Shown here: in pieces, positions 1 through 64,000 of the stretch
Layout: every line of letters starts with the position of its first letter
Numbering within the stretch: the first letter of the stretch is position 1
NCBI GenBank assembly: GCA_024644585.1
Contig: JAHEHM010000008.1
Location: 1 to 64,000, forward strand
Reading direction: 5' to 3'
Length of the DNA stretch: 64,000 bases
Origin: Porticoccaceae bacterium
Lineage (GTDB): Bacteria > Pseudomonadota > Gammaproteobacteria > Pseudomonadales > Porticoccaceae
Translations under genes and position numbers: made by a program
The notes under the pieces: generated by a model
Told to the model about the DNA's origin: nothing
The model's database searches: none
The model's input: only the letters and a program-made list of their open reading frames with translations

Positions 1-335
1 CCATCATTCTCAATCAGCGATTTTAAATCTTCTACGGCTAGATTGTTTTTCTTGGCAAAGGCTTCAGCCGCCCGTGAGGGTTCGCCATTATCATCAAAGG
101 CTACTTTAACCGGTGGCCCCCAATTGACAATATCTTTGTCTGGCGTCTGACGATCTAGCTCTGAGACTACAACGGCAAGTCGACGGGGCGCGGCAAAAGA
201 TTGAAAGCTTTTAAAGCTAAGCCCCTGGTCTTCTAGACCTTTAATAATGCCGTCGGTAAAGGCATTAGATAGTTTTTTTAATGATTTAGGCGGTAGCTCT
301 TCCGTGCCTAGTTCTATTAGAAAATCAGCACTCAT
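1..335 (-). CDS. glyS: Glycyl-tRNA synthetase beta subunit (N-terminal part, runs off window edge)
   Basis: Reverse-strand translation [26 protein letters not shown]...; ATGA overlap with the glyQ stop. Confidence 0.9.
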
Positions 336-1273
336 TTTGATTCTCCCTGATGTTTTGCTATCACTTCTTTAGCGATCTTGCTATCCGCCAAGGGGAAACC
401 CGCTTCCAATCGTGAATCGAAATAGCCCTGTGCAACGCCCCTTGCTAAGGTTCTTACTCTAAGGATATAGCGTTGGCGCTCAGTGACAGAAATTGCCTTG
501 CGTGCATCTAATAGATTAAAGGTATGTGAGGCTTTCATTACCATTTCGTAGGCAGGTAATGGTAGCTTAGCCTGAATTAACTTTTCGCCATCTTTCTCGT
601 ATTGGTCAAAGGCTTTAAACAAAAATTCTGTATCAGCATGTTCAAAGTTGTAGGCTGAAAGTTCTCTTTCATTTTGCAAGAAAACGTCGCCGTAGGTCAC
701 GGTGCCAGATGAGCTTTTGGACCACACAAGATCATAGATACTATCAACACCCTGAAGATACATGGCAATTCGTTCAAGGCCGTAGGTGATCTCGCCAGTA
801 ACAGGGTAACACTCGAGTCCACCCACCTGTTGAAAGTAGGTAAACTGTGTAACTTCCATACCGTTTAGCCAGACTTCCCAGCCAAGACCCCAGGCGCCAA
901 GCGTGGGTGATTCCCAGTTATCCTCAACAAATCTTATGTCGTGAATGGCAGGATCCACGCCTAGTTCGCGCAATGAATCTAGGTATAGCTCTTGAATATT
1001 GTCCGGCGATGGCTTGAGCGCTACCTGAAACTGATAGTAATGCTGTAGACGGTTGGGGTTTTCGCCATAGCGACCATCAGTAGGTCGACGCGAGGGCTGA
1101 ACATAGGCACAGTTCCATACCTCAGGGCCAATAGAGCGCAAGAAGGTAGCCGGGTGAAATGTCCCAGCGCCCACTTCCATATCCAACGGCTGCATAATCA
1201 CACAGCCCTGTTTAGCCCAAAAGTCCTGAAGAGTCGCAATAAGCTCCTGAAAAGTTTGAGGAGCAGCCGTCAT
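332..1273 (-). CDS. glyQ: Glycyl-tRNA synthetase alpha subunit
   Basis: [46 protein letters not shown] is typical of GlyQ; start moved from 1291 to the internal Met. Confidence 0.95.
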
Positions 1274-1453
1274 ATTTGCCACAAAAATCACCTAAAAAAT
1301 CGAATGTATTACTTTAGTGCGCAATTATAAACGTGCAGACTGATAAAGATAGGGGCAAAAAACACTGAAAACGTTTAATTTCACCATCCCAAACGACTTA
1401 TATCGCGATATAATGAAAGTCTAATGATTAAATATTGGTTGAATGGAGTTTAA

Positions 1454-2350
1454 ATGGCGCATATTAAACGCGGCGAAAAGGTTCGTAAGGCAGTTTTTCC
1501 TGTAGCAGGCATGGGTTCAAGATTTTTACCGGCCACCAAAGCTAATCCAAAAGAAATGATGCCAGTGGTTGATAAGCCACTCATTCAGTACGCTGTAGAG
1601 GAAGCCGTTGAGGCAGGCATTACAGAAATGATTTTTGTGACTGGCCGAACCAAGCGCAGTATTGCCGATCACTTCGATAAAGCTTATGAATTAGAGCATC
1701 AGCTCGAGCAGCGAGGCAAAAAAGAATTGCTCGAAATTGCACAGAACGTGGTGCCAAAAGGCGTTAGTTGCACCTATATTCGTCAAAACGAAGCCTTAGG
1801 CCTGGGTCACGCAGTTGCCGTTACCGCCCACCTAGTTGGCGATGAGCCTTTTGCTGTTTTATTGGCAGATGATTTAATTCATCACAAAAAAGGCGCTGTA
1901 AAGCAAATGGTTGAAGCCTTTGATTATTACAAAAGTTCAGTGATTGCTGTGCAGCAGGTCGATGGCCCTGAGATTTCATCCTATGGCGTAATCAGCGGTA
2001 AAAAGCAGACTGATAGAGTTCATCTATTAAATGAAATCGTTGAAAAACCCGCCTTTGAAGACGCGCCATCAAACATGGGCGTCACTGGTCGCTATATTTT
2101 TACCCCACAAATTTTTGAACATCTGGCAAAACTTAAGCCAGGGGCTGGCGGCGAATTGCAGCTCACAGACGCTATTCAGACATTATTAAAAGCCGAGCAG
2201 GTGCTTGCCTATGAGTATGAGGGCATTCGTTATGACTGTGGTAGTAAGTTGGGACTGTTAAAAGCTAACATTGAATTGGGTATAGAGCATCATGAAATCG
2301 GTGATGAACTTCGTGAATATTTGCGGACCGAACTGCCCGAGAAATTATGA
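1454..2350 (+). CDS. galU: UTP--glucose-1-phosphate uridylyltransferase
   Basis: KAVFPVAGMGSRFLPATKANPKEMMPVVDKPLIQYAVEEA motif. Confidence 0.95.
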   Translation: MAHIKRGEKVRKAVFPVAGMGSRFLPATKANPKEMMPVVDKPLIQYAVEEAVEAGITEMIFVTGRTKRSIADHFDKAYELEHQLEQRGKKELLEIAQNVVPKGVSCTYIRQNEALGLGHAVAVTAHLVGDEPFAVLLADDLIHHKKGAVKQMVEAFDYYKSSVIAVQQVDGPEISSYGVISGKKQTDRVHLLNEIVEKPAFEDAPSNMGVTGRYIFTPQIFEHLAKLKPGAGGELQLTDAIQTLLKAEQVLAYEYEGIRYDCGSKLGLLKANIELGIEHHEIGDELREYLRTELPEKL

Positions 2351-3231
2351 AATCTGCCCTTGCGCTCAGCCTGCTAAAAATAATCTCGCTTTTACCTCTG
2401 GGTTTGGCGAGATTTTTTGGTTACATCATGGGCGTATTGATGACGATCTTTGCGACGGTTGCTTATAAGACCACCCAGCAAAATCTAGGCCATTGTTTTC
2501 CTGACAACCCACCTAAAGCTAATAGAGCGCTAGCCAAAGCTAGGATGAAGCATCTTGGGCAAGCCTTTTTTGAAACTCCGGGCCTATGGCGAAGACCTTC
2601 GAGCTGGTTGCAATCAAAAATTGTCGCGGTTGAGGGAGAGTCGTACCTTAAAGATGCCATTGCCAATGATCGCGGTACTATTTTATTAATACCTCATCAG
2701 GGAAACTGGGAGGTAATTGGGCTCTGGGTGGCAAAGCAGGCAGCTATGACCTCTCTGTATCAGCCGCCAAAAAATCGTCTGCTGGGAAATTGGATTAAAA
2801 AATCTCGCGAGCAAACGGGAGCCAATCTAGTGCCAACCAATGTCCGCGGGGTAGCGGCTCTACTTAAAGCCCTCAACCGAGGCGAGACTGTGGCGATTCT
2901 TCCCGATCAGCAACCACCAAAGGCTAGCGGTGATTTTGCACCCTTATTTGGCAAGCCGGCATTGACCATGACATTGGCTTATAACCTGCTTAACCGATCT
3001 AATAGTCAGGCCCTATTTTGCACCGCACTGCGTGAAAAAGGCGGTTGGAGATTACATTTTGTTCCGGCTGACCAGGCTATCTACAGTGAGGATCAGGCGA
3101 TTAGCCTCAAGGCCATGAATCAGGGCGTTGAATCTATTGCCGCTCTGGCTATGGACCAGTATCAGTGGGAATATAAGCGCTATCGCACACAGCCTGAGGG
3201 CTGCTCATCTATTTATTCGTCTGGAAGCTAA
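2347..3231 (+). CDS. Lipid A biosynthesis lauroyl/myristoyl acyltransferase family (LpxL/HtrB-like)
   Basis: HQGNWE motif, N-terminal membrane segment, LPDQQPP motif. Confidence 0.85.
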   Translation: MKSALALSLLKIISLLPLGLARFFGYIMGVLMTIFATVAYKTTQQNLGHCFPDNPPKANRALAKARMKHLGQAFFETPGLWRRPSSWLQSKIVAVEGESYLKDAIANDRGTILLIPHQGNWEVIGLWVAKQAAMTSLYQPPKNRLLGNWIKKSREQTGANLVPTNVRGVAALLKALNRGETVAILPDQQPPKASGDFAPLFGKPALTMTLAYNLLNRSNSQALFCTALREKGGWRLHFVPADQAIYSEDQAISLKAMNQGVESIAALAMDQYQWEYKRYRTQPEGCSSIYSSGS

Positions 3232-3234
3232 GCT

Positions 3235-3804
3235 TTGACACTGTCGTCAATTATGCCTGTTAATCATGCTGAAATATCTTGGTATAACATGCTATCTCAA
3301 ACAGATTACCGCGTGCCTAGGCTATGGCGGGACTGGTTGTTTGACGCAGGATCCTTAACTCAGCGGTTACTGGATGCCAGTGATGGCGAGCTGTCGGTGC
3401 ATGTAATTAAGCAGCAATTTCAAGTGCCATCATTATCAGAGCGGCATGTCTTGGGGCTAGCGGATAGGCAGCAGGCATTGATTCGTGAAGTGTTATTATG
3501 TGGTGCTGGCCAACCATGGGTTTTTGCACGCAGTATAATTCCCCTAACGACAGTCTCAGGGCGATTGCGTAAGCTCAGACAGTTGGATAATCAACCTCTG
3601 GGTGCGCTGTTGTTTAAAGACCCTTCAATGACCCGTGAGGCGGTTGAAGTTGCCTGTGTTAACGATAACAACAACCAACTACCTTGCCGATCTCTAGATG
3701 ATGAAAGCCCTATTTGGGGAAGACGCTCCGTCTTTAGGCTAGATAAAAAGCCCTTATTGGTTGCTGAATTTTTTCTGCCGTCATTTAACCCAGAGAGTCG
3801 ATAA
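3235..3804 (+). CDS. ubiC: Chorismate--pyruvate lyase
   Basis: UbiC-like WVFARSIIP...LGALLF...WGRRSVF; directly upstream of ubiA. Confidence 0.85.
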   Translation: MTLSSIMPVNHAEISWYNMLSQTDYRVPRLWRDWLFDAGSLTQRLLDASDGELSVHVIKQQFQVPSLSERHVLGLADRQQALIREVLLCGAGQPWVFARSIIPLTTVSGRLRKLRQLDNQPLGALLFKDPSMTREAVEVACVNDNNNQLPCRSLDDESPIWGRRSVFRLDKKPLLVAEFFLPSFNPESR

Positions 3805-3825
3805 TGGATAAGATTTTGATAACCC

Positions 3826-4692
3826 ATGAAACCTGCTAAACAGTTACAACAGAATCCCTGGATTCGCCTAATGCGTTTTGACAAACCCATTGGTATATAC
3901 CTGTTACTATGGCCAACTTACTGGGGGCTGTGGTTTGCTTCAAATGGCCAGCCTAGTTTGAAGAATTTGATCATATTCACTTTGGGCGTGGTTGTGATGA
4001 GAGCTGCGGGCTGTGTGATTAATGACTATGCGGATCGTCATGTGGATGGCAAGGTAGAGCGTACCCGTCATAGACCGATTCCTGCAGGCGAGATAGCGCC
4101 ACAGCATGCACTGCTAGTATTTTTTGTGTTATTGATAATTGCACTGGGCCTAGTGGTTGCGACAAATATTCTAACTGTCCAGTTAGCGATTGTGGGTACA
4201 TTGCTAGCCGCTTGCTACCCATTTTTAAAGCGTATAACGCACCTGCCTCAGCTGGGCTTGGGTGTGGCTTGGGCCTGGGCAATACCTATGGCATTTGCGG
4301 CAGAGCAGCAGGCACTGCCAGAGGTTCTTTGGTTAATTGTTGTGGCGATTATTTGTTGGACGGTTGCCTTTGATACCTATTACGCAATGGTTGATCGAGA
4401 TGATGACTTAAAAACAGGCATTAAATCTACCGCCATCTTATTTGGTCAATATGACTTAGTGATTGTGGCAAGCTTGCAGTTCATGATGCTGTTATTTTTG
4501 GTAATAGCAGGGCATTATTTTGATCGCGGCTGGATTTACATGGCGGGTTTGGTTATGGCGGCAGGCTATTTTATTCACCAGCATCTTCAAGCCAGAGAGC
4601 GCAACAAAGAAAATTGCTTTAGGGCATTCCTTAATAATCATCGCGTAGGGATGGTTATTTTTATTGCCTTAGCTCTGGATTATCGCCTCTAA
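3826..4692 (+). CDS. ubiA: 4-hydroxybenzoate octaprenyltransferase
   Basis: MRFDKPIGIYLLLWPTYWGLW, NDYADRHVDGKVERTRHRPI motifs. Confidence 0.95.
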   Translation: MKPAKQLQQNPWIRLMRFDKPIGIYLLLWPTYWGLWFASNGQPSLKNLIIFTLGVVVMRAAGCVINDYADRHVDGKVERTRHRPIPAGEIAPQHALLVFFVLLIIALGLVVATNILTVQLAIVGTLLAACYPFLKRITHLPQLGLGVAWAWAIPMAFAAEQQALPEVLWLIVVAIICWTVAFDTYYAMVDRDDDLKTGIKSTAILFGQYDLVIVASLQFMMLLFLVIAGHYFDRGWIYMAGLVMAAGYFIHQHLQARERNKENCFRAFLNNHRVGMVIFIALALDYRL

Positions 4693-5469
4693 TTATACTT
4701 CTGCGCGACAGAATACCCATTTATTGCCTTCACTCATGGCTGAGTTATAGCTGTAACCATCTACATTGAACTCTTTTAGCTGCTCAGCCACAGTAATCTT
4801 ATTTTTAATAATAAAGGCACTCATTAGGCCCCGCGCACGTTTGGCATAAAAGCTAATAATTTTATATTTATCATTTTTTTGATCCATAAATACTGGGGTG
4901 ATAATTTCAGCGTTAAGGTTTTTTGGCTGCACCGATTTAAAGTACTCATTGGAAGCAAGATTGATCAAAGTTGAGTTGGACTGTGCCGATAACAGCTTAT
5001 TTAGTTCATCGGTGATAATACTCCCCCAGAATTGGTAAAGATTAGTACCACGTTGGTTGGCAAACTGGGTTCCCATCTCTAATCTATAGGGCTGCATGAG
5101 ATCTAGCGGCCGCAATAAGCCATAGAGCCCGGACAGAATGCGCAAATTATCCTGAGCAAAATTCAGCTCATCTGTGGACATGTTGTCTGCGTCTAGCCCC
5201 TGATAAACATCGCCCTTGAAAGCGAGCACTGCCTGCTTGGCATTGTCGGGTGAAAAGGGCGTTTGCCATTCTTGGAAGCGTTCGAAGTTTAGCGCGCCCA
5301 GCTTGTCACTTAGGCTCATTAGCGAGCAAATATCCTCAGGTGACAATAGTCGTAACTCATTTAAAAGCTGCTCAGAATGCTCTAAGAGTAGCGGCTGGCT
5401 ATACTCTTGAGATGTTGCAGATTGGCTATAATCTAATTTTTTAGCGGGTGAGATAACGGTCAGCATCAT
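4693..5469 (-). CDS. yaaA: Peroxide stress protein YaaA (DUF328)
   Basis: MMLTVISPAKKLDYS..., YQGLDADNMS, LSGLYGLLRPLDLMQPYRLEMG. Confidence 0.93.
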   Translation of the reverse strand: MMLTVISPAKKLDYSQSATSQEYSQPLLLEHSEQLLNELRLLSPEDICSLMSLSDKLGALNFERFQEWQTPFSPDNAKQAVLAFKGDVYQGLDADNMSTDELNFAQDNLRILSGLYGLLRPLDLMQPYRLEMGTQFANQRGTNLYQFWGSIITDELNKLLSAQSNSTLINLASNEYFKSVQPKNLNAEIITPVFMDQKNDKYKIISFYAKRARGLMSAFIIKNKITVAEQLKEFNVDGYSYNSAMSEGNKWVFCRAEV

Positions 5470-5574
5470 AATGGCTTCGGCCCTATAACTGGTTGCACAA
5501 ATTTCTTTTTCTTATTCTACTGTAAAATTGTCTGTTTGGTCTTGTTTCATAAAATATTCAGGTAGAATAGCCCC

Positions 5575-6117
5575 ATGAAATTTTTAGACAATATGTTGCA
5601 AGCGATTAATTGTTTTACCTGTGGGGTAGGGCGAGTTATTGCTTGGCTGTGTCTACTGCTGGTGGGTTTGACCGTTTTAGTAGTGCTTTTAAGATATTTC
5701 TTTGGCATGGGCTCTATCGCTGTTCAGGAGTCTGTTACCTACGTGCATTCGATTATTTTTATGTTGGGATTAGCCGTCGCCTTACAGCGTGGCGGGCATG
5801 TGCGCGTGGATATTTTTTACCGAAACTTTTCAGCACAGCGCAAGGCATGGGTTAATTTGCTGGGGGGCATATTTTTCTTATTGCCATTTTGTGGCCTCAT
5901 ACTTTTTAGTAGCTGGGACTATGTTTTAGCGAGCTGGGCGATTAAGGAAACATCGGCTGAAAGTGGCGGTATTGCTGCGGTTTACTTACTTAAGTCACTG
6001 ATGATTTTGATGCCCATCACGCTGGCATTACAGGGCCTGTCGCAGATTCTAAGTAGTCTGTTATGCATTAAAGGCATTACCCCTAAGGCGGCGTTTACTC
6101 CTGAGGGAGATGCCTAA
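5575..6117 (+). CDS. TRAP transporter small permease (DctQ-like)
   Basis: Four-TM DctQ-like protein with RGGHVRVDIFYRNFS; stop/start coupled to a DctM gene. Confidence 0.85.
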   Translation: MKFLDNMLQAINCFTCGVGRVIAWLCLLLVGLTVLVVLLRYFFGMGSIAVQESVTYVHSIIFMLGLAVALQRGGHVRVDIFYRNFSAQRKAWVNLLGGIFFLLPFCGLILFSSWDYVLASWAIKETSAESGGIAAVYLLKSLMILMPITLALQGLSQILSSLLCIKGITPKAAFTPEGDA

Positions 6118-7490
6118 TGGCGGAATGGATTCCCTTTGTGATGTTTTTAACCGTTTGCTTGGTTTTAATGGCTGGCTATCCCGTGGCTTTCTCACTGGCG
6201 GGTACGGCATTAATTTTTGCTTTTTTTGGCATGCTGACGGGGCACTTTGATCCGGCATTTTTACAGGCACTACCCAACCGTCTGTATGGCATTATGCAAA
6301 ATGGCACCCTGATAGCTGTGCCCCTATTTGTACTGATGGGGATTATGCTAGAAAAATCCCGTTTAGCAGAAGACCTGCTCAGCAGTATGGCGGATTTATT
6401 TGGCAGATTTCGCAGTGGCTTGGGTGTTTCAGTGGTGCTTGTGGGTGCGCTATTAGCGGCGAGTACCGGTATTGTGGGCGCCACTGTGGTGACCATGGGC
6501 TTGATGTCACTACCGACCATGCTCAAAAGAGGTTATTCCTCCTCACAGGCGACGGGTATCATTGCCGCTACCGGCACTTTGGGTCAGATTATCCCGCCAT
6601 CAATTGCCTTAGTATTGCTGGGCGATACGCTGTCGAGTGCCTATCAGCAGGCGCAGCTCAACATGGGGATCTTCACCCCTAAAACAGTCTCTATTGGCGA
6701 CCTTTTTGTGGGGGCGATTGTCCCAGGGCTGATATTGGTGCTGTTTTATATTAGCTATGTGATTGTTTTTGCGCGCCCAGTGTCTAATGTTCAGGAGACG
6801 CAAGAAGGCTCAGCACCAGCGGTTAAGATCTCGGCGTTGCTCGCCAATTTACTACCGCCTGTTGTTTTAATAATTGCTGTATTGGGTTCTATTCTCGCGG
6901 GGGCGGCAACGCCTTCAGAAGCTGCCGGAGTAGGTGCATTTGGCGCCCTGTTATTAGCGGCGTTAAAAGGCCGACTAAACATGACAAGGTTGCGCGAGGT
7001 AACCCAGGGAACCGCCGAAGTAACCTCAATGGTTTTTTTGATACTTATTGGCGCAGCTGTTTTCTCATTGGTATTTCGCGGCTTTGGTGGCGAAGAAATT
7101 GTCGAACAGTTTTTTGCCAATTTGCCTGGAGGCCTTTTCACAGCAACCCTATTGGTGATGCTAGTTATTTTCTTGCTCGGGTTTATTCTAGATTTTATCG
7201 AAATAACCTTTGTGGTTGTGCCTATTGTGGGCCCTGTATTATTGGCGATGGGCTTAGATCCAGTATGGCTTGGGGTGATGATAGCGATTAACCTACAAAC
7301 CTCTTTTTTAACCCCACCATTTGGTTTTGCGCTATTTTATTTGCGGGGTGTCGCGCCCGCGACGGTTGAGACTTCAGCAATGTATCGCGGAGTGATTCCG
7401 TTTATTATTATGCAGTTAATACTCATGATAATGCTGGCTATTTGGCCCCAGCTCGCCACATGGCTGCCAGATTTGGTTTACGGCCACTAA
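6117..7490 (+). CDS. TRAP transporter large permease (DctM-like)
   Basis: GATVVTMGLMSLPTMLKRGYSSSQATGIIAATGTLGQIIPPSIALVLLGD typical of DctM. Confidence 0.93.
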   Translation: MAEWIPFVMFLTVCLVLMAGYPVAFSLAGTALIFAFFGMLTGHFDPAFLQALPNRLYGIMQNGTLIAVPLFVLMGIMLEKSRLAEDLLSSMADLFGRFRSGLGVSVVLVGALLAASTGIVGATVVTMGLMSLPTMLKRGYSSSQATGIIAATGTLGQIIPPSIALVLLGDTLSSAYQQAQLNMGIFTPKTVSIGDLFVGAIVPGLILVLFYISYVIVFARPVSNVQETQEGSAPAVKISALLANLLPPVVLIIAVLGSILAGAATPSEAAGVGAFGALLLAALKGRLNMTRLREVTQGTAEVTSMVFLILIGAAVFSLVFRGFGGEEIVEQFFANLPGGLFTATLLVMLVIFLLGFILDFIEITFVVVPIVGPVLLAMGLDPVWLGVMIAINLQTSFLTPPFGFALFYLRGVAPATVETSAMYRGVIPFIIMQLILMIMLAIWPQLATWLPDLVYGH

Positions 7491-7501
7491 ACAATCCTGC
7501 T

Positions 7502-8443
7502 TTAAAAAATCAGTGCCTCAAAAATTTGCTTTCTTAGGCTAGGCTCTTCGTTGGCCATATGGTGGTAGGCATTTTCGATAATTTGTAATTGCATCTGCGG
7601 CAGTTTTTTTTCAAAAACCTCAAGGTTATATTTCCAGTCTAGGGTTTGGTCTGAGGTGCCCTGAATAATATTAACGGGGTAATCACTACCAATACAGGTT
7701 TCAAATTCTTTAGCCCATTTTTCAGCAGCGCCAAACCAAGGCATTGGCATCACCTTAGGTTGAAGAAAATCTTTTTCACGAAGAAACGCTAAAAAATCGG
7801 CGTCATGAGAGCTTTCGCCAAAACGTCTTTTCAGGGCTTTGCGAAAGGGTGCCACAATCGGCAAAAGGTGACGATTGAGCCACCATCCCTTTGGATGAAG
7901 CAGGGGTGCTAAAAGGTTTAAAGAGGCAAAGGGGTAGGGTGCATTTTTGTCAGCGTCTAATAAATGCTTGAGTAAAATAGCGCCTCCAGTGCTTTGGCCT
8001 AGGCTATGTAAAGGACCGGTAAATCGCTGCTGGCAGACTGTTATTATCTGGTCCAGCACAAAGGTGTATTCCGAAAAATCATTGATAGAGGCCCTTTCGC
8101 CATCAGATAGCCCAAGACCCGGTAAGTCAAAACAGACTACCGTGAAATCTTGGTCTAATAGGTGGTTAATTAAAGGGCCAAATAAGCCTAGGTGATCTAA
8201 GTAGCCGTGGACAATAACGGCGGTGCCTTTCGGAACAGAGGGTTCCCATGCGGCGGCAAAAATAGCCTGTTGCTTAACCTGAAGTGTCCCCAGATAAAAG
8301 GTTAGCTCGGACGCTTTACCCGGCAGGTGGTAATGGCTTGTGTACGAGGACAATAGAGGGCTTAGCGTCTGGTAATCGACGACATCAAATACCGGCAGTG
8401 TTTTTTTAAGTTCGACAATTGAGTCCGAGTTAAACTCGAGCAT
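7502..8443 (-). CDS. Alpha/beta hydrolase (monoacylglycerol lipase-like)
   Basis: VIVHGYLDHLGLFGPLI, GLGLSDG, SLGQSTGGAI nucleophile elbow. Confidence 0.85.
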   Translation of the reverse strand: MLEFNSDSIVELKKTLPVFDVVDYQTLSPLLSSYTSHYHLPGKASELTFYLGTLQVKQQAIFAAAWEPSVPKGTAVIVHGYLDHLGLFGPLINHLLDQDFTVVCFDLPGLGLSDGERASINDFSEYTFVLDQIITVCQQRFTGPLHSLGQSTGGAILLKHLLDADKNAPYPFASLNLLAPLLHPKGWWLNRHLLPIVAPFRKALKRRFGESSHDADFLAFLREKDFLQPKVMPMPWFGAAEKWAKEFETCIGSDYPVNIIQGTSDQTLDWKYNLEVFEKKLPQMQLQIIENAYHHMANEEPSLRKQIFEALIF

Positions 8444-8574
8444 GCCGCACCCCTTATAAGCTTATTAGTTTAATTTTTTATAGCGCTATACTTATAATCG
8501 CACAGCCACGACTAAATTCAAGGAATGAATTACGTCATAACAAAATAGGGCGAATTTAACCTGTTGAGTGCAGG

Positions 8575-8979
8575 CTAGTCAGTTGATAGAGAAATATCGT
8601 ACACACCCGCTTCTCTTGCCTGATCAGAAATAATTACAAAGACTTCTGTTTTAGCTTTGGGGTGGGAACTAATTACAACTTTAGCCTCGGGTTTTGCAGC
8701 GTGTAAGCGCTCAACATTGGCTCTTACAGAGCGAATATCAATTCTTCGGCCTTCTAGCATAATTTCATTGCTTTCAGAAACTCGAAAAACAATATTAGTA
8801 TTGGCAGAGTCGGGCGGCGGTTGATCAGAGGTGGGTGGGCGGTCTACATTAAGACCAGTTTCATTAACGAAAGATGCAGTTACAATAAAGAAAATAAGCA
8901 TGATAAACACCACATCCAACATGGGTGTTAAATCAATTTGGGAATCGTCTTCCCCTTTGCGTCTTTTACCTAAAGCCAT
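8575..8979 (-). CDS. ExbD/TolR family biopolymer transport protein
   Basis: DSQIDLTPMLDVVFIMLIFFIVTASFV motif. Confidence 0.92.
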   Translation of the reverse strand: MALGKRRKGEDDSQIDLTPMLDVVFIMLIFFIVTASFVNETGLNVDRPPTSDQPPPDSANTNIVFRVSESNEIMLEGRRIDIRSVRANVERLHAAKPEAKVVISSHPKAKTEVFVIISDQAREAGVYDISLSTD

Positions 8980-9131
8980 TTTAAAAAAGCCTCTATCTAT
9001 GCATCTTATGAACCAGTTGGATTCTACTGTAATTTAAAAAAATTACTAGTGATTCCTTTCTGCTAGCTATGATTCATCTATGTTATTCTAGATTTATTAC
9101 CACAGTATTTAATTATTTGCCGATTAAGCCT

Positions 9132-9938
9132 ATGCCTGAGCTTCCTGAAGTTGAAACCACCCTCCGCGGGATAGCGCCCTTTGTAGAGGGCCAGAATATT
9201 ACTGCATTAACCGTCAGACAGCCAAGCTTACGTTGGCCTGTCACTGACAATATACAGGCCATAGCCCGCGGACAAAAAATTGAGCAGTTATCGCGCCGAG
9301 CCAAATATATTATCTTACAGCTAGAAAGCGGTTCCATGCTGATACATCTGGGCATGAGTGGCAGTTTGCGTATTTCTAACCCCAGTGAAACTTGGCGAAA
9401 GCATGATCATATTGAGATGCAGCTCAGCAATGGTCGCGCGCTACGCTATCACGATCCGCGACGTTTTGGTTGCTGGCTGTGGTCGGCAGAAGACCACCAT
9501 CAGTTAAAAAAATTAGGGCCTGAACCGCTCTCCAATAATTTTGATGGCGATGGTTTATTTCAAGCATCACGCAATCGAAAGCTTGCAGTAAAACCGTTTA
9601 TTATGACCAACGCAGTGGTGGTTGGCGTGGGAAATATCTATGCCACAGAGGCGCTTTTTCGCAGTGGTATCAGGCCTAACCGTGCAGCTAACAAAATCTC
9701 TAAACAGCGCTATCAAATACTTTCCGGCAATATAAAGGAGATTTTGGCAGAAGCGATTAAGCAGGGAGGAACCACCTTGCGTGACTTTGTTAATAGTGAC
9801 GGCCAACCAGGCTATTTTCAGCAGTCCTTGGATGTCTATGGGCGAGGAGGAGAGCCTTGCAAAAAATGTGGGACAACGCTTAAGGAATTAAAGCTTGGCC
9901 AGCGCAGCTCGGTGTATTGCCCAAGCTGCCAAACCTAA
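9132..9938 (+). CDS. mutM: Formamidopyrimidine-DNA glycosylase
   Basis: MPELPEVETTLRGI N-terminus and C-terminal zinc finger CKKCGTTLKELKLGQRSSVYCPSCQ; start moved from 9069. Confidence 0.96.
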   Translation: MPELPEVETTLRGIAPFVEGQNITALTVRQPSLRWPVTDNIQAIARGQKIEQLSRRAKYIILQLESGSMLIHLGMSGSLRISNPSETWRKHDHIEMQLSNGRALRYHDPRRFGCWLWSAEDHHQLKKLGPEPLSNNFDGDGLFQASRNRKLAVKPFIMTNAVVVGVGNIYATEALFRSGIRPNRAANKISKQRYQILSGNIKEILAEAIKQGGTTLRDFVNSDGQPGYFQQSLDVYGRGGEPCKKCGTTLKELKLGQRSSVYCPSCQT

Positions 9939-9939
9939 C

Positions 9940-10440
<501 letters not shown>

Positions 10441-10464
10441 TTATGGATCGGCATATTACTTAAA

Positions 10465-11055
10465 TTACGCCGTTTGCTCAACGTATTCAAATAAACAGTA
10501 GCGAACATTGCCAGCGATTTTGTCCTTAATTAGTCGCCAACTCAGGGGTAAGTCTTGAGCTTCGGTTGCCGGAAATTCACAGTATATCTGGGCTTTAGAG
10601 GCCAACCAGTTACCAGAAATAAGCAACCTGCTGGCCTGTTTGTGAAGCTTCATGTCAAAGGGTGGATCAAGAAAAATAATATCGTATGGTTTGGCTGTAT
10701 TTCCACGCTCAAGCAATTTTTGGCAATCACCAGAGACAATATCAAGATTATTTGCCGTAAGCTGTGCTTGATTATGTCTCAGTTCAGAAATAGCTTGAGA
10801 ATTCGCTTCAATAGCAACGCAACAATCCGCTCCCCGTGAAAGTGCTTCAAAACAGAGAGCGCCAGAACCTGCAAAAAGGTCTAGGCATCGAGCGCCCTCA
10901 ATACTGGGCGCAAGCCAGTTAAAGAGCGTTTCGCGGATGCGACTGCCAGTTGGGCGCAAGCCATCCACAGACACAAAGCGAAGATTTCGGCTACGCCATT
11001 TGCCGCCGATAATGCGCACTGAACCCGATGATTGTTGAGATCCTTTTTTTGCCAA
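10465..11055 (-). CDS. rsmD: 16S rRNA (guanine966-N2)-methyltransferase
   Basis: VRIIGGKWRSRNLRF...RPTGSRIRETLFNWL; DPPF motif. Confidence 0.93.
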   Translation of the reverse strand: MAKKGSQQSSGSVRIIGGKWRSRNLRFVSVDGLRPTGSRIRETLFNWLAPSIEGARCLDLFAGSGALCFEALSRGADCCVAIEANSQAISELRHNQAQLTANNLDIVSGDCQKLLERGNTAKPYDIIFLDPPFDMKLHKQASRLLISGNWLASKAQIYCEFPATEAQDLPLSWRLIKDKIAGNVRYCLFEYVEQTA

Positions 11056-11154
11056 TGAAATTCTTCTCCGATTAAAAATTTAAACCCATTTTTATGGGAT
11101 GCCCTCAAAGGATAGGATACACTAGAAACAAGTAACCCTGTAAACCAACCTTAG

Positions 11155-12222
11155 GTGTATTCGGAGTCTTTTGACCCTATGCAACAGTCAGATAAAAAAT
11201 CTTTTTTTGATCGCTTCAAGCGCAACCAATCTTCGGCTGAGATTCAGACGACTGAAGAAACCATAAAGCAGACCGCTCCTGAAAGCACTGAAAAGGCTGC
11301 TACGCCAAGTTTTATGGATCGCATGCGTAAGGCATTGACGCGAACTGGCAGTGGCTTTACTAGCCTGTTCTTGGGCGCAAAAAAAATTGATGCAGATATT
11401 CTAGAAGAACTCGAAACATTATTGTTAGTCGCGGATGTAGGTGTTGAGGTAACAGGATCCATTATTAAAGAACTAACCGATCGGGTTAGCAGAAACCAGC
11501 TTCAAGATGGTGCTGCGTTGCATATCGCGCTAAAAGATCTGCTATTAGCCAAGCTAGCCCCTTGCGAAGTTCCTTTAAGTACAGAATTGGCCGTTGGGCC
11601 TCATATAACTCTGGTGGTAGGCGTTAATGGCGTGGGTAAAACAACCACCATCGGCAAAATAGCGAGCTATCTTAAACAGCAGGGCAAGTCAGTTATTTTG
11701 GCGGCTGGGGACACCTTTAGAGCGGCCGCCGTCGAGCAATTACAAGCCTGGGGTGAGCGCAATCAGGTACCGGTTGTGGCACAGCATACAGGCGCAGACA
11801 GTGCCTCTGTAATTTTTGATGCCATACAGGCTGCATCGTCACGAAACATAGATACTGTAATCGCTGACACCGCAGGAAGGCTTCATAATAAAAGTAATTT
11901 AATGGAAGAGTTAGAAAAGGTTAAACGTGTTGCTGGCAAGCTTGATAGTAACGCCCCTCATGAAGTTTTGTTGGTGCTTGATGCGGCAACGGGTCAAAAC
12001 GCCGTGGTGCAAATGGCACAGTTCCATCAAACCGTTGGCGTGACTGGAATCGCCTTAACTAAGCTAGATGGCACCGCTAAGGGCGGAGTCATTTTTGCGC
12101 TAGCCGAACAATTTAATGTGCCCATCCGCTTTATTGGGGTGGGTGAGGGTCAAAATGACTTACAACCTTTTGTCGCCAGCGAATTTATTGATGCCTTATT
12201 GGGCGTTGCGCAGGGTGATTAA
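11155..12222 (+). CDS. ftsY: Signal recognition particle receptor FtsY (true start may be ATG at 11179)
   Basis: VGVNGVGKTTTIGKIASYLK, AAGDTFRAAAVEQL, DTAGRL, GTAKGGV. Confidence 0.96.
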   Translation: MYSESFDPMQQSDKKSFFDRFKRNQSSAEIQTTEETIKQTAPESTEKAATPSFMDRMRKALTRTGSGFTSLFLGAKKIDADILEELETLLLVADVGVEVTGSIIKELTDRVSRNQLQDGAALHIALKDLLLAKLAPCEVPLSTELAVGPHITLVVGVNGVGKTTTIGKIASYLKQQGKSVILAAGDTFRAAAVEQLQAWGERNQVPVVAQHTGADSASVIFDAIQAASSRNIDTVIADTAGRLHNKSNLMEELEKVKRVAGKLDSNAPHEVLLVLDAATGQNAVVQMAQFHQTVGVTGIALTKLDGTAKGGVIFALAEQFNVPIRFIGVGEGQNDLQPFVASEFIDALLGVAQGD

Positions 12223-12225
12223 GCT

Positions 12226-12906
12226 ATGATTCATTTCGATAATGTTAGCAAGCGCTTCCCCGGAGGATATGAGGCCCTGAGTGGGGTCAATTTGCATCTT
12301 GACGCAGGTGAGCTAGCATTTTTAACCGGTCATTCTGGTGCCGGTAAAAGTACATTATTGAAGCTGTTAATGTTGCTCGAGCGCCCTACATCAGGTGCGT
12401 TGCTTATTAATGGAAAAAATGTAAGTCGTTTATCCAATTATCGTATCCCCAGTTACCGCAGACAGCTGGGTGTGGTGTTTCAAGATCACCAGTTACTCAT
12501 GGACCGAACGGTCTTTGATAATGTGGCTTTGCCGCTTCAGGTGGCAGGCTATTCAAGAAAAGAAACCGGCCGTCGCGTTCGCGCAGCCCTCGATAGTGTT
12601 GGCTTGCTAAGCAAAGAAAAACAAAGCCCCTTAGCGCTATCAGGTGGTGAGCAACAGCGCGTGGGCATTGCCAGAGCGGTAGTCCATAAACCAAGAATAT
12701 TATTGGCAGATGAGCCAACGGGTAATCTTGACCCCGAATTGTCAGCTGAAATTATGAATCTGTTTCAGCGCTTTCAAGATGTTGGCGTTACCGTATTAAT
12801 TGCTACCCATGATATTGATTTGATTCATCGACTAAACCACAGAATTGTTCGTTTAGATCAAGGTTCAGTAGCAGAAGGTGGAGGTGCCTATGCCCCAGCC
12901 CTCTAG
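12226..12906 (+). CDS. ftsE: Cell division ATP-binding protein FtsE
   Basis: ABC ATPase; [29 protein letters not shown]; between ftsY and ftsX. Confidence 0.95.
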
Positions 12907-13876
12907 TCAAACAGCTCGCAGAGGAGCAGTGGGGGCTAAGGTCGGCTTGCGTGCCAAAATAGGTGCGGTAATTGCTCATCATCGGCACACCTTTGAAGAT
13001 AGTCTTATCAGGTTGCTGCGAGATCCTTTCCAGACGCTCATGACTACGTTGGTTGTGGCTATAGCGTTATCTTTGCCGGCCACGCTCTTGCTGGTCGTCG
13101 ACAATGTCCGCCAGATTGAAAATAATTTTGACTCTTTTTCTCAGATAACGGTTTATGTCGACAATACCGCGAGCCAGCAGCAAGTCGCTGAAATACAGGA
13201 AAAAATACAGAGTTTCTCTGAAGTAACTAGTCTGGTTTATGTGGATCCTAAGCAGGCGCTTAACGAGTTTACCGAGGCCTCTGGATTTGGCTCAGCCCTT
13301 GAATACCTAGAAGACAATCCATTACCACCGGTGTTCATTATCGAGCCCGCTATCGATGTCTTATCTTTGCCGCAAAAAGCTCAGAAGCTCATAGCGAAGA
13401 TGGTCAACATAGACTTAGTTGATGATGCGCAAATTGATATGCTATGGCTACAGCGCCTGAAAAGCCTCACAGAGCTTGGCAAAAAAGTAGTTTTGGCACT
13501 TGGCAGTGCCTTAGGTCTTGGTGTGCTTGTGATTATAGGCAACAGTATAAGGCTTGCGATTCATAGTCGTCGTGAAGAAATTATTGTGGTTAAGTTAGTC
13601 GGCGGAACGGACGCTTATGTCAGAAGACCTTTTCTCTATTTTGGCATGCTGCAGGGGCTTTTTGGTGCTTTACTGGCCGGGATTATGCTGATTATTGGAT
13701 TCTGGTGGCTAGGCGGGTCGGTTGAAAATATCAGTCAACTTTATGGCAGTCATTTTGTGCTCAGAGGGCCGGGGTTCCAAGGTTTTTTTGCGCTTCTTGG
13801 CACGGGCTTTTTGCTGGGTCTTGCGGGGGCTTGGTTGGCAGTGAGCAAACATCTTAATCATATCAAACCAAGATAG
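12878..13876 (+). CDS. ftsX: Cell division protein FtsX
   Basis: FtsX-like permease following ftsE; FxSQITVYVDN, VIIGNSIRLAIHSRREEIIVVKLVGGTDAYVRRPF. Confidence 0.95.
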   Translation: MEVPMPQPSSQTARRGAVGAKVGLRAKIGAVIAHHRHTFEDSLIRLLRDPFQTLMTTLVVAIALSLPATLLLVVDNVRQIENNFDSFSQITVYVDNTASQQQVAEIQEKIQSFSEVTSLVYVDPKQALNEFTEASGFGSALEYLEDNPLPPVFIIEPAIDVLSLPQKAQKLIAKMVNIDLVDDAQIDMLWLQRLKSLTELGKKVVLALGSALGLGVLVIIGNSIRLAIHSRREEIIVVKLVGGTDAYVRRPFLYFGMLQGLFGALLAGIMLIIGFWWLGGSVENISQLYGSHFVLRGPGFQGFFALLGTGFLLGLAGAWLAVSKHLNHIKPR

Positions 13877-13950
13877 CGTAGTTTGCGTAAATCCTGATAT
13901 AAATCCAAATAGCACTTGAATTTCTGCTAATAGGCACTATTTTAAAATAA

Positions 13951-13959
13951 TGCTATAAT
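13951..13959 (+). promoter_or_regulatory. Extended -10 promoter (TGCTATAAT) for rpoH
   Basis: Consensus TGnTATAAT 24 nt before the rpoH ATG. Confidence 0.6.
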
Positions 13960-13983
13960 TGGCAGCTGACACAAGAGAATCTT

Positions 13984-14838
13984 ATGACTAAATCGCTTCA
14001 AACAATGGATTGGATGAGTCCTGGCGCTAACCTGAATGCTTATATTCAGGGCACCGCCTCTGTGCCTATCCTTTCCCTCGATGAAGAGCGCGCCCTAGGT
14101 GAGGCCCTGTATTATCAGGACGATCTTGAGGCGGCACGACGTTTAGTTATGGCTCACCTTCGCTTTGTTGTCCACATTGCACGTTCTTACAATGGCTATG
14201 GTCTTCCTCTGGGGGATTTAATCCAAGAGGGCAATGTAGGTCTGATGAAGGCAGTTAAACGCTTTAATCCCGAGAAAGGTGCGCGTCTGGTTTCTTTTGC
14301 AGTTCACTGGATTAAGGCGGAGATACATGAATTTATTCTTCGTAACTGGCGAATTGTTAAAATCGCTACCACCAAGTCTCAGCGAAAATTATTCTTCAAC
14401 TTGCGCGGTGCTAAAAAGCAGCTTCAATGGCTTTCTAGCGATGAAGCCAAAGCGGTAGCCGATGATTTGGGCGTTGAAGTAAAAGATGTGATGGAAATGG
14501 AAATGCGCCTTTCGGCACATGATGCCTGTTTTGATGCACCTGATGACGATGATGACGAAAAAACAGCCTATGCACCGGCACTTTATCTCGAAGACAAAAG
14601 CGCTGATCCAGCAACCTGTGTTGAAAATGATGACTATGAAGCTGATAACAATGCGCGACTTAGTCAGGCAGTCAGTGTTTTAGACCAGCGCAGCCAAGAA
14701 ATACTTCAGCGACGCTGGTTAGATGATAAGAAGGCGACTCTTCATCAGCTCGCGGACGAGTATGGTGTGTCGGCGGAAAGAATTAGACAGCTAGAAAAGA
14801 ACGCTATGCTCAAAGTGCGTGCAGCGATGGAAGCCTAG
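13984..14838 (+). CDS. rpoH: RNA polymerase heat-shock sigma factor (sigma-32)
   Basis: [69 protein letters not shown] (RpoH box). Confidence 0.97.
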
Positions 14839-14857
14839 TAGAACAGAGAGAAGAACC

Positions 14858-14891
14858 AAACCGCGCCGATCAGCTTCAGTGCGGTTTTTTT
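14858..14891 (+). terminator. Intrinsic terminator downstream of rpoH
   Basis: AAACCGC-16 nt loop-GCGGTTT followed by a T-tract. Confidence 0.7.
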
Positions 14892-15284
14892 ATGCCTATG
14901 AATAAACCTTTTTGGATAAAAATTGTAGCCATTAACGGGCTGTTAGCCGTGCTTTTAGGGGCATTTGCTGCACACGTTTTAGAGGCTAGCCTCTCACCTG
15001 AGCGAATAGCGGTTTTTCATACCGCAGTAAAGTATCAGATGTTTCACACCCTGGCATTATTAGGCTTGATTTGCATAGATAATCAAGCGGGGTCACCGCG
15101 CTACAGAACCTATGCTGCGATCTTTTTCTTACTGGGCATAGGTTTATTTTCAGGCTCGCTCTATCTTTTAGTGGCTACCGGCATCACCAAGCTAGCTTTA
15201 GTCACACCGATTGGTGGTCTCGCATTTTTAGTGGGATGGGTTTTGTTATTAATTTCAGCGCGGGAAAAAAATAATGGAAATTAA
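14892..15284 (+). CDS. DUF423 family membrane protein
   Basis: [15 protein letters not shown]...[13 protein letters not shown]...GSLYLL motifs. Confidence 0.88.
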
Positions 15285-15960
15285 ACCAGAGTTTCGCGAT
15301 AAAACTATTCGCAGCTTCGTGGTAAGGGCGGGTCGCATGACAAAGGCGCAGCGCAGTGCCTTTGAGCAGGGCTGGGAATGCTATGGTTTACGCCTTGCCG
15401 ATGGCATGGTTGATCTAGAGGCTCTGTTTGGGCGCAATAATAAAAAGGTGGTCGAAATTGGTTTTGGTATGGGCGGTTCATTGCTAGAAATGGCCGAGCA
15501 ACAGACCGATACTGATTTTGTAGGGATAGAGGTCCATCCCCCCGGTGTTGGCAGTCTGATTAATGCCGCACAGGAAAAACAAATAAAAAATCTAAAAGTT
15601 TATCTGGCGGATGCTACGGACGTTTTAAGTGAGTGTTTTGCAGATAACAGTATTGACAGAATTCAGCTATATTTTCCTGATCCTTGGCATAAGAAAAAGC
15701 ATAATAAGCGCCGTATAGTTCAGCCAAAATTTTTACAGCTTATGCGGACTAAGCTTGCCCCCGGCGGTTTGTTACACATGGCAACCGATTGGGAGCCCTA
15801 TGCAGAGCAGATGCTCGAGCTAATCCAAGAGGCTGAAGGATTTAAAAATAGGGCAAAGGACTTTGTGCCAAGGCCTGAATTTAGGCCCCTGACAAAATTT
15901 GAAAAGCGTGGCGAAAGATTGGGCCACGGCGTATGGGATTTAATGGCGGAAAAAATCTAA
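15274..15960 (+). CDS. trmB: tRNA (guanine-N7-)-methyltransferase
   Basis: [47 protein letters not shown]. Confidence 0.96.
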
Positions 15961-16077
15961 CAAGAGGTTTTTAAACTTTTTTAACAGGCAATCGAACTAT
16001 TTATTATTTGTTTAGTCATAAAAATAGCCTAAACTTAGTACAAAGAAAATAATCTACATTAATTACTGGGAACGACG

Positions 16078-16821
16078 ATGATGAAAAAAATTAGCCTAAT
16101 TGCACTTTTTTCGCTGGCCTTAACTGCCTGCGGTCATGATAAGGCAGCTGAGCCAGAAGCTGTGGCTTTAGAGACGCAAGATCAAAAGGTGAGCTACCTT
16201 ATGGGCATTGAAAATGGGAAAGGTATTACCTCTACGGGCGTAGACCTAGACCAAGCAGCTTACCATCAGGGTTTTGCTGACGGTGCTGCAAAAAATGAAT
16301 CAAAATTAAGCGAAGAAGAAACCGCCAATGTGATCGGCGAGTTTCAAAAGCAAATGATGGCTAAGCGCCAAGAAATGCAAAAAGTTGAACAGGAGGCAAA
16401 AGATTTGGAATCAGATGCAAATCTTAAAGAGGGCGCTGCTTTTCTAGAAGCCAACGGCGCTAAAGAAGGCGTAGTAACCACTGAATCTGGCTTACAGTAT
16501 AAAGTGCTGACAAAGGGCACGGGTCCAAAGCCGACTAAAGAAAGTACAGTTGAAGTTCATTACGCAGGTAAGCTTTTGGATGGAACGGAATTTGATAGCT
16601 CTATTAAGCGTGGCGTACCGGTTAAGTTTGGCGTTACCCAAGTAATTCCTGGTTGGACAGAAGCCTTACAGCTAATGTCAGAGGGCTCGAAGTGGGAGCT
16701 TTATATCCCTGCTGATCTTGGTTATGGTGCTGGCGGTCAGGGTCCTATTGGTCCTAACTCTGTACTGATTTTTGACGTGGAATTATTAAAAGCCGATGTT
16801 AATAAAGCAGATGCTAGCTAG
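16078..16821 (+). CDS. FKBP-type peptidyl-prolyl isomerase lipoprotein (FkpA/Mip-like)
   Basis: Lipobox-like LTAC, FKBP_N-like helical domain, VEVHYAGKLLDGTEFDSS...PGWTEALQLM. Confidence 0.93.
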   Translation: MMKKISLIALFSLALTACGHDKAAEPEAVALETQDQKVSYLMGIENGKGITSTGVDLDQAAYHQGFADGAAKNESKLSEEETANVIGEFQKQMMAKRQEMQKVEQEAKDLESDANLKEGAAFLEANGAKEGVVTTESGLQYKVLTKGTGPKPTKESTVEVHYAGKLLDGTEFDSSIKRGVPVKFGVTQVIPGWTEALQLMSEGSKWELYIPADLGYGAGGQGPIGPNSVLIFDVELLKADVNKADAS

Positions 16822-16845
16822 TTAATCATCGCTAGATCTGTGAAT

Positions 16846-16872
16846 AAAAAAGCCCCTAGTAGGGGCTTTTTT
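16846..16872. terminator. Bidirectional intrinsic terminator between the FKBP gene and rsd
   Basis: AAAAAAGCCCCTAGTAGGGGCTTTTTT. Confidence 0.9.
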
Positions 16873-16882
16873 ATTGCCCTAA

Positions 16883-17368
16883 TTAATTAGCAGGCTTTTT
16901 GATGAGCACCTGTTGATAGTGGGCGCTATGTAAAATATTGACCATTCGGTCTTCAATCTCAAACCGCTGAGCGAGGGTTTCACCTAAAGCGGACAAATCA
17001 GTCGCTAAGGTGGAGAGATCATCGGTGGCTAAATATTTATCATTAAAATCTAAGATTAGATCGGTTAGCGAGTAAATTGCCGGCAATAGTTTTTTGCCCG
17101 AGGCTAATGCTTCTGCATCATTAAAAAGGTGACCCTCGTCGATGAGCTGCTCGAAAATCTCAAAATGACCCTCGGAGATATAGTCGACCAACTGCTGACA
17201 AAAAGTCTGTAACTGTTTGCCCTGAGCATAATCATTATCTTTGAAGTCTTTGAAATTACTGAGGTGATAAAAGGTAATAAGAAGTTCTCGACGGGCTTCA
17301 AGCCAGTGCTTAATGCGCTCATGGGCCCACGGCCAAAATTCATTTGGCTTTATATTTTTGTCTTCCAT
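16883..17368 (-). CDS. Rsd/AlgQ family anti-sigma-D regulator
   Basis: WLEARRELLITFYHL...LQTFCQQLVDYISEGHFEIFEQL typical of Rsd/AlgQ. Confidence 0.88.
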   Translation of the reverse strand: MEDKNIKPNEFWPWAHERIKHWLEARRELLITFYHLSNFKDFKDNDYAQGKQLQTFCQQLVDYISEGHFEIFEQLIDEGHLFNDAEALASGKKLLPAIYSLTDLILDFNDKYLATDDLSTLATDLSALGETLAQRFEIEDRMVNILHSAHYQQVLIKKPAN

Positions 17369-17482
17369 AAGTTAATCCACAATCCATTTTTGAATTTACA
17401 GCTTACTCTTATTATAGGAATAAAGGAAAATCTTTATTCAAATACCAATATTTCCCTTTAATAATGAGAGCAATGAAGCGCT

Positions 17483-17977
17483 TTAGACTTTGCGAAAAAA
17501 CTGATAAATGCCAGCCACAATATAGCCAATAAAAGCCAATAAAACCCAGCCCGGCATACTTAGACCCAAAAGCTGCCACTGAACTTCTGCGCAGTTTCCA
17601 TCGCCTCGCAGGAGGTGTGAAATGGCTTCTGAAAGTGAAAAAACATCAAATAGGTAGTCAACAGGAATACCACATGCCGGAACCTTATCTTCTGGAAGGC
17701 TTTGAAGCCAAAGCTGTTTCCCTGAAAAATAGCTACCAACAAGCGCAAGACTAGTAGATAGACCGGCATAGAGTTTTTGCCCGCTTTGCGCGGGGTTATG
17801 TAAAGCCGCCAGAGCACAGACAGCCGCGATAGATATAATAAAAACGCGCTGGGTTATGCAAAGATAGCAAGGCTCTAGCCCCAGATGATTCTGGAAATAC
17901 AGGACAGCTACCAGAATGAGTAGGATTCCGACGAATGCTTGAAGACAATTTATGGTCCTGTAACCTGGCAGATTCAT
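17483..17977 (-). CDS. dsbB: Disulfide bond formation protein B
   Basis: LEPCYLCITQRVFI and PACGIPVDYLFD; start moved to MNLPGYRT, overlapping the gshA stop. Confidence 0.9.
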   Translation of the reverse strand: MNLPGYRTINCLQAFVGILLILVAVLYFQNHLGLEPCYLCITQRVFIISIAAVCALAALHNPAQSGQKLYAGLSTSLALVGSYFSGKQLWLQSLPEDKVPACGIPVDYLFDVFSLSEAISHLLRGDGNCAEVQWQLLGLSMPGWVLLAFIGYIVAGIYQFFRKV

Positions 17978-19572
17978 ACCGACTCCTGAACTGTTGATTT
18001 TGACATTGCCCAATAATCCGCCAAATAGCGGTCAAAAGACTGAGTATCGTTATTCTCTATTTGCGCCTGTTTATTATGCGACGCTTTTGCTAACTCACTA
18101 TAGGTTTTCTCAAGCTCAGCTTCAATATTTCCCTGAGTAAATTGGTCGCGTTGTTCTTTGGCTTTTCTCATGGCCATACGAAAATAGGTTTCAGTATTTT
18201 CTGCCATTTCCGCTAGCATTTGGGCTGAGGGCGTTGCCTCTGCCTCTGAAATTTTTACCTGCATTTCTGCCAAAGCTTGCGAATAGTGGTTTTTACTTTG
18301 ATTGGCAAGGTCTAACTGCTGTGCAATAGGGGCCATTTTTTCTAGTAATTCTTTACCCCAGTGGCGAAGCGATCGTTCGCTTTGGTTTTGCCATAGTTTT
18401 AATTCAGGGTCACGTCCGCTGTAGACTGTGCGCAGCATATTTTCCGACAGGCGTTGCGAGTCTTGATCGCTGATATCTGGACTATCGCTAAATAAGCAGA
18501 AGAGTAAAAAGGTATCTAAAAACTGTATGGTTTGAGCATCAATCCCGCAGGGTATTAGTGGGTTTACATCAAGACAGCGCACTTCAATATATTCAACCCC
18601 ATGCCGTTCAAGCGCCTGAAGAGGCGTTTCGTTTTCGGCCGCTGTGCGCTTTGGGCGTATAGGGCTATAAAATTCATTTTCAATTTGTAAAACATGGGTA
18701 TTGAGCTGATTATAGTCACCCTGTTCATTTTTCAAACCAATATCAGCATAGCTTTGGTAGGGCTCTGCTAGTGCGGCACGCAGTGTGCCTATGTATTGCT
18801 CAAGGCTATTATAGGAAACATCTAAGTTACTTTGCGCCTGACTTTGATAGCCCAGATCGCCCATGCGGAGTGAGGTTGCGTTGGGCTCATAAAGACTATG
18901 GCTGTCTGTGCCTACCGGGCTTAAATGATGGTCTCTGCTTGCAACAAAACTTCTGCAAACAGCCGGTGCGGCGCCCAACAAATACAGTAGCAACCAGGCA
19001 TAGCGTCTAAAATTTCTAATCAGTTTGAAATAGCCTTCCGATTTAAAGTCTTGTAACGACAGATGACTATTTTGTTTTTCTTTAAGTGCTTCCCAGAGCT
19101 CATCGGGAAGCGAAAAGTTGTAGTGAATGCCGGCAATAGTCTGCATTGCACGACCATATCTATGGCCCAGACCTTTGCGGTATATCTCTTTCATTTGACC
19201 TATATTGGAGCTGCCATATTGGGCAATAGGGATCTGGTCATCAGCGCCAAGCTGGCAGGGCATACTACTGACCCAAAGAAGTTCATCCTCTATCTGGCGA
19301 TAGGTAAAGCGATGCAATTCCTCAAGTTCTTTTAGAACAGCATCAATAGAGCAGCTGGGTGCAGTAATGAACTCAAGCAGTGCCTCTGAATAATCCGTGG
19401 TAATTGAGGGATGCGTCAATGCTGACCCCAAGCTCTTCGGGTGCGGTGTAGAGGCGATATGCCCGCTAGGAGTGACGCGAAGACTTTCCTTTTCTATACC
19501 CCGAACAATTCCCTTTAAAAGATGTGAGACTTGAGGGTTGGCTAAGAGCGCTAAATGATTAGATAAGGACAA
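17974..19572 (-). CDS. gshA: Glutamate--cysteine ligase
   Basis: GIEKESLRVTPSGHIASTPHPKSLGSALTHPSITTDYSEALLEFIT. Confidence 0.96.
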   Translation of the reverse strand: MSLSNHLALLANPQVSHLLKGIVRGIEKESLRVTPSGHIASTPHPKSLGSALTHPSITTDYSEALLEFITAPSCSIDAVLKELEELHRFTYRQIEDELLWVSSMPCQLGADDQIPIAQYGSSNIGQMKEIYRKGLGHRYGRAMQTIAGIHYNFSLPDELWEALKEKQNSHLSLQDFKSEGYFKLIRNFRRYAWLLLYLLGAAPAVCRSFVASRDHHLSPVGTDSHSLYEPNATSLRMGDLGYQSQAQSNLDVSYNSLEQYIGTLRAALAEPYQSYADIGLKNEQGDYNQLNTHVLQIENEFYSPIRPKRTAAENETPLQALERHGVEYIEVRCLDVNPLIPCGIDAQTIQFLDTFLLFCLFSDSPDISDQDSQRLSENMLRTVYSGRDPELKLWQNQSERSLRHWGKELLEKMAPIAQQLDLANQSKNHYSQALAEMQVKISEAEATPSAQMLAEMAENTETYFRMAMRKAKEQRDQFTQGNIEAELEKTYSELAKASHNKQAQIENNDTQSFDRYLADYWAMSKSTVQESV

Positions 19573-19586
19573 AGTTGGCCTCTCAG

Positions 19587-19820
19587 TTAGGCTGCAGAAG
19601 ACGATGGGGCAATAGGCGAAAGTTTGCCACCATGATCGCTGTCACAGGCAATGACCTGAGCTCTAAGGTTAATATCTTTGGCATTCAGTTCAACTAGCTT
19701 GTTGAGCGCTTGATCCTGATGTTCACAGAAAAAAACAGCCGATGCTTTGAGCTCATCAATCCAATCTAAATCTTTGCCAAAATAACGCCCATCGGCATTC
19801 TGTAAAACAAATTTAATCAT
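19587..19820 (-). CDS. Small hypothetical protein
   Basis: 77-codon ORF with ATG start between gshA and an MFS gene; no family recognised. Confidence 0.55.
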   Translation of the reverse strand: MIKFVLQNADGRYFGKDLDWIDELKASAVFFCEHQDQALNKLVELNAKDINLRAQVIACDSDHGGKLSPIAPSSSAA

Positions 19821-19924
19821 AGGGTATAGTCGTGATCGAAGCTCAGTGGTGAAGAGACTAGTTTAACCCATACCTCGCTGCTATAAAAAGAAAATTATAG
19901 GGCTTACCGGTCATAGTTTTTTTG

Positions 19925-21265
19925 TCAGAGTAGGCTTTTTCTCCAGCGGTGAAAGCTAGTTAAGAACAGGGGTTCTAAGTAAAAAATAATTCCCATATAG
20001 GCTAGATTTGTTAGCGCTAGCAATAAAAAGAATTGAGGTATGGTCCAACCTAGCTGGCTCAAAAAAAACATACCCATCAAACTGCCAGATACCATAAATA
20101 GGGCATTAAAAATATTATTAACTGAAAGTACTCTAGCACGGGTTTTACCTTCAGTGTTCTGCTGGATCATAGCGTAAATAGGTACAATAAAGAGACCGCC
20201 AAAAAGCCCTATAAAGAGTAAATCAAAAGCAATGCGAAGCCCTTCTGTCATGGTTAAAAATGCCGCCGGTGAAATCATACCGCCTTGGCTGCTGATAGCG
20301 GAAAATACGTTGGATGAAAAATACAGATCAATGGCAAACAGGCTAAGTCCGGCAGCGCCTACGGGGACTAAACCAGGCTCAACCTTGCCATTGGATAGAC
20401 GAGTACAGCAGAGTGAGCCAATGGCAACGCCAACAATAAATGCAGCCAATAAAATAGAGATAAGCTTAGGATCGCCGGCTAATACGGTGACCGCAAAATT
20501 AGGTACCTGAGTTAAAAAACAGGCGCCATAAAGCCAAAACCAGGAGTTCGAAAAAATGCATAACAGAACAGTTTTGTTTTGTTTCGCCAGTCCAAAGTTA
20601 TAGATTGTTTCCCGCAGCGGGTTAAAAGCGTTAGTGCTATCGGCCGATTGTTTTTCTGGGGGTGCGCTGGGTATTTGGCAGCTACTCAGCCAGCCAATAA
20701 TGGCTACTAAAATAACCAATGATCCAAGTAGTAAAGGCCCCTGAGTTTCGGTCACTAGCCAACCACCAATGAGGGTGCCTAGCAGAATAGATACAAAGGT
20801 GCCCATGCCAACTTGGGCGTTGGCGGCCATGAGTTCGTTACTCTTCATGTGTTGGGGAATAATCGCATATTTGATGGGGCCAAAAAAAGCCGATTGAACA
20901 CCAAGCAGAAAAAGTACTCCTAACATTAGGGTCAAATTACCCTGCCACAGTGAGAAGAAGCCAATTAACATTAAAATGATTTCTGCAAATTTAATGCGTC
21001 TAATTAAGTAGGCCTTATCAAAGCGGTCAGCGAGATGGCCGGCAATAGTTGAAAATAAAAAGAAGGGTAGAATAAATAGCCCAGCAGCTAAATTGGTTAT
21101 AACGTTTGTATTGTATTGCGAAGTGGTGAGTACTGAACTGACCACCATGACTAAAAGCGCATTTTTAAAGAGGTTATCGTTAAATGCGCCAAGAAATTGA
21201 GTGATAAAAAAAGGCAGAAATCGGCGTTCGGCAAACAGGTAGAACTGACTTCGATGATTTTTCAC
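19925..21265 (-). CDS. MFS transporter (LplT-like)
   Basis: 12-TM protein; FFITQFLGAFNDNLFKNALLVMVV, GHLADRFDKAYLIRRIKFAEI. Confidence 0.85.
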   Translation of the reverse strand: MKNHRSQFYLFAERRFLPFFITQFLGAFNDNLFKNALLVMVVSSVLTTSQYNTNVITNLAAGLFILPFFLFSTIAGHLADRFDKAYLIRRIKFAEIILMLIGFFSLWQGNLTLMLGVLFLLGVQSAFFGPIKYAIIPQHMKSNELMAANAQVGMGTFVSILLGTLIGGWLVTETQGPLLLGSLVILVAIIGWLSSCQIPSAPPEKQSADSTNAFNPLRETIYNFGLAKQNKTVLLCIFSNSWFWLYGACFLTQVPNFAVTVLAGDPKLISILLAAFIVGVAIGSLCCTRLSNGKVEPGLVPVGAAGLSLFAIDLYFSSNVFSAISSQGGMISPAAFLTMTEGLRIAFDLLFIGLFGGLFIVPIYAMIQQNTEGKTRARVLSVNNIFNALFMVSGSLMGMFFLSQLGWTIPQFFLLLALTNLAYMGIIFYLEPLFLTSFHRWRKSLL

Positions 21266-21330
21266 TTTCAGCTCCCAAGGATATTATTGTTTTTAATAAC
21301 TTAATCTTCCTGCGGGTAGTATGCAAGCGC

Positions 21331-22809
21331 TTATTTTTGATTGTTAGTGATACCTAGCTCGTCCCATAGATCATCAATACGCTGTTTGACTTCTGAGTCC
21401 ATAACAATGGGTTGGCCCCATTCGCGATTAGTTTCGCCCGGTAACTTATTGGTTGCATCCAGTCCCATTTTTGAACCTAAACCAGACACTGGCGATGCAA
21501 AATCTAAATAATCAATGGGGGTGTTATCGATCATTACCGTATCTCGGGTGGGATCCATTCTTGTGGTGATGGCCCAGATAACATCTTCCCAGTTACGAAT
21601 ATCAATATCCTCATCGGTAACAATGATAAATTTGGTATACATAAATTGACGTAAAAATGACCAGACCCCCATCATCACCCGCTTGGCGTGCCCAGGAAAT
21701 TGTTTTTTCATGCTCACAACGGCCATACGGTAGGAGCAGCCTTCTGCAGGCAAATAAAAGTCAGTAATTTCAGGAAACTGTTTTTGTAAAATGGGCACAA
21801 ATACTTCATTTAGTGCAACGCCAAGTATCGCCGGCTCATCGGGTGGGCGGCCTGTGTAGGTGCTGTGGTAAATAGGGTCTTTACGGTGCGTGATGCGCTC
21901 GACAGTAAATACAGGAAAGCGCTCAACTTCGTTGTAGTAACCAGTATGATCCCCAAAGGGGCCTTCATCAGCTTCTTCGCCCGGTTGTAAGTAGCCTTCT
22001 AAGATTATTTCTGCAGTAGCCGGCACCTGAAGATCGCTGCCAATACATTTAACAACGGAGGTTTTTTCGCCGCGCAGTAGGCCTGCAAAGGCGTATTCAG
22101 AGAGGCTGTCTGGTACTGGGGTAACCGCGCCCAAGGTTGTAGCCGGGTCGGCACCCAGTGCGATGGCAACCGGATAGGGCTTGCCAGGATGTTTTTGCTG
22201 CCAATCACGATAATCTAGAGCGCCGCCACGATGGGCCAGCCAGCGCATAATGAGTTTGTTTTTAGCCAGTTTCTGCATGCGATAAATGCCAAGATTCTGA
22301 CGTTCTTTATCGGGGCCTCGTGTAACGATCAAAGGCCATGTAATTAGAGGAGATACGTCGCCCGGCCAGCAGGTTTGAATAGGGATGCTATCTAAATTAA
22401 CATCATCACCCTCAATAACCACTTCTTGGCAGGGAGCTTTCTTAAGGTTTTTGACAGGCATATTAAGCACCTGTTTAAAATCATGACGCTTTCCCCAAAG
22501 ATCACGCAGGCTTTTCGGAGGTTCAGGCTGCTTTAAAAAGGCCAGTAATTCGCCAACATCTCTTAATGCTTCTACAGAGTCTTGTCCCATGCCCATAGCA
22601 ACGCGCTTTGGCGTACCAAAAAGATTACATAAGACGGGCATAGAATAGCCCTTAGGGTTTTCGAATAATAGAGCAGGGCCTTTGGCACGCAGCGTTCGAT
22701 CGCTGATCTCAGTCATTTCTAGATGAGGATCAACCTCATGTTTAATGCGCACAAGCTCACCCTGCTGTTCTAGGTATGAGATAAATTCGCGGAGATCAGA
22801 ATGCTTCAT
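21331..22809 (-). CDS. ubiD: 4-hydroxy-3-polyprenylbenzoate decarboxylase
   Basis: [22 protein letters not shown]...[19 protein letters not shown]. Confidence 0.96.
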
Positions 22810-22857
22810 GGTGCGAGCCCAAAAGTTGTTAAGGCAGACTACTTATCTGCGTGCCAA

Positions 22858-24117
22858 CTACTTACGCTTCATAGCGCCAAAAAATTCACCGTTGCTCTTA
22901 AATCCTTTTAATTTTTCTATCATAAACTCAACCGCTGGAAGATCTTCCATATCATGAAGGAGTTTACGAAGAATCCAAACACGTTGCAGTTCAGACTCAT
23001 CCATTAATAAATCTTCTCGGCGGGTGCCTGAGCGACGAATATTAATAGCAGGATAGACACGTTTTTCAGCGATTTTACGATCTAGAATAAGCTCCATGTT
23101 ACCTGTGCCTTTAAATTCTTCGTAGATCACTTCGTCCATTTTGGAGCCGGTTTCAACCAAGGCGGTAGCGATAATACTTAGGCTGCCACCATTTTCAATA
23201 TTTCGCGCGGCACCAAAAAAGCGTTTCGGCTTTTCAAGGGCGTGAGCATCAACACCACCGGTTAAAACCTTACCTGATGAAGGAATGACCGTGTTGTAGG
23301 CTCGAGCTAAACGAGTAATAGAATCCAGCAGAATAACCACATCTTTTTTGTGCTCAACCAGACGCTTAGCTTTTTCAATAACCATTTCTGCAACCTGAAC
23401 ATGGCGATTGGGCGGCTCATCAAAGGTTGAAGCAATGACTTCTCCTCGAACCGTTCGCTGCATTTCAGTCACTTCTTCTGGACGCTCATCGATGAGCAAA
23501 ACGATAATGTAACATTCAGGATTATTGCGAATTATTGATTGTGCAATATTCTGCATCATAATTGTTTTACCCGCTTTTGGCGGCGCAACAATTAGACCCC
23601 TTTGACCCTTACCAATGGGCGAAACCAAATCGATAACACGGCCAGTCAAATCTTCTGTAGAACCGTTTCCTGCCTCGAGAACCAAGGGCTCATCTGGAAA
23701 TAATGGAGTAAGGTTTTCAAATAGAATTTTATTGCGAGCGTTCTCTGGTGCATCAAAGTTAATTTCATCAACTTTGAGCATGGCAAAATAGCGCTCACCA
23801 TCTTTTGGCGGTCTAATTTTGCCGGCTATTCTGTCACCTGTTCTTAGATTGAATCGTCTAATTTGGCTGGGCGATACATAAATATCGTCTGGCCCTGCTA
23901 AGTATGAGGCGCCTGCAGAGCGTAAAAACCCAAATCCATCAGGTAGTATTTCGAGCACCCCATCGCCGTAAATGTCTTCACCGCTTTTAGCGTGTCTTTT
24001 AAGGAGAGCGAAAATGATGTCTTGTTTGCGTGAACGTGCCAGATTGTCCAGCCCCATTGAGGCGGTCATTTCTAGTAATTCATCAATTGGTTTTTGCTTA
24101 AGTTCTGATAGGTTCAT
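22858..24117 (-). CDS. rho: Transcription termination factor Rho
   Basis: [16 protein letters not shown]...[24 protein letters not shown]...[14 protein letters not shown]. Confidence 0.98.
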
Positions 24118-24292
24118 AGAATGTTCTTAGGATTAGTAATTCGGAGAATTGGCAGCAGCCAAAGGTTGTTTTGTTTGATTGTAGTCTAAAGCCGACTGAG
24201 GCATTTAATTATTTTGATTGTTTGCCAGAAGGCGTTTTGAATTGATCTGTGTCTAGACTAAAGGGTTGTGCGAGTAAACGCAAGCTGAATTT

Positions 24293-24313
24293 GCGGCCCC
24301 CGAAAGAGGCCGC
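24293..24313 (-). terminator. GC-rich hairpin after trxA (no strong U-tract)
   Basis: GCGGCC-CCCGAAAGA-GGCCGC perfect 6-bp stem between trxA and rho. Confidence 0.4.
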
Positions 24314-24320
24314 AATAAAA

Positions 24321-24647
24321 TTAAAGAAGGCTATCAACAAATTCGGCTAATTGACCCTTTGAAAGAGCGCCTACTTTGGTGGCCTCAATTGCACCATTTT
24401 TAAACCCGAGCAATGTTGGGATACCACGAACATTAAATTTAGCCGCGCTTTCTGGATTGCTGTCCACGTCCACTTTACAGACCTTAACTTTACCATCGTA
24501 ATCAATCGCTATTTCGTCGAGTAGCGGGGCAATCATTTTACATGGACCGCACCAAGGCGCCCAAAAATCAACTAAAACAGGAACATCTGACTGAAGCACA
24601 TCGGCTTCAAAGCTAGCATCGGTTACGTGAACAACAGAATCACTCAT
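24321..24647 (-). CDS. trxA: Thioredoxin
   Basis: [23 protein letters not shown]. Confidence 0.97.
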
Positions 24648-24772
24648 TAGGAATTTTCTCCAACTAAGAGGGTTAATTTAAAATTTTTGCTTGGAACTTA
24701 TAATAGCACTAGGGGTGAGTCTGGAACAATTAATATACGATATAACCTAAAAAAGAATTATTAATATGGGGT

Positions 24773-25699
24773 TTACTCGAAGGTGGCGACAGACTCTTTG
24801 CCAATCACTGATTTGGGGTCTATATGAATAATTATTTCTGATTTAGGGTAGGTTTGTTCCAGCATAGCTTCAACTTCATCGGAAACATTATGCGCTTCAA
24901 ATAGCGTCAGCTCGTCTTCAATTTCAAGATGAAACTGGATAAATGTCATGGTCCCAGAATGGCGTGTTCTTAAATCATGAAGCCCTAATGTCTTGGGATG
25001 TGTGCACACAATTTTTTTAATATTGGCGCGTACCTCATCGGGCAGCTCTTTATCCATTAGCTGATCCATGGATATCTGAAGAATATTCCAAGCACTGTAT
25101 AAAATGTAGCAGGCAATGATGCCACCTATGATCGGATCAAAAATCGAAAGACCCATGGTGGACAGCCACAACGCCAGTATGACTGCACTATTCATTAAAA
25201 GATCAGATTTATAATGCATCGCATCGGCACTGATTGCGACAGATTGGGTTTTTTTAATCACATATTGCTGGAAGCAAACCAGCAACAGAGTCACAAGAAT
25301 AGTGACGCCCACCACGATCATGCTGGTTATTGGGTATTTAATTTCAACGGGGTTGATAATGTTGCTACCCACTTCTATAAGTAAAAATAGGGCGGATCCT
25401 GCAATAAATAGCGACTGACTCAGCCCGGCAAGCGCCTCAGCCTTGCCATGACCAAAGCGGTGCTCCTTGTCTGCAGGAGTTAGTGCATGTCTAACAGCAA
25501 ATAAATTTATAATTGAGGCAAAGGCATCCAGTACAGAGTCGATTAAGGTCGCTAATAGGCTCACTGAGTCGGACTGACTCCAGGCTACTAGTTTTACCAA
25601 AATCAAAAATACAGCAACAGATACGGAGGCATAGGTTGCAAGCCGCATAAGTCGTGCGCTTTCGTCTGGGAGCGTATTGTTATGGATATCTTTTGGCAA
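24773..25699 (-). CDS. Cation diffusion facilitator transporter (FieF-like)
   Basis: LLATLIDSVLDAFASIINLFAVRHALTPADKEHRFGHGKAEALAGLSQS. Confidence 0.92.
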   Translation of the reverse strand: MPKDIHNNTLPDESARLMRLATYASVSVAVFLILVKLVAWSQSDSVSLLATLIDSVLDAFASIINLFAVRHALTPADKEHRFGHGKAEALAGLSQSLFIAGSALFLLIEVGSNIINPVEIKYPITSMIVVGVTILVTLLLVCFQQYVIKKTQSVAISADAMHYKSDLLMNSAVILALWLSTMGLSIFDPIIGGIIACYILYSAWNILQISMDQLMDKELPDEVRANIKKIVCTHPKTLGLHDLRTRHSGTMTFIQFHLEIEDELTLFEAHNVSDEVEAMLEQTYPKSEIIIHIDPKSVIGKESVATFE

Positions 25700-25764
25700 T
25701 TTAATTATTTATTTATAGGTTTTAAGAGAGTGTAACAAAAAATTAAGGGCCAGTAGGGTAAAAA

Positions 25765-26904
25765 TTATGAAAAGCGTTGCAGTACCGTATCAAGAAAACG
25801 AATGCCTGTATCGGTAGTGCAATAATTTTCTGCTTGCGGTTGTATGAGACCATCCTCCTCGAGCTGCATAATTATTTGCGCGATAACGGATTCATCAAGG
25901 CCTGTGCGCCGGGCATATAATTCTTTGTTTACGCCCTGTGTAAGACGCAAGGCATTCATCATAAATTCCAGACTTAGCTGATCCTGATTTATGGGCTTTT
26001 GAGATGCCAGGGCAGTCTTTTCTCGACTCATAAAATGGTCTGGCTGACGTGTTTTAGCGGTTCGAATAATCTCAGCATTTTCCGGTATAGTCAGCTTGCC
26101 ATGGGCGCCAGCGCCGATGCCTAGATAGTCGCCAAATTGCCAATAGTTTAGATTGTGCCTGCAGGCTTCACCGGCCTTAGCAAAAGCCGACACCTCATAC
26201 TGAGAAAATTCTGCGCTACTGAGCCTTTGCATACCAAGATCTTGAATGTCCGCAAGTTGATCCTCTTCTGGCAGGATGGGCGGTCTTGAAAAGAAGCTGG
26301 TGTTTGGCTCAATGGTTAGCTGGTACCAAGAAATATGGGTGGCACCGGTTTGGATGGCTATGTCTAGATCGACCATCGCATCTTCTCGGCTTTGCTCGGG
26401 TAAGCCATGCATTAAATCAATATTAAAGCGCTCAAAACCAGATATTTGTGCCATTTCAATGGCTTTTTTGGCATGTTCTGCGTTGTGAATGCGGCCAAGA
26501 CTTTTTAGCTGTTGGTCGTTAAAGCTTTGCACGCCAATTGAAAGCCTATTGACGCCTGCTTTATAAAAATCAGCAAATTTTTGCTGTTCTGCCGAGCCCG
26601 GGTTAGCCTCAAGGGTTATTTCTATGTTTGTCTCGAAGCCAATGTGTTTTTCTGCGGCATTAATAATTTTTTCGATGGATTGGGCGGAAAATAGACTGGG
26701 CGTTCCGCCGCCAAAAAATATTGAATGTAACTTTCTATTTTTAACCCAGTGCAAGTCATTGTTTAGGTCTTTAAGAAGAGCCTGTAAATACGCCTGTTCG
26801 GGAATATTTTCATGCCCTTGGTGCGAATTAAAATCGCAATAGGGGCATTTTTTTATGCACCAAGGAATATGTACATAGAGTGAAAGGGGAGGCAGCTCTA
26901 GCAT
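25765..26904 (-). CDS. hemW: Radical SAM HemW (CPO-like, heme chaperone)
   Basis: LSLYVHIPWCIKKCPYCDFNSH; FFGGGTPSLFSAQSI. Confidence 0.95.
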   Translation of the reverse strand: MLELPPLSLYVHIPWCIKKCPYCDFNSHQGHENIPEQAYLQALLKDLNNDLHWVKNRKLHSIFFGGGTPSLFSAQSIEKIINAAEKHIGFETNIEITLEANPGSAEQQKFADFYKAGVNRLSIGVQSFNDQQLKSLGRIHNAEHAKKAIEMAQISGFERFNIDLMHGLPEQSREDAMVDLDIAIQTGATHISWYQLTIEPNTSFFSRPPILPEEDQLADIQDLGMQRLSSAEFSQYEVSAFAKAGEACRHNLNYWQFGDYLGIGAGAHGKLTIPENAEIIRTAKTRQPDHFMSREKTALASQKPINQDQLSLEFMMNALRLTQGVNKELYARRTGLDESVIAQIIMQLEEDGLIQPQAENYCTTDTGIRFLDTVLQRFS

Positions 26905-26913
26905 CGCAATAAT

Positions 26914-27510
26914 TTATGATTTCAGTGTTTCAAGAAGCTGCGCAATGGCTTTGCCGCGATGACTAACAGTATTTTTAACGGATTTATCAAGTTCAGCGGC
27001 ATGACAGTCTGCATCAAGTGGTTTGAAAATAGGATCATAGCCAAAGCCTTCAGTGCCTTTCTCTTCAAGAGCAATTTCGCCCTCCCAGGTGCCTTGGCAA
27101 ATAATAGGTGTGGGGTCGGTCCCATGGCGCATAACTACAATAACTGTTTGATATCTGGCTTTGCGTTGCTCGGCGGGCACAGATTCTAGGGCAGACATGA
27201 GTTTATCAAGGTTAGTTTGATCGTTCGCACCAAGACCAGCATAGCGCGCTGAATAAATTCCGGGCGCACCCTTAAGATAGTCAACCTCCAGACCTGAATC
27301 GTCGGCTATGGCGGGAAGGCCAGACTGTTCTGCGGCATGACGTGCTTTTAAGATAGCATTTTCAACAAAAGTGAGGCCGGTTTCGTCGGCATCTTCGATG
27401 CCTAGCGACTGCTGTGGAATAATGTTAATTCCTAAGCCGCCAAGCATATGCTGTAGTTCTTTAATTTTGCCCTGATTACTGCTGGCTAATACTAAATCTT
27501 TTAAATCCAT
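26914..27510 (-). CDS. rdgB: dITP/XTP pyrophosphatase
   Basis: LVLASSNQGKIKELQHML...ADDSGLEVDYLKGAPGIYSARYAG; start moved to the internal Met. Confidence 0.96.
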   Translation of the reverse strand: MDLKDLVLASSNQGKIKELQHMLGGLGINIIPQQSLGIEDADETGLTFVENAILKARHAAEQSGLPAIADDSGLEVDYLKGAPGIYSARYAGLGANDQTNLDKLMSALESVPAEQRKARYQTVIVVMRHGTDPTPIICQGTWEGEIALEEKGTEGFGYDPIFKPLDADCHAAELDKSVKNTVSHRGKAIAQLLETLKS

Positions 27511-27533
27511 AGTCGCTGATTCCAAACAGATGA

Positions 27534-27968
27534 TTAGGGGTTGTGATACATCTTCTTTTGAAATTTGAAGTCATAAGGAAACTGACTTTCCCCAGCTGTC
27601 ACATTAATTTTAAATGTAAGAAGATCTTCATTTTCAAATTCAAAAGGGGCTAAATAGTAAACAGTTGACTGTTCTTTGATAGCCACAAACTCAAGCTGTT
27701 GGGTTTGCTGAAAAATATTTTTTACCACACCCGTAACTTTTGCGGGAATACCTTGCCCCAGCGTTTTGACCACAGCGATATTAACCAGGCCGCGATCTTT
27801 ACCGCGCACAAAATTGTTGGCCACGGCAATTTCCGGAGTTAGAAAAGAGCTATCAAAGGCGCTATAAAAAATTTTTAATTCACCATGCTGTTTTACATGG
27901 CTTTGTTTAACGGGCTCTGAAAATACAACAGAAGCTAAAAGCAGGGATAGAAGTACTAGGTGCTTCAT
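27534..27968 (-). CDS. DUF4426 domain-containing secreted protein
   Basis: Signal peptide; HYNAFDSSFL-like FYSAFDSSFLTPEIA; in the rdgB-metW interval as in other gammaproteobacteria. Confidence 0.75.
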   Translation of the reverse strand: MKHLVLLSLLLASVVFSEPVKQSHVKQHGELKIFYSAFDSSFLTPEIAVANNFVRGKDRGLVNIAVVKTLGQGIPAKVTGVVKNIFQQTQQLEFVAIKEQSTVYYLAPFEFENEDLLTFKINVTAGESQFPYDFKFQKKMYHNP

Positions 27969-27985
27969 AAAAGTTCTCTTATGGG

Positions 27986-28576
27986 TTATCGACTTAGGTG
28001 ATACACCGCAATCTCGGTAAATAGATTAGGAAAAACACTTTTAAGTGCTTTGTCAGCCACACCCTGAGCCATAAATTCGCGATGAAGAATATTGATATTG
28101 CGTTCTTTACACAGAGCCTCAAAATCATCATAGGTGAAAAAATGAATATTGGGCGTGTCATACCATTGGTAGGCGAGCTGTTTGGTGACCGGCATACGAC
28201 CGAGAAAATTTAGATAGGCTCGAGTTCGCCAATGACCAAAATTTGGAAAGGTAACAATGCACTTGCTGCCAATTCTGAGTATCTCATCAAGCACTAGGTG
28301 GGGGTAGCGCAATGCTTGCAACGTCTGAGTCATTAAAACCGTATCAAAGCTTTGATCAGCAAAGTTTTTGAGGCCTTTATTTAGATCCTGTTCGATAACA
28401 TTGACGCCTTTTTCGAGGCAGCTACTAATTGAGTCAGGATCAATTTCTAACCCATAGCCAATAACATCCAGTTGCTCTTGAAGACTTGCCAGAAGTGCGC
28501 CGTCACCACAACCCAGATCCAAGACGCGGGAGCGGGGTTCAATCCATGGCCTAATCAAATCAAGTTTATGGTTCAT
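27986..28576 (-). CDS. metW: Methionine biosynthesis protein MetW
   Basis: SRVLDLGCGDGALLASLQE...VIEQDLNKGL...FPNFGHWRTR. Confidence 0.95.
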   Translation of the reverse strand: MNHKLDLIRPWIEPRSRVLDLGCGDGALLASLQEQLDVIGYGLEIDPDSISSCLEKGVNVIEQDLNKGLKNFADQSFDTVLMTQTLQALRYPHLVLDEILRIGSKCIVTFPNFGHWRTRAYLNFLGRMPVTKQLAYQWYDTPNIHFFTYDDFEALCKERNINILHREFMAQGVADKALKSVFPNLFTEIAVYHLSR

Positions 28577-29748
28577 GATCCGCCCTCTACATGATCTGCC
28601 AGCTTGCTAAGGTAGCCGCCAAGTGCCTTTTGATAGCGCTCATTAGGCAGTAAAAAGGCATCATGGCCATGATCTGAGTCTATGGCAATATAGGAAACGT
28701 TCTTTCCTGCAGCGATTAATGCATCGGTAATTTCCTGAGACCTATCTGGCGAGAAACGCCAATCGCTGCTGAATGAAACCACCAAGAACTTACATTTAGC
28801 ATGACTAAAGGCGGCCACAGGATCATGGTTATACTCTCGAGCAAGATCAAAATAATCAAGCATTTTGGTAATCAAAATATAGCTATTGGCATCAAAAAAG
28901 TCAGAGAACTTATCGCCCTGATAATTTAAATAGCTTTCAATTTGAAATTCCACAGGCTCTGTTTTACCCTGAAGAAGATCGCCTGACCTTAGGTCGCGGC
29001 CAAATTTTTGCCCCATAAGCTCATCGGACAAATAGGTCACATGGCCGATCATTCTCGCCAGTGCCAATCCATTGTGGGGCACCTTATTGTGCTGCAAATA
29101 GTTACCATCACAAAAATCAGCATCTGATTTGATCGCTTTGCGAGCAATTTCATTAAAGGCAATATTTTGTGCAGTTAATTTCATGGATGACGCGATCACT
29201 ACGGCATGTTGCAGTTCATCGGGGTGCTCTAGCGACCAGCGCATTGCCTGCATTCCACCCAAGCTTCCGCCAACCACTGCCGCCCAGCATTTAATTTTGA
29301 GATGCTGCATTAATAGCCGTTGTGAGGCTACCCAGTCTCTCGCTCTAAGCGGGGGGAAATCAGCGCCATAGGGTTTGCCGGTTTCGGGATTTTCGGATGT
29401 TGGCCCGGTGCTACCAAAGCAGCTACCAATATTATTTACCGATACAATATAAAAGCGGTTGCTGTCGATAGGCTTGCCCGGTCCAATATAATGATCCCAC
29501 CAGCCTGTTTTTGTTTCGCCCTCATGATGACCAGCTGCATGATGATCACCACTTAAGGCATGACAAATTAAAATCCCATTACTACGATCTTTATTCAGCG
29601 TGCCATAGGTCTCATAAACTAGCTTGTGACTGGGCAAAACCACCCCGCAGGCGAGTTTGAGCGGCTGCTCAATAACCACCTGCTGCGGCTTAACCAGACC
29701 CACTGAATTGTCTTGGTTATTCTGATTGTTATGCGAATCTGATGACAT
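28573..29748 (-). CDS. metX: Homoserine O-acyltransferase
   Basis: ICHALSGDHHAAG, VGGSLGGMQAMRW; start moved to MSSDSHNNQ. Confidence 0.94.
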   Translation of the reverse strand: MSSDSHNNQNNQDNSVGLVKPQQVVIEQPLKLACGVVLPSHKLVYETYGTLNKDRSNGILICHALSGDHHAAGHHEGETKTGWWDHYIGPGKPIDSNRFYIVSVNNIGSCFGSTGPTSENPETGKPYGADFPPLRARDWVASQRLLMQHLKIKCWAAVVGGSLGGMQAMRWSLEHPDELQHAVVIASSMKLTAQNIAFNEIARKAIKSDADFCDGNYLQHNKVPHNGLALARMIGHVTYLSDELMGQKFGRDLRSGDLLQGKTEPVEFQIESYLNYQGDKFSDFFDANSYILITKMLDYFDLAREYNHDPVAAFSHAKCKFLVVSFSSDWRFSPDRSQEITDALIAAGKNVSYIAIDSDHGHDAFLLPNERYQKALGGYLSKLADHVEGGS

Positions 29749-29926
29749 AGTTAATTCATTTAAATTGTATTCTGCAAGTCTAAGAGCGCCCAGCCGTTTA
29801 AGCAATAGCCACTGAATAAACTATTGTTCACAAATCTTAAAATCGGCGCTGATTTTTCATACTATACCTGATAAGGTCGAATTCGTTGACTTTAATAATA
29901 TGCAACTACAACGCGAGAGGATTGAT

Positions 29927-30976
29927 ATGCAATATAGGCCGCTGGGAACAACCGGATTGCAGGTGCCAGTTATTGGTTTGGGCACCATGACATGGGGTGA
30001 GCAAAATAATTTACAGCAGGCCTGTGAGCAAATGGATTATGCCTTGAAAAGAGGGGTTAATTTATTTGATGTAGCAGAGATGTACCCCGTGCCGCCTCGG
30101 CCTGAAACGGTTGGAGAAACCGAGCGCTGTATTGGCGAATGGTTTGCCCAGTCGGGTAAGCGTGCAGAGGTTACATTAGCCACTAAGGTAACCGGTCGGG
30201 CGGAGCAAAAACAGTCAGGCCTGTCGCATATTAGAGGAGGCACGCGCCTAAGTAGGGGTCATATTCGACGCGCCATTGAGGGCTCGCTAGAACGATTGCA
30301 AACCGATTACATCGATCTTTATCAGGTGCATTGGCCAGAACGCGCCACCAACTATTTTGGCGCTAGGGGTTATCGACACCAGCCTGAATCCGATGGCATT
30401 AGCATTGAAGAGACACTGGTTGCACTCTCTGAATTAGTTGATGAGGGTCTGGTAAAGCATATTGGCATTTCCAATGAAACGCCTTGGGGTGCAATGCAGT
30501 ATCTTAACCTAGCCAAGCAGCATAATTTACCCACAGTGATTAGCGTACAAAATGTCTACAATTTATTGAATCGCCAATATGAGACCGGCATGGCAGAACT
30601 CTGTGTCAGAGAAAATATCGGGCTGTTAGCCTATTCGCCTATGGCCTTTGGTGTGTTGAGCGGCAAATATCTTAATAATCAGAAACCCTCTGGGGCAAGA
30701 TTAACGCTGTTTGATCGCTTTACTCGCTACGATAGCCCGCAAACCTTAGCCGCGACAGAAGCCTATGCGGATATTGCTAATCGGCAGGGACTGAGTCTTG
30801 CGCAAATGTCTTTGGCGTTTGTGTGTCAGCAAAATTTTGTAGCCAGCTGTTTAATTGGTGCAACCACTATGGAGCAACTCAAAGAAAATATTGATGCTGC
30901 CGAGGTTGTTTTAAGTGACGAGGTGATGGCTGAGATTGAGGATGTTCACAACGCTTATCCAGACCCCGCCCCCTAA
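29927..30976 (+). CDS. Aldo/keto reductase (Tas-like)
   Basis: MQYRPLGTTGLQVPVIGLGTMTWGEQN; start moved to the internal Met behind GAGAGG. Confidence 0.93.
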   Translation: MQYRPLGTTGLQVPVIGLGTMTWGEQNNLQQACEQMDYALKRGVNLFDVAEMYPVPPRPETVGETERCIGEWFAQSGKRAEVTLATKVTGRAEQKQSGLSHIRGGTRLSRGHIRRAIEGSLERLQTDYIDLYQVHWPERATNYFGARGYRHQPESDGISIEETLVALSELVDEGLVKHIGISNETPWGAMQYLNLAKQHNLPTVISVQNVYNLLNRQYETGMAELCVRENIGLLAYSPMAFGVLSGKYLNNQKPSGARLTLFDRFTRYDSPQTLAATEAYADIANRQGLSLAQMSLAFVCQQNFVASCLIGATTMEQLKENIDAAEVVLSDEVMAEIEDVHNAYPDPAP

Positions 30977-30987
30977 CAATTATTGGC

Positions 30988-31551
30988 TTACATCAGGAAG
31001 GGCGTAATTTGCATGCCTATTAAGGGAAGTATTTTGGCGCGAATGAACATCAGCGAAAAGATGGCGGCCATAGGTGATAGGTCAATCATCCCTAGTGGCG
31101 GTATAAATCGTCTAAAAGGTTCCATGTAGGGAGAAATAACCTGATGCACCAATCGCGCTGCAGGGTGCGGCGGCGTGCCAACCCAGCTGAAAACGACCAG
31201 AATAAAAATACCCCAAAAATAAATTTCAACCAAGGTTCTGAGTAACTCAAAGCCAGCCCAGGCAATAAAGGCAAAAATACCCGTCGATAAGACACCTTTG
31301 GTGATTGCCATGACCACAAAAAAACTCCACTTAATCAATAGAGCGGCTACTAACACGGACAGGTTAAAGCGACCAAAACTGGGTATTATTTTTTCAAGGG
31401 GGCGAATAATCGGACTGCATATTTTGAGGATGCCCTGTGACACCGGATTATAAAAATCAGCGCCTACCCACTGCAGCAAAAATCTTATTAAAAGAAGCAT
31501 TGCGGCAATATCTGTAATGGCTCTTAAAGCGTAAAGTAATGTTTCATTCAT
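30988..31551 (-). CDS. yggT: YggT family membrane protein
   Basis: Two repeats with LRFLLQWV...PVSQGILKICSPIIRPLEKIIPSFG and SPYMEPFRRFIPPLG. Confidence 0.92.
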   Translation of the reverse strand: MNETLLYALRAITDIAAMLLLIRFLLQWVGADFYNPVSQGILKICSPIIRPLEKIIPSFGRFNLSVLVAALLIKWSFFVVMAITKGVLSTGIFAFIAWAGFELLRTLVEIYFWGIFILVVFSWVGTPPHPAARLVHQVISPYMEPFRRFIPPLGMIDLSPMAAIFSLMFIRAKILPLIGMQITPFLM

Positions 31552-31597
31552 AGGGTATCAGCTCAAAATCTTTGTGTAGGTGACTCAATCTTATTGG

Positions 31598-32413
31598 TTA
31601 TTTAGAAAAATCATCGGACATCTCTTGGGCGCGATTTAAGGCGCTCGACATCGCTGTACGAAAAACGTTTTCGATATCCTGTGCCTGAAATGACTCAATC
31701 GCTGCCTGCGTGGTGCCCCCAGGCGAGGTTACTTGCTTGCGTAGAACCTCAGGTTTCTGGTCAGAATGTAAAGCCAGTTTGGCCGCCCCTAGTGCGGTAT
31801 TCAGGGTAAGCTGGGCAGATGTTTCGGTATCAAGGCCGAGCTCTTCGCCTACTTTTTGCATGGCTTCGTAGACTAAAAAGAAATAGGCGGGACCACTGCC
31901 AGAAACAGCGGTAACCGCATCAATATCTGCTTCTTTATTGACCCAGCAGGCATAGCCTACAGCATTAAAGATGCCTTCAATGGTTGATTGCTGGTTGGCA
32001 TTAAGGGCTTTGCTGGCAAACAGGCCCGTTGCACCCGCCTGCACCATAGCGGGAGTATTAGGCATGGCCCTTACAATGGTTAGAGCGTCCCCCATCCAGT
32101 TTTCTAAGGCAGATACCGGAATGCCCGCAGCAATTGAAACCACAATAGGGTTGTGGGTCAGTGAGTCGGCAAGTGGTGCAGCAACCGCACCCATAACTTG
32201 CGGCTTTACCGCTAATACCACAATGTCGGCGGCGCTTACGGCGGCACCATTATCGCCAGTAGTAGAAATTCCGTGGGTGGCTTCGATCCGTTGGCGAGAC
32301 TCTGCGTTTGGCTCACTCACTAAAATATCTGCATTTGAAAAGCCGTTAGCTAGCATGCCGCCAATTAAGCATGAGGCCATATTGCCGCCGCCGATAAAAA
32401 CTACTTTACTCAT
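31598..32413 (-). CDS. proC: Pyrroline-5-carboxylate reductase
   Basis: VFIGGGNMASCLIGGML; TAVSGSGPAYFFL; VTSPGGTTQAAI. Confidence 0.96.
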   Translation of the reverse strand: MSKVVFIGGGNMASCLIGGMLANGFSNADILVSEPNAESRQRIEATHGISTTGDNGAAVSAADIVVLAVKPQVMGAVAAPLADSLTHNPIVVSIAAGIPVSALENWMGDALTIVRAMPNTPAMVQAGATGLFASKALNANQQSTIEGIFNAVGYACWVNKEADIDAVTAVSGSGPAYFFLVYEAMQKVGEELGLDTETSAQLTLNTALGAAKLALHSDQKPEVLRKQVTSPGGTTQAAIESFQAQDIENVFRTAMSSALNRAQEMSDDFSK

Positions 32414-33135
32414 AATGGTTTGCTTCCATTGTTATTAACTGTACTGGCTCTTGGGCCAAAAATATCTGTACCGACACGAAGTATAGTCGAGCCCTCTAAT
32501 ATTGCAGCTTCGATATCACCGGACATTCCCATTGAGAGGGTATCGAGTTTTTGAGAATTGTCCAGTTGCTGATTAATTTGTTCTTTTAGTAGTCGCAATG
32601 CGCGAAAGGGCTGGCGCTGGGCTTCTAATGTATCGCAAGCCTTGGGGATCGCCATTAAACCGCGTAAACGCACATTGGGCAGTTGGCTAACCAATAGCGC
32701 TAAATCAATCGCCTGCTCAGGTAATGCGCCAGACTTGCTAGGCTCGGCATCTATATTGATTTGCAGGCATATATTGAGCGGAGGTAAATGCTCGGGCCGT
32801 TGCTCGCTCAATCGCTTGGCGATTTTGATTCTGTCCACAGAGTGAACCCAGTCGAAGTGCTCGGTCACAGGACGAGTTTTGTTGGATTGGAGTGGGCCAA
32901 TAAAATGCCATTCGGCACCCAGAGTTGCCAATGATTTGATTTTATCTGTGGCCTCTTGCACATAGTTTTCACCTAGCGCATTAAGACCTGCCTTATAGGC
33001 AACCTGAATATCATTAATTGGACGAGTTTTACTGACCGCCAAGAGTTTAATGCTATTTGGGTCTCTGCCAGCTTGAACTGCAGCCTGTTCAATTCGCTGC
33101 TTAACTGAAGTGATATTTTTTTCAATAGAAACCAT
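32410..33135 (-). CDS. yggS: PLP homeostasis protein (YggS/PLPBP)
   Basis: LLAVSKTRP, LGENYVQEATDK, WHFIGPLQSNK. Confidence 0.95.
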   Translation of the reverse strand: MVSIEKNITSVKQRIEQAAVQAGRDPNSIKLLAVSKTRPINDIQVAYKAGLNALGENYVQEATDKIKSLATLGAEWHFIGPLQSNKTRPVTEHFDWVHSVDRIKIAKRLSEQRPEHLPPLNICLQINIDAEPSKSGALPEQAIDLALLVSQLPNVRLRGLMAIPKACDTLEAQRQPFRALRLLKEQINQQLDNSQKLDTLSMGMSGDIEAAILEGSTILRVGTDIFGPRASTVNNNGSKPL

Positions 33136-33208
33136 AAATTGCGGTCTTATATTATTGGTAATGATACATTTAATTTTGGTACTAAAATTATAACGCTACC
33201 CGACAAAC

Positions 33209-33664
33209 TTAGGGTTGTCGTCCTAAATCTGGCTGATCTAGCCAGCTTTGTAAAATGAGTGCGGCAGCAAGATGATCAATTTTTGTTAGATCCGTTCGTC
33301 CTTTACTACCCTGATTATTTTCTTCTCGAATCAAGGCTTTGGCGTCTTGGCTGGTTAATCGCTCGTCAACCATCAATACATTAGCATTGAAGCGTCCCTG
33401 AAGGCGTCGGGCGAATTTTCTGGCAAGTCGACTAAGTTCACTTTCACTGGCATCCATATTAAGGGGAAGCCCCACCAAGACAAGATCTGGCGTCCATTCA
33501 TCAAGTAACTTTGAAACTTCGTCCCAGTTAGGAATGCCGTCATGTGCCTTGAGAATACATAGCCCCTGGGCTGAGCCAGTTAGAGTTTGGCCGGTGGCCA
33601 CGCCCATTTGTCGCAAGCCATAGTCAAAGGCCATAATTGTCTGATGCCCGTCCAAATTATGCAT
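33209..33664 (-). CDS. ruvX: Holliday junction resolvase-like YqgF/RuvX
   Basis: IMAFDYGLRQMGVATGQ; VGLPLNMDAS; VDERLTSQDA. Confidence 0.94.
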   Translation of the reverse strand: MHNLDGHQTIMAFDYGLRQMGVATGQTLTGSAQGLCILKAHDGIPNWDEVSKLLDEWTPDLVLVGLPLNMDASESELSRLARKFARRLQGRFNANVLMVDERLTSQDAKALIREENNQGSKGRTDLTKIDHLAAALILQSWLDQPDLGRQP

Positions 33665-34235
33665 GCCCAGATTCTAGCGCCAACATATCTAAATTTAAGC
33701 CAATGGATAGGGCCGCCGCTTGGGCGCGTCGGGCGCAGTCGGTATTAAATAATACCGCTGAATCAGCCGGTATAACTAGCCAGCTATTGTCCTTGAGCTC
33801 TTCTTCAAGCTGCCCGCCACCCCAGCTTGAGTAGCCCAGTGTAATCAGAGCATCCTTTGGGCCGGTTCCTAGAGCAATATCGCCAAGAATATCCTTTGAT
33901 GTAGTCAGGCTTATGTCACTGCCTATATGGATGGTGGATTCCCATTTTTGCTCGCTGGCACTATGCAAAATAAACCCACGATCCTGCTGAATAGGTCCAC
34001 CATCAAAAATAAGTTCATCGCCTTCTTGTCGGTTATATTTTAGTTCTAGGCGGTCAAAAACAGCCTTGGCAGGGATATCCAATTGCTGATTAATAATCAG
34101 CCCCATAGCGCCTTCGACATTATGTTCGCAGATATAGACCACTGAGCCAGAAAAATTATCGTCATGCAGGCTAGGCATGGCGACCAAGAAATGATCTTTT
34201 AAGCTGGATATAGTTTTTTTAGATGTCTTACTCAT
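33657..34235 (-). CDS. YqgE/AlgH family protein
   Basis: LKDHFLVAMPSLHDDNFSGSVVYICEHNVEGAMGLIIN. Confidence 0.95.
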   Translation of the reverse strand: MSKTSKKTISSLKDHFLVAMPSLHDDNFSGSVVYICEHNVEGAMGLIINQQLDIPAKAVFDRLELKYNRQEGDELIFDGGPIQQDRGFILHSASEQKWESTIHIGSDISLTTSKDILGDIALGTGPKDALITLGYSSWGGGQLEEELKDNSWLVIPADSAVLFNTDCARRAQAAALSIGLNLDMLALESGHA

Positions 34236-34298
34236 AGCTATAATATGAAGCCTCTATTGATCAAAAACAAGTTAAAGACAAAAAATTCACTGCACATG

Positions 34299-35246
34299 TC
34301 AGACCATGCGGCGACAAATTGCGGCAATTAATTTTTCACCAATGGCAGTATTTTGCGCGCGATCAATTTCTTGTACGCAGGTTGGGCTGGTGACATTAAT
34401 CTCTGTGAGGTAGTCACCAATAATATCTAGGCCAACAAAGAGTAACCCGCGCTCAACTAGACTGGGAGCCACCTGTTCGGCGATCCATTGGTCTCTCTCT
34501 GACAGAGGGCGCACCTCACCTTGGCCACCAGCCGCAAGATTGCCGCGAAAATCCTTTTCAGAGGGAATTCTTGCCAAGCAGAAGGGGATTACTTCGCCAT
34601 CCACCACTAAAACTCGTTTGTCACCATCGGTTATTTCAGGTAAATATTTTTGAGCCATAATGGTTTGATTGCCAAACTGGGTGAGTGTTTCCAGAATAAC
34701 ATTGAGATTTTGATCCTCCGCTTTAACGCGAAAAATAGAGGCACCGCCCATGCCATCAAGGGGCTTGAAAACCACATCCTGATGTTCTTCTAAAAAGCGG
34801 GTTAAGCGCTTTATGCTGCGGCTGACCAAAAGCGGCGGTGTGCACTGCGGGAATTCAGTCGCAAAAACTTTTTCGTTGCAGTCGCGAAGGCTCTGAGGCT
34901 TGTTTACCACCAATGTACCAAGCTTTTCAGCAGCCTCTAAAATATACGTGGAATAAATAAACTCGCTATCAAAGGGCGGGTCCTTGCGCATGAGAACAAC
35001 ATCTAGCTCATTGAGAGGTACCGCACTAGCTTGATCTAGTTCATACCAGTTCTCAGGGTTGTTGATAACTCGCAGAGGGCGAACTTCGGCAAAAGGCGCG
35101 CCATTTTCCAGAAACAAGTCCTGTTGCTCCATATAAAAAAGCTTAAACCCCTGGTCCTGTGCCGCAAGTAAGATACTCAGGGTGGTGTCTTTATAGAAGT
35201 TGATAGACTGAATCGGATCCATGACGACCCCTAATGTTTTTTCCAT
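34299..35246 (-). CDS. gshB: Glutathione synthetase
   Basis: GVVMDPIQSINFYKDTTLSILLAAQ; MRKDPPFDSEFIYSTYILE. Confidence 0.97.
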   Translation of the reverse strand: MEKTLGVVMDPIQSINFYKDTTLSILLAAQDQGFKLFYMEQQDLFLENGAPFAEVRPLRVINNPENWYELDQASAVPLNELDVVLMRKDPPFDSEFIYSTYILEAAEKLGTLVVNKPQSLRDCNEKVFATEFPQCTPPLLVSRSIKRLTRFLEEHQDVVFKPLDGMGGASIFRVKAEDQNLNVILETLTQFGNQTIMAQKYLPEITDGDKRVLVVDGEVIPFCLARIPSEKDFRGNLAAGGQGEVRPLSERDQWIAEQVAPSLVERGLLFVGLDIIGDYLTEINVTSPTCVQEIDRAQNTAIGEKLIAAICRRMV

Positions 35247-35428
35247 AATCCAAAACCTGCCGAATTAAATAATGTGGTTTATTGTGACATAGTTAGACAG
35301 CATAATTATAGCGTTGGGCCATATTATTAGAGCTGAACTCAGCCTATTGACTTAAATATAGTCTCAAATCATTTGCACCTAAAACCATTCTCTAGCATTA
35401 TTACGTCTTCCGCTTAAATTGGTGTTTT

Positions 35429-36100
35429 ATGACAGATTATCTGATTGCTCCATCCATATTAGCTGCCGATTTTGCCCGCTTGGGCGAAGAGGTCGACAAC
35501 GTACTAGAGGCAGGTGCCGATATAGTGCATTTTGATGTCATGGATAACCATTATGTACCCAATCTGACGATTGGCCCCATGGTGTGTAAAGCGCTGAGAA
35601 ATCATGGTGTCACAGCGCCTATTGATGTGCATCTGATGGTGCAGCCTGTGGACGATCTCATTCGTATGTTTGCCGATGCCGGCGCCAGTTATATTACATT
35701 CCATCCCGAGGCCTCTCAGCATGTTGATCGCTCGCTACAGTTGGTGCGAGACCTTGGCTGTAAAGCAGGCTTGGTGCTGAACCCTGCAACTAATTTAGAT
35801 GCGATTAACTGGGTTATGGATAGACTGGATATGTTGCTGCTAATGTCAGTAAATCCTGGATTTGGCGGTCAAAAATTTATTCCGTCAACCCTAGATAAGC
35901 TCAAGCAAGCGCGTAAAATTATTGATGATAGCGGCTATGATATTAGGCTTGAGGTTGATGGCGGTGTTGGCGTGGCAAATATCCAAGAAATTGCAGCAGC
36001 AGGGGCAGACACCTTTGTAGCAGGCTCGGCTATTTTCAGCCAGCCAAGCTATAAAGAGGTGATTGATAAGATGCGATCAGAACTCAGTGCGGTAAGCTAA
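35429..36100 (+). CDS. rpe: Ribulose-phosphate 3-epimerase
   Basis: [37 protein letters not shown]. Confidence 0.97.
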
Positions 36101-36155
36101 TTTACGCAACCAAGAATATTGACTACAATTGATGTTCTATTTAGAGGGCAGAGTC

Positions 36156-36218
36156 TTGAAAAATACATGTTTTGTAAAGCAGGTTAAGAGCCACCAGCGG
36201 TGGCGATGGTACTTATAG
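36156..36218 (+). CDS. trpL: trp operon leader peptide (MKNTCFVKQVKSHQRWRWYL)
   Basis: TTG start behind AGAGGGCAG; tandem Trp codons (RWRW) just before the stop; upstream of trpE; overlaps and precedes hairpins. Confidence 0.8.
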   Translation: MKNTCFVKQVKSHQRWRWYL

Positions 36219-36243
36219 TTCCGTCGAGGGCGATTTGCGCCCT
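36190..36243 (+). promoter_or_regulatory. Candidate trp attenuator hairpins
   Basis: GCCACC-AGC-GGTGGC (36190-36204) over the Trp codons and AGGGCG-ATTTG-CGCCCT (36227-36243) after the leader stop. Confidence 0.6.
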
Positions 36244-36272
36244 AAAGCCTCTTACATTACTAGGAAAACCAA

Positions 36273-37754
36273 ATGACTCCTGAAAAATTCGCCGAACTGG
36301 CAAGTCAAAATTTCAACCGAATACCCGTCACCCGAAAAGTGCTGGCAGACTTTGAGACGCCGCTTAGCGTCTATCTCAAACTCGCCTATGGTGCCAACTC
36401 TTATTTGTTTGAGTCCGTGCAGGGCGGTGAAAAATGGGGTCGTTATTCGCTGATCGGCCTGCAAACCTCCACGGTATTGCGTGTCTATGGTCAGCAGTTA
36501 GAAATTATTAAAGATGGCAAGCCCATGGTTAATCGTCATACGGACGATCCCATGGCAGAAGTTGAGCGATTTAGGCAGTTATTTAGTATGCCAGACCTTC
36601 CCGATCTTCCACGATTTACAGGCGGTCTTGTGGGCTATTTTGGCTACGACACGGTGCGCTATGTTGAGCCAAAATTAGCTAAATCGCAGCCCAAGGACGA
36701 GTTGGGTACGCCAGATATTCTCTTGATGGCCTCTGATGAGGTGGCTATTTTTGATAATTTATCGGGCACCCTTATGCTGGTGGTGCATGTGGATGCCGGT
36801 GAATCTGATGGGCTTGCAAAAGCCAATGCGCGACTTGATGAGCTGCAGCAAAAATTAGCTGAGCCTGCCCCCAAAATACCTGAGTCCGAGCAACAGCTAC
36901 AAGAATTAAGCGAAGATGACTTTAAGTCCAGTTTTGGGCAAGACAAATTCTTAAAGTCCGTGGATAAAATTAAAGATTATATTATGGCAGGTGATGCCAT
37001 GCAGGTTGTGCCATCACAGCGCCTATCTGCCCCATTCAAAGCGGCGCCACTAAATTTATACCGAGCGCTGCGTCGACTGAACCCCTCTCCTTATATGTAT
37101 TTCCTTGATTTAGGCGATTTTCATATTGTGGGCTCATCGCCAGAGGTGCTTGCTCGATTAGAAGATGGTCAGGTCACCGTACGCCCCATTGCCGGTACAA
37201 GGCGTCGAGGCAAGTCAGAGGAAGAAGATTTAGCGCTTGAGCAGAATATGCTAGATGACCCCAAGGAAATTGCTGAGCACCTCATGTTAATTGATTTAGG
37301 GCGCAATGATGTTGGACGCATCAGCAAGCCGGGCACTGTAGAAGTAACCGAAAAAATGGTGGTTGAGCGCTACTCTCATGTGATGCATATAACCTCAAAT
37401 GTGGTGGGCGAAGTGACCGACAATATGCCGCCAATTGATGTGCTCAAGGCTACCTTGCCAGCAGGAACACTTAGCGGTGCGCCCAAGATTCGTGCAATGG
37501 AAATTATTGATGAGGTTGAGCCAGTAAAGCGGGGTGTTTATGGTGGCGCTGTTGGCTATATTGGTTGGAACGGCAATATGGACACTGCTATTGCTATTCG
37601 AACTGCAGTTATTAAAGATGAAGTGCTACATGTTCAGGCAGGGGCCGGCGTGGTCGCTGATTCAATACCTGAATTGGAATGGAAAGAAACTATGAACAAG
37701 GCGCGCGCCATTATGCGAGCTGCGGCCATGGTATGTACGGGAGTAGACAAATGA
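36273..37754 (+). CDS. trpE: Anthranilate synthase component I
   Basis: [50 protein letters not shown]. Confidence 0.97.
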
Positions 37755-38329
37755 TTTTAATGGTCGACAACTATGATTCATTTACCTACAACGTAGTGCA
37801 ATATTTGGCGGAGTTAAAAGCTGATGTTCAGGTGCATCGCAACGATCAAATTACTCTTGCAGAAATTGAGGCGCTAGCGCCGGAAAAGATTGTTATTTCT
37901 CCAGGGCCCTGTACGCCAAACGAAGCAGGTATATCAGTTGAAGCAATTAAGCATTTTGCGGGCAAGATACCCATTTTGGGTATCTGTTTGGGCCATCAAA
38001 GTATTGGTCAGGCCTTTGGTGGTGAGATCGTGCGCGCCAAGCAGGTGATGCATGGTAAAACCTCGATGATTCAGCATAAAAATAGCGGTGTTTTTGCCGG
38101 TTTAACTAATCCGTTTGAAGCCACTCGCTACCATTCTTTAGTGATTAATCAGAGTTCACTGCCTGCCTGTTTAGAAGTGACAGCCTGGACACAGAACGAT
38201 GATGGTACGCTGGATGAGATTATGGGTGTTCGCCATAAAGAGTTGGCTGTGGAGGGGGTGCAGTTTCACCCGGAATCTATTCTTACTCAGCACGGTCATG
38301 ACCTGCTAAACAACTTTCTGAAGGGCTAG
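37751..38329 (+). CDS. trpG: Anthranilate synthase component II
   Basis: [38 protein letters not shown] overlap with trpE; start moved from 37679. Confidence 0.97.
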
Positions 38330-38332
38330 ATT

Positions 38333-39370
38333 GTGGATATTACCCAAGCATTAGAAAAAGTCGTCAACAGCGAAAACTTATCATCTGAAGCTATGCGAGA
38401 TGTGATGCGCCAGATTATGACGGGCAACGCCACTCAGTCGCAAATCGGTGCCTTTCTTGTGGCTCTGCGTATGAAGGGCGAAAGCATTGACGAAATTGCC
38501 GGCGCGGTAGAAGTGATGCGCGAATTGGCAACCGGCGTCGATGTTAGCGGCGAGCACCTAGTGGATATTGTGGGCACTGGCGGTGACGAATCCAATTTAT
38601 TTAATGTTTCAACGGCATCAAGTTTTGTGGTTGCCGCTTCAGGTGGAAGGGTTGCCAAGCATGGCAATCGTTCAGTTAGCAGCAGCAGTGGTGCCGCTGA
38701 TTTATTAGAGGCTGCGGGAGTCAATTTAAGTTTGACCCCGGAGCAGGTCGCGCTATGCGTTGACCAGTTAGGCGTGGGCTTTATGTTTGCGCCAGCGCAT
38801 CATAGCGCCATGAAACATGCCATAGGGCCACGTAAAGAGCTTGGCTTGCGGACCATATTTAATATTCTTGGGCCCATGACGAACCCTGCCGGTGTTGGAC
38901 AGCAACTGATTGGTGTCTATGATCCTGCGCTTTGCCGACCCATGGCAGAAGTATTAGGAAGGCTGGGCGCTGAGCATATTATGGTGGTTAATTCTGCCGA
39001 TGGCTTAGATGAAATAAGTATTGCAGATGAAACCTCTGTGGCGGAATTTTGCCGCGGCAAATTAACTGAATATACCATTAAGCCTGAAGATTTTTTTCAG
39101 TGCCGCCAAAGTCTAGATGGCCTTTCAGTCAGCGGTGCTGAGCAATCACTGGCCATCATTTCTGATGCTCTAGGTAAACAGCAGAATGAGCATGCAGAAA
39201 AGGCCGCAGACCTGATTGCAATTAATGCAGGGGCGGCGCTCTATGTTGCGGGTTGTGCCGCAGACCTAAAACAGGGCGTGGCTATGGCGCAGGATGCTAT
39301 TGTGTCTGGGTTGGCGGGCGCTAAAATTAAAGATTTTGCAGCCTTTACTCAAGCACAGTCTGACGGCTAA
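38333..39370 (+). CDS. trpD: Anthranilate phosphoribosyltransferase
   Basis: [41 protein letters not shown]. Confidence 0.97.
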
Positions 39371-39389
39371 GTATTTTTAAGAGAACAAT

Positions 39390-40190
39390 ATGACGATTGA
39401 AACACCCACAGTACTAAAAAAAATCTTGGCGCGAAAAGCGGAAGAAATCGCCGAGCGCAAGGCTAAGGTGAGTCTTGAACAGCTAAAGCAGGCAATACAG
39501 CATGCTTCAGCGCCTCGTGGTTTTGCCAAGGCGTTGCAGGAAAAAATAGCTGCGGGTGAATCTGCAGTTATTGCTGAAATTAAAAAGGCTTCTCCCAGTA
39601 AAGGTGTTATTCGCGAAGACTTTGACCCAGTCTCTATTGCCCAGAGTTATGAGTTAGGGGGTGCGGCCTGCCTATCGGTTTTAACCGATGTTGATTTTTT
39701 TCAGGGAGCAGACCAATACCTTATAGATGCCCGAGCTGCCTGTTCGCTCCCGGTGATTAGAAAGGATTTTATTGTCGACGAATACCAGCTCTATGAGGCG
39801 CGAGCGATGGGCGCAGACTGCGTACTATTGATTGTTTCAGCACTCCAGGTGTCAGAGTTAGAATCACTGCATGCCAAAGCGCTTGAGCTGGGCCTAGATG
39901 TATTGGTTGAAGTACATGATCAGCCTGAACTCGATATTGCACTAACTATTGAGAATCCATTAATTGGTATTAATAACCGCAATCTTCATACCTTTGAAGT
40001 CTCGTTAGGCAATACCTTTGAGTTGCTTGATCAAATTCCTGCAGAGCGCACTGTTATTACAGAAAGCGGCATACACAGCAGTCAAGATGTTAAAGCAATG
40101 AAAGAAAAAGATGTGCATGGGTTTTTGGTTGGTGAGGCATTCATGCGCAGTGATAATCCAGGCCAGCAACTTAAGTCATTTTTTAGTTAG
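39390..40190 (+). CDS. trpC: Indole-3-glycerol phosphate synthase
   Basis: [44 protein letters not shown]. Confidence 0.97.
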
Positions 40191-40194
40191 CCCC

Positions 40195-40911
40195 CTAGGA
40201 TTTGGTTTTACCATGTCTAATTGACTGAAGACAGTCTTTGTAAACAATGATTTTTTTGCCGCGCAGAGAAATATAACGGGCTTCATCAAATTGCTTCAGA
40301 ACTCTTCCTACCATTTCTCTTGAGCAGCCAATTAGTTTGGCAATTTCCTGTCGTGTGCTGCGAATTATGGTGCAGTCGCCCATAGGTTGAGCGTCGGGTT
40401 GCTGGCATAGATTAATGAGAGCCCCAGCAACACGACCACTGACATCCACAAACGCCAAGTCACGAACCTTAGATGATGTACTTGCTAGTTGTTTTGCAAG
40501 CTGCCTCGCAACAGCAAACAGTAACTCAGGATGTTTTTCGCTGAGACGAAGAAATTTTTTATAGCTTAACTCGCCCAGTTCACATTTGGTTTTGGCACGA
40601 ATACGCGCGCTTCTTGGGTTGGTTTCAAATAAACCCATCTCCCCCACAAAGTCTCCAGGGTTTAAATAGGCAAGGATAATCTCTCTGCCATCGGTGTCCT
40701 CTGTAGCCACTGTTACTGAACCACTCAAAATATAGAAAAGCGACTCACTGAAATCACCCAGATGAATAATCGTTTTTTTGGCTTTATATTTACGAATTCG
40801 GCTATTCTCTAAAAAAATTTCTAAGTGCCTTAAGCAGAAATCCGATTGTATTCTGGTCAAAGTAAACCTCTGATGCCTGTGTTTTTCGAAAATTGTATGA
40901 ATTGCAGCCAA
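40195..40911 (-). CDS. CRP/FNR family transcriptional regulator (Crp/Vfr-like)
   Basis: cNMP-binding domain FVGEMGLF...RSARIRAKT and HTH TRQEIAKLIGCSREMVGRVLK; next to trpC as in Pseudomonas. Confidence 0.92.
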   Translation of the reverse strand: MAAIHTIFEKHRHQRFTLTRIQSDFCLRHLEIFLENSRIRKYKAKKTIIHLGDFSESLFYILSGSVTVATEDTDGREIILAYLNPGDFVGEMGLFETNPRSARIRAKTKCELGELSYKKFLRLSEKHPELLFAVARQLAKQLASTSSKVRDLAFVDVSGRVAGALINLCQQPDAQPMGDCTIIRSTRQEIAKLIGCSREMVGRVLKQFDEARYISLRGKKIIVYKDCLQSIRHGKTKS

Positions 40912-41023
40912 GTTAAAGACTTTGATACAGTCAAATACTAGTAAACAAAAGGGTTTATTGCGCGAGGGAAGTGCTAAAATAAAAAGCTACAAAAAAACCA
41001 GTTGTTATTAAGAGGTTGAGTGA

Positions 41024-41437
41024 ATGAAAGCAGTAGTCAAATGGGTAGATGGCGTTATGTTCTTGGGTGAGTCAGGAAGTGGCCACTCGGTAGTTATGGA
41101 TGGTGCGCCAGAGCAGGGTGGAAGGAATATGGGCGTTCGCCCGATGGAGATGATTCTCTTAGGGTTAGGCGGCTGTGCGTCCTATGACGTGATAGCCATG
41201 CTGAAAAAAGGGCGACAACAGATTGTAGACTGCAGGGCAGAGGTTGAAGCCGAGCGTGTTGATGCTGTGCCAGCGGTATTTAGTAAGATCCATATTAATT
41301 TTGTGGTGACTGGAAGCGACCTAAAAGAAAACCAAGTGAAGCGGGCGGTTGATCTGTCTGCAGAGAAATACTGTTCAGCCTCAATTATGCTCAGTGCGGC
41401 GGGTGTCGCTGTCACGCATAGTTACGAGATTACTTAG
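41024..41437 (+). CDS. OsmC family protein
   Basis: GVRPMEMILLGLGGCASYDVIAML and KYCSASIML motifs. Confidence 0.92.
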   Translation: MKAVVKWVDGVMFLGESGSGHSVVMDGAPEQGGRNMGVRPMEMILLGLGGCASYDVIAMLKKGRQQIVDCRAEVEAERVDAVPAVFSKIHINFVVTGSDLKENQVKRAVDLSAEKYCSASIMLSAAGVAVTHSYEIT

Positions 41438-41453
41438 AGGTCAAAAAAAAGAT

Positions 41454-41483
41454 AAAAAAAAGGGAGCCAAAGGGTTGGCTCCC
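41454..41483 (-). terminator. Strong intrinsic terminator, minus strand (unit A)
   Basis: Minus strand: GGGAGCCAA-CCCT-TTGGCTCCC then TTTTTTTATCTTTTTTTT. Confidence 0.85.
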
Positions 41484-41615
41484 GATAAAATTCTTTGGAT
41501 TAAACGCAAAGAGGGGTTTGGGTAGAAAGTTGCTGAGGGACAGCTAACTCTCTATGCCGCGCACTTTAGTGATCTGCTCTTTATTAATCCAATGCATTTA
41601 ATGCATAGAGGCCAT
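41454..41615 (-). ncRNA. Putative small RNA / mini-ORF transcript, unit A (5' end uncertain)
   Basis: Terminator-ended minus-strand unit with CCCCTCTT motif (41509-41516), similar layout to unit B. Confidence 0.45.
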
Positions 41616-41643
41616 TACATTTTGTTATGACCCTGTTGAAGAT

Positions 41644-41692
41644 AAAAAAAAGGACCCTGGGAGGGTCCTAAAAAAATCCTTAAGCAAGGATT
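41644..41692 (-). terminator. Double intrinsic terminator, minus strand (unit B)
   Basis: Minus strand: AATCCTT-GCTT-AAGGATT-TTTTT, then AGGACCC-TCCCA-GGGTCCT-TTTTTTT. Confidence 0.85.
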
Positions 41693-41815
41693 AAGAGGGG
41701 TTCGGTTTCAAGGAAATTCAAAGTCGTACTTTGTAAACCTCACTTGTTAGTTTCTCGCTAAAAGTCAGCGCTAAACTGTAAATCTTTAAAGCTCATCATT
41801 TATTGCTTTATGGTT
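41644..41815 (-). ncRNA. Putative small RNA / mini-ORF transcript, unit B
   Basis: Minus-strand TTAGAA-N18-TATAGT promoter-like sequence, CCCCTCTT motif (41693-41700), double terminator. Confidence 0.5.
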
Positions 41816-41846
41816 GCTACTATAAGGGGAAACATGCCATACTTCT

Positions 41847-41863
41847 AATGCATTGTTTGCATT
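41847..41863. promoter_or_regulatory. Candidate LysR operator
   Basis: Inverted repeat AATGCA-TTGTT-TGCATT between the lysR start and the unit B promoter. Confidence 0.45.
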
Positions 41864-41900
41864 AACATTATGCACACAGGTAATGACATGGAGAGGGCAG

Positions 41901-42884
41901 GTGAACTTACAAAGACTATCTCGGCTGGATTTAAATTTATTGGTTTCGTTGCAGGCACTGCTAGAAGAAAAAAGTGTTACCAAAGCCGCTGAGCGACTAT
42001 TTATTACCCAGCCCGCTATGAGCCGAGTATTGCAGCGCTTGCGCGATCAATTAGATGATCCTTTGTTTACCCGTACGGGCAACGAGTTGGTGCCTACTCC
42101 CAGAGCCAGAGAGCTCGAAATAAGACTGCCCAGTTTATTAGATACAATTCTAGAGATGGTCAGTGAGGGTGAATTTGACCCCTCTACCTTTGTCGGTGAA
42201 ATTACGGTTGCCGTTCCTGAATTTGTTGCTATTTCCCTTATTTCTGAATTAACCAAGGTATTTACCGAACAGGCACCGGGTTTAATTCTGTCTATATCCA
42301 GTGAAACAGAGTCTGTAGAAGGCGAGTTAGCTGAGGGCGTATTAGACTTTGCCATTGATGTAGAAAGAGGCGTTAGTGAAGATATCTCCTCCAAAAGGTT
42401 GGCAATTTTCACCCCTTCTATTTGGATGAGAGAGGGCCATCCACTTGCCAATAACTCTGAGGTCACCTTAGAAGAAATTTTAGAATACCCTTTTGTGCAG
42501 TATTATCTCCTCATTTATAAGCGAGTCAGTGCTCGCACCGATGCCCGATTTGATAAGGCCCTTAGAGACTTAGGTAGAAAGCGCAAGAAAGCCTTAGTGA
42601 CCAACCAATTAATGACCGCTATGGAAACAGTTTGCGGCTCTGATTGCCTGATGGTTGCAGCCAAATATGGTAATGCTATGGATCGCGAGATGTATAGGAT
42701 AGTGCGCAAGCGCTATCCCTCAGGTCTGCCCCATGTGGGCACTATTCCAATGGTACTACTACAGCATAATCGAACAGCCAGCTCGTCCATTCATAGTTGG
42801 GTAGCCAATCAAATAGTAGACCTTATTAATAGCTGGCAGCGGGATCTTGATGCGGATAGAGAAAGTATTTTGCAATCTGACTAA
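41901..42884 (+). CDS. LysR family transcriptional regulator
   Basis: VNLQRLSRLDLNLLVSLQALLEEKSVTKAAERLFITQPAMSRVLQRLR; likely GTG start at 41901 (ATG 41883 possible). Confidence 0.93.
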   Translation: MNLQRLSRLDLNLLVSLQALLEEKSVTKAAERLFITQPAMSRVLQRLRDQLDDPLFTRTGNELVPTPRARELEIRLPSLLDTILEMVSEGEFDPSTFVGEITVAVPEFVAISLISELTKVFTEQAPGLILSISSETESVEGELAEGVLDFAIDVERGVSEDISSKRLAIFTPSIWMREGHPLANNSEVTLEEILEYPFVQYYLLIYKRVSARTDARFDKALRDLGRKRKKALVTNQLMTAMETVCGSDCLMVAAKYGNAMDREMYRIVRKRYPSGLPHVGTIPMVLLQHNRTASSSIHSWVANQIVDLINSWQRDLDADRESILQSD

Positions 42885-42896
42885 GGATTTGACGAG

Positions 42897-43541
42897 TTAT
42901 AATTTATAGCTACTTTTTGTCATAGCCGAAGAAATCAGCGTCATAATTTTTAGTACAGGCTTAGGGAAACGGTGCCCGCCAGCCTCTAACGCAGTTTCAG
43001 CATGTCTTGCCTCATCCTCGAGCATCTGCTCGACTATTAGACGACTTTTCTTATCTTCAGCGGGAAGTTCGTCAAGATGCTTTTCCAAATGTTGGCAAAC
43101 TTGATCTTCAGTGGCGGCAACAAAGCCTAGGCTCAGTTTGTCGCTAATAAGGCCAGCACCAGCTCCCATAGCAAACGACATGCCGTACCAGAGTGGATTT
43201 AGTGCACTGGTTTTACCACCCAACTGTTCAATACGCTGCTCACACCATGCTAAGTGATCAATTTCTTCATCAGCGGCCTCGCGCATTTGCTCACCCACCT
43301 CTGGAAGTTTGGCAGTGAGTGCCTGTCCCTGATATAGCGCCTGCGCGCAGACTTCACCCGCATGATTAACGCGCATTAAGCCGAGGGCGTGCTGACGCTG
43401 CTCTTCAGTTAGTTCAGTTTCTTCAATTTCGGTTGAGGGTGAATGACGATGAGGCACGGGCGCACTGCTAAGTGATGTTCTAAGCGCCGCGTCTAGTTGG
43501 CCTATAAGACGATCAATTGAAGTAAGTTGTCGTTGACTCAT
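42897..43541 (-). CDS. coq7: 2-polyprenyl-3-methyl-6-methoxy-1,4-benzoquinone monooxygenase
   Basis: [34 protein letters not shown]. Confidence 0.95.
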
Positions 43542-43554
43542 GATTCTATTCTAC

Positions 43555-44280
43555 TTAACTCTTGCTAGCGGATACAAATTTCTTAGCCAAAAACACAGGG
43601 ATCATAGCGATTGCGAAAAATCCCATAACCAGTATTTCGGCGACCAATATGTATACTGGCCAAGGCCCAAAAAAGTCCAATACCGACGGATTTAATGGTT
43701 TTTCAATTAAGTAAAAATAGTTAGCGTCCAATAAATAATTAATTGGTAAAAGTACGACAACATAGACATTAAGCCAGCCAAAGGTTTTCAAAATGCCCTT
43801 AGCTGTAGGGTACAGCGCAAAGCAAACCATATAGTGAATCATTAAAAGCACTAAACCCACATGAGTAATCCAGTATTTAAAAAATTCATAAGCTGGATAG
43901 TCGAAATAGAGATCAGGAGTCACTATGGCTTGAAAGGTTCCCGCCATCACCAGAAAATAAATGGGCTCAAAGTATTTGTGTTTAGGATACCAGAGGGCAA
44001 AAGGAGCAACTAAGGCAAACAGATTACAGAGTGAAAGGGGTAAATCATCGGCAATAGTAAAGCGCCCAAGGGCAATCTCAAAAATGGTGTAAACCACAAC
44101 CGAAAGCGCCAAAATAATAGCTATGCAACGACCGATAAAAAGATTTTTTTCAGTACAGAGTTTTTTACTAGCAATAAGAATTAGCGCCAATAGAAGCAAA
44201 GAAATGCATAAAACAACGAGGTGACTGTTGCCGTAGGCAATAAAGGGAATCTCGTTACTAAACAAAGCCAGATTAGTCAT
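43555..44280 (-). CDS. TIGR02206/YwaF-like integral membrane protein
   Basis: Multi-TM; LPLSLCNLFALVAPFALW...FFKYWITHVGLVL. Confidence 0.75.
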   Translation of the reverse strand: MTNLALFSNEIPFIAYGNSHLVVLCISLLLLALILIASKKLCTEKNLFIGRCIAIILALSVVVYTIFEIALGRFTIADDLPLSLCNLFALVAPFALWYPKHKYFEPIYFLVMAGTFQAIVTPDLYFDYPAYEFFKYWITHVGLVLLMIHYMVCFALYPTAKGILKTFGWLNVYVVVLLPINYLLDANYFYLIEKPLNPSVLDFFGPWPVYILVAEILVMGFFAIAMIPVFLAKKFVSASKS

Positions 44281-44302
44281 TTAATTATGCAGTAATTAAA
44301 AA

Positions 44303-45610
44303 TTAGCTGTTTTGCTCTCGTTCAATTGCCCGCCAAGCAATATCATCGCGATAAAACATTCCGTTCCAGCTGATTTTGGCCGCCAATTTATAAGCTTGAG
44401 TCTGAGCATCGGACACATTGTCACCCAGTGCAGTAACACAAAGAACTCGGCCACCATGAGTACAGACATTACCATCAATTTCAGAGGTGCCTGCATGAAA
44501 CACTTTTTCAGACACATCAGCTGAGGCACTATTACCATCTAGCCTGGGTAAGCCAGAGATTACATCGCCCTTGTTGTAACTATTAGGGTAACCGCCAGCC
44601 GCCAACACTACACCAACAGAGGGCTTTTGATTCCAGCGAGTCTCCTGTGTGTTCAGCCGACCATCGATAGCGGCCAAACAGTGTTCAACCAAATCAGATT
44701 GCATACGCAACATAATTGGCTGGGTTTCAGGGTCACCAAACCGACAGTTGTACTCTATGACCTTGGGTGTGCCATCGGCCATAATCATTAGGCCCGCATA
44801 TAAAAAGCCAGTATAGCTATTACCTTCCTCAGCCATACCCTTTACTGTTGGGTAAATCACCTCATCCATCACCCGCTGATAAATAACTTCATCAACAACA
44901 GGTGCTGGGGAATAGGCGCCCATTCCGCCAGTATTTGGGCCTGTGTCACCGACGCCCACTCGTTTGTGATCTTGGCTGGTAGCCATTGGCAATACGTTAG
45001 TGCCATCCGCCATCACAATAAAGCTGGCTTCTTCGCCGTCTAAAAATTCTTCAATAACCACGCGGTGTCCAGCTTCGCCAAAGGCATTTCCCGCTAACAT
45101 GTCGCGCACAGCGGCCTCAGCCTCAGCCAAATCCATGGCCACGATAACGCCCTTGCCCGCAGCAAGACCATCAGCCTTTACAACAATAGGCGCGCCAATC
45201 TTATTCAGATAAGCAATGGCTGGCTCAACCTCAGTAAAGGTTTCATAAAAGGCAGTGGGAATGTCATGGCGGGCAAGAAAGTCTTTGGTAAACGATTTTG
45301 AGCCTTCCAGCTGTGCTGCACCCGATGAAGGGCCAAAGATAGGTAAATTGCGCTCATTGAAATAATCGACAATGCCATCAACTAGGGGCTGTTCCGGTCC
45401 AACAATAGTAAGACCCACATTGTTGGACTGGGCGAATTCAGCCAATGCAGCGAAATCATCGACAGTAATAGCTATATTATCAAGACTTGGTTCAATTGCC
45501 GTTCCTGCATTGCCTGGGGCGACATAGACTGTTTCTGTGCTTTTAGACTGAGATGCTTTCCAGGCTAATGCGTGTTCGCGGCCGCCTGAGCCAATAACCA
45601 ATATATTCAT
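44303..45610 (-). CDS. purD: Phosphoribosylamine--glycine ligase
   Basis: MNILVIGSGGREHALAWK; GTPKVIEYNCRFGDPETQ. Confidence 0.97.
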   Translation of the reverse strand: MNILVIGSGGREHALAWKASQSKSTETVYVAPGNAGTAIEPSLDNIAITVDDFAALAEFAQSNNVGLTIVGPEQPLVDGIVDYFNERNLPIFGPSSGAAQLEGSKSFTKDFLARHDIPTAFYETFTEVEPAIAYLNKIGAPIVVKADGLAAGKGVIVAMDLAEAEAAVRDMLAGNAFGEAGHRVVIEEFLDGEEASFIVMADGTNVLPMATSQDHKRVGVGDTGPNTGGMGAYSPAPVVDEVIYQRVMDEVIYPTVKGMAEEGNSYTGFLYAGLMIMADGTPKVIEYNCRFGDPETQPIMLRMQSDLVEHCLAAIDGRLNTQETRWNQKPSVGVVLAAGGYPNSYNKGDVISGLPRLDGNSASADVSEKVFHAGTSEIDGNVCTHGGRVLCVTALGDNVSDAQTQAYKLAAKISWNGMFYRDDIAWRAIEREQNS

Positions 45611-45749
45611 TTATGAGCGCTTAAATTTTGAATGATAAGAAGGTTCGAATTGTATCAGAGTAGGATATGATTGCGAAAAAAAACCATGATTAATCCAATC
45701 ATAAAAGCTGTAACGTAGGTCTGATAGCAAACATAATAAGGCGAACAGT

Positions 45750-47201
45750 ATGCAAGCCCCCGTAAATAAAGCATCACCCATTATTCTTTGGTTTAGACAG
45801 GATCTAAGACTGGCAGACAATCCTGCATTATCCCAGGCCTGTAAAGATGGAGCAATTATCCCGGTCTATATTTTGGATGATAAATCAGCAGGTGATTGGG
45901 CTATGGGGGGTGCAAGTCGGTGGTTTCTTCACGAAGCCCTCAAAGCCTTAGATCACTCGCTTGACGGAAAGCTTAACCTGTTTAGTGGCGACCCACTAGA
46001 AATTCTCCAGCATCTGGTTAACACCCATAAGGCGCAAGCGGTTTATTGGAATCGCTGTTATGAGCCATGGCGCCTTAAGCGCGACACTCAGCTTAAAGTT
46101 GATTTAAAAGAGCTGGGGCTTGAGGTGAAAAGTTTTAATGCCTCGTTGTTGTGGGAGCCTTGGGAAATTCTTAAAAAGGATCAAACCCCCTACAAAGTAT
46201 TTACCCCCTATTATAAGCGGGGCTGCTTGAGCCATATGCCGCCAAGAAGACCGTTACCGACCCCAGAAAATATTAATTTATTAAATAAAAGTGAATGCTC
46301 ACTTACGCTTGAAGATCTTAATTTAAAGCCAAATATAAACTGGGACAGTGAAATAAGCGAAATGTGGACGGTTGACGAACAAACCGCTGATATCTATCTA
46401 GATGCCTTTCTTGAAGAGGGTATAGCCGATTACCGTGAGGGTAGAAATTTCCCAAATAAAGCCCATGTATCAAGATTATCTCCGTATTTACATCTAGGAT
46501 TGATATCGCCCAATACGGCATGGCACAGGGCCAAAGATCAGGGCCCCATAGCGGCAAACGAAGACAATATTGCTGTATTCCTAAGCGAGCTGGGGTGGCG
46601 CGAATTTTCTTATTACCTGCTTTATCATTTTCCACAGTTACCGGACAAAAACCTTCAGACAAAGTTTGATCGCTTTAACTGGTCTAAAGATAATCAGCAA
46701 AGCTTGGTCGCATGGCAAACGGGACAAACCGGTTACCCATTGATCGATGCAGGCATGCGTGAACTCTATAACACCGGCTACATGCATAACCGTGTTCGCA
46801 TGGTGGTAGGTTCATTTTTGGTAAAAAACCTTCTAATACATTGGCAAGAAGGCGAGCGATGGTTTTGGGACTGTTTGCTAGACGCTGATTTGGCCAGCAA
46901 TAGTGCCAGTTGGCAGTGGGTTGCCGGTTGCGGCGCAGATGCGGCACCCTTTTTCAGGGTCTTTAATCCGATTACACAGAGTGAGAAATTTGATAAGCAG
47001 GGTGACTATATTCGTCAATATGTCCCTGAATTAGCCGATATGCCAGCCAAGTATATTCATGCACCTTGGCTCGCCCCTGAGGAAATATTAGCTGCGGCTA
47101 ATGTGACCTTAGGTGAAAATTATCCAATGCCAATTGTGGACGTTAAGCAGTCCCGCGAATTGGCATTGGAAGAATTTAAGCGGATTAAAATCCCGGCCTA
47201 A
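45750..47201 (+). CDS. phrB: Deoxyribodipyrimidine photolyase
   Basis: [66 protein letters not shown]. Confidence 0.95.
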
Positions 47202-48772
47202 TGTCTGAAATGACGCATGCCGGTAAAGACCATGGCCATGCCATGTTCATTGGCAGCAGCAATCACTTCATCGTCGCGCATTGAACCACCAGGCTGAATA
47301 ATACAGCTGATGCCGGCTTGACCTGCGTTATCAATGCCGTCTCGGAACGGGAAAAATGCATCGGAAGCCATGACTGCGCCCTTGACCTCAAGGCCAGCAT
47401 GCTCAGCTTTGATCGCGGCGATACGCGCACTGTTAATTCGACTCATCTGGCCAGCACCTACGCCTACTGTCTGGTTGTCTTTGGCGTAGATAATGGCATT
47501 CGACTTAACCATTTTCGCCACTTTCCAAGCGAACAGCATATCCTTCATTTCTTGTTCAGATGGCGCTCGTTCACTGACGATTTTCAAGTCTTCTTCAGTG
47601 ATCATGCCATTGTCTCTATCCTGAATTAATAGCCCACCGTTCACACGTTTGTAGTCAAAGTTTTGTGGTTTTTGATTACTCCAGTTACCGCACTCGAGTA
47701 AGCGCACATTTTTCTTGGCGCTGACTACAACCTTAGCTTCTTCAGCTATCGAGGGTGCAATAATCACTTCAACAAACTGCTTCTCACAGATAGCCGCCGC
47801 AGTTTTTGCATCTAGTTCACGGTTAAAAGCAATAATGCCGCCAAAGGCAGATTCTGGGTCGGTAATAAATGCCAGCTCATAAGCAGTGGCGATATCGACA
47901 CCAATAGCTACTCCACAGGGATTAGCGTGCTTAACAATGACACAGGCTGGTTCATCAAACTGCTTAACTGTCTCAAGCGCTGAATCTGTGTCAGCGATAT
48001 TGTTGAAAGAAAGCGCTTTACCCTGAACCTGTGTTGCCGTTGATACGCTGGCATCGCCTGGGTTAGCTTCTGTATAAAAGGCGGCTTTCTGGTGCGGGTT
48101 TTCACCGTAGCGCATATCCTGAGTTTTCAGATATTGAACATTGTAGGTGTTAGAAAAATCACGCGTTTGATTTTGCGTATCGCGGCCACCAAAGTGATTG
48201 GCAATCATGCCATCATAAGCGGCGGTATGTTCGAAGGCTTTAACCATTAAATCGTAACGTGTTTGGTAGTCCAGCTGACCCTGATTAGACTGCATTTCTT
48301 CAGCAATCTTAGGGTAATCTCCAGCATTAACCACAATCGCAACATCACGATGGTTTTTAGCGGCAGAACGAACCATAGTCGGGCCGCCAATATCAATATT
48401 TTCAATAGCCGTTGGCAAGTCACAGTTTGGATCAGCTACGGTTGCAGCGAATGGATATAGGTTAACCACCACCATATCAATGGCTTGGATGCCATGTTCT
48501 TCCATTACCTTTTCGTCGGTGCCGCGGCGCCCTAAAATCCCACCATGCACCTTTGGATGCAATGTTTTAACACGGCCGTCCATCATTTCAGGAAAGCCTG
48601 TGTACTCTGATACTTCAACCACCTGAATACCGTTTTCTTTTAGCAGTCGAAAGGTTCCGCCAGTGGATAATATTTCAACACCCTGCTGATTCAGTGCTTG
48701 GGCAAACTCAACAATGCCAGTTTTATCTGACACGCTAATTAGGGCTCGGGAGATTTTTCGTAATTCGCTCAT
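47198..48772 (-). CDS. purH: Bifunctional AICAR transformylase/IMP cyclohydrolase
   Basis: [43 protein letters not shown]. Confidence 0.97.
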
Positions 48773-48786
48773 TTAATCCTCGGATT

Positions 48787-49083
48787 TTAAAGAAGGTTGT
48801 ACTGTTTTAATTTTTTGCGCAACGTGCCGCGGTTTAAGCCTAAAAGTGCGGCTGTTTTACTTTGATTTTGTCGTGTGTATTTCATAGCGGCTTCAAGCAA
48901 TGGTGGCTCCACCTCTGCCATCACTATGTCATAAAGCTCTTTAGTATCTTGGCCGTCAAGATCCTCAAAATAGCGCTGCATGGCCTCAGAAACATGGTCT
49001 CTCAAAGACTTTTGTTCAGTAATCACAGGTAATTCATTGGTTAAATCATCTGCAACAGTTAGATTATCATTTTCTGGGATCAT
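48787..49083 (-). CDS. fis: DNA-binding protein Fis
   Basis: PLLEAAMKYTRQNQSKTAALLGLNRGTLRKKLKQYNLL. Confidence 0.97.
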   Translation of the reverse strand: MIPENDNLTVADDLTNELPVITEQKSLRDHVSEAMQRYFEDLDGQDTKELYDIVMAEVEPPLLEAAMKYTRQNQSKTAALLGLNRGTLRKKLKQYNLL

Positions 49084-50066
49084 GCCGCTCGCTCCTCAAG
49101 CGAATAATTATCAAAAAACTCTCGAAGTTGCTGTTGCTGTTGCTCGCAGGTTTCAAGTTGATTGAAAATTTTGGTAAAAGCTTTGCCGTCGGTTAACCAG
49201 CTGCTGTACCAGCCAATATGCTTTCTAGAGATACGCACGCCGCCCACTTCGCCATAGAACTCATGCAGATCTGTGAGGTGTCTAGTCATAACCGCACCTA
49301 CCTCTGCAATGCTCGGCTCGGGGAGAAGTTCAGCATGCTCAAGATAATGATTAATCTGATTGAAAATCCAGGGATTACCCTGAGCGCCGCGGCCAATCAT
49401 TACCGCACTAGCGCCGGTTTTTTTGAGTACAGTTTCAGCCTGTGCGGCACAGGTGATATCGCCATTGGCAAATACCGGAATTGAGATAGCATCAACTACC
49501 TTAGCGATGCTGTCATATTCTACTTCGCCAACAAAACGACAGGCCTTAGTCCGCCCGTGCACTGCCAGTGCCTGAATGCCAGACTGTTCAGCAATGGTAG
49601 CAATTTCGGTAGCATTGCGATTCTGTCTATCCCAGCCCGTGCGAATTTTTAAGGTTACCGGAACATCCACAGCGTTAACTACCGCAGTTAAGATGCTCTC
49701 AACCAGTTGAGGGTCTTTTAACAGTGCCGAACCAGCGGCGCGTTTACAAACCTTCTTAGCAGGGCAGCCCATGTTGATATCAATAATTTCTGCACCCTGA
49801 GCTACATTAAATTGCGCAGCTTCAGCCATCATCTGTGGATCATAGCCGGCAATTTGAACGGATTTTGGTGAGGGTTCGTTACCGAATTGAATCCGCAGAC
49901 GAGATTTTCGCGTTGACCATGTGCTCGGATCAGAGGCCACCATTTCGGAAACAACCAGCCCAGCGCCCATCTCTCGACAGAGCTGACGGAAAGGCAGGTC
50001 AGTCACCCCAGCCATAGGGGCTAGAACGGTTTTGCCATGTATTTGATAGGGGCCAATAGTAAACAA
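49080..50066 (-). CDS. dusB: tRNA-dihydrouridine synthase B
   Basis: VLAPMAGVTDLPFRQLC; DINMGCPAKKVCKRAAGSALL; upstream of fis. Confidence 0.97.
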   Translation of the reverse strand: MFTIGPYQIHGKTVLAPMAGVTDLPFRQLCREMGAGLVVSEMVASDPSTWSTRKSRLRIQFGNEPSPKSVQIAGYDPQMMAEAAQFNVAQGAEIIDINMGCPAKKVCKRAAGSALLKDPQLVESILTAVVNAVDVPVTLKIRTGWDRQNRNATEIATIAEQSGIQALAVHGRTKACRFVGEVEYDSIAKVVDAISIPVFANGDITCAAQAETVLKKTGASAVMIGRGAQGNPWIFNQINHYLEHAELLPEPSIAEVGAVMTRHLTDLHEFYGEVGGVRISRKHIGWYSSWLTDGKAFTKIFNQLETCEQQQQQLREFFDNYSLEERAA

Positions 50067-50154
50067 ATGAAAATCTTCGTTAAAATTTAGGTTTAACCGT
50101 TAAATTGAAAACCAAAATCCATTTGGCAAGGGGGAGCAATCATACTCCTAACTG

Positions 50155-50177
50155 AGTTGATTAAAAAGTGATCAACT
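50155..50177. promoter_or_regulatory. Inverted repeat upstream of the Roadblock cassette
   Basis: AGTTGAT-N9-ATCAACT. Confidence 0.35.
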
Positions 50178-50324
50178 TAAAAAATTGCACAATTACTTGA
50201 ATAAGTTTTCTATAAAAAAAACCAAGGAAAAAAAATCTCAAAATATACTGCTAAAATGAAAGGGAATAGGATGACAATAAAAGTCTGTCAAAGAGCGTTT
50301 TGGGGATACACCTAAGGAGAGCCG

Positions 50325-50399
50325 ATGGATTGGCAGAGTGACATAAGCTCACAGAGCAAGAAGATGGAATCATGGAAGAAGATGTCATTGATCAAATAA
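50325..50399 (+). CDS. Possible leader peptide (MDWQSDISSQSKKMESWKKMSLIK)
   Basis: Strong SD (CCTAAGGAGAGCCG) before ATG; overlaps the next ORF in another frame. Confidence 0.35.
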   Translation: MDWQSDISSQSKKMESWKKMSLIK

Positions 50400-50710
50400 T
50401 GCAGATCAAGCAAATAAAAGGTCTTATACAAACCAATACAGAGGGTGAAGATGTTGCCTCAACCATTGAAGATGAGCAACTGGCGCATTTTATGAGATTC
50501 CTTGTTGGCTACGCTCCGCTTTTTGAAAAAACTGCAGAGCTAGGAGCCATTAGAAGCATTATCTTAACTAGCAATAAAAACAACAATCTGGGTGTTTTTA
50601 TAGGTAAGGAGCACAGTCTGGGCGTGCTTTTTGCCAGAGGCTGTTCAATAAAAAAACTGTTTTCACAGATCAAAGCCTATCTTAATAAACTGTCGATTGG
50701 AGACGCATAA
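50372..50710 (+). CDS. Roadblock/LC7-like protein
   Basis: IMQIKQIKGLIQTNTEGEDVAS...LAHFMRFLVGYAPLFEKTAELGAIRSIILTS...HSLGVLFARG fits the Roadblock pattern. Confidence 0.6.
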   Translation: MEEDVIDQIMQIKQIKGLIQTNTEGEDVASTIEDEQLAHFMRFLVGYAPLFEKTAELGAIRSIILTSNKNNNLGVFIGKEHSLGVLFARGCSIKKLFSQIKAYLNKLSIGDA

Positions 50711-51453
50711 TGTCCAAACTTGACAGAGAAAAGATTCTCGACGAGCTGGTATCTTTTGAGGGTATAAGTCATAGCTGCATATACCAAAATGAGCAGATTT
50801 TAGCCTCGACATTCCCATCGATAATACAGGACAAATTGTCAGGTATGGGGCGCTTTATCGATAAAATATTTTCATCTGCCCATGCAATAGACCAGGCACA
50901 TGACGAAATCCATATTGAATTAGAAGAAAATACACTGATTACATACCGGGTAAATGATGACTTTTTGCTTATGTTAATGGCAACTAAGGGGATCAATTTA
51001 TCTCTGGTTTACATGACCGTCAAAGCCATTGAAAAAAGCGTAAAGCTACATGGTTTACCACCACCTAAAAATACAGCCTCTATACCCGTTCCCACAGAAG
51101 TCAGTAAAGAAAAAAAAGCGCCTAATGATTACCGGAAAGAAGACATACCCGTTTGGCCTCTAAAGGGTGAATCAGAGGATGCGCCAAGCAAATTGACCAG
51201 CGAGCAAAAAGTTGAGCTTTACACCAATGGACTCAAGAAGATGTTGTTAGAGAGCTTTGGACCTGTTGGAGACATTATTTTTGAAGAAGCCTTACAGCGA
51301 TGGCAGGCTTCATATCCGCTAGAAGTAGAAAGTATAGCTAAGTTAGTCGACCTTATAACGCAAGAAATTGATAGTAAAAATGAAAAGCGTTCATTTTTTA
51401 ATAAAGCGGCAAGATTTATTCGCAAACCATTATCGGAGATAGGCAATGAGTAG
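50710..51453 (+). CDS. Second Roadblock-like protein with extra C-terminal helical domain
   Basis: ILDELVSFEGISHSCIYQNEQILAS...MGRFIDKIF...LLMLMATKGINLSLVYM Roadblock-like N-half; C-terminal LLESFGPVGDIIFEEALQRW; TAATG coupling to the upstream gene. Confidence 0.55.
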   Translation: MSKLDREKILDELVSFEGISHSCIYQNEQILASTFPSIIQDKLSGMGRFIDKIFSSAHAIDQAHDEIHIELEENTLITYRVNDDFLLMLMATKGINLSLVYMTVKAIEKSVKLHGLPPPKNTASIPVPTEVSKEKKAPNDYRKEDIPVWPLKGESEDAPSKLTSEQKVELYTNGLKKMLLESFGPVGDIIFEEALQRWQASYPLEVESIAKLVDLITQEIDSKNEKRSFFNKAARFIRKPLSEIGNE

Positions 51454-52636
51454 CATTCGCTACAAAATATTATCACTATGCTTAGTACTGGCCATAGTGC
51501 CAACAGTAGCCGTAAGCGCCTATGGCGTGTACTCCACAATTAACGCATTGCAGCTCAACAGCTTAAAGGAGCAGGACACTAAAATATCCCTGCTAGGCAA
51601 GCAGTTAGACAGGGCTTTGTCAGCGGTTAAGTCTGATATATTGTATTTTAGATATTCGACATCAATGCAAGATCTCATTATAAAATCCGCAGACCCAAAG
51701 CTAACTTTTGAGCAAAGAATGGCAGCCCGAGGCCGATTGGCTAAAGATTTTCTAGCATTCTCAGAACAGCGACCTATGTATCATCAGCTGCGGTTTTTAT
51801 CGAAATATGGCAAAGAAGTTGTGCGAGTCGACAGGGTGGGTGGTAAAAGCAAAATTGTCACTCAACTGGAAGATAGAAAAGGCCGTTATTATGTGAATAA
51901 CACGCTGATATTAAAGTCAGGTGAGGTCATGGTGTCTCATCTGGATTTATATCGTGAGAACGGTAAGATCAAAGAGCCAGTAAGCCCAGTCATTCGCTAT
52001 GGCACCCCAGTTTACGGAAGATATGGCAAGCTTCATGGGATACTGCTATTTAATGTATCTGCTAGTAATTTTCTTGAAACACTTCAACAATCGTCCACCA
52101 GTAAAAATGAACGCTTGGTCATGGTAGATCCTGATGGATACTATTTGCTGCACCCCGATAAAACAAAATTATGGGGCTCGCTGAGAGACAAAAATACCGG
52201 TGAAAGAATACAACAAGATCTGCCAAGTTTAGGCAAAAAAATAGTTGGCTTAAAAGGGCCAAGTTCACTGTTTGATGGAGAAAACATAATTACAGTAAAG
52301 CCCGTTGATAACGGCATTGATGATAATCGTAATTTAGGTTTTTTAGTCAACTTCATAGCAACGGATACAATATTTGAGCCTGCTATCAAGGCGCGAAAAT
52401 TTTATATTGTAGTCACATTACTGACATTACTTTTGGCGACGGTAATTGTTTTAATTATGGCCAGAAAGATTACGCGACCTATTGTCGACCTCACTGTTGC
52501 AGCAGAGGATATGAGCAAGGGCAATATTGAAACCCCGGTTATTATTGAAACCAATGATGAAATTCATGAATTATCAAAATCCTTAGATAGATTGCGTAAA
52601 TCTGTAAAAATATTAATGACGAAATACAGAAGCTAA
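51446..52636 (+). CDS. Cache-HAMP transmembrane receptor lacking an output domain
   Basis: N-terminal TM, dCache-like ectodomain (VMVDPDGYYLLHPDKTKLWG), second TM, HAMP (MARKITRPIVDLTVAAEDMSKGNIETPV); ends shortly after HAMP. Confidence 0.8.
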   Translation: MSSIRYKILSLCLVLAIVPTVAVSAYGVYSTINALQLNSLKEQDTKISLLGKQLDRALSAVKSDILYFRYSTSMQDLIIKSADPKLTFEQRMAARGRLAKDFLAFSEQRPMYHQLRFLSKYGKEVVRVDRVGGKSKIVTQLEDRKGRYYVNNTLILKSGEVMVSHLDLYRENGKIKEPVSPVIRYGTPVYGRYGKLHGILLFNVSASNFLETLQQSSTSKNERLVMVDPDGYYLLHPDKTKLWGSLRDKNTGERIQQDLPSLGKKIVGLKGPSSLFDGENIITVKPVDNGIDDNRNLGFLVNFIATDTIFEPAIKARKFYIVVTLLTLLLATVIVLIMARKITRPIVDLTVAAEDMSKGNIETPVIIETNDEIHELSKSLDRLRKSVKILMTKYRS

Positions 52637-52734
52637 TGATTTTTCTACTATCGCTGTACCCTCATTATTTGGACAAAGCAGGGGATTAAGATATAGCTGA
52701 AATCATATTTGGGTAGTTTTCTCAGGGAGGAGAA

Positions 52735-53844
52735 ATGACGAAAATACTATTTGTTATTGTTTTTTTGGTAATGGTTGTCGGAGCCCTGTTTTCATGGTTT
52801 TACCAACCCCTGATGGGTGTTGTATCAGTCTCTGATTTAGACGAAAAACTTAAGGTAGGTTTTATTTATCTGGGTCCCCCTGGTGACCACGGTTGGACCT
52901 ATCAGCATGATCAAGGGCGATTAGCACTAGAGCGCGACCTAGGTGATCAAGTAGAAACTGTTTATGTCGAAGGTGTCCCAGAAGAGGGTCCTGCCGCTGA
53001 GGAAGCCCTAGAGCGACTCGTGAATGACGGCGCAAAGCTTATTTTCACAACATCATTTGGCTATATGGAATCCACCTTAAAAGTTGCCAAGCGATACCCC
53101 CATGTAAAATTCGAGCATGCCACCGGTTATAAAAGAAGTGAAAATGTTGCCACCTATTCATCGCGCTTTTATGAAGGTCGTTATGTCAGTGGGCAAATTG
53201 CAGGGCACCTATCCAAGACAGGCAAAGCTGGCTATGTTGCCTCTTTCCCCATCCCCGAAGTCATGCGCGGAATCAATGCATTTTTACTAGGCGCCCAGTC
53301 GGTTAATCCAGAATTTAGAATGAAAGTTATTTGGGTGAATTCTTGGTTTGACCCCGATAAAGAAGCGAATGCAGCCAAAAAATTAATAGATCAGGGCGCA
53401 GATATTTTGACCCAGCATACAGATTCCACAGCGGTGGTTCAGATTGCTGAAGAAAACAAAGTACTTGCCTTTGGTCAGGCCTCGGATATGACACCATTTG
53501 CACCGGACTACCTGCTGACCTCAATTATTAATAACTGGGGAGACTACTATACTGCAAGAACCAAGGCTGTACTTGATGGCAGCTGGTTTAGCACGGATAC
53601 CTTTGGCGGTATGGATGTGAATATGGTGGTAATGGGAGCTTTTAAAAATATGCCCGAACAGGTAAAGCGCTCAGCAAAAGCAACGACAAAAGCCCTTGCT
53701 AGTGGGGGAGTGCATCCTTTTGTTGGACCCATTATTAAACAAGATGGCACTACGGTGGTTACTGAGGGTGAGAAATTATCTCTAAAGGCTCTGTTAGGTA
53801 TGGATTGGTATGTTCAGGGCGTTGATGTAGTGGGTCTGAAATAG
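52735..53844 (+). CDS. BMP/Med family substrate-binding protein
   Basis: KVGFIYLGPPGDHGWTYQHDQGRLALE; GAKLIFTTSFGYM; GYVASFPIPEVMRGINAFLLGAQSVNP; SD GGGAGGAG. Confidence 0.88.
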   Translation: MTKILFVIVFLVMVVGALFSWFYQPLMGVVSVSDLDEKLKVGFIYLGPPGDHGWTYQHDQGRLALERDLGDQVETVYVEGVPEEGPAAEEALERLVNDGAKLIFTTSFGYMESTLKVAKRYPHVKFEHATGYKRSENVATYSSRFYEGRYVSGQIAGHLSKTGKAGYVASFPIPEVMRGINAFLLGAQSVNPEFRMKVIWVNSWFDPDKEANAAKKLIDQGADILTQHTDSTAVVQIAEENKVLAFGQASDMTPFAPDYLLTSIINNWGDYYTARTKAVLDGSWFSTDTFGGMDVNMVVMGAFKNMPEQVKRSAKATTKALASGGVHPFVGPIIKQDGTTVVTEGEKLSLKALLGMDWYVQGVDVVGLK

Positions 53845-53867
53845 GAAGAGTGTTTTTAGCCCAGAAT

Positions 53868-54770
53868 TTATGGTAGTTTATTAGCTGATAGCTGCACCCA
53901 GTCATCCTCAAGCGACGCCGGAGCAAACTTGAATTGTTGCGAATAGGCGGCTGAAACCTGATCAATTTGATGGCTGAGTATGCCGGATAGGCAAAGCTGA
54001 CCCTTAGGAAGGGTAAGCGCGCTAATTTGTTGCGCTAAATCAATTAACGGCTTGGCTAAGATGTTGGCTACCATAATATCCGCTTTGGCCTCGGCCGGTA
54101 TTTGCTCTGGCAGCAGGGTTATAAGGCGTTCATCGGGTATTCCATTGCGTTGAGCATTGTCACGGCTGGCTAATAAGGCTTGGGGATCATTGTCTATTGC
54201 CCAGACTTTTTCAGCGCCTAGTAATAGGGCGGCTATACCCAAAATACCTGAGCCACAACCAAAGTCGATAACCGTTTTGCCCTCGAGAGATTGTTTTTCT
54301 AGCCAGTTGAGGCAAAGCATGGTGGTAGGATGGCTACCGGTGCCAAAAGCCAGTCCAGGGTCAAGGCGCAAGTTAACCGCATTAGGTTCAGGTGCTTCTA
54401 GCCAGCTAGGGCATATCCAGAGTCGGCCTTCAGAGCAGGGTATAGGTTTAAAGTGCTTTTTCCATTCCTGCGACCAATCCTTATCTTCCACCAACTGCCA
54501 TTCGGCTTTAATAGAAAAAGGTAATACAGCATTAATTTGTTCAATAATGGCGGCGGTATTGACTGAAGCGGAGAAAAGGGCTGTGAGTATACAGCTATCC
54601 CAGAGAGGGGTTTCCCCTACGCCGGGCTCTAAAATGGGCTGGTCTGCGGCATCTTGCAATGTCACAGAAACCGCCCCCGCATCCAAAACAGAATCTTCTA
54701 TCTGTTCCGTTTGCTGGGGCGTTGCCTCTATATTTAGTTGAATCCACTGGCTAGAATCCATAGTAAGCAC
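53868..54770 (-). CDS. prmA: Ribosomal protein L11 methyltransferase
   Basis: RLDPGLAFGTGSHPTTMLCLNWLE; VIDFGCGSGILGIAALLLGA. Confidence 0.96.
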   Translation of the reverse strand: MLTMDSSQWIQLNIEATPQQTEQIEDSVLDAGAVSVTLQDAADQPILEPGVGETPLWDSCILTALFSASVNTAAIIEQINAVLPFSIKAEWQLVEDKDWSQEWKKHFKPIPCSEGRLWICPSWLEAPEPNAVNLRLDPGLAFGTGSHPTTMLCLNWLEKQSLEGKTVIDFGCGSGILGIAALLLGAEKVWAIDNDPQALLASRDNAQRNGIPDERLITLLPEQIPAEAKADIMVANILAKPLIDLAQQISALTLPKGQLCLSGILSHQIDQVSAAYSQQFKFAPASLEDDWVQLSANKLP

Positions 54771-54804
54771 TCACTTTTTATTGTTGCTCTATGGAAAAGA
54801 TCGA

Positions 54805-56145
54805 TTAAAGCCCGAGCTTTTTCTCTAGATAATGGATATTCACGCCGCCTTTTTTGAATTCTTCATCGCGAACCAGGTCAGCATGAAGATCAATGTTGGT
54901 TTTAATGCCATCAATAACCATTTCATCCAGTGCATTACGCATGCGTGAAAGGGCGGAATTTCTATCGCGACCATAGGTAATAATTTTACCAATCATCGAA
55001 TCATAGTTAGGTGGTACGCTGTAGCCATTGTAAATATGGGAATCTACACGCACACCATTTCCGCCGGGGGCGTGATAGGTCTTGATCGTGCCTGGTTGCG
55101 GCAAGAAGGTTTTTGGATCTTCAGCATTAATACGGCATTCGAACGAGTGACCACGGAAAACGATATCTTCCTGTTTAGTGCTAAGCGGTTTGCCGCTAGC
55201 AATAGTTAACTGCTCTTTGATAATGTCGATACCCGTAATCATTTCAGATACGGGATGCTCTACCTGAACACGGGTGTTCATTTCAATAAAGTAATAATGT
55301 CCGTCTTCATATAGGAATTCAAAAGTACCCGCACCGCGATAGTTCATTTGAACACAGGCCTCGACACAGCTGGCAAATACTGCCTGCCTAGCATCTTCAG
55401 GGATGCCTGGTGCTGGCGCTTCTTCGATAACTTTTTGATGGCGACGTTGCAGTGAGCAGTCTCGATCACCGAGATGGATAGCATTACCTTGGCCGTCGGA
55501 AAGAACCTGAACCTCGACATGTCGTGGATTCTGCAGAAACTTTTCCATGTACACAGTACCATCACCAAAGGCTGCAGCAGCCTCGGTTTTAGTAATAGCA
55601 ACGGAGTTGACTAAGCTTTCTTCATTCTCAACTACACGCATACCACGACCGCCGCCGCCAGCTGCCGCTTTAACAATAACCGGATAGCCAATTCGCTGAG
55701 CGGTTGCGCGAAGTTCGTCAGGGTCTTCTGATAATGGGCCATCAGACCCAGGCACTGTTGGAACGCCCGCAACCTTCATAGCTTGAATAGCAGCAACCTT
55801 GTCACCCATGGTGCGAATAGTTTCCGCTTTAGGGCCAATAAAGGTGAAGCCACTGTTTTCGACCTGCTCTGCAAAATCTGCATTTTCAGCCAAAAAACCG
55901 TAACCTGGGTGAACAGCTTGCGCGCCAGTAACTTCCATAGCGCTAATAATAGCTGGAACATTGAGGTAGCTTTGCGGTGATGGGTTAGGTCCAATACAGA
56001 CAGCCTGATCAGCTAGCTTTACGTGTTTCAGGTCGGCATCGATTTTGGAGTGAACAGCCACAGTTTTAATACCAAGCTCTTTACAGGCGCGAAGTATTCT
56101 CAGGGCAATTTCGCCACGGTTGGCGATAAGCACTTTATCCAGCAT
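54805..56145 (-). CDS. accC: Acetyl-CoA carboxylase, biotin carboxylase subunit
   Basis: [53 protein letters not shown]. Confidence 0.97.
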
Positions 56146-56165
56146 ATTGCGTTTCCTAGCAGCGA

Positions 56166-56621
56166 TTAAACAATAGTAACAATAGGTTGATCGAACTCAA
56201 CGGCTTCACCGTCTTCGATCAAAATGGCACCGATGGTACCCGCTTTGTCAGCTTCAATTTGATTCATCATTTTCATAGCTTCAATAATGCAAATTACATC
56301 GCCAGCGGCAACAGTTTGGCCAACGGTAACAAACGGCGGTGCATCAGGAGCGGGGGAGGCATAAAAAGTCCCCACCATAGGTGATTTAACCGCATGACCG
56401 GCAAGCTCTTCACTTGCTGGCGCAGCTGCTTCAGCAGGTGCTGGCGCTGCTACTGGTGCAGGAGCCGCAGCCACGGGTGCCGGAGCTGGAGCGGCGGCAT
56501 AGGTTACCGCAGTTCCGCCGCGACTAATTCGCACAGACTCGTCACCCTCATTAATTTCAAGTTCATTAATGTTTGATTGTTCTAGCAATTCGATTAATTT
56601 TTTTACTTTACGAATATCCAT
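56166..56621 (-). CDS. accB: Biotin carboxyl carrier protein of acetyl-CoA carboxylase
   Basis: [23 protein letters not shown]; Ala/Pro linker; [15 protein letters not shown] biotinylation motif. Confidence 0.97.
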
Positions 56622-56650
56622 CCTGCGCTCTCAATAGTTAGGAGTTAAAT

Positions 56651-57085
56651 TTAAGTTTTTGTAAGTACTGCCTGTAGGGCAAGTTGATAGCTGTTTGCAC
56701 CAAAGCCGCAGACAACACCATCAGCTATATCTGAAAAATAGGAGTGACGTCTAAATTCCTCTCTCGCATGTACATTAGAGAGGTGAACTTCTATAAAAGG
56801 AATAGCCACGCCTAATAGGGCATCACGGAGTGCAACACTGGTATGCGTGAAAGCCCCCGGATTGAAAATTATGAAGTCGACACCTTCTTGCTTTGCATCA
56901 TGTATGCGTTGAATAAGGTCGTGTTCAGCATTGCTCTGATAGCAAAGTAGGCTATGTCCTGCCTGTTCCGCTGTATGGGCAAGCTGTTGATTGATTTGCT
57001 CAAGGGTCTCTACGCCATACTTCTCTGGCTCGCGTGTACCCAGCAAGTTGAGATTAGGTCCGTTTAGAATAAGTAATTGTGACAT
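56651..57085 (-). CDS. aroQ: 3-dehydroquinate dehydratase type II
   Basis: [39 protein letters not shown]. Confidence 0.97.
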
Positions 57086-57557
57086 TTAGTCCCCAACCAA
57101 TGCGTTATTTGGCGCTAAGTCTGCACTAAAAACCATAGGCTGTCTATATTTTATAAGAATAATTAGAATTTAAGCGAAGATAGCAGAAATTTGCGGTATT
57201 TTCTCGTATTTTATAGGTACTTATAATTCATAGACGACCATGATAAGGCGTTTTTTGTGTATTTCAGTGCAAAAACCCACTTATTAGGCGCAAAATTGCG
57301 TAAAGTTAGCGAAAATCTTTAAAAATTAGTTAAATTGTCGCTAAAATGCATCTTTGTACTAGGTAGAGAAATAATAAACCATAACAAAATCAAACATTTT
57401 GAACCCATTTTTGAGCCTTTTAGGTGAATTTAACTGATTTTAGCGTTACTTTAAGCTTTTTTTAGAATAAAAATTAATGCTCTAGATATTAAGATGATAA
57501 AAAATAGCCCGAAGTTCTTATAAAATTCTCTATATTCGTCTAAATGGCAGAAAAATA

Positions 57558-59309
57558 CTAAAGCTGGTCGATTTTGTTCACCAGTAGGCTTTCGGTGAGT
57601 ATTTGCGGCAATACCTCGGCTTCCTTTGAGCCGCTTGAGAAAAGCAAATAAAGAGGCACACCATTACGATTGTATTGGTTAAGCAGTTGCGTGATCTGGG
57701 GATCTTTAAAGGTCCAGTCACCTTTTAAGTAAGTCACATCATTTGATTTCAGGCTGGCGTAAAATTTATCCCCCATGGCAACACGCTCATTAACTAGGCA
57801 GGTAATACACCAGTCAGCAGACATATTCACAAATACTGCAGCGCCCTGACTCCTTAATGCATCTAAACGCTGGGGTGAGTAATCTTGCCAGGGTTGAACC
57901 TGTTCGCGCTGATTAAGTTGTTTTTCAGTTACAGCCACTGCCGCGACCAGCGCTAGCACCGCTAGTAATTTACTAATAAAAATTGCACCTGATGAGTTCA
58001 CTTTAGTTGCCAGTTGCCACAGCCAAATTGCCAGTACCATGAGCACTAGGCCAGTGACTACTGCGATAACAACATCGACGCCAGTTTGTCTTCCTGCTAC
58101 CCATAATAACCAAAGGGCTGTTAGGTACATCGGGAACGCCAAAAATTGTTTTAGATTTTCCATCCATTGCCCAGGTTTAGGAAGTTTTGTTGCCAGTGAT
58201 GGGATCAATGTCAGCGCCACAAAAGGCAGTGCCATACCCAGTCCTAAAAATGCAAAAACCAACAGTGCGACACCACTGTTCTGAGAAATGGCAAAGCCCA
58301 GTGCCGGCCCCATAAAGGGGGCTGTGCAGGGGCTAGCTACTGTTGTTGCTAGTACGCCAGTCATAAACGACGAGGTGAGACCACTGCTAGTGTTTGTGCT
58401 TTGCCCCACAGACATAAGCCCAGTGAAAATTTGCATATAGCCCGACAGGCTGAGCCCTAAAAAGGTAAATAAATAAACCAAAAAGATGACAAATCCAGGC
58501 GACTGTAATTGAAACCCCCAACCAATGGCTTCACCGCCTGCGCGCAGTGAAAGCATGAGGCCAGCAATTGCAACAAAACTTAATACCACACCTAATGTAT
58601 AGGCGAGTCCATGCTGTTTTCTAGCCGAGGACGTTTGATGTTGCTGTGTAAAGCTAAGTACTTTGATTGAAAGAATGGGAAATACACAGGGCATCAAATT
58701 AAGAATTAATCCGCCGGCAAGAGCAAAGATTAAAATTAAGCCCAAAGAGAAACTGGATTGAGATGGTTGCGAAGTGGCTGGCGAAGTCTTGGCAGGCTCG
58801 CTCAGAGTTGTAATACCGGTACTGGTATCAACGGTTAATAATTCTTTGCGCGGCGGATAGCAGAGCCCAGCATCTGCACAGCCCTGTGATTCAATCTCAA
58901 CAGAAATGACAGGCAGCCTGCTAGTAAAAGGGACTTCCACCGTGGTTGTGCCGTAGTAAACAACAACGTCCGCTTCAAAATACTCGTCCCACTTTTGCAG
59001 GCCGTCAGCAAAAAGCGGGGTATCTAGGCTAAGCTCATCTGAAACAGCTTTAAACTTAAAGCTTTTTTGGTAAAGGTAGTAATTATCGGCAATATCCCAG
59101 TTGAGAATAAGACGATCATCACTTAATTCCGCCTGAAGCTGAAATGCCTGATGAACGGGTAAAAATGTCGGGCCACTGTTAGTAAAATCGTTACTTTTTG
59201 AGACCGCGCTGATACTTGTCGGCGCTATTGTCGTAGAAAAAGAATCTGCAAAGCTTGGCGCTCCAATAAGCGAAGAAGCTAAGATAAGCAGTTTAAGCAG
59301 TGATTTCAT
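57558..59309 (-). CDS. dsbD: Thiol:disulfide interchange protein DsbD
   Basis: LNLMPCVFPILSIKVL; TTVASPCTAPFMGPALG; C-terminal SADWCITCLVNE. Confidence 0.94.
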   Translation of the reverse strand: MKSLLKLLILASSLIGAPSFADSFSTTIAPTSISAVSKSNDFTNSGPTFLPVHQAFQLQAELSDDRLILNWDIADNYYLYQKSFKFKAVSDELSLDTPLFADGLQKWDEYFEADVVVYYGTTTVEVPFTSRLPVISVEIESQGCADAGLCYPPRKELLTVDTSTGITTLSEPAKTSPATSQPSQSSFSLGLILIFALAGGLILNLMPCVFPILSIKVLSFTQQHQTSSARKQHGLAYTLGVVLSFVAIAGLMLSLRAGGEAIGWGFQLQSPGFVIFLVYLFTFLGLSLSGYMQIFTGLMSVGQSTNTSSGLTSSFMTGVLATTVASPCTAPFMGPALGFAISQNSGVALLVFAFLGLGMALPFVALTLIPSLATKLPKPGQWMENLKQFLAFPMYLTALWLLWVAGRQTGVDVVIAVVTGLVLMVLAIWLWQLATKVNSSGAIFISKLLAVLALVAAVAVTEKQLNQREQVQPWQDYSPQRLDALRSQGAAVFVNMSADWCITCLVNERVAMGDKFYASLKSNDVTYLKGDWTFKDPQITQLLNQYNRNGVPLYLLFSSGSKEAEVLPQILTESLLVNKIDQL

Positions 59310-59422
59310 CAGCAGTGCCTTTGTTACAAGTTAAATACTGTTTACGTTACTTTAACATTTTTGCACCACATGCGTGATAAACTAAATAGAATTATGGCGA
59401 ATAAAACATCCAGAGGAATATC

Positions 59423-59890
59423 ATGAAAAAAATTGCCTTTATTATTGTTGCTACCTTTATAGGTGGGTTAATACAGCCGGCTATCGCAGGTCATCATAAG
59501 TTGCAAAAATTGACTGTGGACATGGCTACAATTCGAGCGCCCATTCCCGGACATTCCATGACAGCGGGCTTTCTAACGATAAGAAATGCGGGCAAAGATA
59601 GCTGTACACTTTCTAGTGCAGGCTCAGAATTTGCTGAAAAAATTGAATTTCATACTCATCAGCACGTCGACGGTATGATGAAAATGAGACCGGTAGAATC
59701 TGTGGAAGTCGCTGGGAATAGCACTCTGGAATTTAAGCCCGGCGGACTGCATTTAATGCTGTTTGGCGTAAAAGAGGGTCAAGCTGAATCGGCAGACATA
59801 ACCCTAGGGACCGATAACTGTGGCGAGATAACATTTAACGCGCCAATAAAATCCATTAAATCAGCGCCCGCTAAGGCAATGCATCATTAA
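59423..59890 (+). CDS. Copper chaperone PCu(A)C
   Basis: Signal peptide; FHTHQHVDGMMKMRPVESVEVAGNSTLEFKPGGLHLMLFG copper motif. Confidence 0.92.
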   Translation: MKKIAFIIVATFIGGLIQPAIAGHHKLQKLTVDMATIRAPIPGHSMTAGFLTIRNAGKDSCTLSSAGSEFAEKIEFHTHQHVDGMMKMRPVESVEVAGNSTLEFKPGGLHLMLFGVKEGQAESADITLGTDNCGEITFNAPIKSIKSAPAKAMHH

Positions 59891-59933
59891 TCAATAAGCT
59901 GGCTGGTATTATTGCCTCGCTTTTGTCGCGAGG

Positions 59934-60620
59934 CTAGGCGCGGTGACTAACAATACCCTGTTGAGTGGCCAAAAATAAAATATCAGCCGGTTTTAAAGCA
60001 AATAAGCCATTGGTGACTACGCCGGTAATATGATTGATCTTCTCTTCTATATTACAGGATGAAGCCATGGGATATAAATGATGAACATCAAGGATAATAT
60101 TGCCGTTGTCGGTAATTACACCTTCTCTCCATACTGGGTCGCCGCCTAATTTTACTAGTTCGCGTGCCACATGACTGCGCGCCATAGGAATCACTTCCAC
60201 AGGCAGCGGGAAAGTGCCCAGCGCATCGACCCATTTACTTTCATCCGCAATACAGACAAATTCTTTAGCAACCGCAGTGACAATTTTTTCTCGGGTGAGT
60301 GCCGCGCCGCCGCCTTTAATCAGCTCTAATTTTGGATTGGCTTCGTCGGCGCCATCAATATAAATGGTGACTTCATCGACCTGATTAAGGTCAAACACGT
60401 CAATGCCGTGCGAGCGCAGGCGTTCTGCCGAGCCTTCAGAGCTAGCGACCGTACCTGCAAAAAGATGTTTATGCTCGGCAATTTGATCGATAAAGCAGTT
60501 GGCAGTTGAGCCAGTGCCAATACCGACAATGCTATCCGCTTGTATTTTTGTTAGGCAGTATTCCACTGCAGCCTGTGCAACGGCTTGCTTAAGTTGATTT
60601 TGATCCACGGATAACCTCAA
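59934..60620 (-). CDS. rpiA: Ribose-5-phosphate isomerase A
   Basis: [46 protein letters not shown]. Confidence 0.97.
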
Positions 60621-60685
60621 TAAGCTGATATTTTTATTGTTTTTATATTAACATGACGTCTTGGCTAAATCATTACGGAAAAAGC

Positions 60686-62197
60686 ATGTCGCAAAATTAT
60701 GTACAAAAAATTCAAGATGCCGATATTTATGATCTGGCAATTGAAACGCCGATTGATAATGCGCCTCTTTTGTCTCAGCGCTTGAACAATCGGGTTTTGT
60801 TAAAAAGAGAAGACTTACAGCCAGTTTTTTCTTTTAAATTGCGCGGCGCCTATAACAAATTACTGAATCTTTCAGAGAAGCAACTAGCCACGGGTGTTGT
60901 GGCGGCTTCCGCTGGTAACCATGCTCAGGGTCTTGCTTTAGCGGCAAAGAAAATGGGTATAGCGGCAACCATTGTTATGCCTCGAACCACACCCAGAATT
61001 AAAGTTGATGCAGTTCGCTCACGTGGCGCTGAGGTAGTGTTGGTTGGCGATAGTTATGATGAAGCAGCCGCACATGCTACCGAATTAGTTAAACAGCAGG
61101 GCCTAACCTATATCCATCCTTTTGATGATCCAGATGTGATTGCAGGTCAGGGTACCATTGGTAAAGAAATTCTCAATCAACACCCCGAGCACTTAGACGC
61201 AATTTTTATTGCTGTGGGTGGGGGTGGACTCTGTGCCGGTGTGGCTGCCTATATTAAGCAATTGCGACCAGAGATAAAAATCATTGCTGTTGAATCGGAT
61301 GACGCTGCCTGCTTGGATGCCGCCTTAAAGGCGGGTGAGCGAGTAATTCTAGATCAGGTGGGTATTTTTGCAGACGGTACAGCGGTTGCACAGATTGGTG
61401 AAGAGACATTTCGGCTATTAAAAGATTTAGTCGATGAAGTCATTACTGTTAGCACAGATGAAATTTGTGCGGCAATTAAAGATGTTTATAACGATACCCG
61501 TGCTATCTGTGAGCCCTCGGGTGCCTTGGGTACTGCGGGTTTAAAAAAATATGTAGAAAAGCATGGTGTTAAGGATCAGACCCTTCTGTCTGTTCAATGT
61601 GGCGCCAATATTGACTTTGATCGCCTGCGATATATTTCTGAGCGCACGCAAATTGGTGAGAAGCGTGAAGCCGTTCTCGCTGTAACCATTGACGAAAAGC
61701 CCGGCAGCTTCCAAACCTTTTGCGGGGTTTTGGGTCGACATGGTATCTCCGAATTTAATTACAGATACAGCGATGAAACACAGGCGCATATTTTTGTGGG
61801 TGTTCAGGTGGCAGGGGACGAAGACCGCTACGCGCTGGTGGCCGATTTGCAGAAAAAAGGCTATGAGCTATCAGATTTAACTGATAATGAAATGGCAAAG
61901 TTGCATATTCGCCACATGGTCGGTGGTCGTGCCGCGAAGATTAAGGAAGAACAGGTATTCCGTTTTGAATTTCCTGAGCGTCCGGGCGCATTACTCAACT
62001 TTTTAGCCCAGTTGGGGGGTCGCTTTAATATCTCAATGTTTCATTACCGCAATCATGGGTCTGCGTTTGGCAGGGTGCTAGTGGGCCTTCAGGTCGCTGT
62101 GCAAGATCGCGAAGAACTTAAGGCGTTTTTAGACGATTTAGGTTACCGCTATGCCGATGAAACCGATAATCCAGCCTATCAGTTTTTCTTGAGCTAG
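60686..62197 (+). CDS. ilvA: Threonine ammonia-lyase, biosynthetic
   Basis: KREDLQPVFSFKLRGAYNK; ASAGNHAQG; two C-terminal ACT-like regions; start MSQNYVQK. Confidence 0.96.
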   Translation: MSQNYVQKIQDADIYDLAIETPIDNAPLLSQRLNNRVLLKREDLQPVFSFKLRGAYNKLLNLSEKQLATGVVAASAGNHAQGLALAAKKMGIAATIVMPRTTPRIKVDAVRSRGAEVVLVGDSYDEAAAHATELVKQQGLTYIHPFDDPDVIAGQGTIGKEILNQHPEHLDAIFIAVGGGGLCAGVAAYIKQLRPEIKIIAVESDDAACLDAALKAGERVILDQVGIFADGTAVAQIGEETFRLLKDLVDEVITVSTDEICAAIKDVYNDTRAICEPSGALGTAGLKKYVEKHGVKDQTLLSVQCGANIDFDRLRYISERTQIGEKREAVLAVTIDEKPGSFQTFCGVLGRHGISEFNYRYSDETQAHIFVGVQVAGDEDRYALVADLQKKGYELSDLTDNEMAKLHIRHMVGGRAAKIKEEQVFRFEFPERPGALLNFLAQLGGRFNISMFHYRNHGSAFGRVLVGLQVAVQDREELKAFLDDLGYRYADETDNPAYQFFLS

Positions 62198-62219
62198 TTC
62201 TTTGGGCTAGCCTCGCGGC

Positions 62220-62801
62220 TTAGATAGACAGATATTCTTTTTCTGTAACTATGCCTGAAACAGGGATATCCCAAGGCTGAGGTTTGATCCCTTTAAGCTC
62301 CTGAAAGCTATAGGCAAGCCCAATTAGTTTTGGCGAGGGGCTTGGCTTTTTAGCCGTAAATGCGAAGGTACGATCATAGAACCCACCCCCCATACCTAGC
62401 CGACTGCCCCGTGAATCAAAGCCAACCAATGGCATCAAAATAAGGTCTAGGCTCCACGGCGGTGATAGCGTAGCACTTTTAATGCAGGGTTCCAGAATAC
62501 CAAATCGATTACTGACCAATGCGCTATTGGGTTTGACCTGCGCGAAGTGAAGCCGGTTTTGTTTAAAGGGATGGATAGCGGGTAAAAAAAGCTGTTTGCC
62601 AGATTTTTGGCAAATATCATAAATAATTGAAGGATTAACTTCGCCTTCATTGGCTAAATAAATACCCAGGCGTTTGGCGCGAAGAAAAAATGACTGCGAG
62701 CAAAGATTGGCCGCGATTTGATCGGCCATAACCGCTTGCTGTTTTGGCGATAGTTCGCGTCGTTGGCTGCGTAATAGTTTTCGCGTTTTAGCCGTATCCA
62801 T
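62220..62801 (-). CDS. fau: 5-formyltetrahydrofolate cyclo-ligase
   Basis: LIMPLVGFDSRGSRLGMGGGFYDRTF; start moved to MDTAKTRKLLRSQRRE. Confidence 0.92.
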   Translation of the reverse strand: MDTAKTRKLLRSQRRELSPKQQAVMADQIAANLCSQSFFLRAKRLGIYLANEGEVNPSIIYDICQKSGKQLFLPAIHPFKQNRLHFAQVKPNSALVSNRFGILEPCIKSATLSPPWSLDLILMPLVGFDSRGSRLGMGGGFYDRTFAFTAKKPSPSPKLIGLAYSFQELKGIKPQPWDIPVSGIVTEKEYLSI

Positions 62802-62825
62802 AGCATTTATTCTTATAAGAAAAGT

Positions 62826-62995
62826 AGCCCAGAGTGCCGCTGTCAACGTGGCCTTGAACCGAAAAGTTCAAGGGGGCGACTCCCGCAACAAATCAGGCGG
62901 TCCGACAAGCGGCATAGCACAACATCGCTGACTAAGAGTTACCAAAAGGATAGTATCGGCTCAGGGACTTCTTGACTGGCAAACACTCCAGGATT
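62826..62995 (-). ncRNA. ssrS: 6S RNA
   Basis: Minus strand has AAGTCCCTGAGCCGATA and CCTTGAAC...GTTCAAGG as in E. coli 6S; wobble-containing closing stem CCTGGAGTG/CACTCTGGG; TATAAT at 63007-63002; zapA-ssrS-fau synteny. Confidence 0.88.
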
Positions 62996-63069
62996 GGATG
63001 CATTATACCAAAGCTTGGGCCTCAAGCATTATTTTTTGCTTACAATTTAGGACTTACTGGTCAGTGATT

Positions 63070-63366
63070 TTAGTTGGTGATCTCGATTAGCGCAGAATCA
63101 ATTTTTGAATTCATAGTTTGCAGTAAATCTGAAGCAAAGGAATTTTCTTTGGCAGAGGTTTCGGTAAGAATTAAATCGTGGGCTAGATTCAGTGCCGCCA
63201 TAACCGCAATTCTTTCGAGGCCAATAATTTGCGAACCATTGCGAATTTCTTCCATTTTTTCGTTGAGCAACTCAGCCGATCGCTCGAGCGCTTCTCGCTC
63301 TTCGGGTTGGCAGTTAACTTGGTATTCTTTACCTAAAATGTAAATTTTAAGAGAGACAGTCGACAT
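63070..63366 (-). CDS. zapA: Cell division protein ZapA
   Basis: VSLKIYILGKEYQVNCQPEEREALERSAELLNEKM; RIAVMAALNLAHDL. Confidence 0.94.
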   Translation of the reverse strand: MSTVSLKIYILGKEYQVNCQPEEREALERSAELLNEKMEEIRNGSQIIGLERIAVMAALNLAHDLILTETSAKENSFASDLLQTMNSKIDSALIEITN

Positions 63367-63372
63367 GATAAG

Positions 63373-63573
63373 TTACTCCGCACTCAGCGTTCTTAGGCGA
63401 TCAATCATAACTTTGATTTTTTTACGTGCCGTTTCATTTTGCTCCAGCAGCGCGCCGCGTTCGCCCACTAATCCAGCCTCACGTTCACGTAAGGAGGCGT
63501 TTTCTCGCTTCAACTGTTGGCAGGTTGTGATTAGTTGATCGAGCTTTTGTTCAAATTCTTCCGTATCAGTCAT
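63373..63573 (-). CDS. TIGR02449 / ZapB-like coiled-coil protein
   Basis: Short coiled coil LDQLITTCQQLKRENASLREREAGL next to zapA. Confidence 0.82.
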   Translation of the reverse strand: MTDTEEFEQKLDQLITTCQQLKRENASLREREAGLVGERGALLEQNETARKKIKVMIDRLRTLSAE

Positions 63574-63719
63574 TAGAGCAATCTTAATTTTATAGCAGTT
63601 CTGGTAGAATAGCTTACTATAGGCATTGCGACCAGCGTGGTCAATTCTAGAAAGCTAATCTGGAAGTAGAAATTATTCATAATGGCCATAGGTGCCATTA
63701 TTTTTTATGAGGTGATACG

Positions 63720-64000
63720 GTGACATTTGAACAACTTGAAGATCTTTTCTATGAGTTAAAAATACAGGCAAGTGCGCCAGGATTTCATGGATTTTTGTGT
63801 GGAAGGCTGAGCTGTGGGGCTGTTGAGATGAAAGATTTAATTGACTGCTCCAGCCAATGGTTGGGTCTAGAAGATGAGGCGGCTAAGGGTGCGTTTAATG
63901 CCTTTGAAACATTCTATCAAGAGACTCTTAGCGACTTGCAGGATATAAGTTTTCTTTTTAAGCCGCTATTACCTGATGATGAGTTACCGCTCAGCGAACG
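63720..64000 (+). CDS. UPF0149/YgfB family protein (partial, runs off window)
   Basis: GTG start after GAGG; FEQLEDLFYELKIQASAPGFHGFLCGRLSCG... Confidence 0.85.
   Translation, partial: MTFEQLEDLFYELKIQASAPGFHGFLCGRLSCGAVEMKDLIDCSSQWLGLEDEAAKGAFNAFETFYQETLSDLQDISFLFKPLLPDDELPLSE

Follow-up and report, generated by a model that had tools for sequence, protein, structure and literature searches.

The homologous Hfq-type sRNAs AbcR1 and AbcR2 are encoded in tandem in an intergenic region beside the LysR-type gene lsrB, and AbcR1 is activated by LsrB (PMC8844928). LsrB/VtlR directly activates one sRNA and, in Agrobacterium and Brucella, small hypothetical proteins as well (PMC8844928, PMC7486931). 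In Vibrio cholerae, the single transcript VcdRP encodes a protein of 29 aa and base-pairs through its 3' part (PMC8672173). Four consecutive cytosines of VcdR pair with translation initiation regions in an Hfq-dependent manner (PMC8672173). CcsR1-4 of Rhodobacter are sibling C/U-rich RNAs of the CUYCUCCC type that make up the 3' UTR behind a small ORF (PMC8625941).

The window analysed here is a 64,000-nucleotide stretch of a Porticoccaceae genome that belongs to the SAR92 clade. Its lysR-osmC gap carries, on the minus strand, two tandem similar units, A and B, each containing a C-rich stretch followed by a small hairpin and a GC-rich terminator with T8; both terminators were found by a terminator scan (Table 1). 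Comparison with relatives established that the units are conserved, with covarying structure, a sibling relation, a common promoter box, coding constraint on an associated small ORF and linkage to lysR. By analogy, the layout matches that of AbcR1/2-lsrB and the dual-function logic in relatives that of VcdRP, while the 3'-UTR siblings recall CcaF1-CcsR1-4. As with AbcR1/2, two homologous tandem units lie in an intergenic region beside a LysR gene. The AbcR1/2 box (Rhizobiales) reads GCAT-N3-TG-N3-T, whereas here GCAT-N3-GT-N3-T is followed by ATGCA-N5-TGCAT; the GCAT is common to both. The systems differ further in that relatives of the window genome encode a small protein on the sRNA itself, and in that the units here had no Rfam match and matched no described sRNA family. 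A small ORF and a C-rich segment on one transcript, as in VcdRP, were found in most relatives and not in the window. VcdRP consists of one RNA under repression by CRP, whereas here tandem units stand under a putative adjacent LysR regulator and the window copies are ORF-less. CcaF1 is a DUF1127 RNA-binding protein, whereas the protein here is hydrophobic, with neither DUF1127 nor any significant Pfam match. Processing of one 3' UTR yields the CcsR RNAs, whereas each unit here has its own predicted promoter and terminator, and the CUYCUCCC of CcsR is replaced by CCCCUCUU. A sequence-only reading of the window had pointed to a CUYCUCCC-type likeness. The literal motif is absent from both units, but relatives do have sibling RNAs in the 3' UTR of a small-ORF gene, and since the same holds for CcsR1-4 the Rhodobacter analogy is better than that reading knew. 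Given the lack of an Rfam match, the different box, and the absence of DUF1127 and of CUYCUCCC, the locus belongs to none of AbcR1/2, VcdRP and CcaF1-CcsR1-4 by the features tested.

Multi-copy sibling sRNAs that regulate metabolism or stress genes include NmsRA/NmsRB (NgncR_162/163) of Neisseria and LhrC1-5 of Listeria. The present units resemble them as multi-copy siblings; to our knowledge, neither set is LysR-linked or carries a small ORF. No Rfam family reached its gathering threshold in the units, and at E 10 the best match was suhB. This family (suhB/MmgR, RF00519) was the best sub-threshold match of both units, alike in its U-tailed terminator and C-rich 5' part. Membership was rejected at 26.2 and 22.3 bits against a gathering threshold of 41, and none of ten related loci gave an RF00519 match with an E value of 0.5 or better. 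A sub-threshold match to ncS54 was discarded, as it was not repeated in relatives. The sole Rfam gathering match in the window was a 6S RNA at 62822-62997 on the minus strand (83.9 bits).

Table 1. Predicted and annotated features of the locus (window positions).
Feature	Position	Strand	Remark
crp/vfr-type regulator gene	40195..40911	-	context marker
osmC-family gene	41024..41437	+	convergent to unit A; context marker
Unit A, predicted sRNA of ~103 nt	41454..41556	-	with 5' stem-loop
Unit A intrinsic terminator GGGAGCCAA..TTGGCTCCC + T8	41454..41483	-	terminator scan
Unit A first hairpin TCTTTG..CAAAGA	41492..41512	-	
Unit A CCCCTCTT	41509..41516	-	CCCC unpaired; TCTT inside first stem
Unit A -10 TAAAGT, 18 nt from -35	41563..41568	-	orthologues: TATATT/TACAGT/TAAAGT
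Unit A promoter box ATGCATTAAATGCATTGGATTAAT	41583..41606	-	putative LysR site abutting -35 TTGGAT
Unit B, predicted sRNA of ~165-170 nt	41644..41812	-	3' end = T-run
Unit B intrinsic terminator AGGACCCT-CCC-AGGGTCCT + T8	41644..41669	-	terminator scan
Unit B first hairpin AATCCTT-GCTT-AAGGATT	41675..41692	-	
Unit B C-rich core CCCCTCTT	41693..41700	-	predicted unpaired; ACCCCTCTTAATCCT invariant
Unit B predicted transcription start	near 41812	-	placed from the -10 box
Unit B -10 TATAGT, 18 nt from -35	41819..41824	-	sequence reading; conserved in clade
Unit B promoter box ATGCAAACAATGCATTAGAAGTAT	41839..41862	-	putative LysR site overlapping -35 TTAGAA
Unit B extra half-site GCAT	41873-41870	-	
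lysR	41901..42884	+	divergent from unit B; likely GTG start at 41901

Secondary structure was predicted for both RNAs, and in each the CCCC was ~95-99% unpaired. The UCUUU that follows it in unit A sits in a stem (unpaired probability 0-0.09) and UCUU is mostly unpaired in unit B only, so that the exposed core common to both units is AAACCCC. The earlier proposal of an exposed pyrimidine-rich core complementary to Shine-Dalgarno (SD) sequences was thus borne out for CCCC in both units and not for the UCUUU of unit A; the SD pairing itself is one that we infer. Folding was compared with that of shuffled sequences and gave z = -6.1 for the unit A RNA and z = -2.5 for the unit B RNA. Type B units read ACCCCTCTTAATCCT-loop-AGGATT and type A units ACCCC(T/C)..CTTTGTGATTCATCCAAAG; a separate terminator lies downstream of each. 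A covariance model trained on type B only matched type A (41.7 bits, E 2e-7 in the window), and one trained on type A only matched type B (48.4 bits, E 2e-10). Because each model detects the other type, the two are siblings, and the tandem minus-strand units with similar 3' halves described by the sequence-only reading were both recovered. Two-sided changes were found in 13 of 14 pairs, with 171 such cells against 46 in shuffled and at most 15 in slid controls, in an alignment that had been fitted to the model; a MAFFT-only alignment of type A gave 10 two-sided cells against 2.2. The first stem of type B, a small hairpin, is too invariant for covariation within that type, and support for it therefore comes from the between-type comparison. 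A second hairpin terminator formerly assigned to unit B (AATCCTTGCTTAAGGATTTTTTT) was not called by the terminator scan; this AT-rich hairpin corresponds to the conserved first stem in relatives.

Loss of the motif and terminators from close relatives was looked for and did not happen: blastn found the element in 33 of the 34 other genomes of the same genus, and in 0 of 21 other genera of the order. The family search returned at least one match in every same-genus genome among the matches listed, and the cassette was present in practically all SAR92-clade genomes searched. When 84,980 species genomes were scanned with a pattern of the type B core plus hairpin, 46 contigs matched, titled SAR92, HTCC2207, Porticoccaceae, MOLA455 or uncultured Cellvibrionales/Pseudomonadales. 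Gene order was constant (divergent lysR at 65-98% identity, RNA units, osmC where kept, crp); over relatives throughout the family, lysR keeps this position at 45-98% identity. Its start is likely the GTG, preceded by the SD GGAGAGG, rather than the mechanical TTG at 41853, since homology to relatives begins at that GTG. The NCBIfam models nearest to the window LysR were BsrA, CitR, YidZ and LelA, all below cut-off. In one SAR92 subclade (L007, L009, L010, L012-L014, L030), osmC was not found in the locus stretch examined, while lysR and the RNA units remain, and crp in most. As osmC was not found there beside retained lysR and RNA units, it is probably not the functional partner. No match was obtained among the viral contigs searched, and carriage by phage was discarded.

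A conserved gene for a hydrophobic protein of 34-40 aa has the first unit as its 3' UTR in most relatives. Of 53 type B units, 30 have an ORF with a good SD (MTLVYLLIGFTGLAGAAIAKDDFVKLEAP...) ahead of the core, which lies 18-92 nt downstream of it; the number is 31 if the variant ORF of L060, which the search pattern missed, is counted. The other 23 type B units (L060 included) and all 30 type A units examined were scored as ORF-less and have the box, C-rich core and terminator. Among 28 distinct ORF sequences, pN/pS was 0.24 and the variable columns fell 13/5/27 by codon position, from which the ORF was taken to be a real protein gene. A profile of the small protein, run against 245 genomes of the order, gave confident matches within this family only; two weak matches elsewhere lay inside long frames. 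The ORF is missing from the window genome and four close relatives, so that unit B of the window lacks what the orthologous unit carries in most relatives. A replacement mini-ORF in window unit B (MMSFKDLQFSADF) was rejected, having no SD and no conservation in its clade. Within this ORF-less clade ACCCCTCTTAATCCT was 100% invariant and the hairpin and terminator 93-96% invariant, against 30-50% for the 90-nt leader before the core. Since ACCCCTCTTAATCCT stayed invariant while the leader decayed after ORF loss, selection acts on the RNA itself; core invariance amid leader decay is the best evidence for a function of the RNA itself.

The motif ATGCA-N5-TGCATTNGNNTTAT was present upstream of 82/82 units tested, with the -10 at fixed spacing. 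Only 0.2-0.3% of shuffled sequences reach the threshold for the ATGCA-N5-TGCAT box. The palindrome conforms to the T-N11-A pattern of LysR sites and lies directly against the -35; when up to one mismatch is allowed, the box is almost confined to this locus and hardly occurs elsewhere in the genome. Because all units carry it, because it is a LysR-type palindrome and because it is nearly confined to this locus, we strongly infer control by the adjacent LysR; the position of the boxes suggests that LysR binds them. A box of the same sort also precedes units of genus g128 that lie on contigs other than that of lysR. Such extra units (box, small ORF, type B RNA) were seen in L158, L160 and L162, on contigs of ~36 kb in the latter two, and the ORF of L162 looks degenerate. 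Their location away from the lysR locus indicates that the module was copied within the g128 genome.

Taken together, the locus is probably a cassette in which LysR controls small RNAs that stand in tandem and act in trans. In response to a presumed signal, the divergent LysR would bind the ATGCA-N5-TGCAT box before each unit and activate a sigma-70 promoter, repression being less likely. Each transcript would end at a Rho-independent terminator with a long U tail. Such a tail is the usual Hfq-binding end, and Hfq, on which these RNAs may also depend, was encoded in 10/10 genomes tested. The ACCCCU(C) core, exposed immediately 5' of the small hairpin, would pair with G-rich ribosome-binding regions of target mRNAs and block their translation. 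Ancestrally, each RNA may also have been the mRNA of a hydrophobic protein of 28-46 aa and thus a dual-function RNA; the streamlined window lineage would then have lost the coding part and kept two bare sRNAs. Features of Hfq-dependent trans-acting sRNAs found here are the intrinsic terminator, the long U tail, the exposed conserved seed and a genomic Hfq.

Targets were searched for, and no conserved one was found: AAGAGGGGT before ATG gave 0-5 sites per genome, many of them inside genes. Neither of the best candidates was genus-wide: an OprO/P-like porin was seen in 2 genomes and a HyuB-like protein in 3 close strains. Autoregulation through the ribosome-binding site of lysR or osmC was rejected as a conserved trait, as these sites, partly complementary in the window, are not kept in relatives. 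Before ATG, the pattern AAGAGGGG(T) outnumbered its reversed control. This surplus is no evidence, because such a pattern resembles an SD sequence in its own right; its candidates were not conserved and it was dropped as a target signal.

The most serious competitor of the trans-acting reading, though an unlikely one, is that the cassette exists for the tiny membrane protein, with a 3' element that serves only termination, stability or processing and window copies that are relics of small-protein genes. Clear purifying selection on the ORF, its good SD sequences, its tandem repetition in genera g24 and g125 and the lack of the C-rich element in 1/4 units of G216 all fit this explanation. It accounts poorly for the box, core and terminator kept without the ORF in the 23 type B units (one being the L060 variant) and the 30 type A units, for the invariant core beside a decaying leader in the window clade, and for ACCCCTCTTAATCCT, which a terminator does not need. 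The retention of the core without an ORF on the RNA, in the window and several other lineages, also makes it rather improbable that the C-rich stretch regulates its own transcript in place of other mRNAs, by sequestering the ribosome-binding site of the small ORF or as an entry site for Hfq or RNase. Such cis action would suit the close spacing of ORF and core on the same RNA in most relatives, but the small-ORF SD, AAGGAG, appears only weakly complementary to CCCCUCUU.

Less probable again is a target mimic, sponge or protein-binding RNA whose core titrates another regulator instead of pairing with SD sites. That the target search established no mRNA target agrees with this possibility; against it, no known protein-binding signature was recognised, and the RNAs that offer close mechanistic precedents use their C4 or anti-SD cores on mRNA initiation regions. 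It is very improbable that the locus consists of ordinary convergent terminators and intergenic debris in which the motif arose by chance. Terminators are common and many weak model matches elsewhere consist of terminators only, but genus-wide retention, fixed-spacing promoter boxes in every unit and compensatory changes mean that the relatives largely refute this explanation.

Beyond the genus but within the family the locus is more elaborate, and in distant genera it forms an array of up to four units of box, tiny gene, C-rich RNA and terminator. Genus g25 has lysR, a small-ORF unit and a type A RNA, then osmC. Genus g125 has an RNA unit and one or two small-ORF units with CCCCTGAA-type cores, and genus g119 a compact ORF-less RNA. 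A complete genome of genus g24 has four tandem units, all with box and small ORF and three of the four with CTACCCCCTCC-type cores. Four and three box/small-ORF units were seen between lysR and osmC in L250:1650-3300 and L251:1800-3600, respectively, with the small-protein consensus ..SGLLGSAIA.DDLK... The sequence-only reading had missed this array through the family, together with the small-protein 3' UTR in most relatives and the link between box and LysR.

In other families of the order, the region facing LysR homologues of at most 41% identity contains short boxes, tiny ORFs (for example MTSVVMTAMLIVSLGLLGAIAVNDLSK) or C-runs accompanied by terminators. We tentatively entertain the wider view, a little less probable than its converse, that across Pseudomonadales one LysR subfamily is firmly wired to arrays of dual-function RNAs that diverge from it, each RNA encoding a tiny hydrophobic protein and carrying a C-rich anti-SD RNA as part of the 3' UTR. 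The two functions would have been uncoupled repeatedly, streamlined marine lineages keeping the RNA and discarding the protein. Six LysR homologues of 32-41% identity in these families (L257, L259, L260, L264, L265, L267) were read by eye and diverge from putative short transcripts whose boxes are of the CATTT type; all of these loci except L257 have tiny hydrophobic ORFs, and C-runs were noted in L260 (CCTACCCCCCCCCTCTTGG) and L257 (CCTCTCCCTTTTC). The combination of LysR, tandem C-rich RNA and small protein in alphaproteobacteria (LsrB-AbcR) and in this gammaproteobacterial family, with undetectable RNA similarity, suggests convergent wiring.

SAR92-clade bacteria abound in coastal seawater, and a literature search found no small-RNA work on them. 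What the clade gains is an sRNA family in concrete form, the regulator that probably controls it and a small-protein family not described before; cultured strains such as HTCC2207, H231 and H921 exist for study. Sister lineages with and without the protein provide a natural experiment on dual-function RNAs in which the two functions can be separated by comparison.

Model matches outside the family were mostly terminators without a C-rich core and were set aside. Those in genus g23 (L171-L173) were double hairpins without the core, and those in genus g94 (L115, L118, L128) a different hairpin with a AACCCCTT loop. In these three g94 loci the hairpin is conserved, with the loop TAACCCCTTA, and is followed by a strong terminator; it may represent an unrelated C-loop RNA.

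Follow-up and report, generated by a model that had tools for sequence, protein, structure and literature searches.

A four-gene Roadblock–Roadblock–receptor–binding protein cassette in Porticoccaceae and its GTPase-fused relatives

Layout of the cassette and its encoded proteins

The DNA analysed here, a stretch of 64,000 nucleotides referred to as the window, belongs to a 1.4-Mb draft genome (66 contigs, 91% complete) of a marine Porticoccaceae bacterium. It carries four same-strand open reading frames (ORFs) at 50372-53844 (Table 1), exactly where a first-pass annotation made from the sequence alone had placed them. The coupling sites described in that annotation are also present: the start of ORF2 overlaps the stop codon of ORF1 within a TAATG (50708-50712), and ORF2 and ORF3 share 8 bp (51446-51453). 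ORF3 and ORF4 are spaced by 98 bp, and the AGGGAGGAGAAATG start region of ORF4 is conserved. The genes flanking the cassette, which we take from their translations to be dusB-fis-purH on one side and prmA-accC-accB on the other, all lie on the minus strand, opposite to the cassette. A promoter scan was near chance (13 found vs 9.1 expected); terminator-like matches exceeded those of shuffled sequences (9 vs 3.9), with none on the plus strand between ORF3 and ORF4. An Rfam search of 49900-54000 returned no match to an RNA element or riboswitch, such as a purine riboswitch, and a 24-codon ORF from 50325, considered as a leader peptide 5' of ORF1, is not kept in two relatives. A viral origin was rejected, as a search of viral contigs gave no ORF2 relatives and ORF1 has no significant viral fold match, and a PADLOC search gave no match to a defence system.

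Table 1. Features of the cassette and of the region preceding it (positions within the window)
Feature	Position	Strand	Description
Interval between the starts of the divergent dusB and ORF1 genes	50067..50371	+	305 bp, presumed promoter region
ORF1 (Rb1)	50372..50710	+	112 aa, predicted stand-alone Roadblock protein
ORF2 (Rb2)	50710..51453	+	247 aa; predicted Roadblock domain (residues 1-113), disordered linker, C-terminal helical domain (~164-238)
ORF3	51446..52636	+	396 aa, membrane receptor with Cache-type sensor domain and HAMP
ORF4	52735..53844	+	369 aa, BMP/PnrA-type binding protein

ORF1 has no Pfam or NCBIfam match, and ORF2 has only sub-threshold ones (Robl_LC7, 13.6 bits vs a cut-off of 23). 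Neither is thus recovered by the Pfam Robl_LC7 model, which is a diagnostic aid rather than a structural definition; true Roadblock members are missed by it (PMC4316618), and the homologous Rb1 domains of the relatives described below score 15-19.5 bits. When the profiles of ORF1 and ORF2 were compared with solved structures, Roadblock proteins ranked at the top, with weak E values of 0.014 and 0.05. AlphaFold models, built on shallow alignments of 8-9 sequences, gave both proteins an alpha-beta2-alpha-beta3-alpha arrangement (ORF1, pLDDT 75.8 and pTM 0.70; full-length ORF2, pTM 0.46). In Foldseek searches of the PDB with these models, the closest solved structures were Roadblock proteins (probability 1.00), including Asgard Roadblocks, dynein roadblock, Ragulator subunits, MglB (among the top matches for ORF2), and a Streptomyces Roadblock/LC7 domain. 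On these models, ORF1 and ORF2 both have the Roadblock/LC7 fold, in agreement with the two small Roadblock-like proteins of the first-pass annotation, although ORF2 is more than a small Roadblock protein, as its model contains a low-confidence, presumably disordered linker (residues 115-160) and a helical region at the C-terminus.

ORF3 matches PF21623 (E = 2e-16), PF02743 (E = 4e-10, under its curated cut-off), and PF00672 (E = 1e-9), corresponding to HK_sensor_dom_bact/dCache_1 and HAMP domains, which bears out its reading as a Cache-HAMP receptor. The protein stops 10 residues past the HAMP match, and no kinase, cyclase, or MCP domain was found in it, leaving the receptor with no output domain of its own.

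ORF4 is a BMP-type binding protein, as first proposed (PF02608, Bmp, E = 6e-54, residues 39-309), with 60% identity to 3s99 and 51% to AtzT (6pi5) over approximately 330 residues. Its aligned contact positions (W54, S107, F108, E175, W204, H228, and D230) are all identical to those of 3s99; in AtzT, the positions of W54, H228, and D230 are occupied by Y, N, and N. AtzT was crystallized with guanine (KD 110 nM; adenine, 2.5 uM), and adenine was modelled in the structure of 3s99 from Brucella (PMC6834077). The contact residues place ORF4 in this purine-binding subgroup and suggest that it is probably a binder of purine nucleobases. The nucleoside-like ligand initially suggested for ORF4 thus holds for its purine type, whereas a nucleobase fits the comparison with 3s99 and AtzT better than a nucleoside.

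ORF4 lies outside the conserved core of the module, since no BMP gene was seen near the GTPase-bearing cassettes of other Gammaproteobacteria (L041-L045, below), and what links it to the receptor is co-location within a single genus. The usual partners of BMP proteins are ABC transporters, and it is conceivable, though we consider it rather unlikely, that ORF4 is simply the uptake protein of a purine ABC transporter encoded at another locus, that it neighbours ORF3 by accident, and that the Cache domain senses something else directly. Permease genes of the BPD_transp_2 type do occur in the genome, and the separate start region of ORF4 and its absence from the GTPase-bearing cassettes would be consistent with such a role. 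However, the same genome has a transporter locus (G000:C14) where two permease genes lie with a gene for an ABC ATPase, and this locus has its own BMP protein with 50% identity to ORF4. ORF4 is therefore not the sole BMP protein of this genome, and it may plausibly act in sensing instead of uptake. Moreover, ORF4 adjoins ORF3 in all three species that carry the cassette, and its hydrophobic N-terminus, by inspection only, resembles an uncleaved anchor, which it may possibly be, more than a cleaved signal.

Fused GTPases in related cassettes and the search for a GTPase in carriers

A class-level search with ORF2 retrieved a homologue from another family (genome G406), in which a 385-aa protein, with a P-loop GTPase at its N-terminus and an ORF1-like domain at its C-terminus, is followed by homologues of ORF2 and ORF3. 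Scanning of the genome collection yielded eight loci, namely five GTPase fusions (L041-L045, with L041 being the G406 locus), L046, which is cut by a contig end with the Roadblock pair visible, and two loci in Porticoccaceae. L041-L045, all from other Gammaproteobacteria, share one gene order, in which the GTPase-Rb1 fusion is followed by Rb2 and then by a HAMP receptor, with genes that overlap or are closely spaced. ORF1 is homologous over its full length to the Roadblock portion of the fusion, aligning from Met1 with 33-36% identity; ORF2 shares 25-32% identity with its homologues in the GTPase-bearing cassettes; and ORF3 shares 37-39% with the Cache-type receptors, which end at HAMP in the same manner. 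The sensor is a Cache domain in L041-L043 and a Tll0287-like heme domain in L044 and L045, where the receptor consists of the Tll0287-like domain with a CxxCH, then HAMP, and then the end of the protein (Pfam run on L045). As receptors with either of these two sensors end just after HAMP, the output must be provided in trans.

The fused GTPase contains the motifs GPVG(A/S)GKTT and YGTPGQ. A single-sequence comparison matches it to Thermus MglA (E = 0.004), and a profile comparison matches it to Ras-family structures (E down to 3e-6). In addition, a second locus in G406 (L051) encodes a stand-alone GTPase with 48-49% identity to the fused one, near a bona fide Robl_LC7 protein. The connection of Roadblock proteins with Ras-like GTPases, which the first-pass annotation had drawn from known proteins such as MglB, is therefore now direct, as five other Gammaproteobacteria join an MglA/Ras-type GTPase and a gene 1 homologue in one protein. 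Judged by homology, genes 1-3 are members of a GTPase-Roadblock-Roadblock-receptor module, and this module, by analogy, probably works like actinobacterial conservons. The GTPase-fused form is a sister form that is probably ancestral, and the lineage of the window apparently kept the receptor and two Roadblocks while the GTPase was lost.

In the three cassette-bearing genomes (G000, the window genome; G036; and G044), which are drafts of 88-91% completeness, family, single-sequence, and profile searches detected no MglA-type GTPase. The single-sequence search and a six-sequence profile gave best E values of 0.03 and 0.18 in these genomes, compared with 1e-114 and 1e-96 for G406 in the same runs. 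Matches of an Arf family search were located solely in long open frames, as expected of housekeeping GTPases, and across the searches the matches were confined to P-loop fragments in long proteins. The GTPase of an MglA/MglB system was thus found in L041-L045 and not in the carriers. The first-pass annotation had assumed a small GTPase encoded elsewhere, which would make the cassette a normal Roadblock/GTPase system. A GTPase on a missing contig of these drafts would fit such an arrangement, as would the selection that keeps the Roadblock genes and the precedent of MglA, which is unlinked to its partners in Myxococcus (PMC4316618). However, the absence extends to three independent cassette-bearing drafts, where its occurrence by chance is possible but unlikely, and in the relatives the GTPase and the gene 1 homologue form a single polypeptide instead of being unlinked. 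A GTPase elsewhere in the genome is thus not supported by these searches, and we regard it as improbable.

Distribution, selection, and history of the cassette

Apart from the window genome, two congeners out of 50 (G036 and G044) carry the intact cassette, and a survey of 399 genomes of the phylum gave no match beyond the window genome, indicating that the module is rare. A weak match to the ORF2 tail in G185 (E = 0.001) lies at a locus with no cassette homologue and was treated as noise. The cassette proteins share 69-90% identity among the three species, and the order ORF1-4 beside dusB is kept in all of them, which answers positively the neighbourhood check proposed by the first-pass annotation. 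The cassette is followed by prmA in the window and G044 and by another large ORF in G036. In the nearest cassette-less congeners, G008 and G013 (DusB identity 88-89%), prmA adjoins dusB, and the cassette can therefore be read as an insertion at the prmA-dusB junction. ORF1-3 have a G+C content of 0.39-0.40, lower than the 0.45 of the window as a whole and the 0.47-0.49 of the flanking purH, dusB, prmA, and accC.

Synonymous divergence among the three species is high (pS ~0.43-0.58), and the pN/pS ratios are 0.16-0.27 for ORF1, 0.27-0.30 for ORF2, 0.09-0.11 for ORF3, and 0.13-0.14 for ORF4, compared with 0.09-0.13 for dusB. These ratios indicate purifying selection on all four genes and, together with homology, rule out chance ORFs. 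A scar is present at the locus in the close relative G005 (DusB 99%, ~96% DNA identity), where ORF1 codon ~18 is joined to ORF4 codon ~272 and the ORF1 start codon has been lost to an 18-bp deletion, although an assembly cause is possible in this metagenome-assembled genome. Such loss of most of the cassette, along with its patchy spread, would suit a decaying remnant whose genes 1-3 no longer signal after GTPase loss, but this is quite improbable, as all four ORFs are open in three species with low pN/pS at high pS, suggesting long maintenance of the cassette in the absence of a GTPase, and the constraint on ORF3 and ORF4 is close to that on dusB.

Proposed function and comparison with known systems

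Collectively, the gene content and order, folds, homology to GTPase cassettes, purifying selection, undetected MglA-type GTPase, and purine-site residues form the computed basis for our main reading, to which we assign a probability of roughly 55%: genes 1-3 constitute an operon for transmembrane signalling that is of the MglA/Roadblock type, with purine-bound ORF4 and ORF3 as the input and the Roadblock pair, with no dedicated GTPase, as the output. In the GTPase-bearing relatives, by analogy, the extracytoplasmic sensor would move the HAMP domain, which would act on the Roadblock pair, and the pair would control the fused GTPase as the output. In the window, the GTPase domain would be gone, with only its Roadblock domain left as gene 1. 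Purine-loaded ORF4 may dock on the Cache domain of ORF3, whose HAMP domain may in turn alter a putative ORF1-ORF2 Roadblock heterodimer, and this heterodimer would act as a cytoplasmic output or adaptor that needs no dedicated GTPase. The scheme in its full form, with a purine-loaded periplasmic protein switching a Cache-HAMP receptor and a Roadblock heterodimer as the output in a cell lacking a GTPase of its own, derived by GTPase loss, is put forward only tentatively and is more doubtful than the main reading.

Bacterial Ras-like GTPase/Roadblock systems have been studied mainly in Myxobacteria, Thermus, and Actinobacteria, and to our knowledge the receptor input to these systems is poorly understood. 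The compact gammaproteobacterial module described here, in which a HAMP-ending receptor is genetically tied to two Roadblocks and sensor domains are swapped between loci, offers a small, testable system for HAMP signal transfer to a Roadblock/GTPase switch. Its Porticoccaceae version raises the question of whether Roadblock signalling can proceed with no GTPase; if so, the Roadblock pair would be a signalling output in its own right. No published description of the fusion cassette or the GTPase-less cassette was found in the open-access literature, which omits most subscription journals, and within that literature the cassette keeps the undescribed status first given to it.

The L041-L045 cassettes resemble that of the window in having homologues of genes 1 and 2 and, in L041-L043, of gene 3, in the same order, with a receptor that ends after HAMP. 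They differ in that the gene 1 homologue stands behind an MglA/Ras-type GTPase and no BMP gene is nearby, and in L044 and L045 the Tll0287-like domain replaces the Cache sensor of the window. ORF4 resembles AtzT and 3s99 in sequence and, for 3s99, in contact positions; however, AtzT is thought to serve uptake (PMC6834077), whereas ORF4 stands in a signalling operon.

In conservon operons (CvnA-B-C-D), a sensor with a HAMP domain is encoded together with a Roadblock protein and a GTPase (PMC4316618, PMC13343842), the GTPase being posited as the output (PMC4316618). The window cassette is likewise an operon containing a HAMP membrane sensor and a Roadblock (CvnB in conservons) and no response regulator. 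However, it does not have the four-gene set of a histidine kinase-like CvnA, a Roadblock CvnB, CvnC, and a GTPase CvnD, as its sensor has no kinase domain, its Roadblocks number two, and both a CvnC gene and a GTPase are missing.

In the Myxococcus MglA/MglB/MglC system, MglB has a Roadblock fold and two Roadblock paralogues (MglB and MglC) occur in one system (PMC4316618, PMC9481161, PMC7949163), a likeness that on the side of the relatives extends to the L041-L045-type GTPase, which matches Thermus MglA. The resemblance of the window Roadblocks to MglB was found by fold and not by sequence, and the window operon differs in having no GTPase and in encoding a binding protein as well as a membrane receptor of its own. 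The L051 locus of G406 is arranged similarly to Group 3 MglA systems, with a Roadblock gene near its GTPase, and no homologues of genes 1-3 were seen there; Group 3 systems have a receiver/winged-helix-like protein and no membrane receptor (PMC4316618). The cassette is thus a relative of Roadblock/Ras-like GTPase signalling systems, being neither a conservon nor a complete MglA/MglB system, and it most likely works like a part of an MglA/MglB- or conservon-type system.

Cassette site in related genomes

In a near-identical relative (G005), a scar remains in which ORF1 has lost its start codon and is fused to the final ~97 codons of ORF4, a knock-out made by nature that can serve for comparison. 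Downstream (3') of ORF4, prmA is replaced by other large ORFs in this relative (L073:10123-16827) and in a congener (G036; L025:10531-15595), and the site therefore seems to acquire additional genes. The start of a contig in a further genome (G009:C159; L074:1-62) resembles sequencing-adapter sequence (AGATGTGTATAAGAGACAG) and is joined to ORF4, so G009 may carry the cassette, left unassembled.

Paralogous and related loci

The BMP binding protein encoded at L076 is paralogous to ORF4, and this gene set is likely the window genome's purine transporter. The Tll0287-like receptor domain of the L044/L045 type contains CLKCHGD, a heme-attachment-type motif, and these operons possibly represent a heme- or redox-sensing form of the module.

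Coordinates and content of the loci discussed
Locus	Position	Content
L076 (G000:C14)	3283-8066	BMP binding protein, two BPD_transp_2-type permeases, ABC ATPase
L045	6719-7639	Receptor, Tll0287-like domain + HAMP, in GTPase-Roadblock operon
L044	6716-7684	Receptor, Tll0287-like domain + HAMP, in GTPase-Roadblock operon
L073 (G005:C36)	9770-10120 (contig about 81770-82120)	Cassette deletion scar
L051 (G406:C59)		410-aa protein, GTPase, 212-aa protein, Robl_LC7 protein

The second MglA-type locus of G406 (L051) is similar in make-up to Group 3 MglA systems (PMC4316618).
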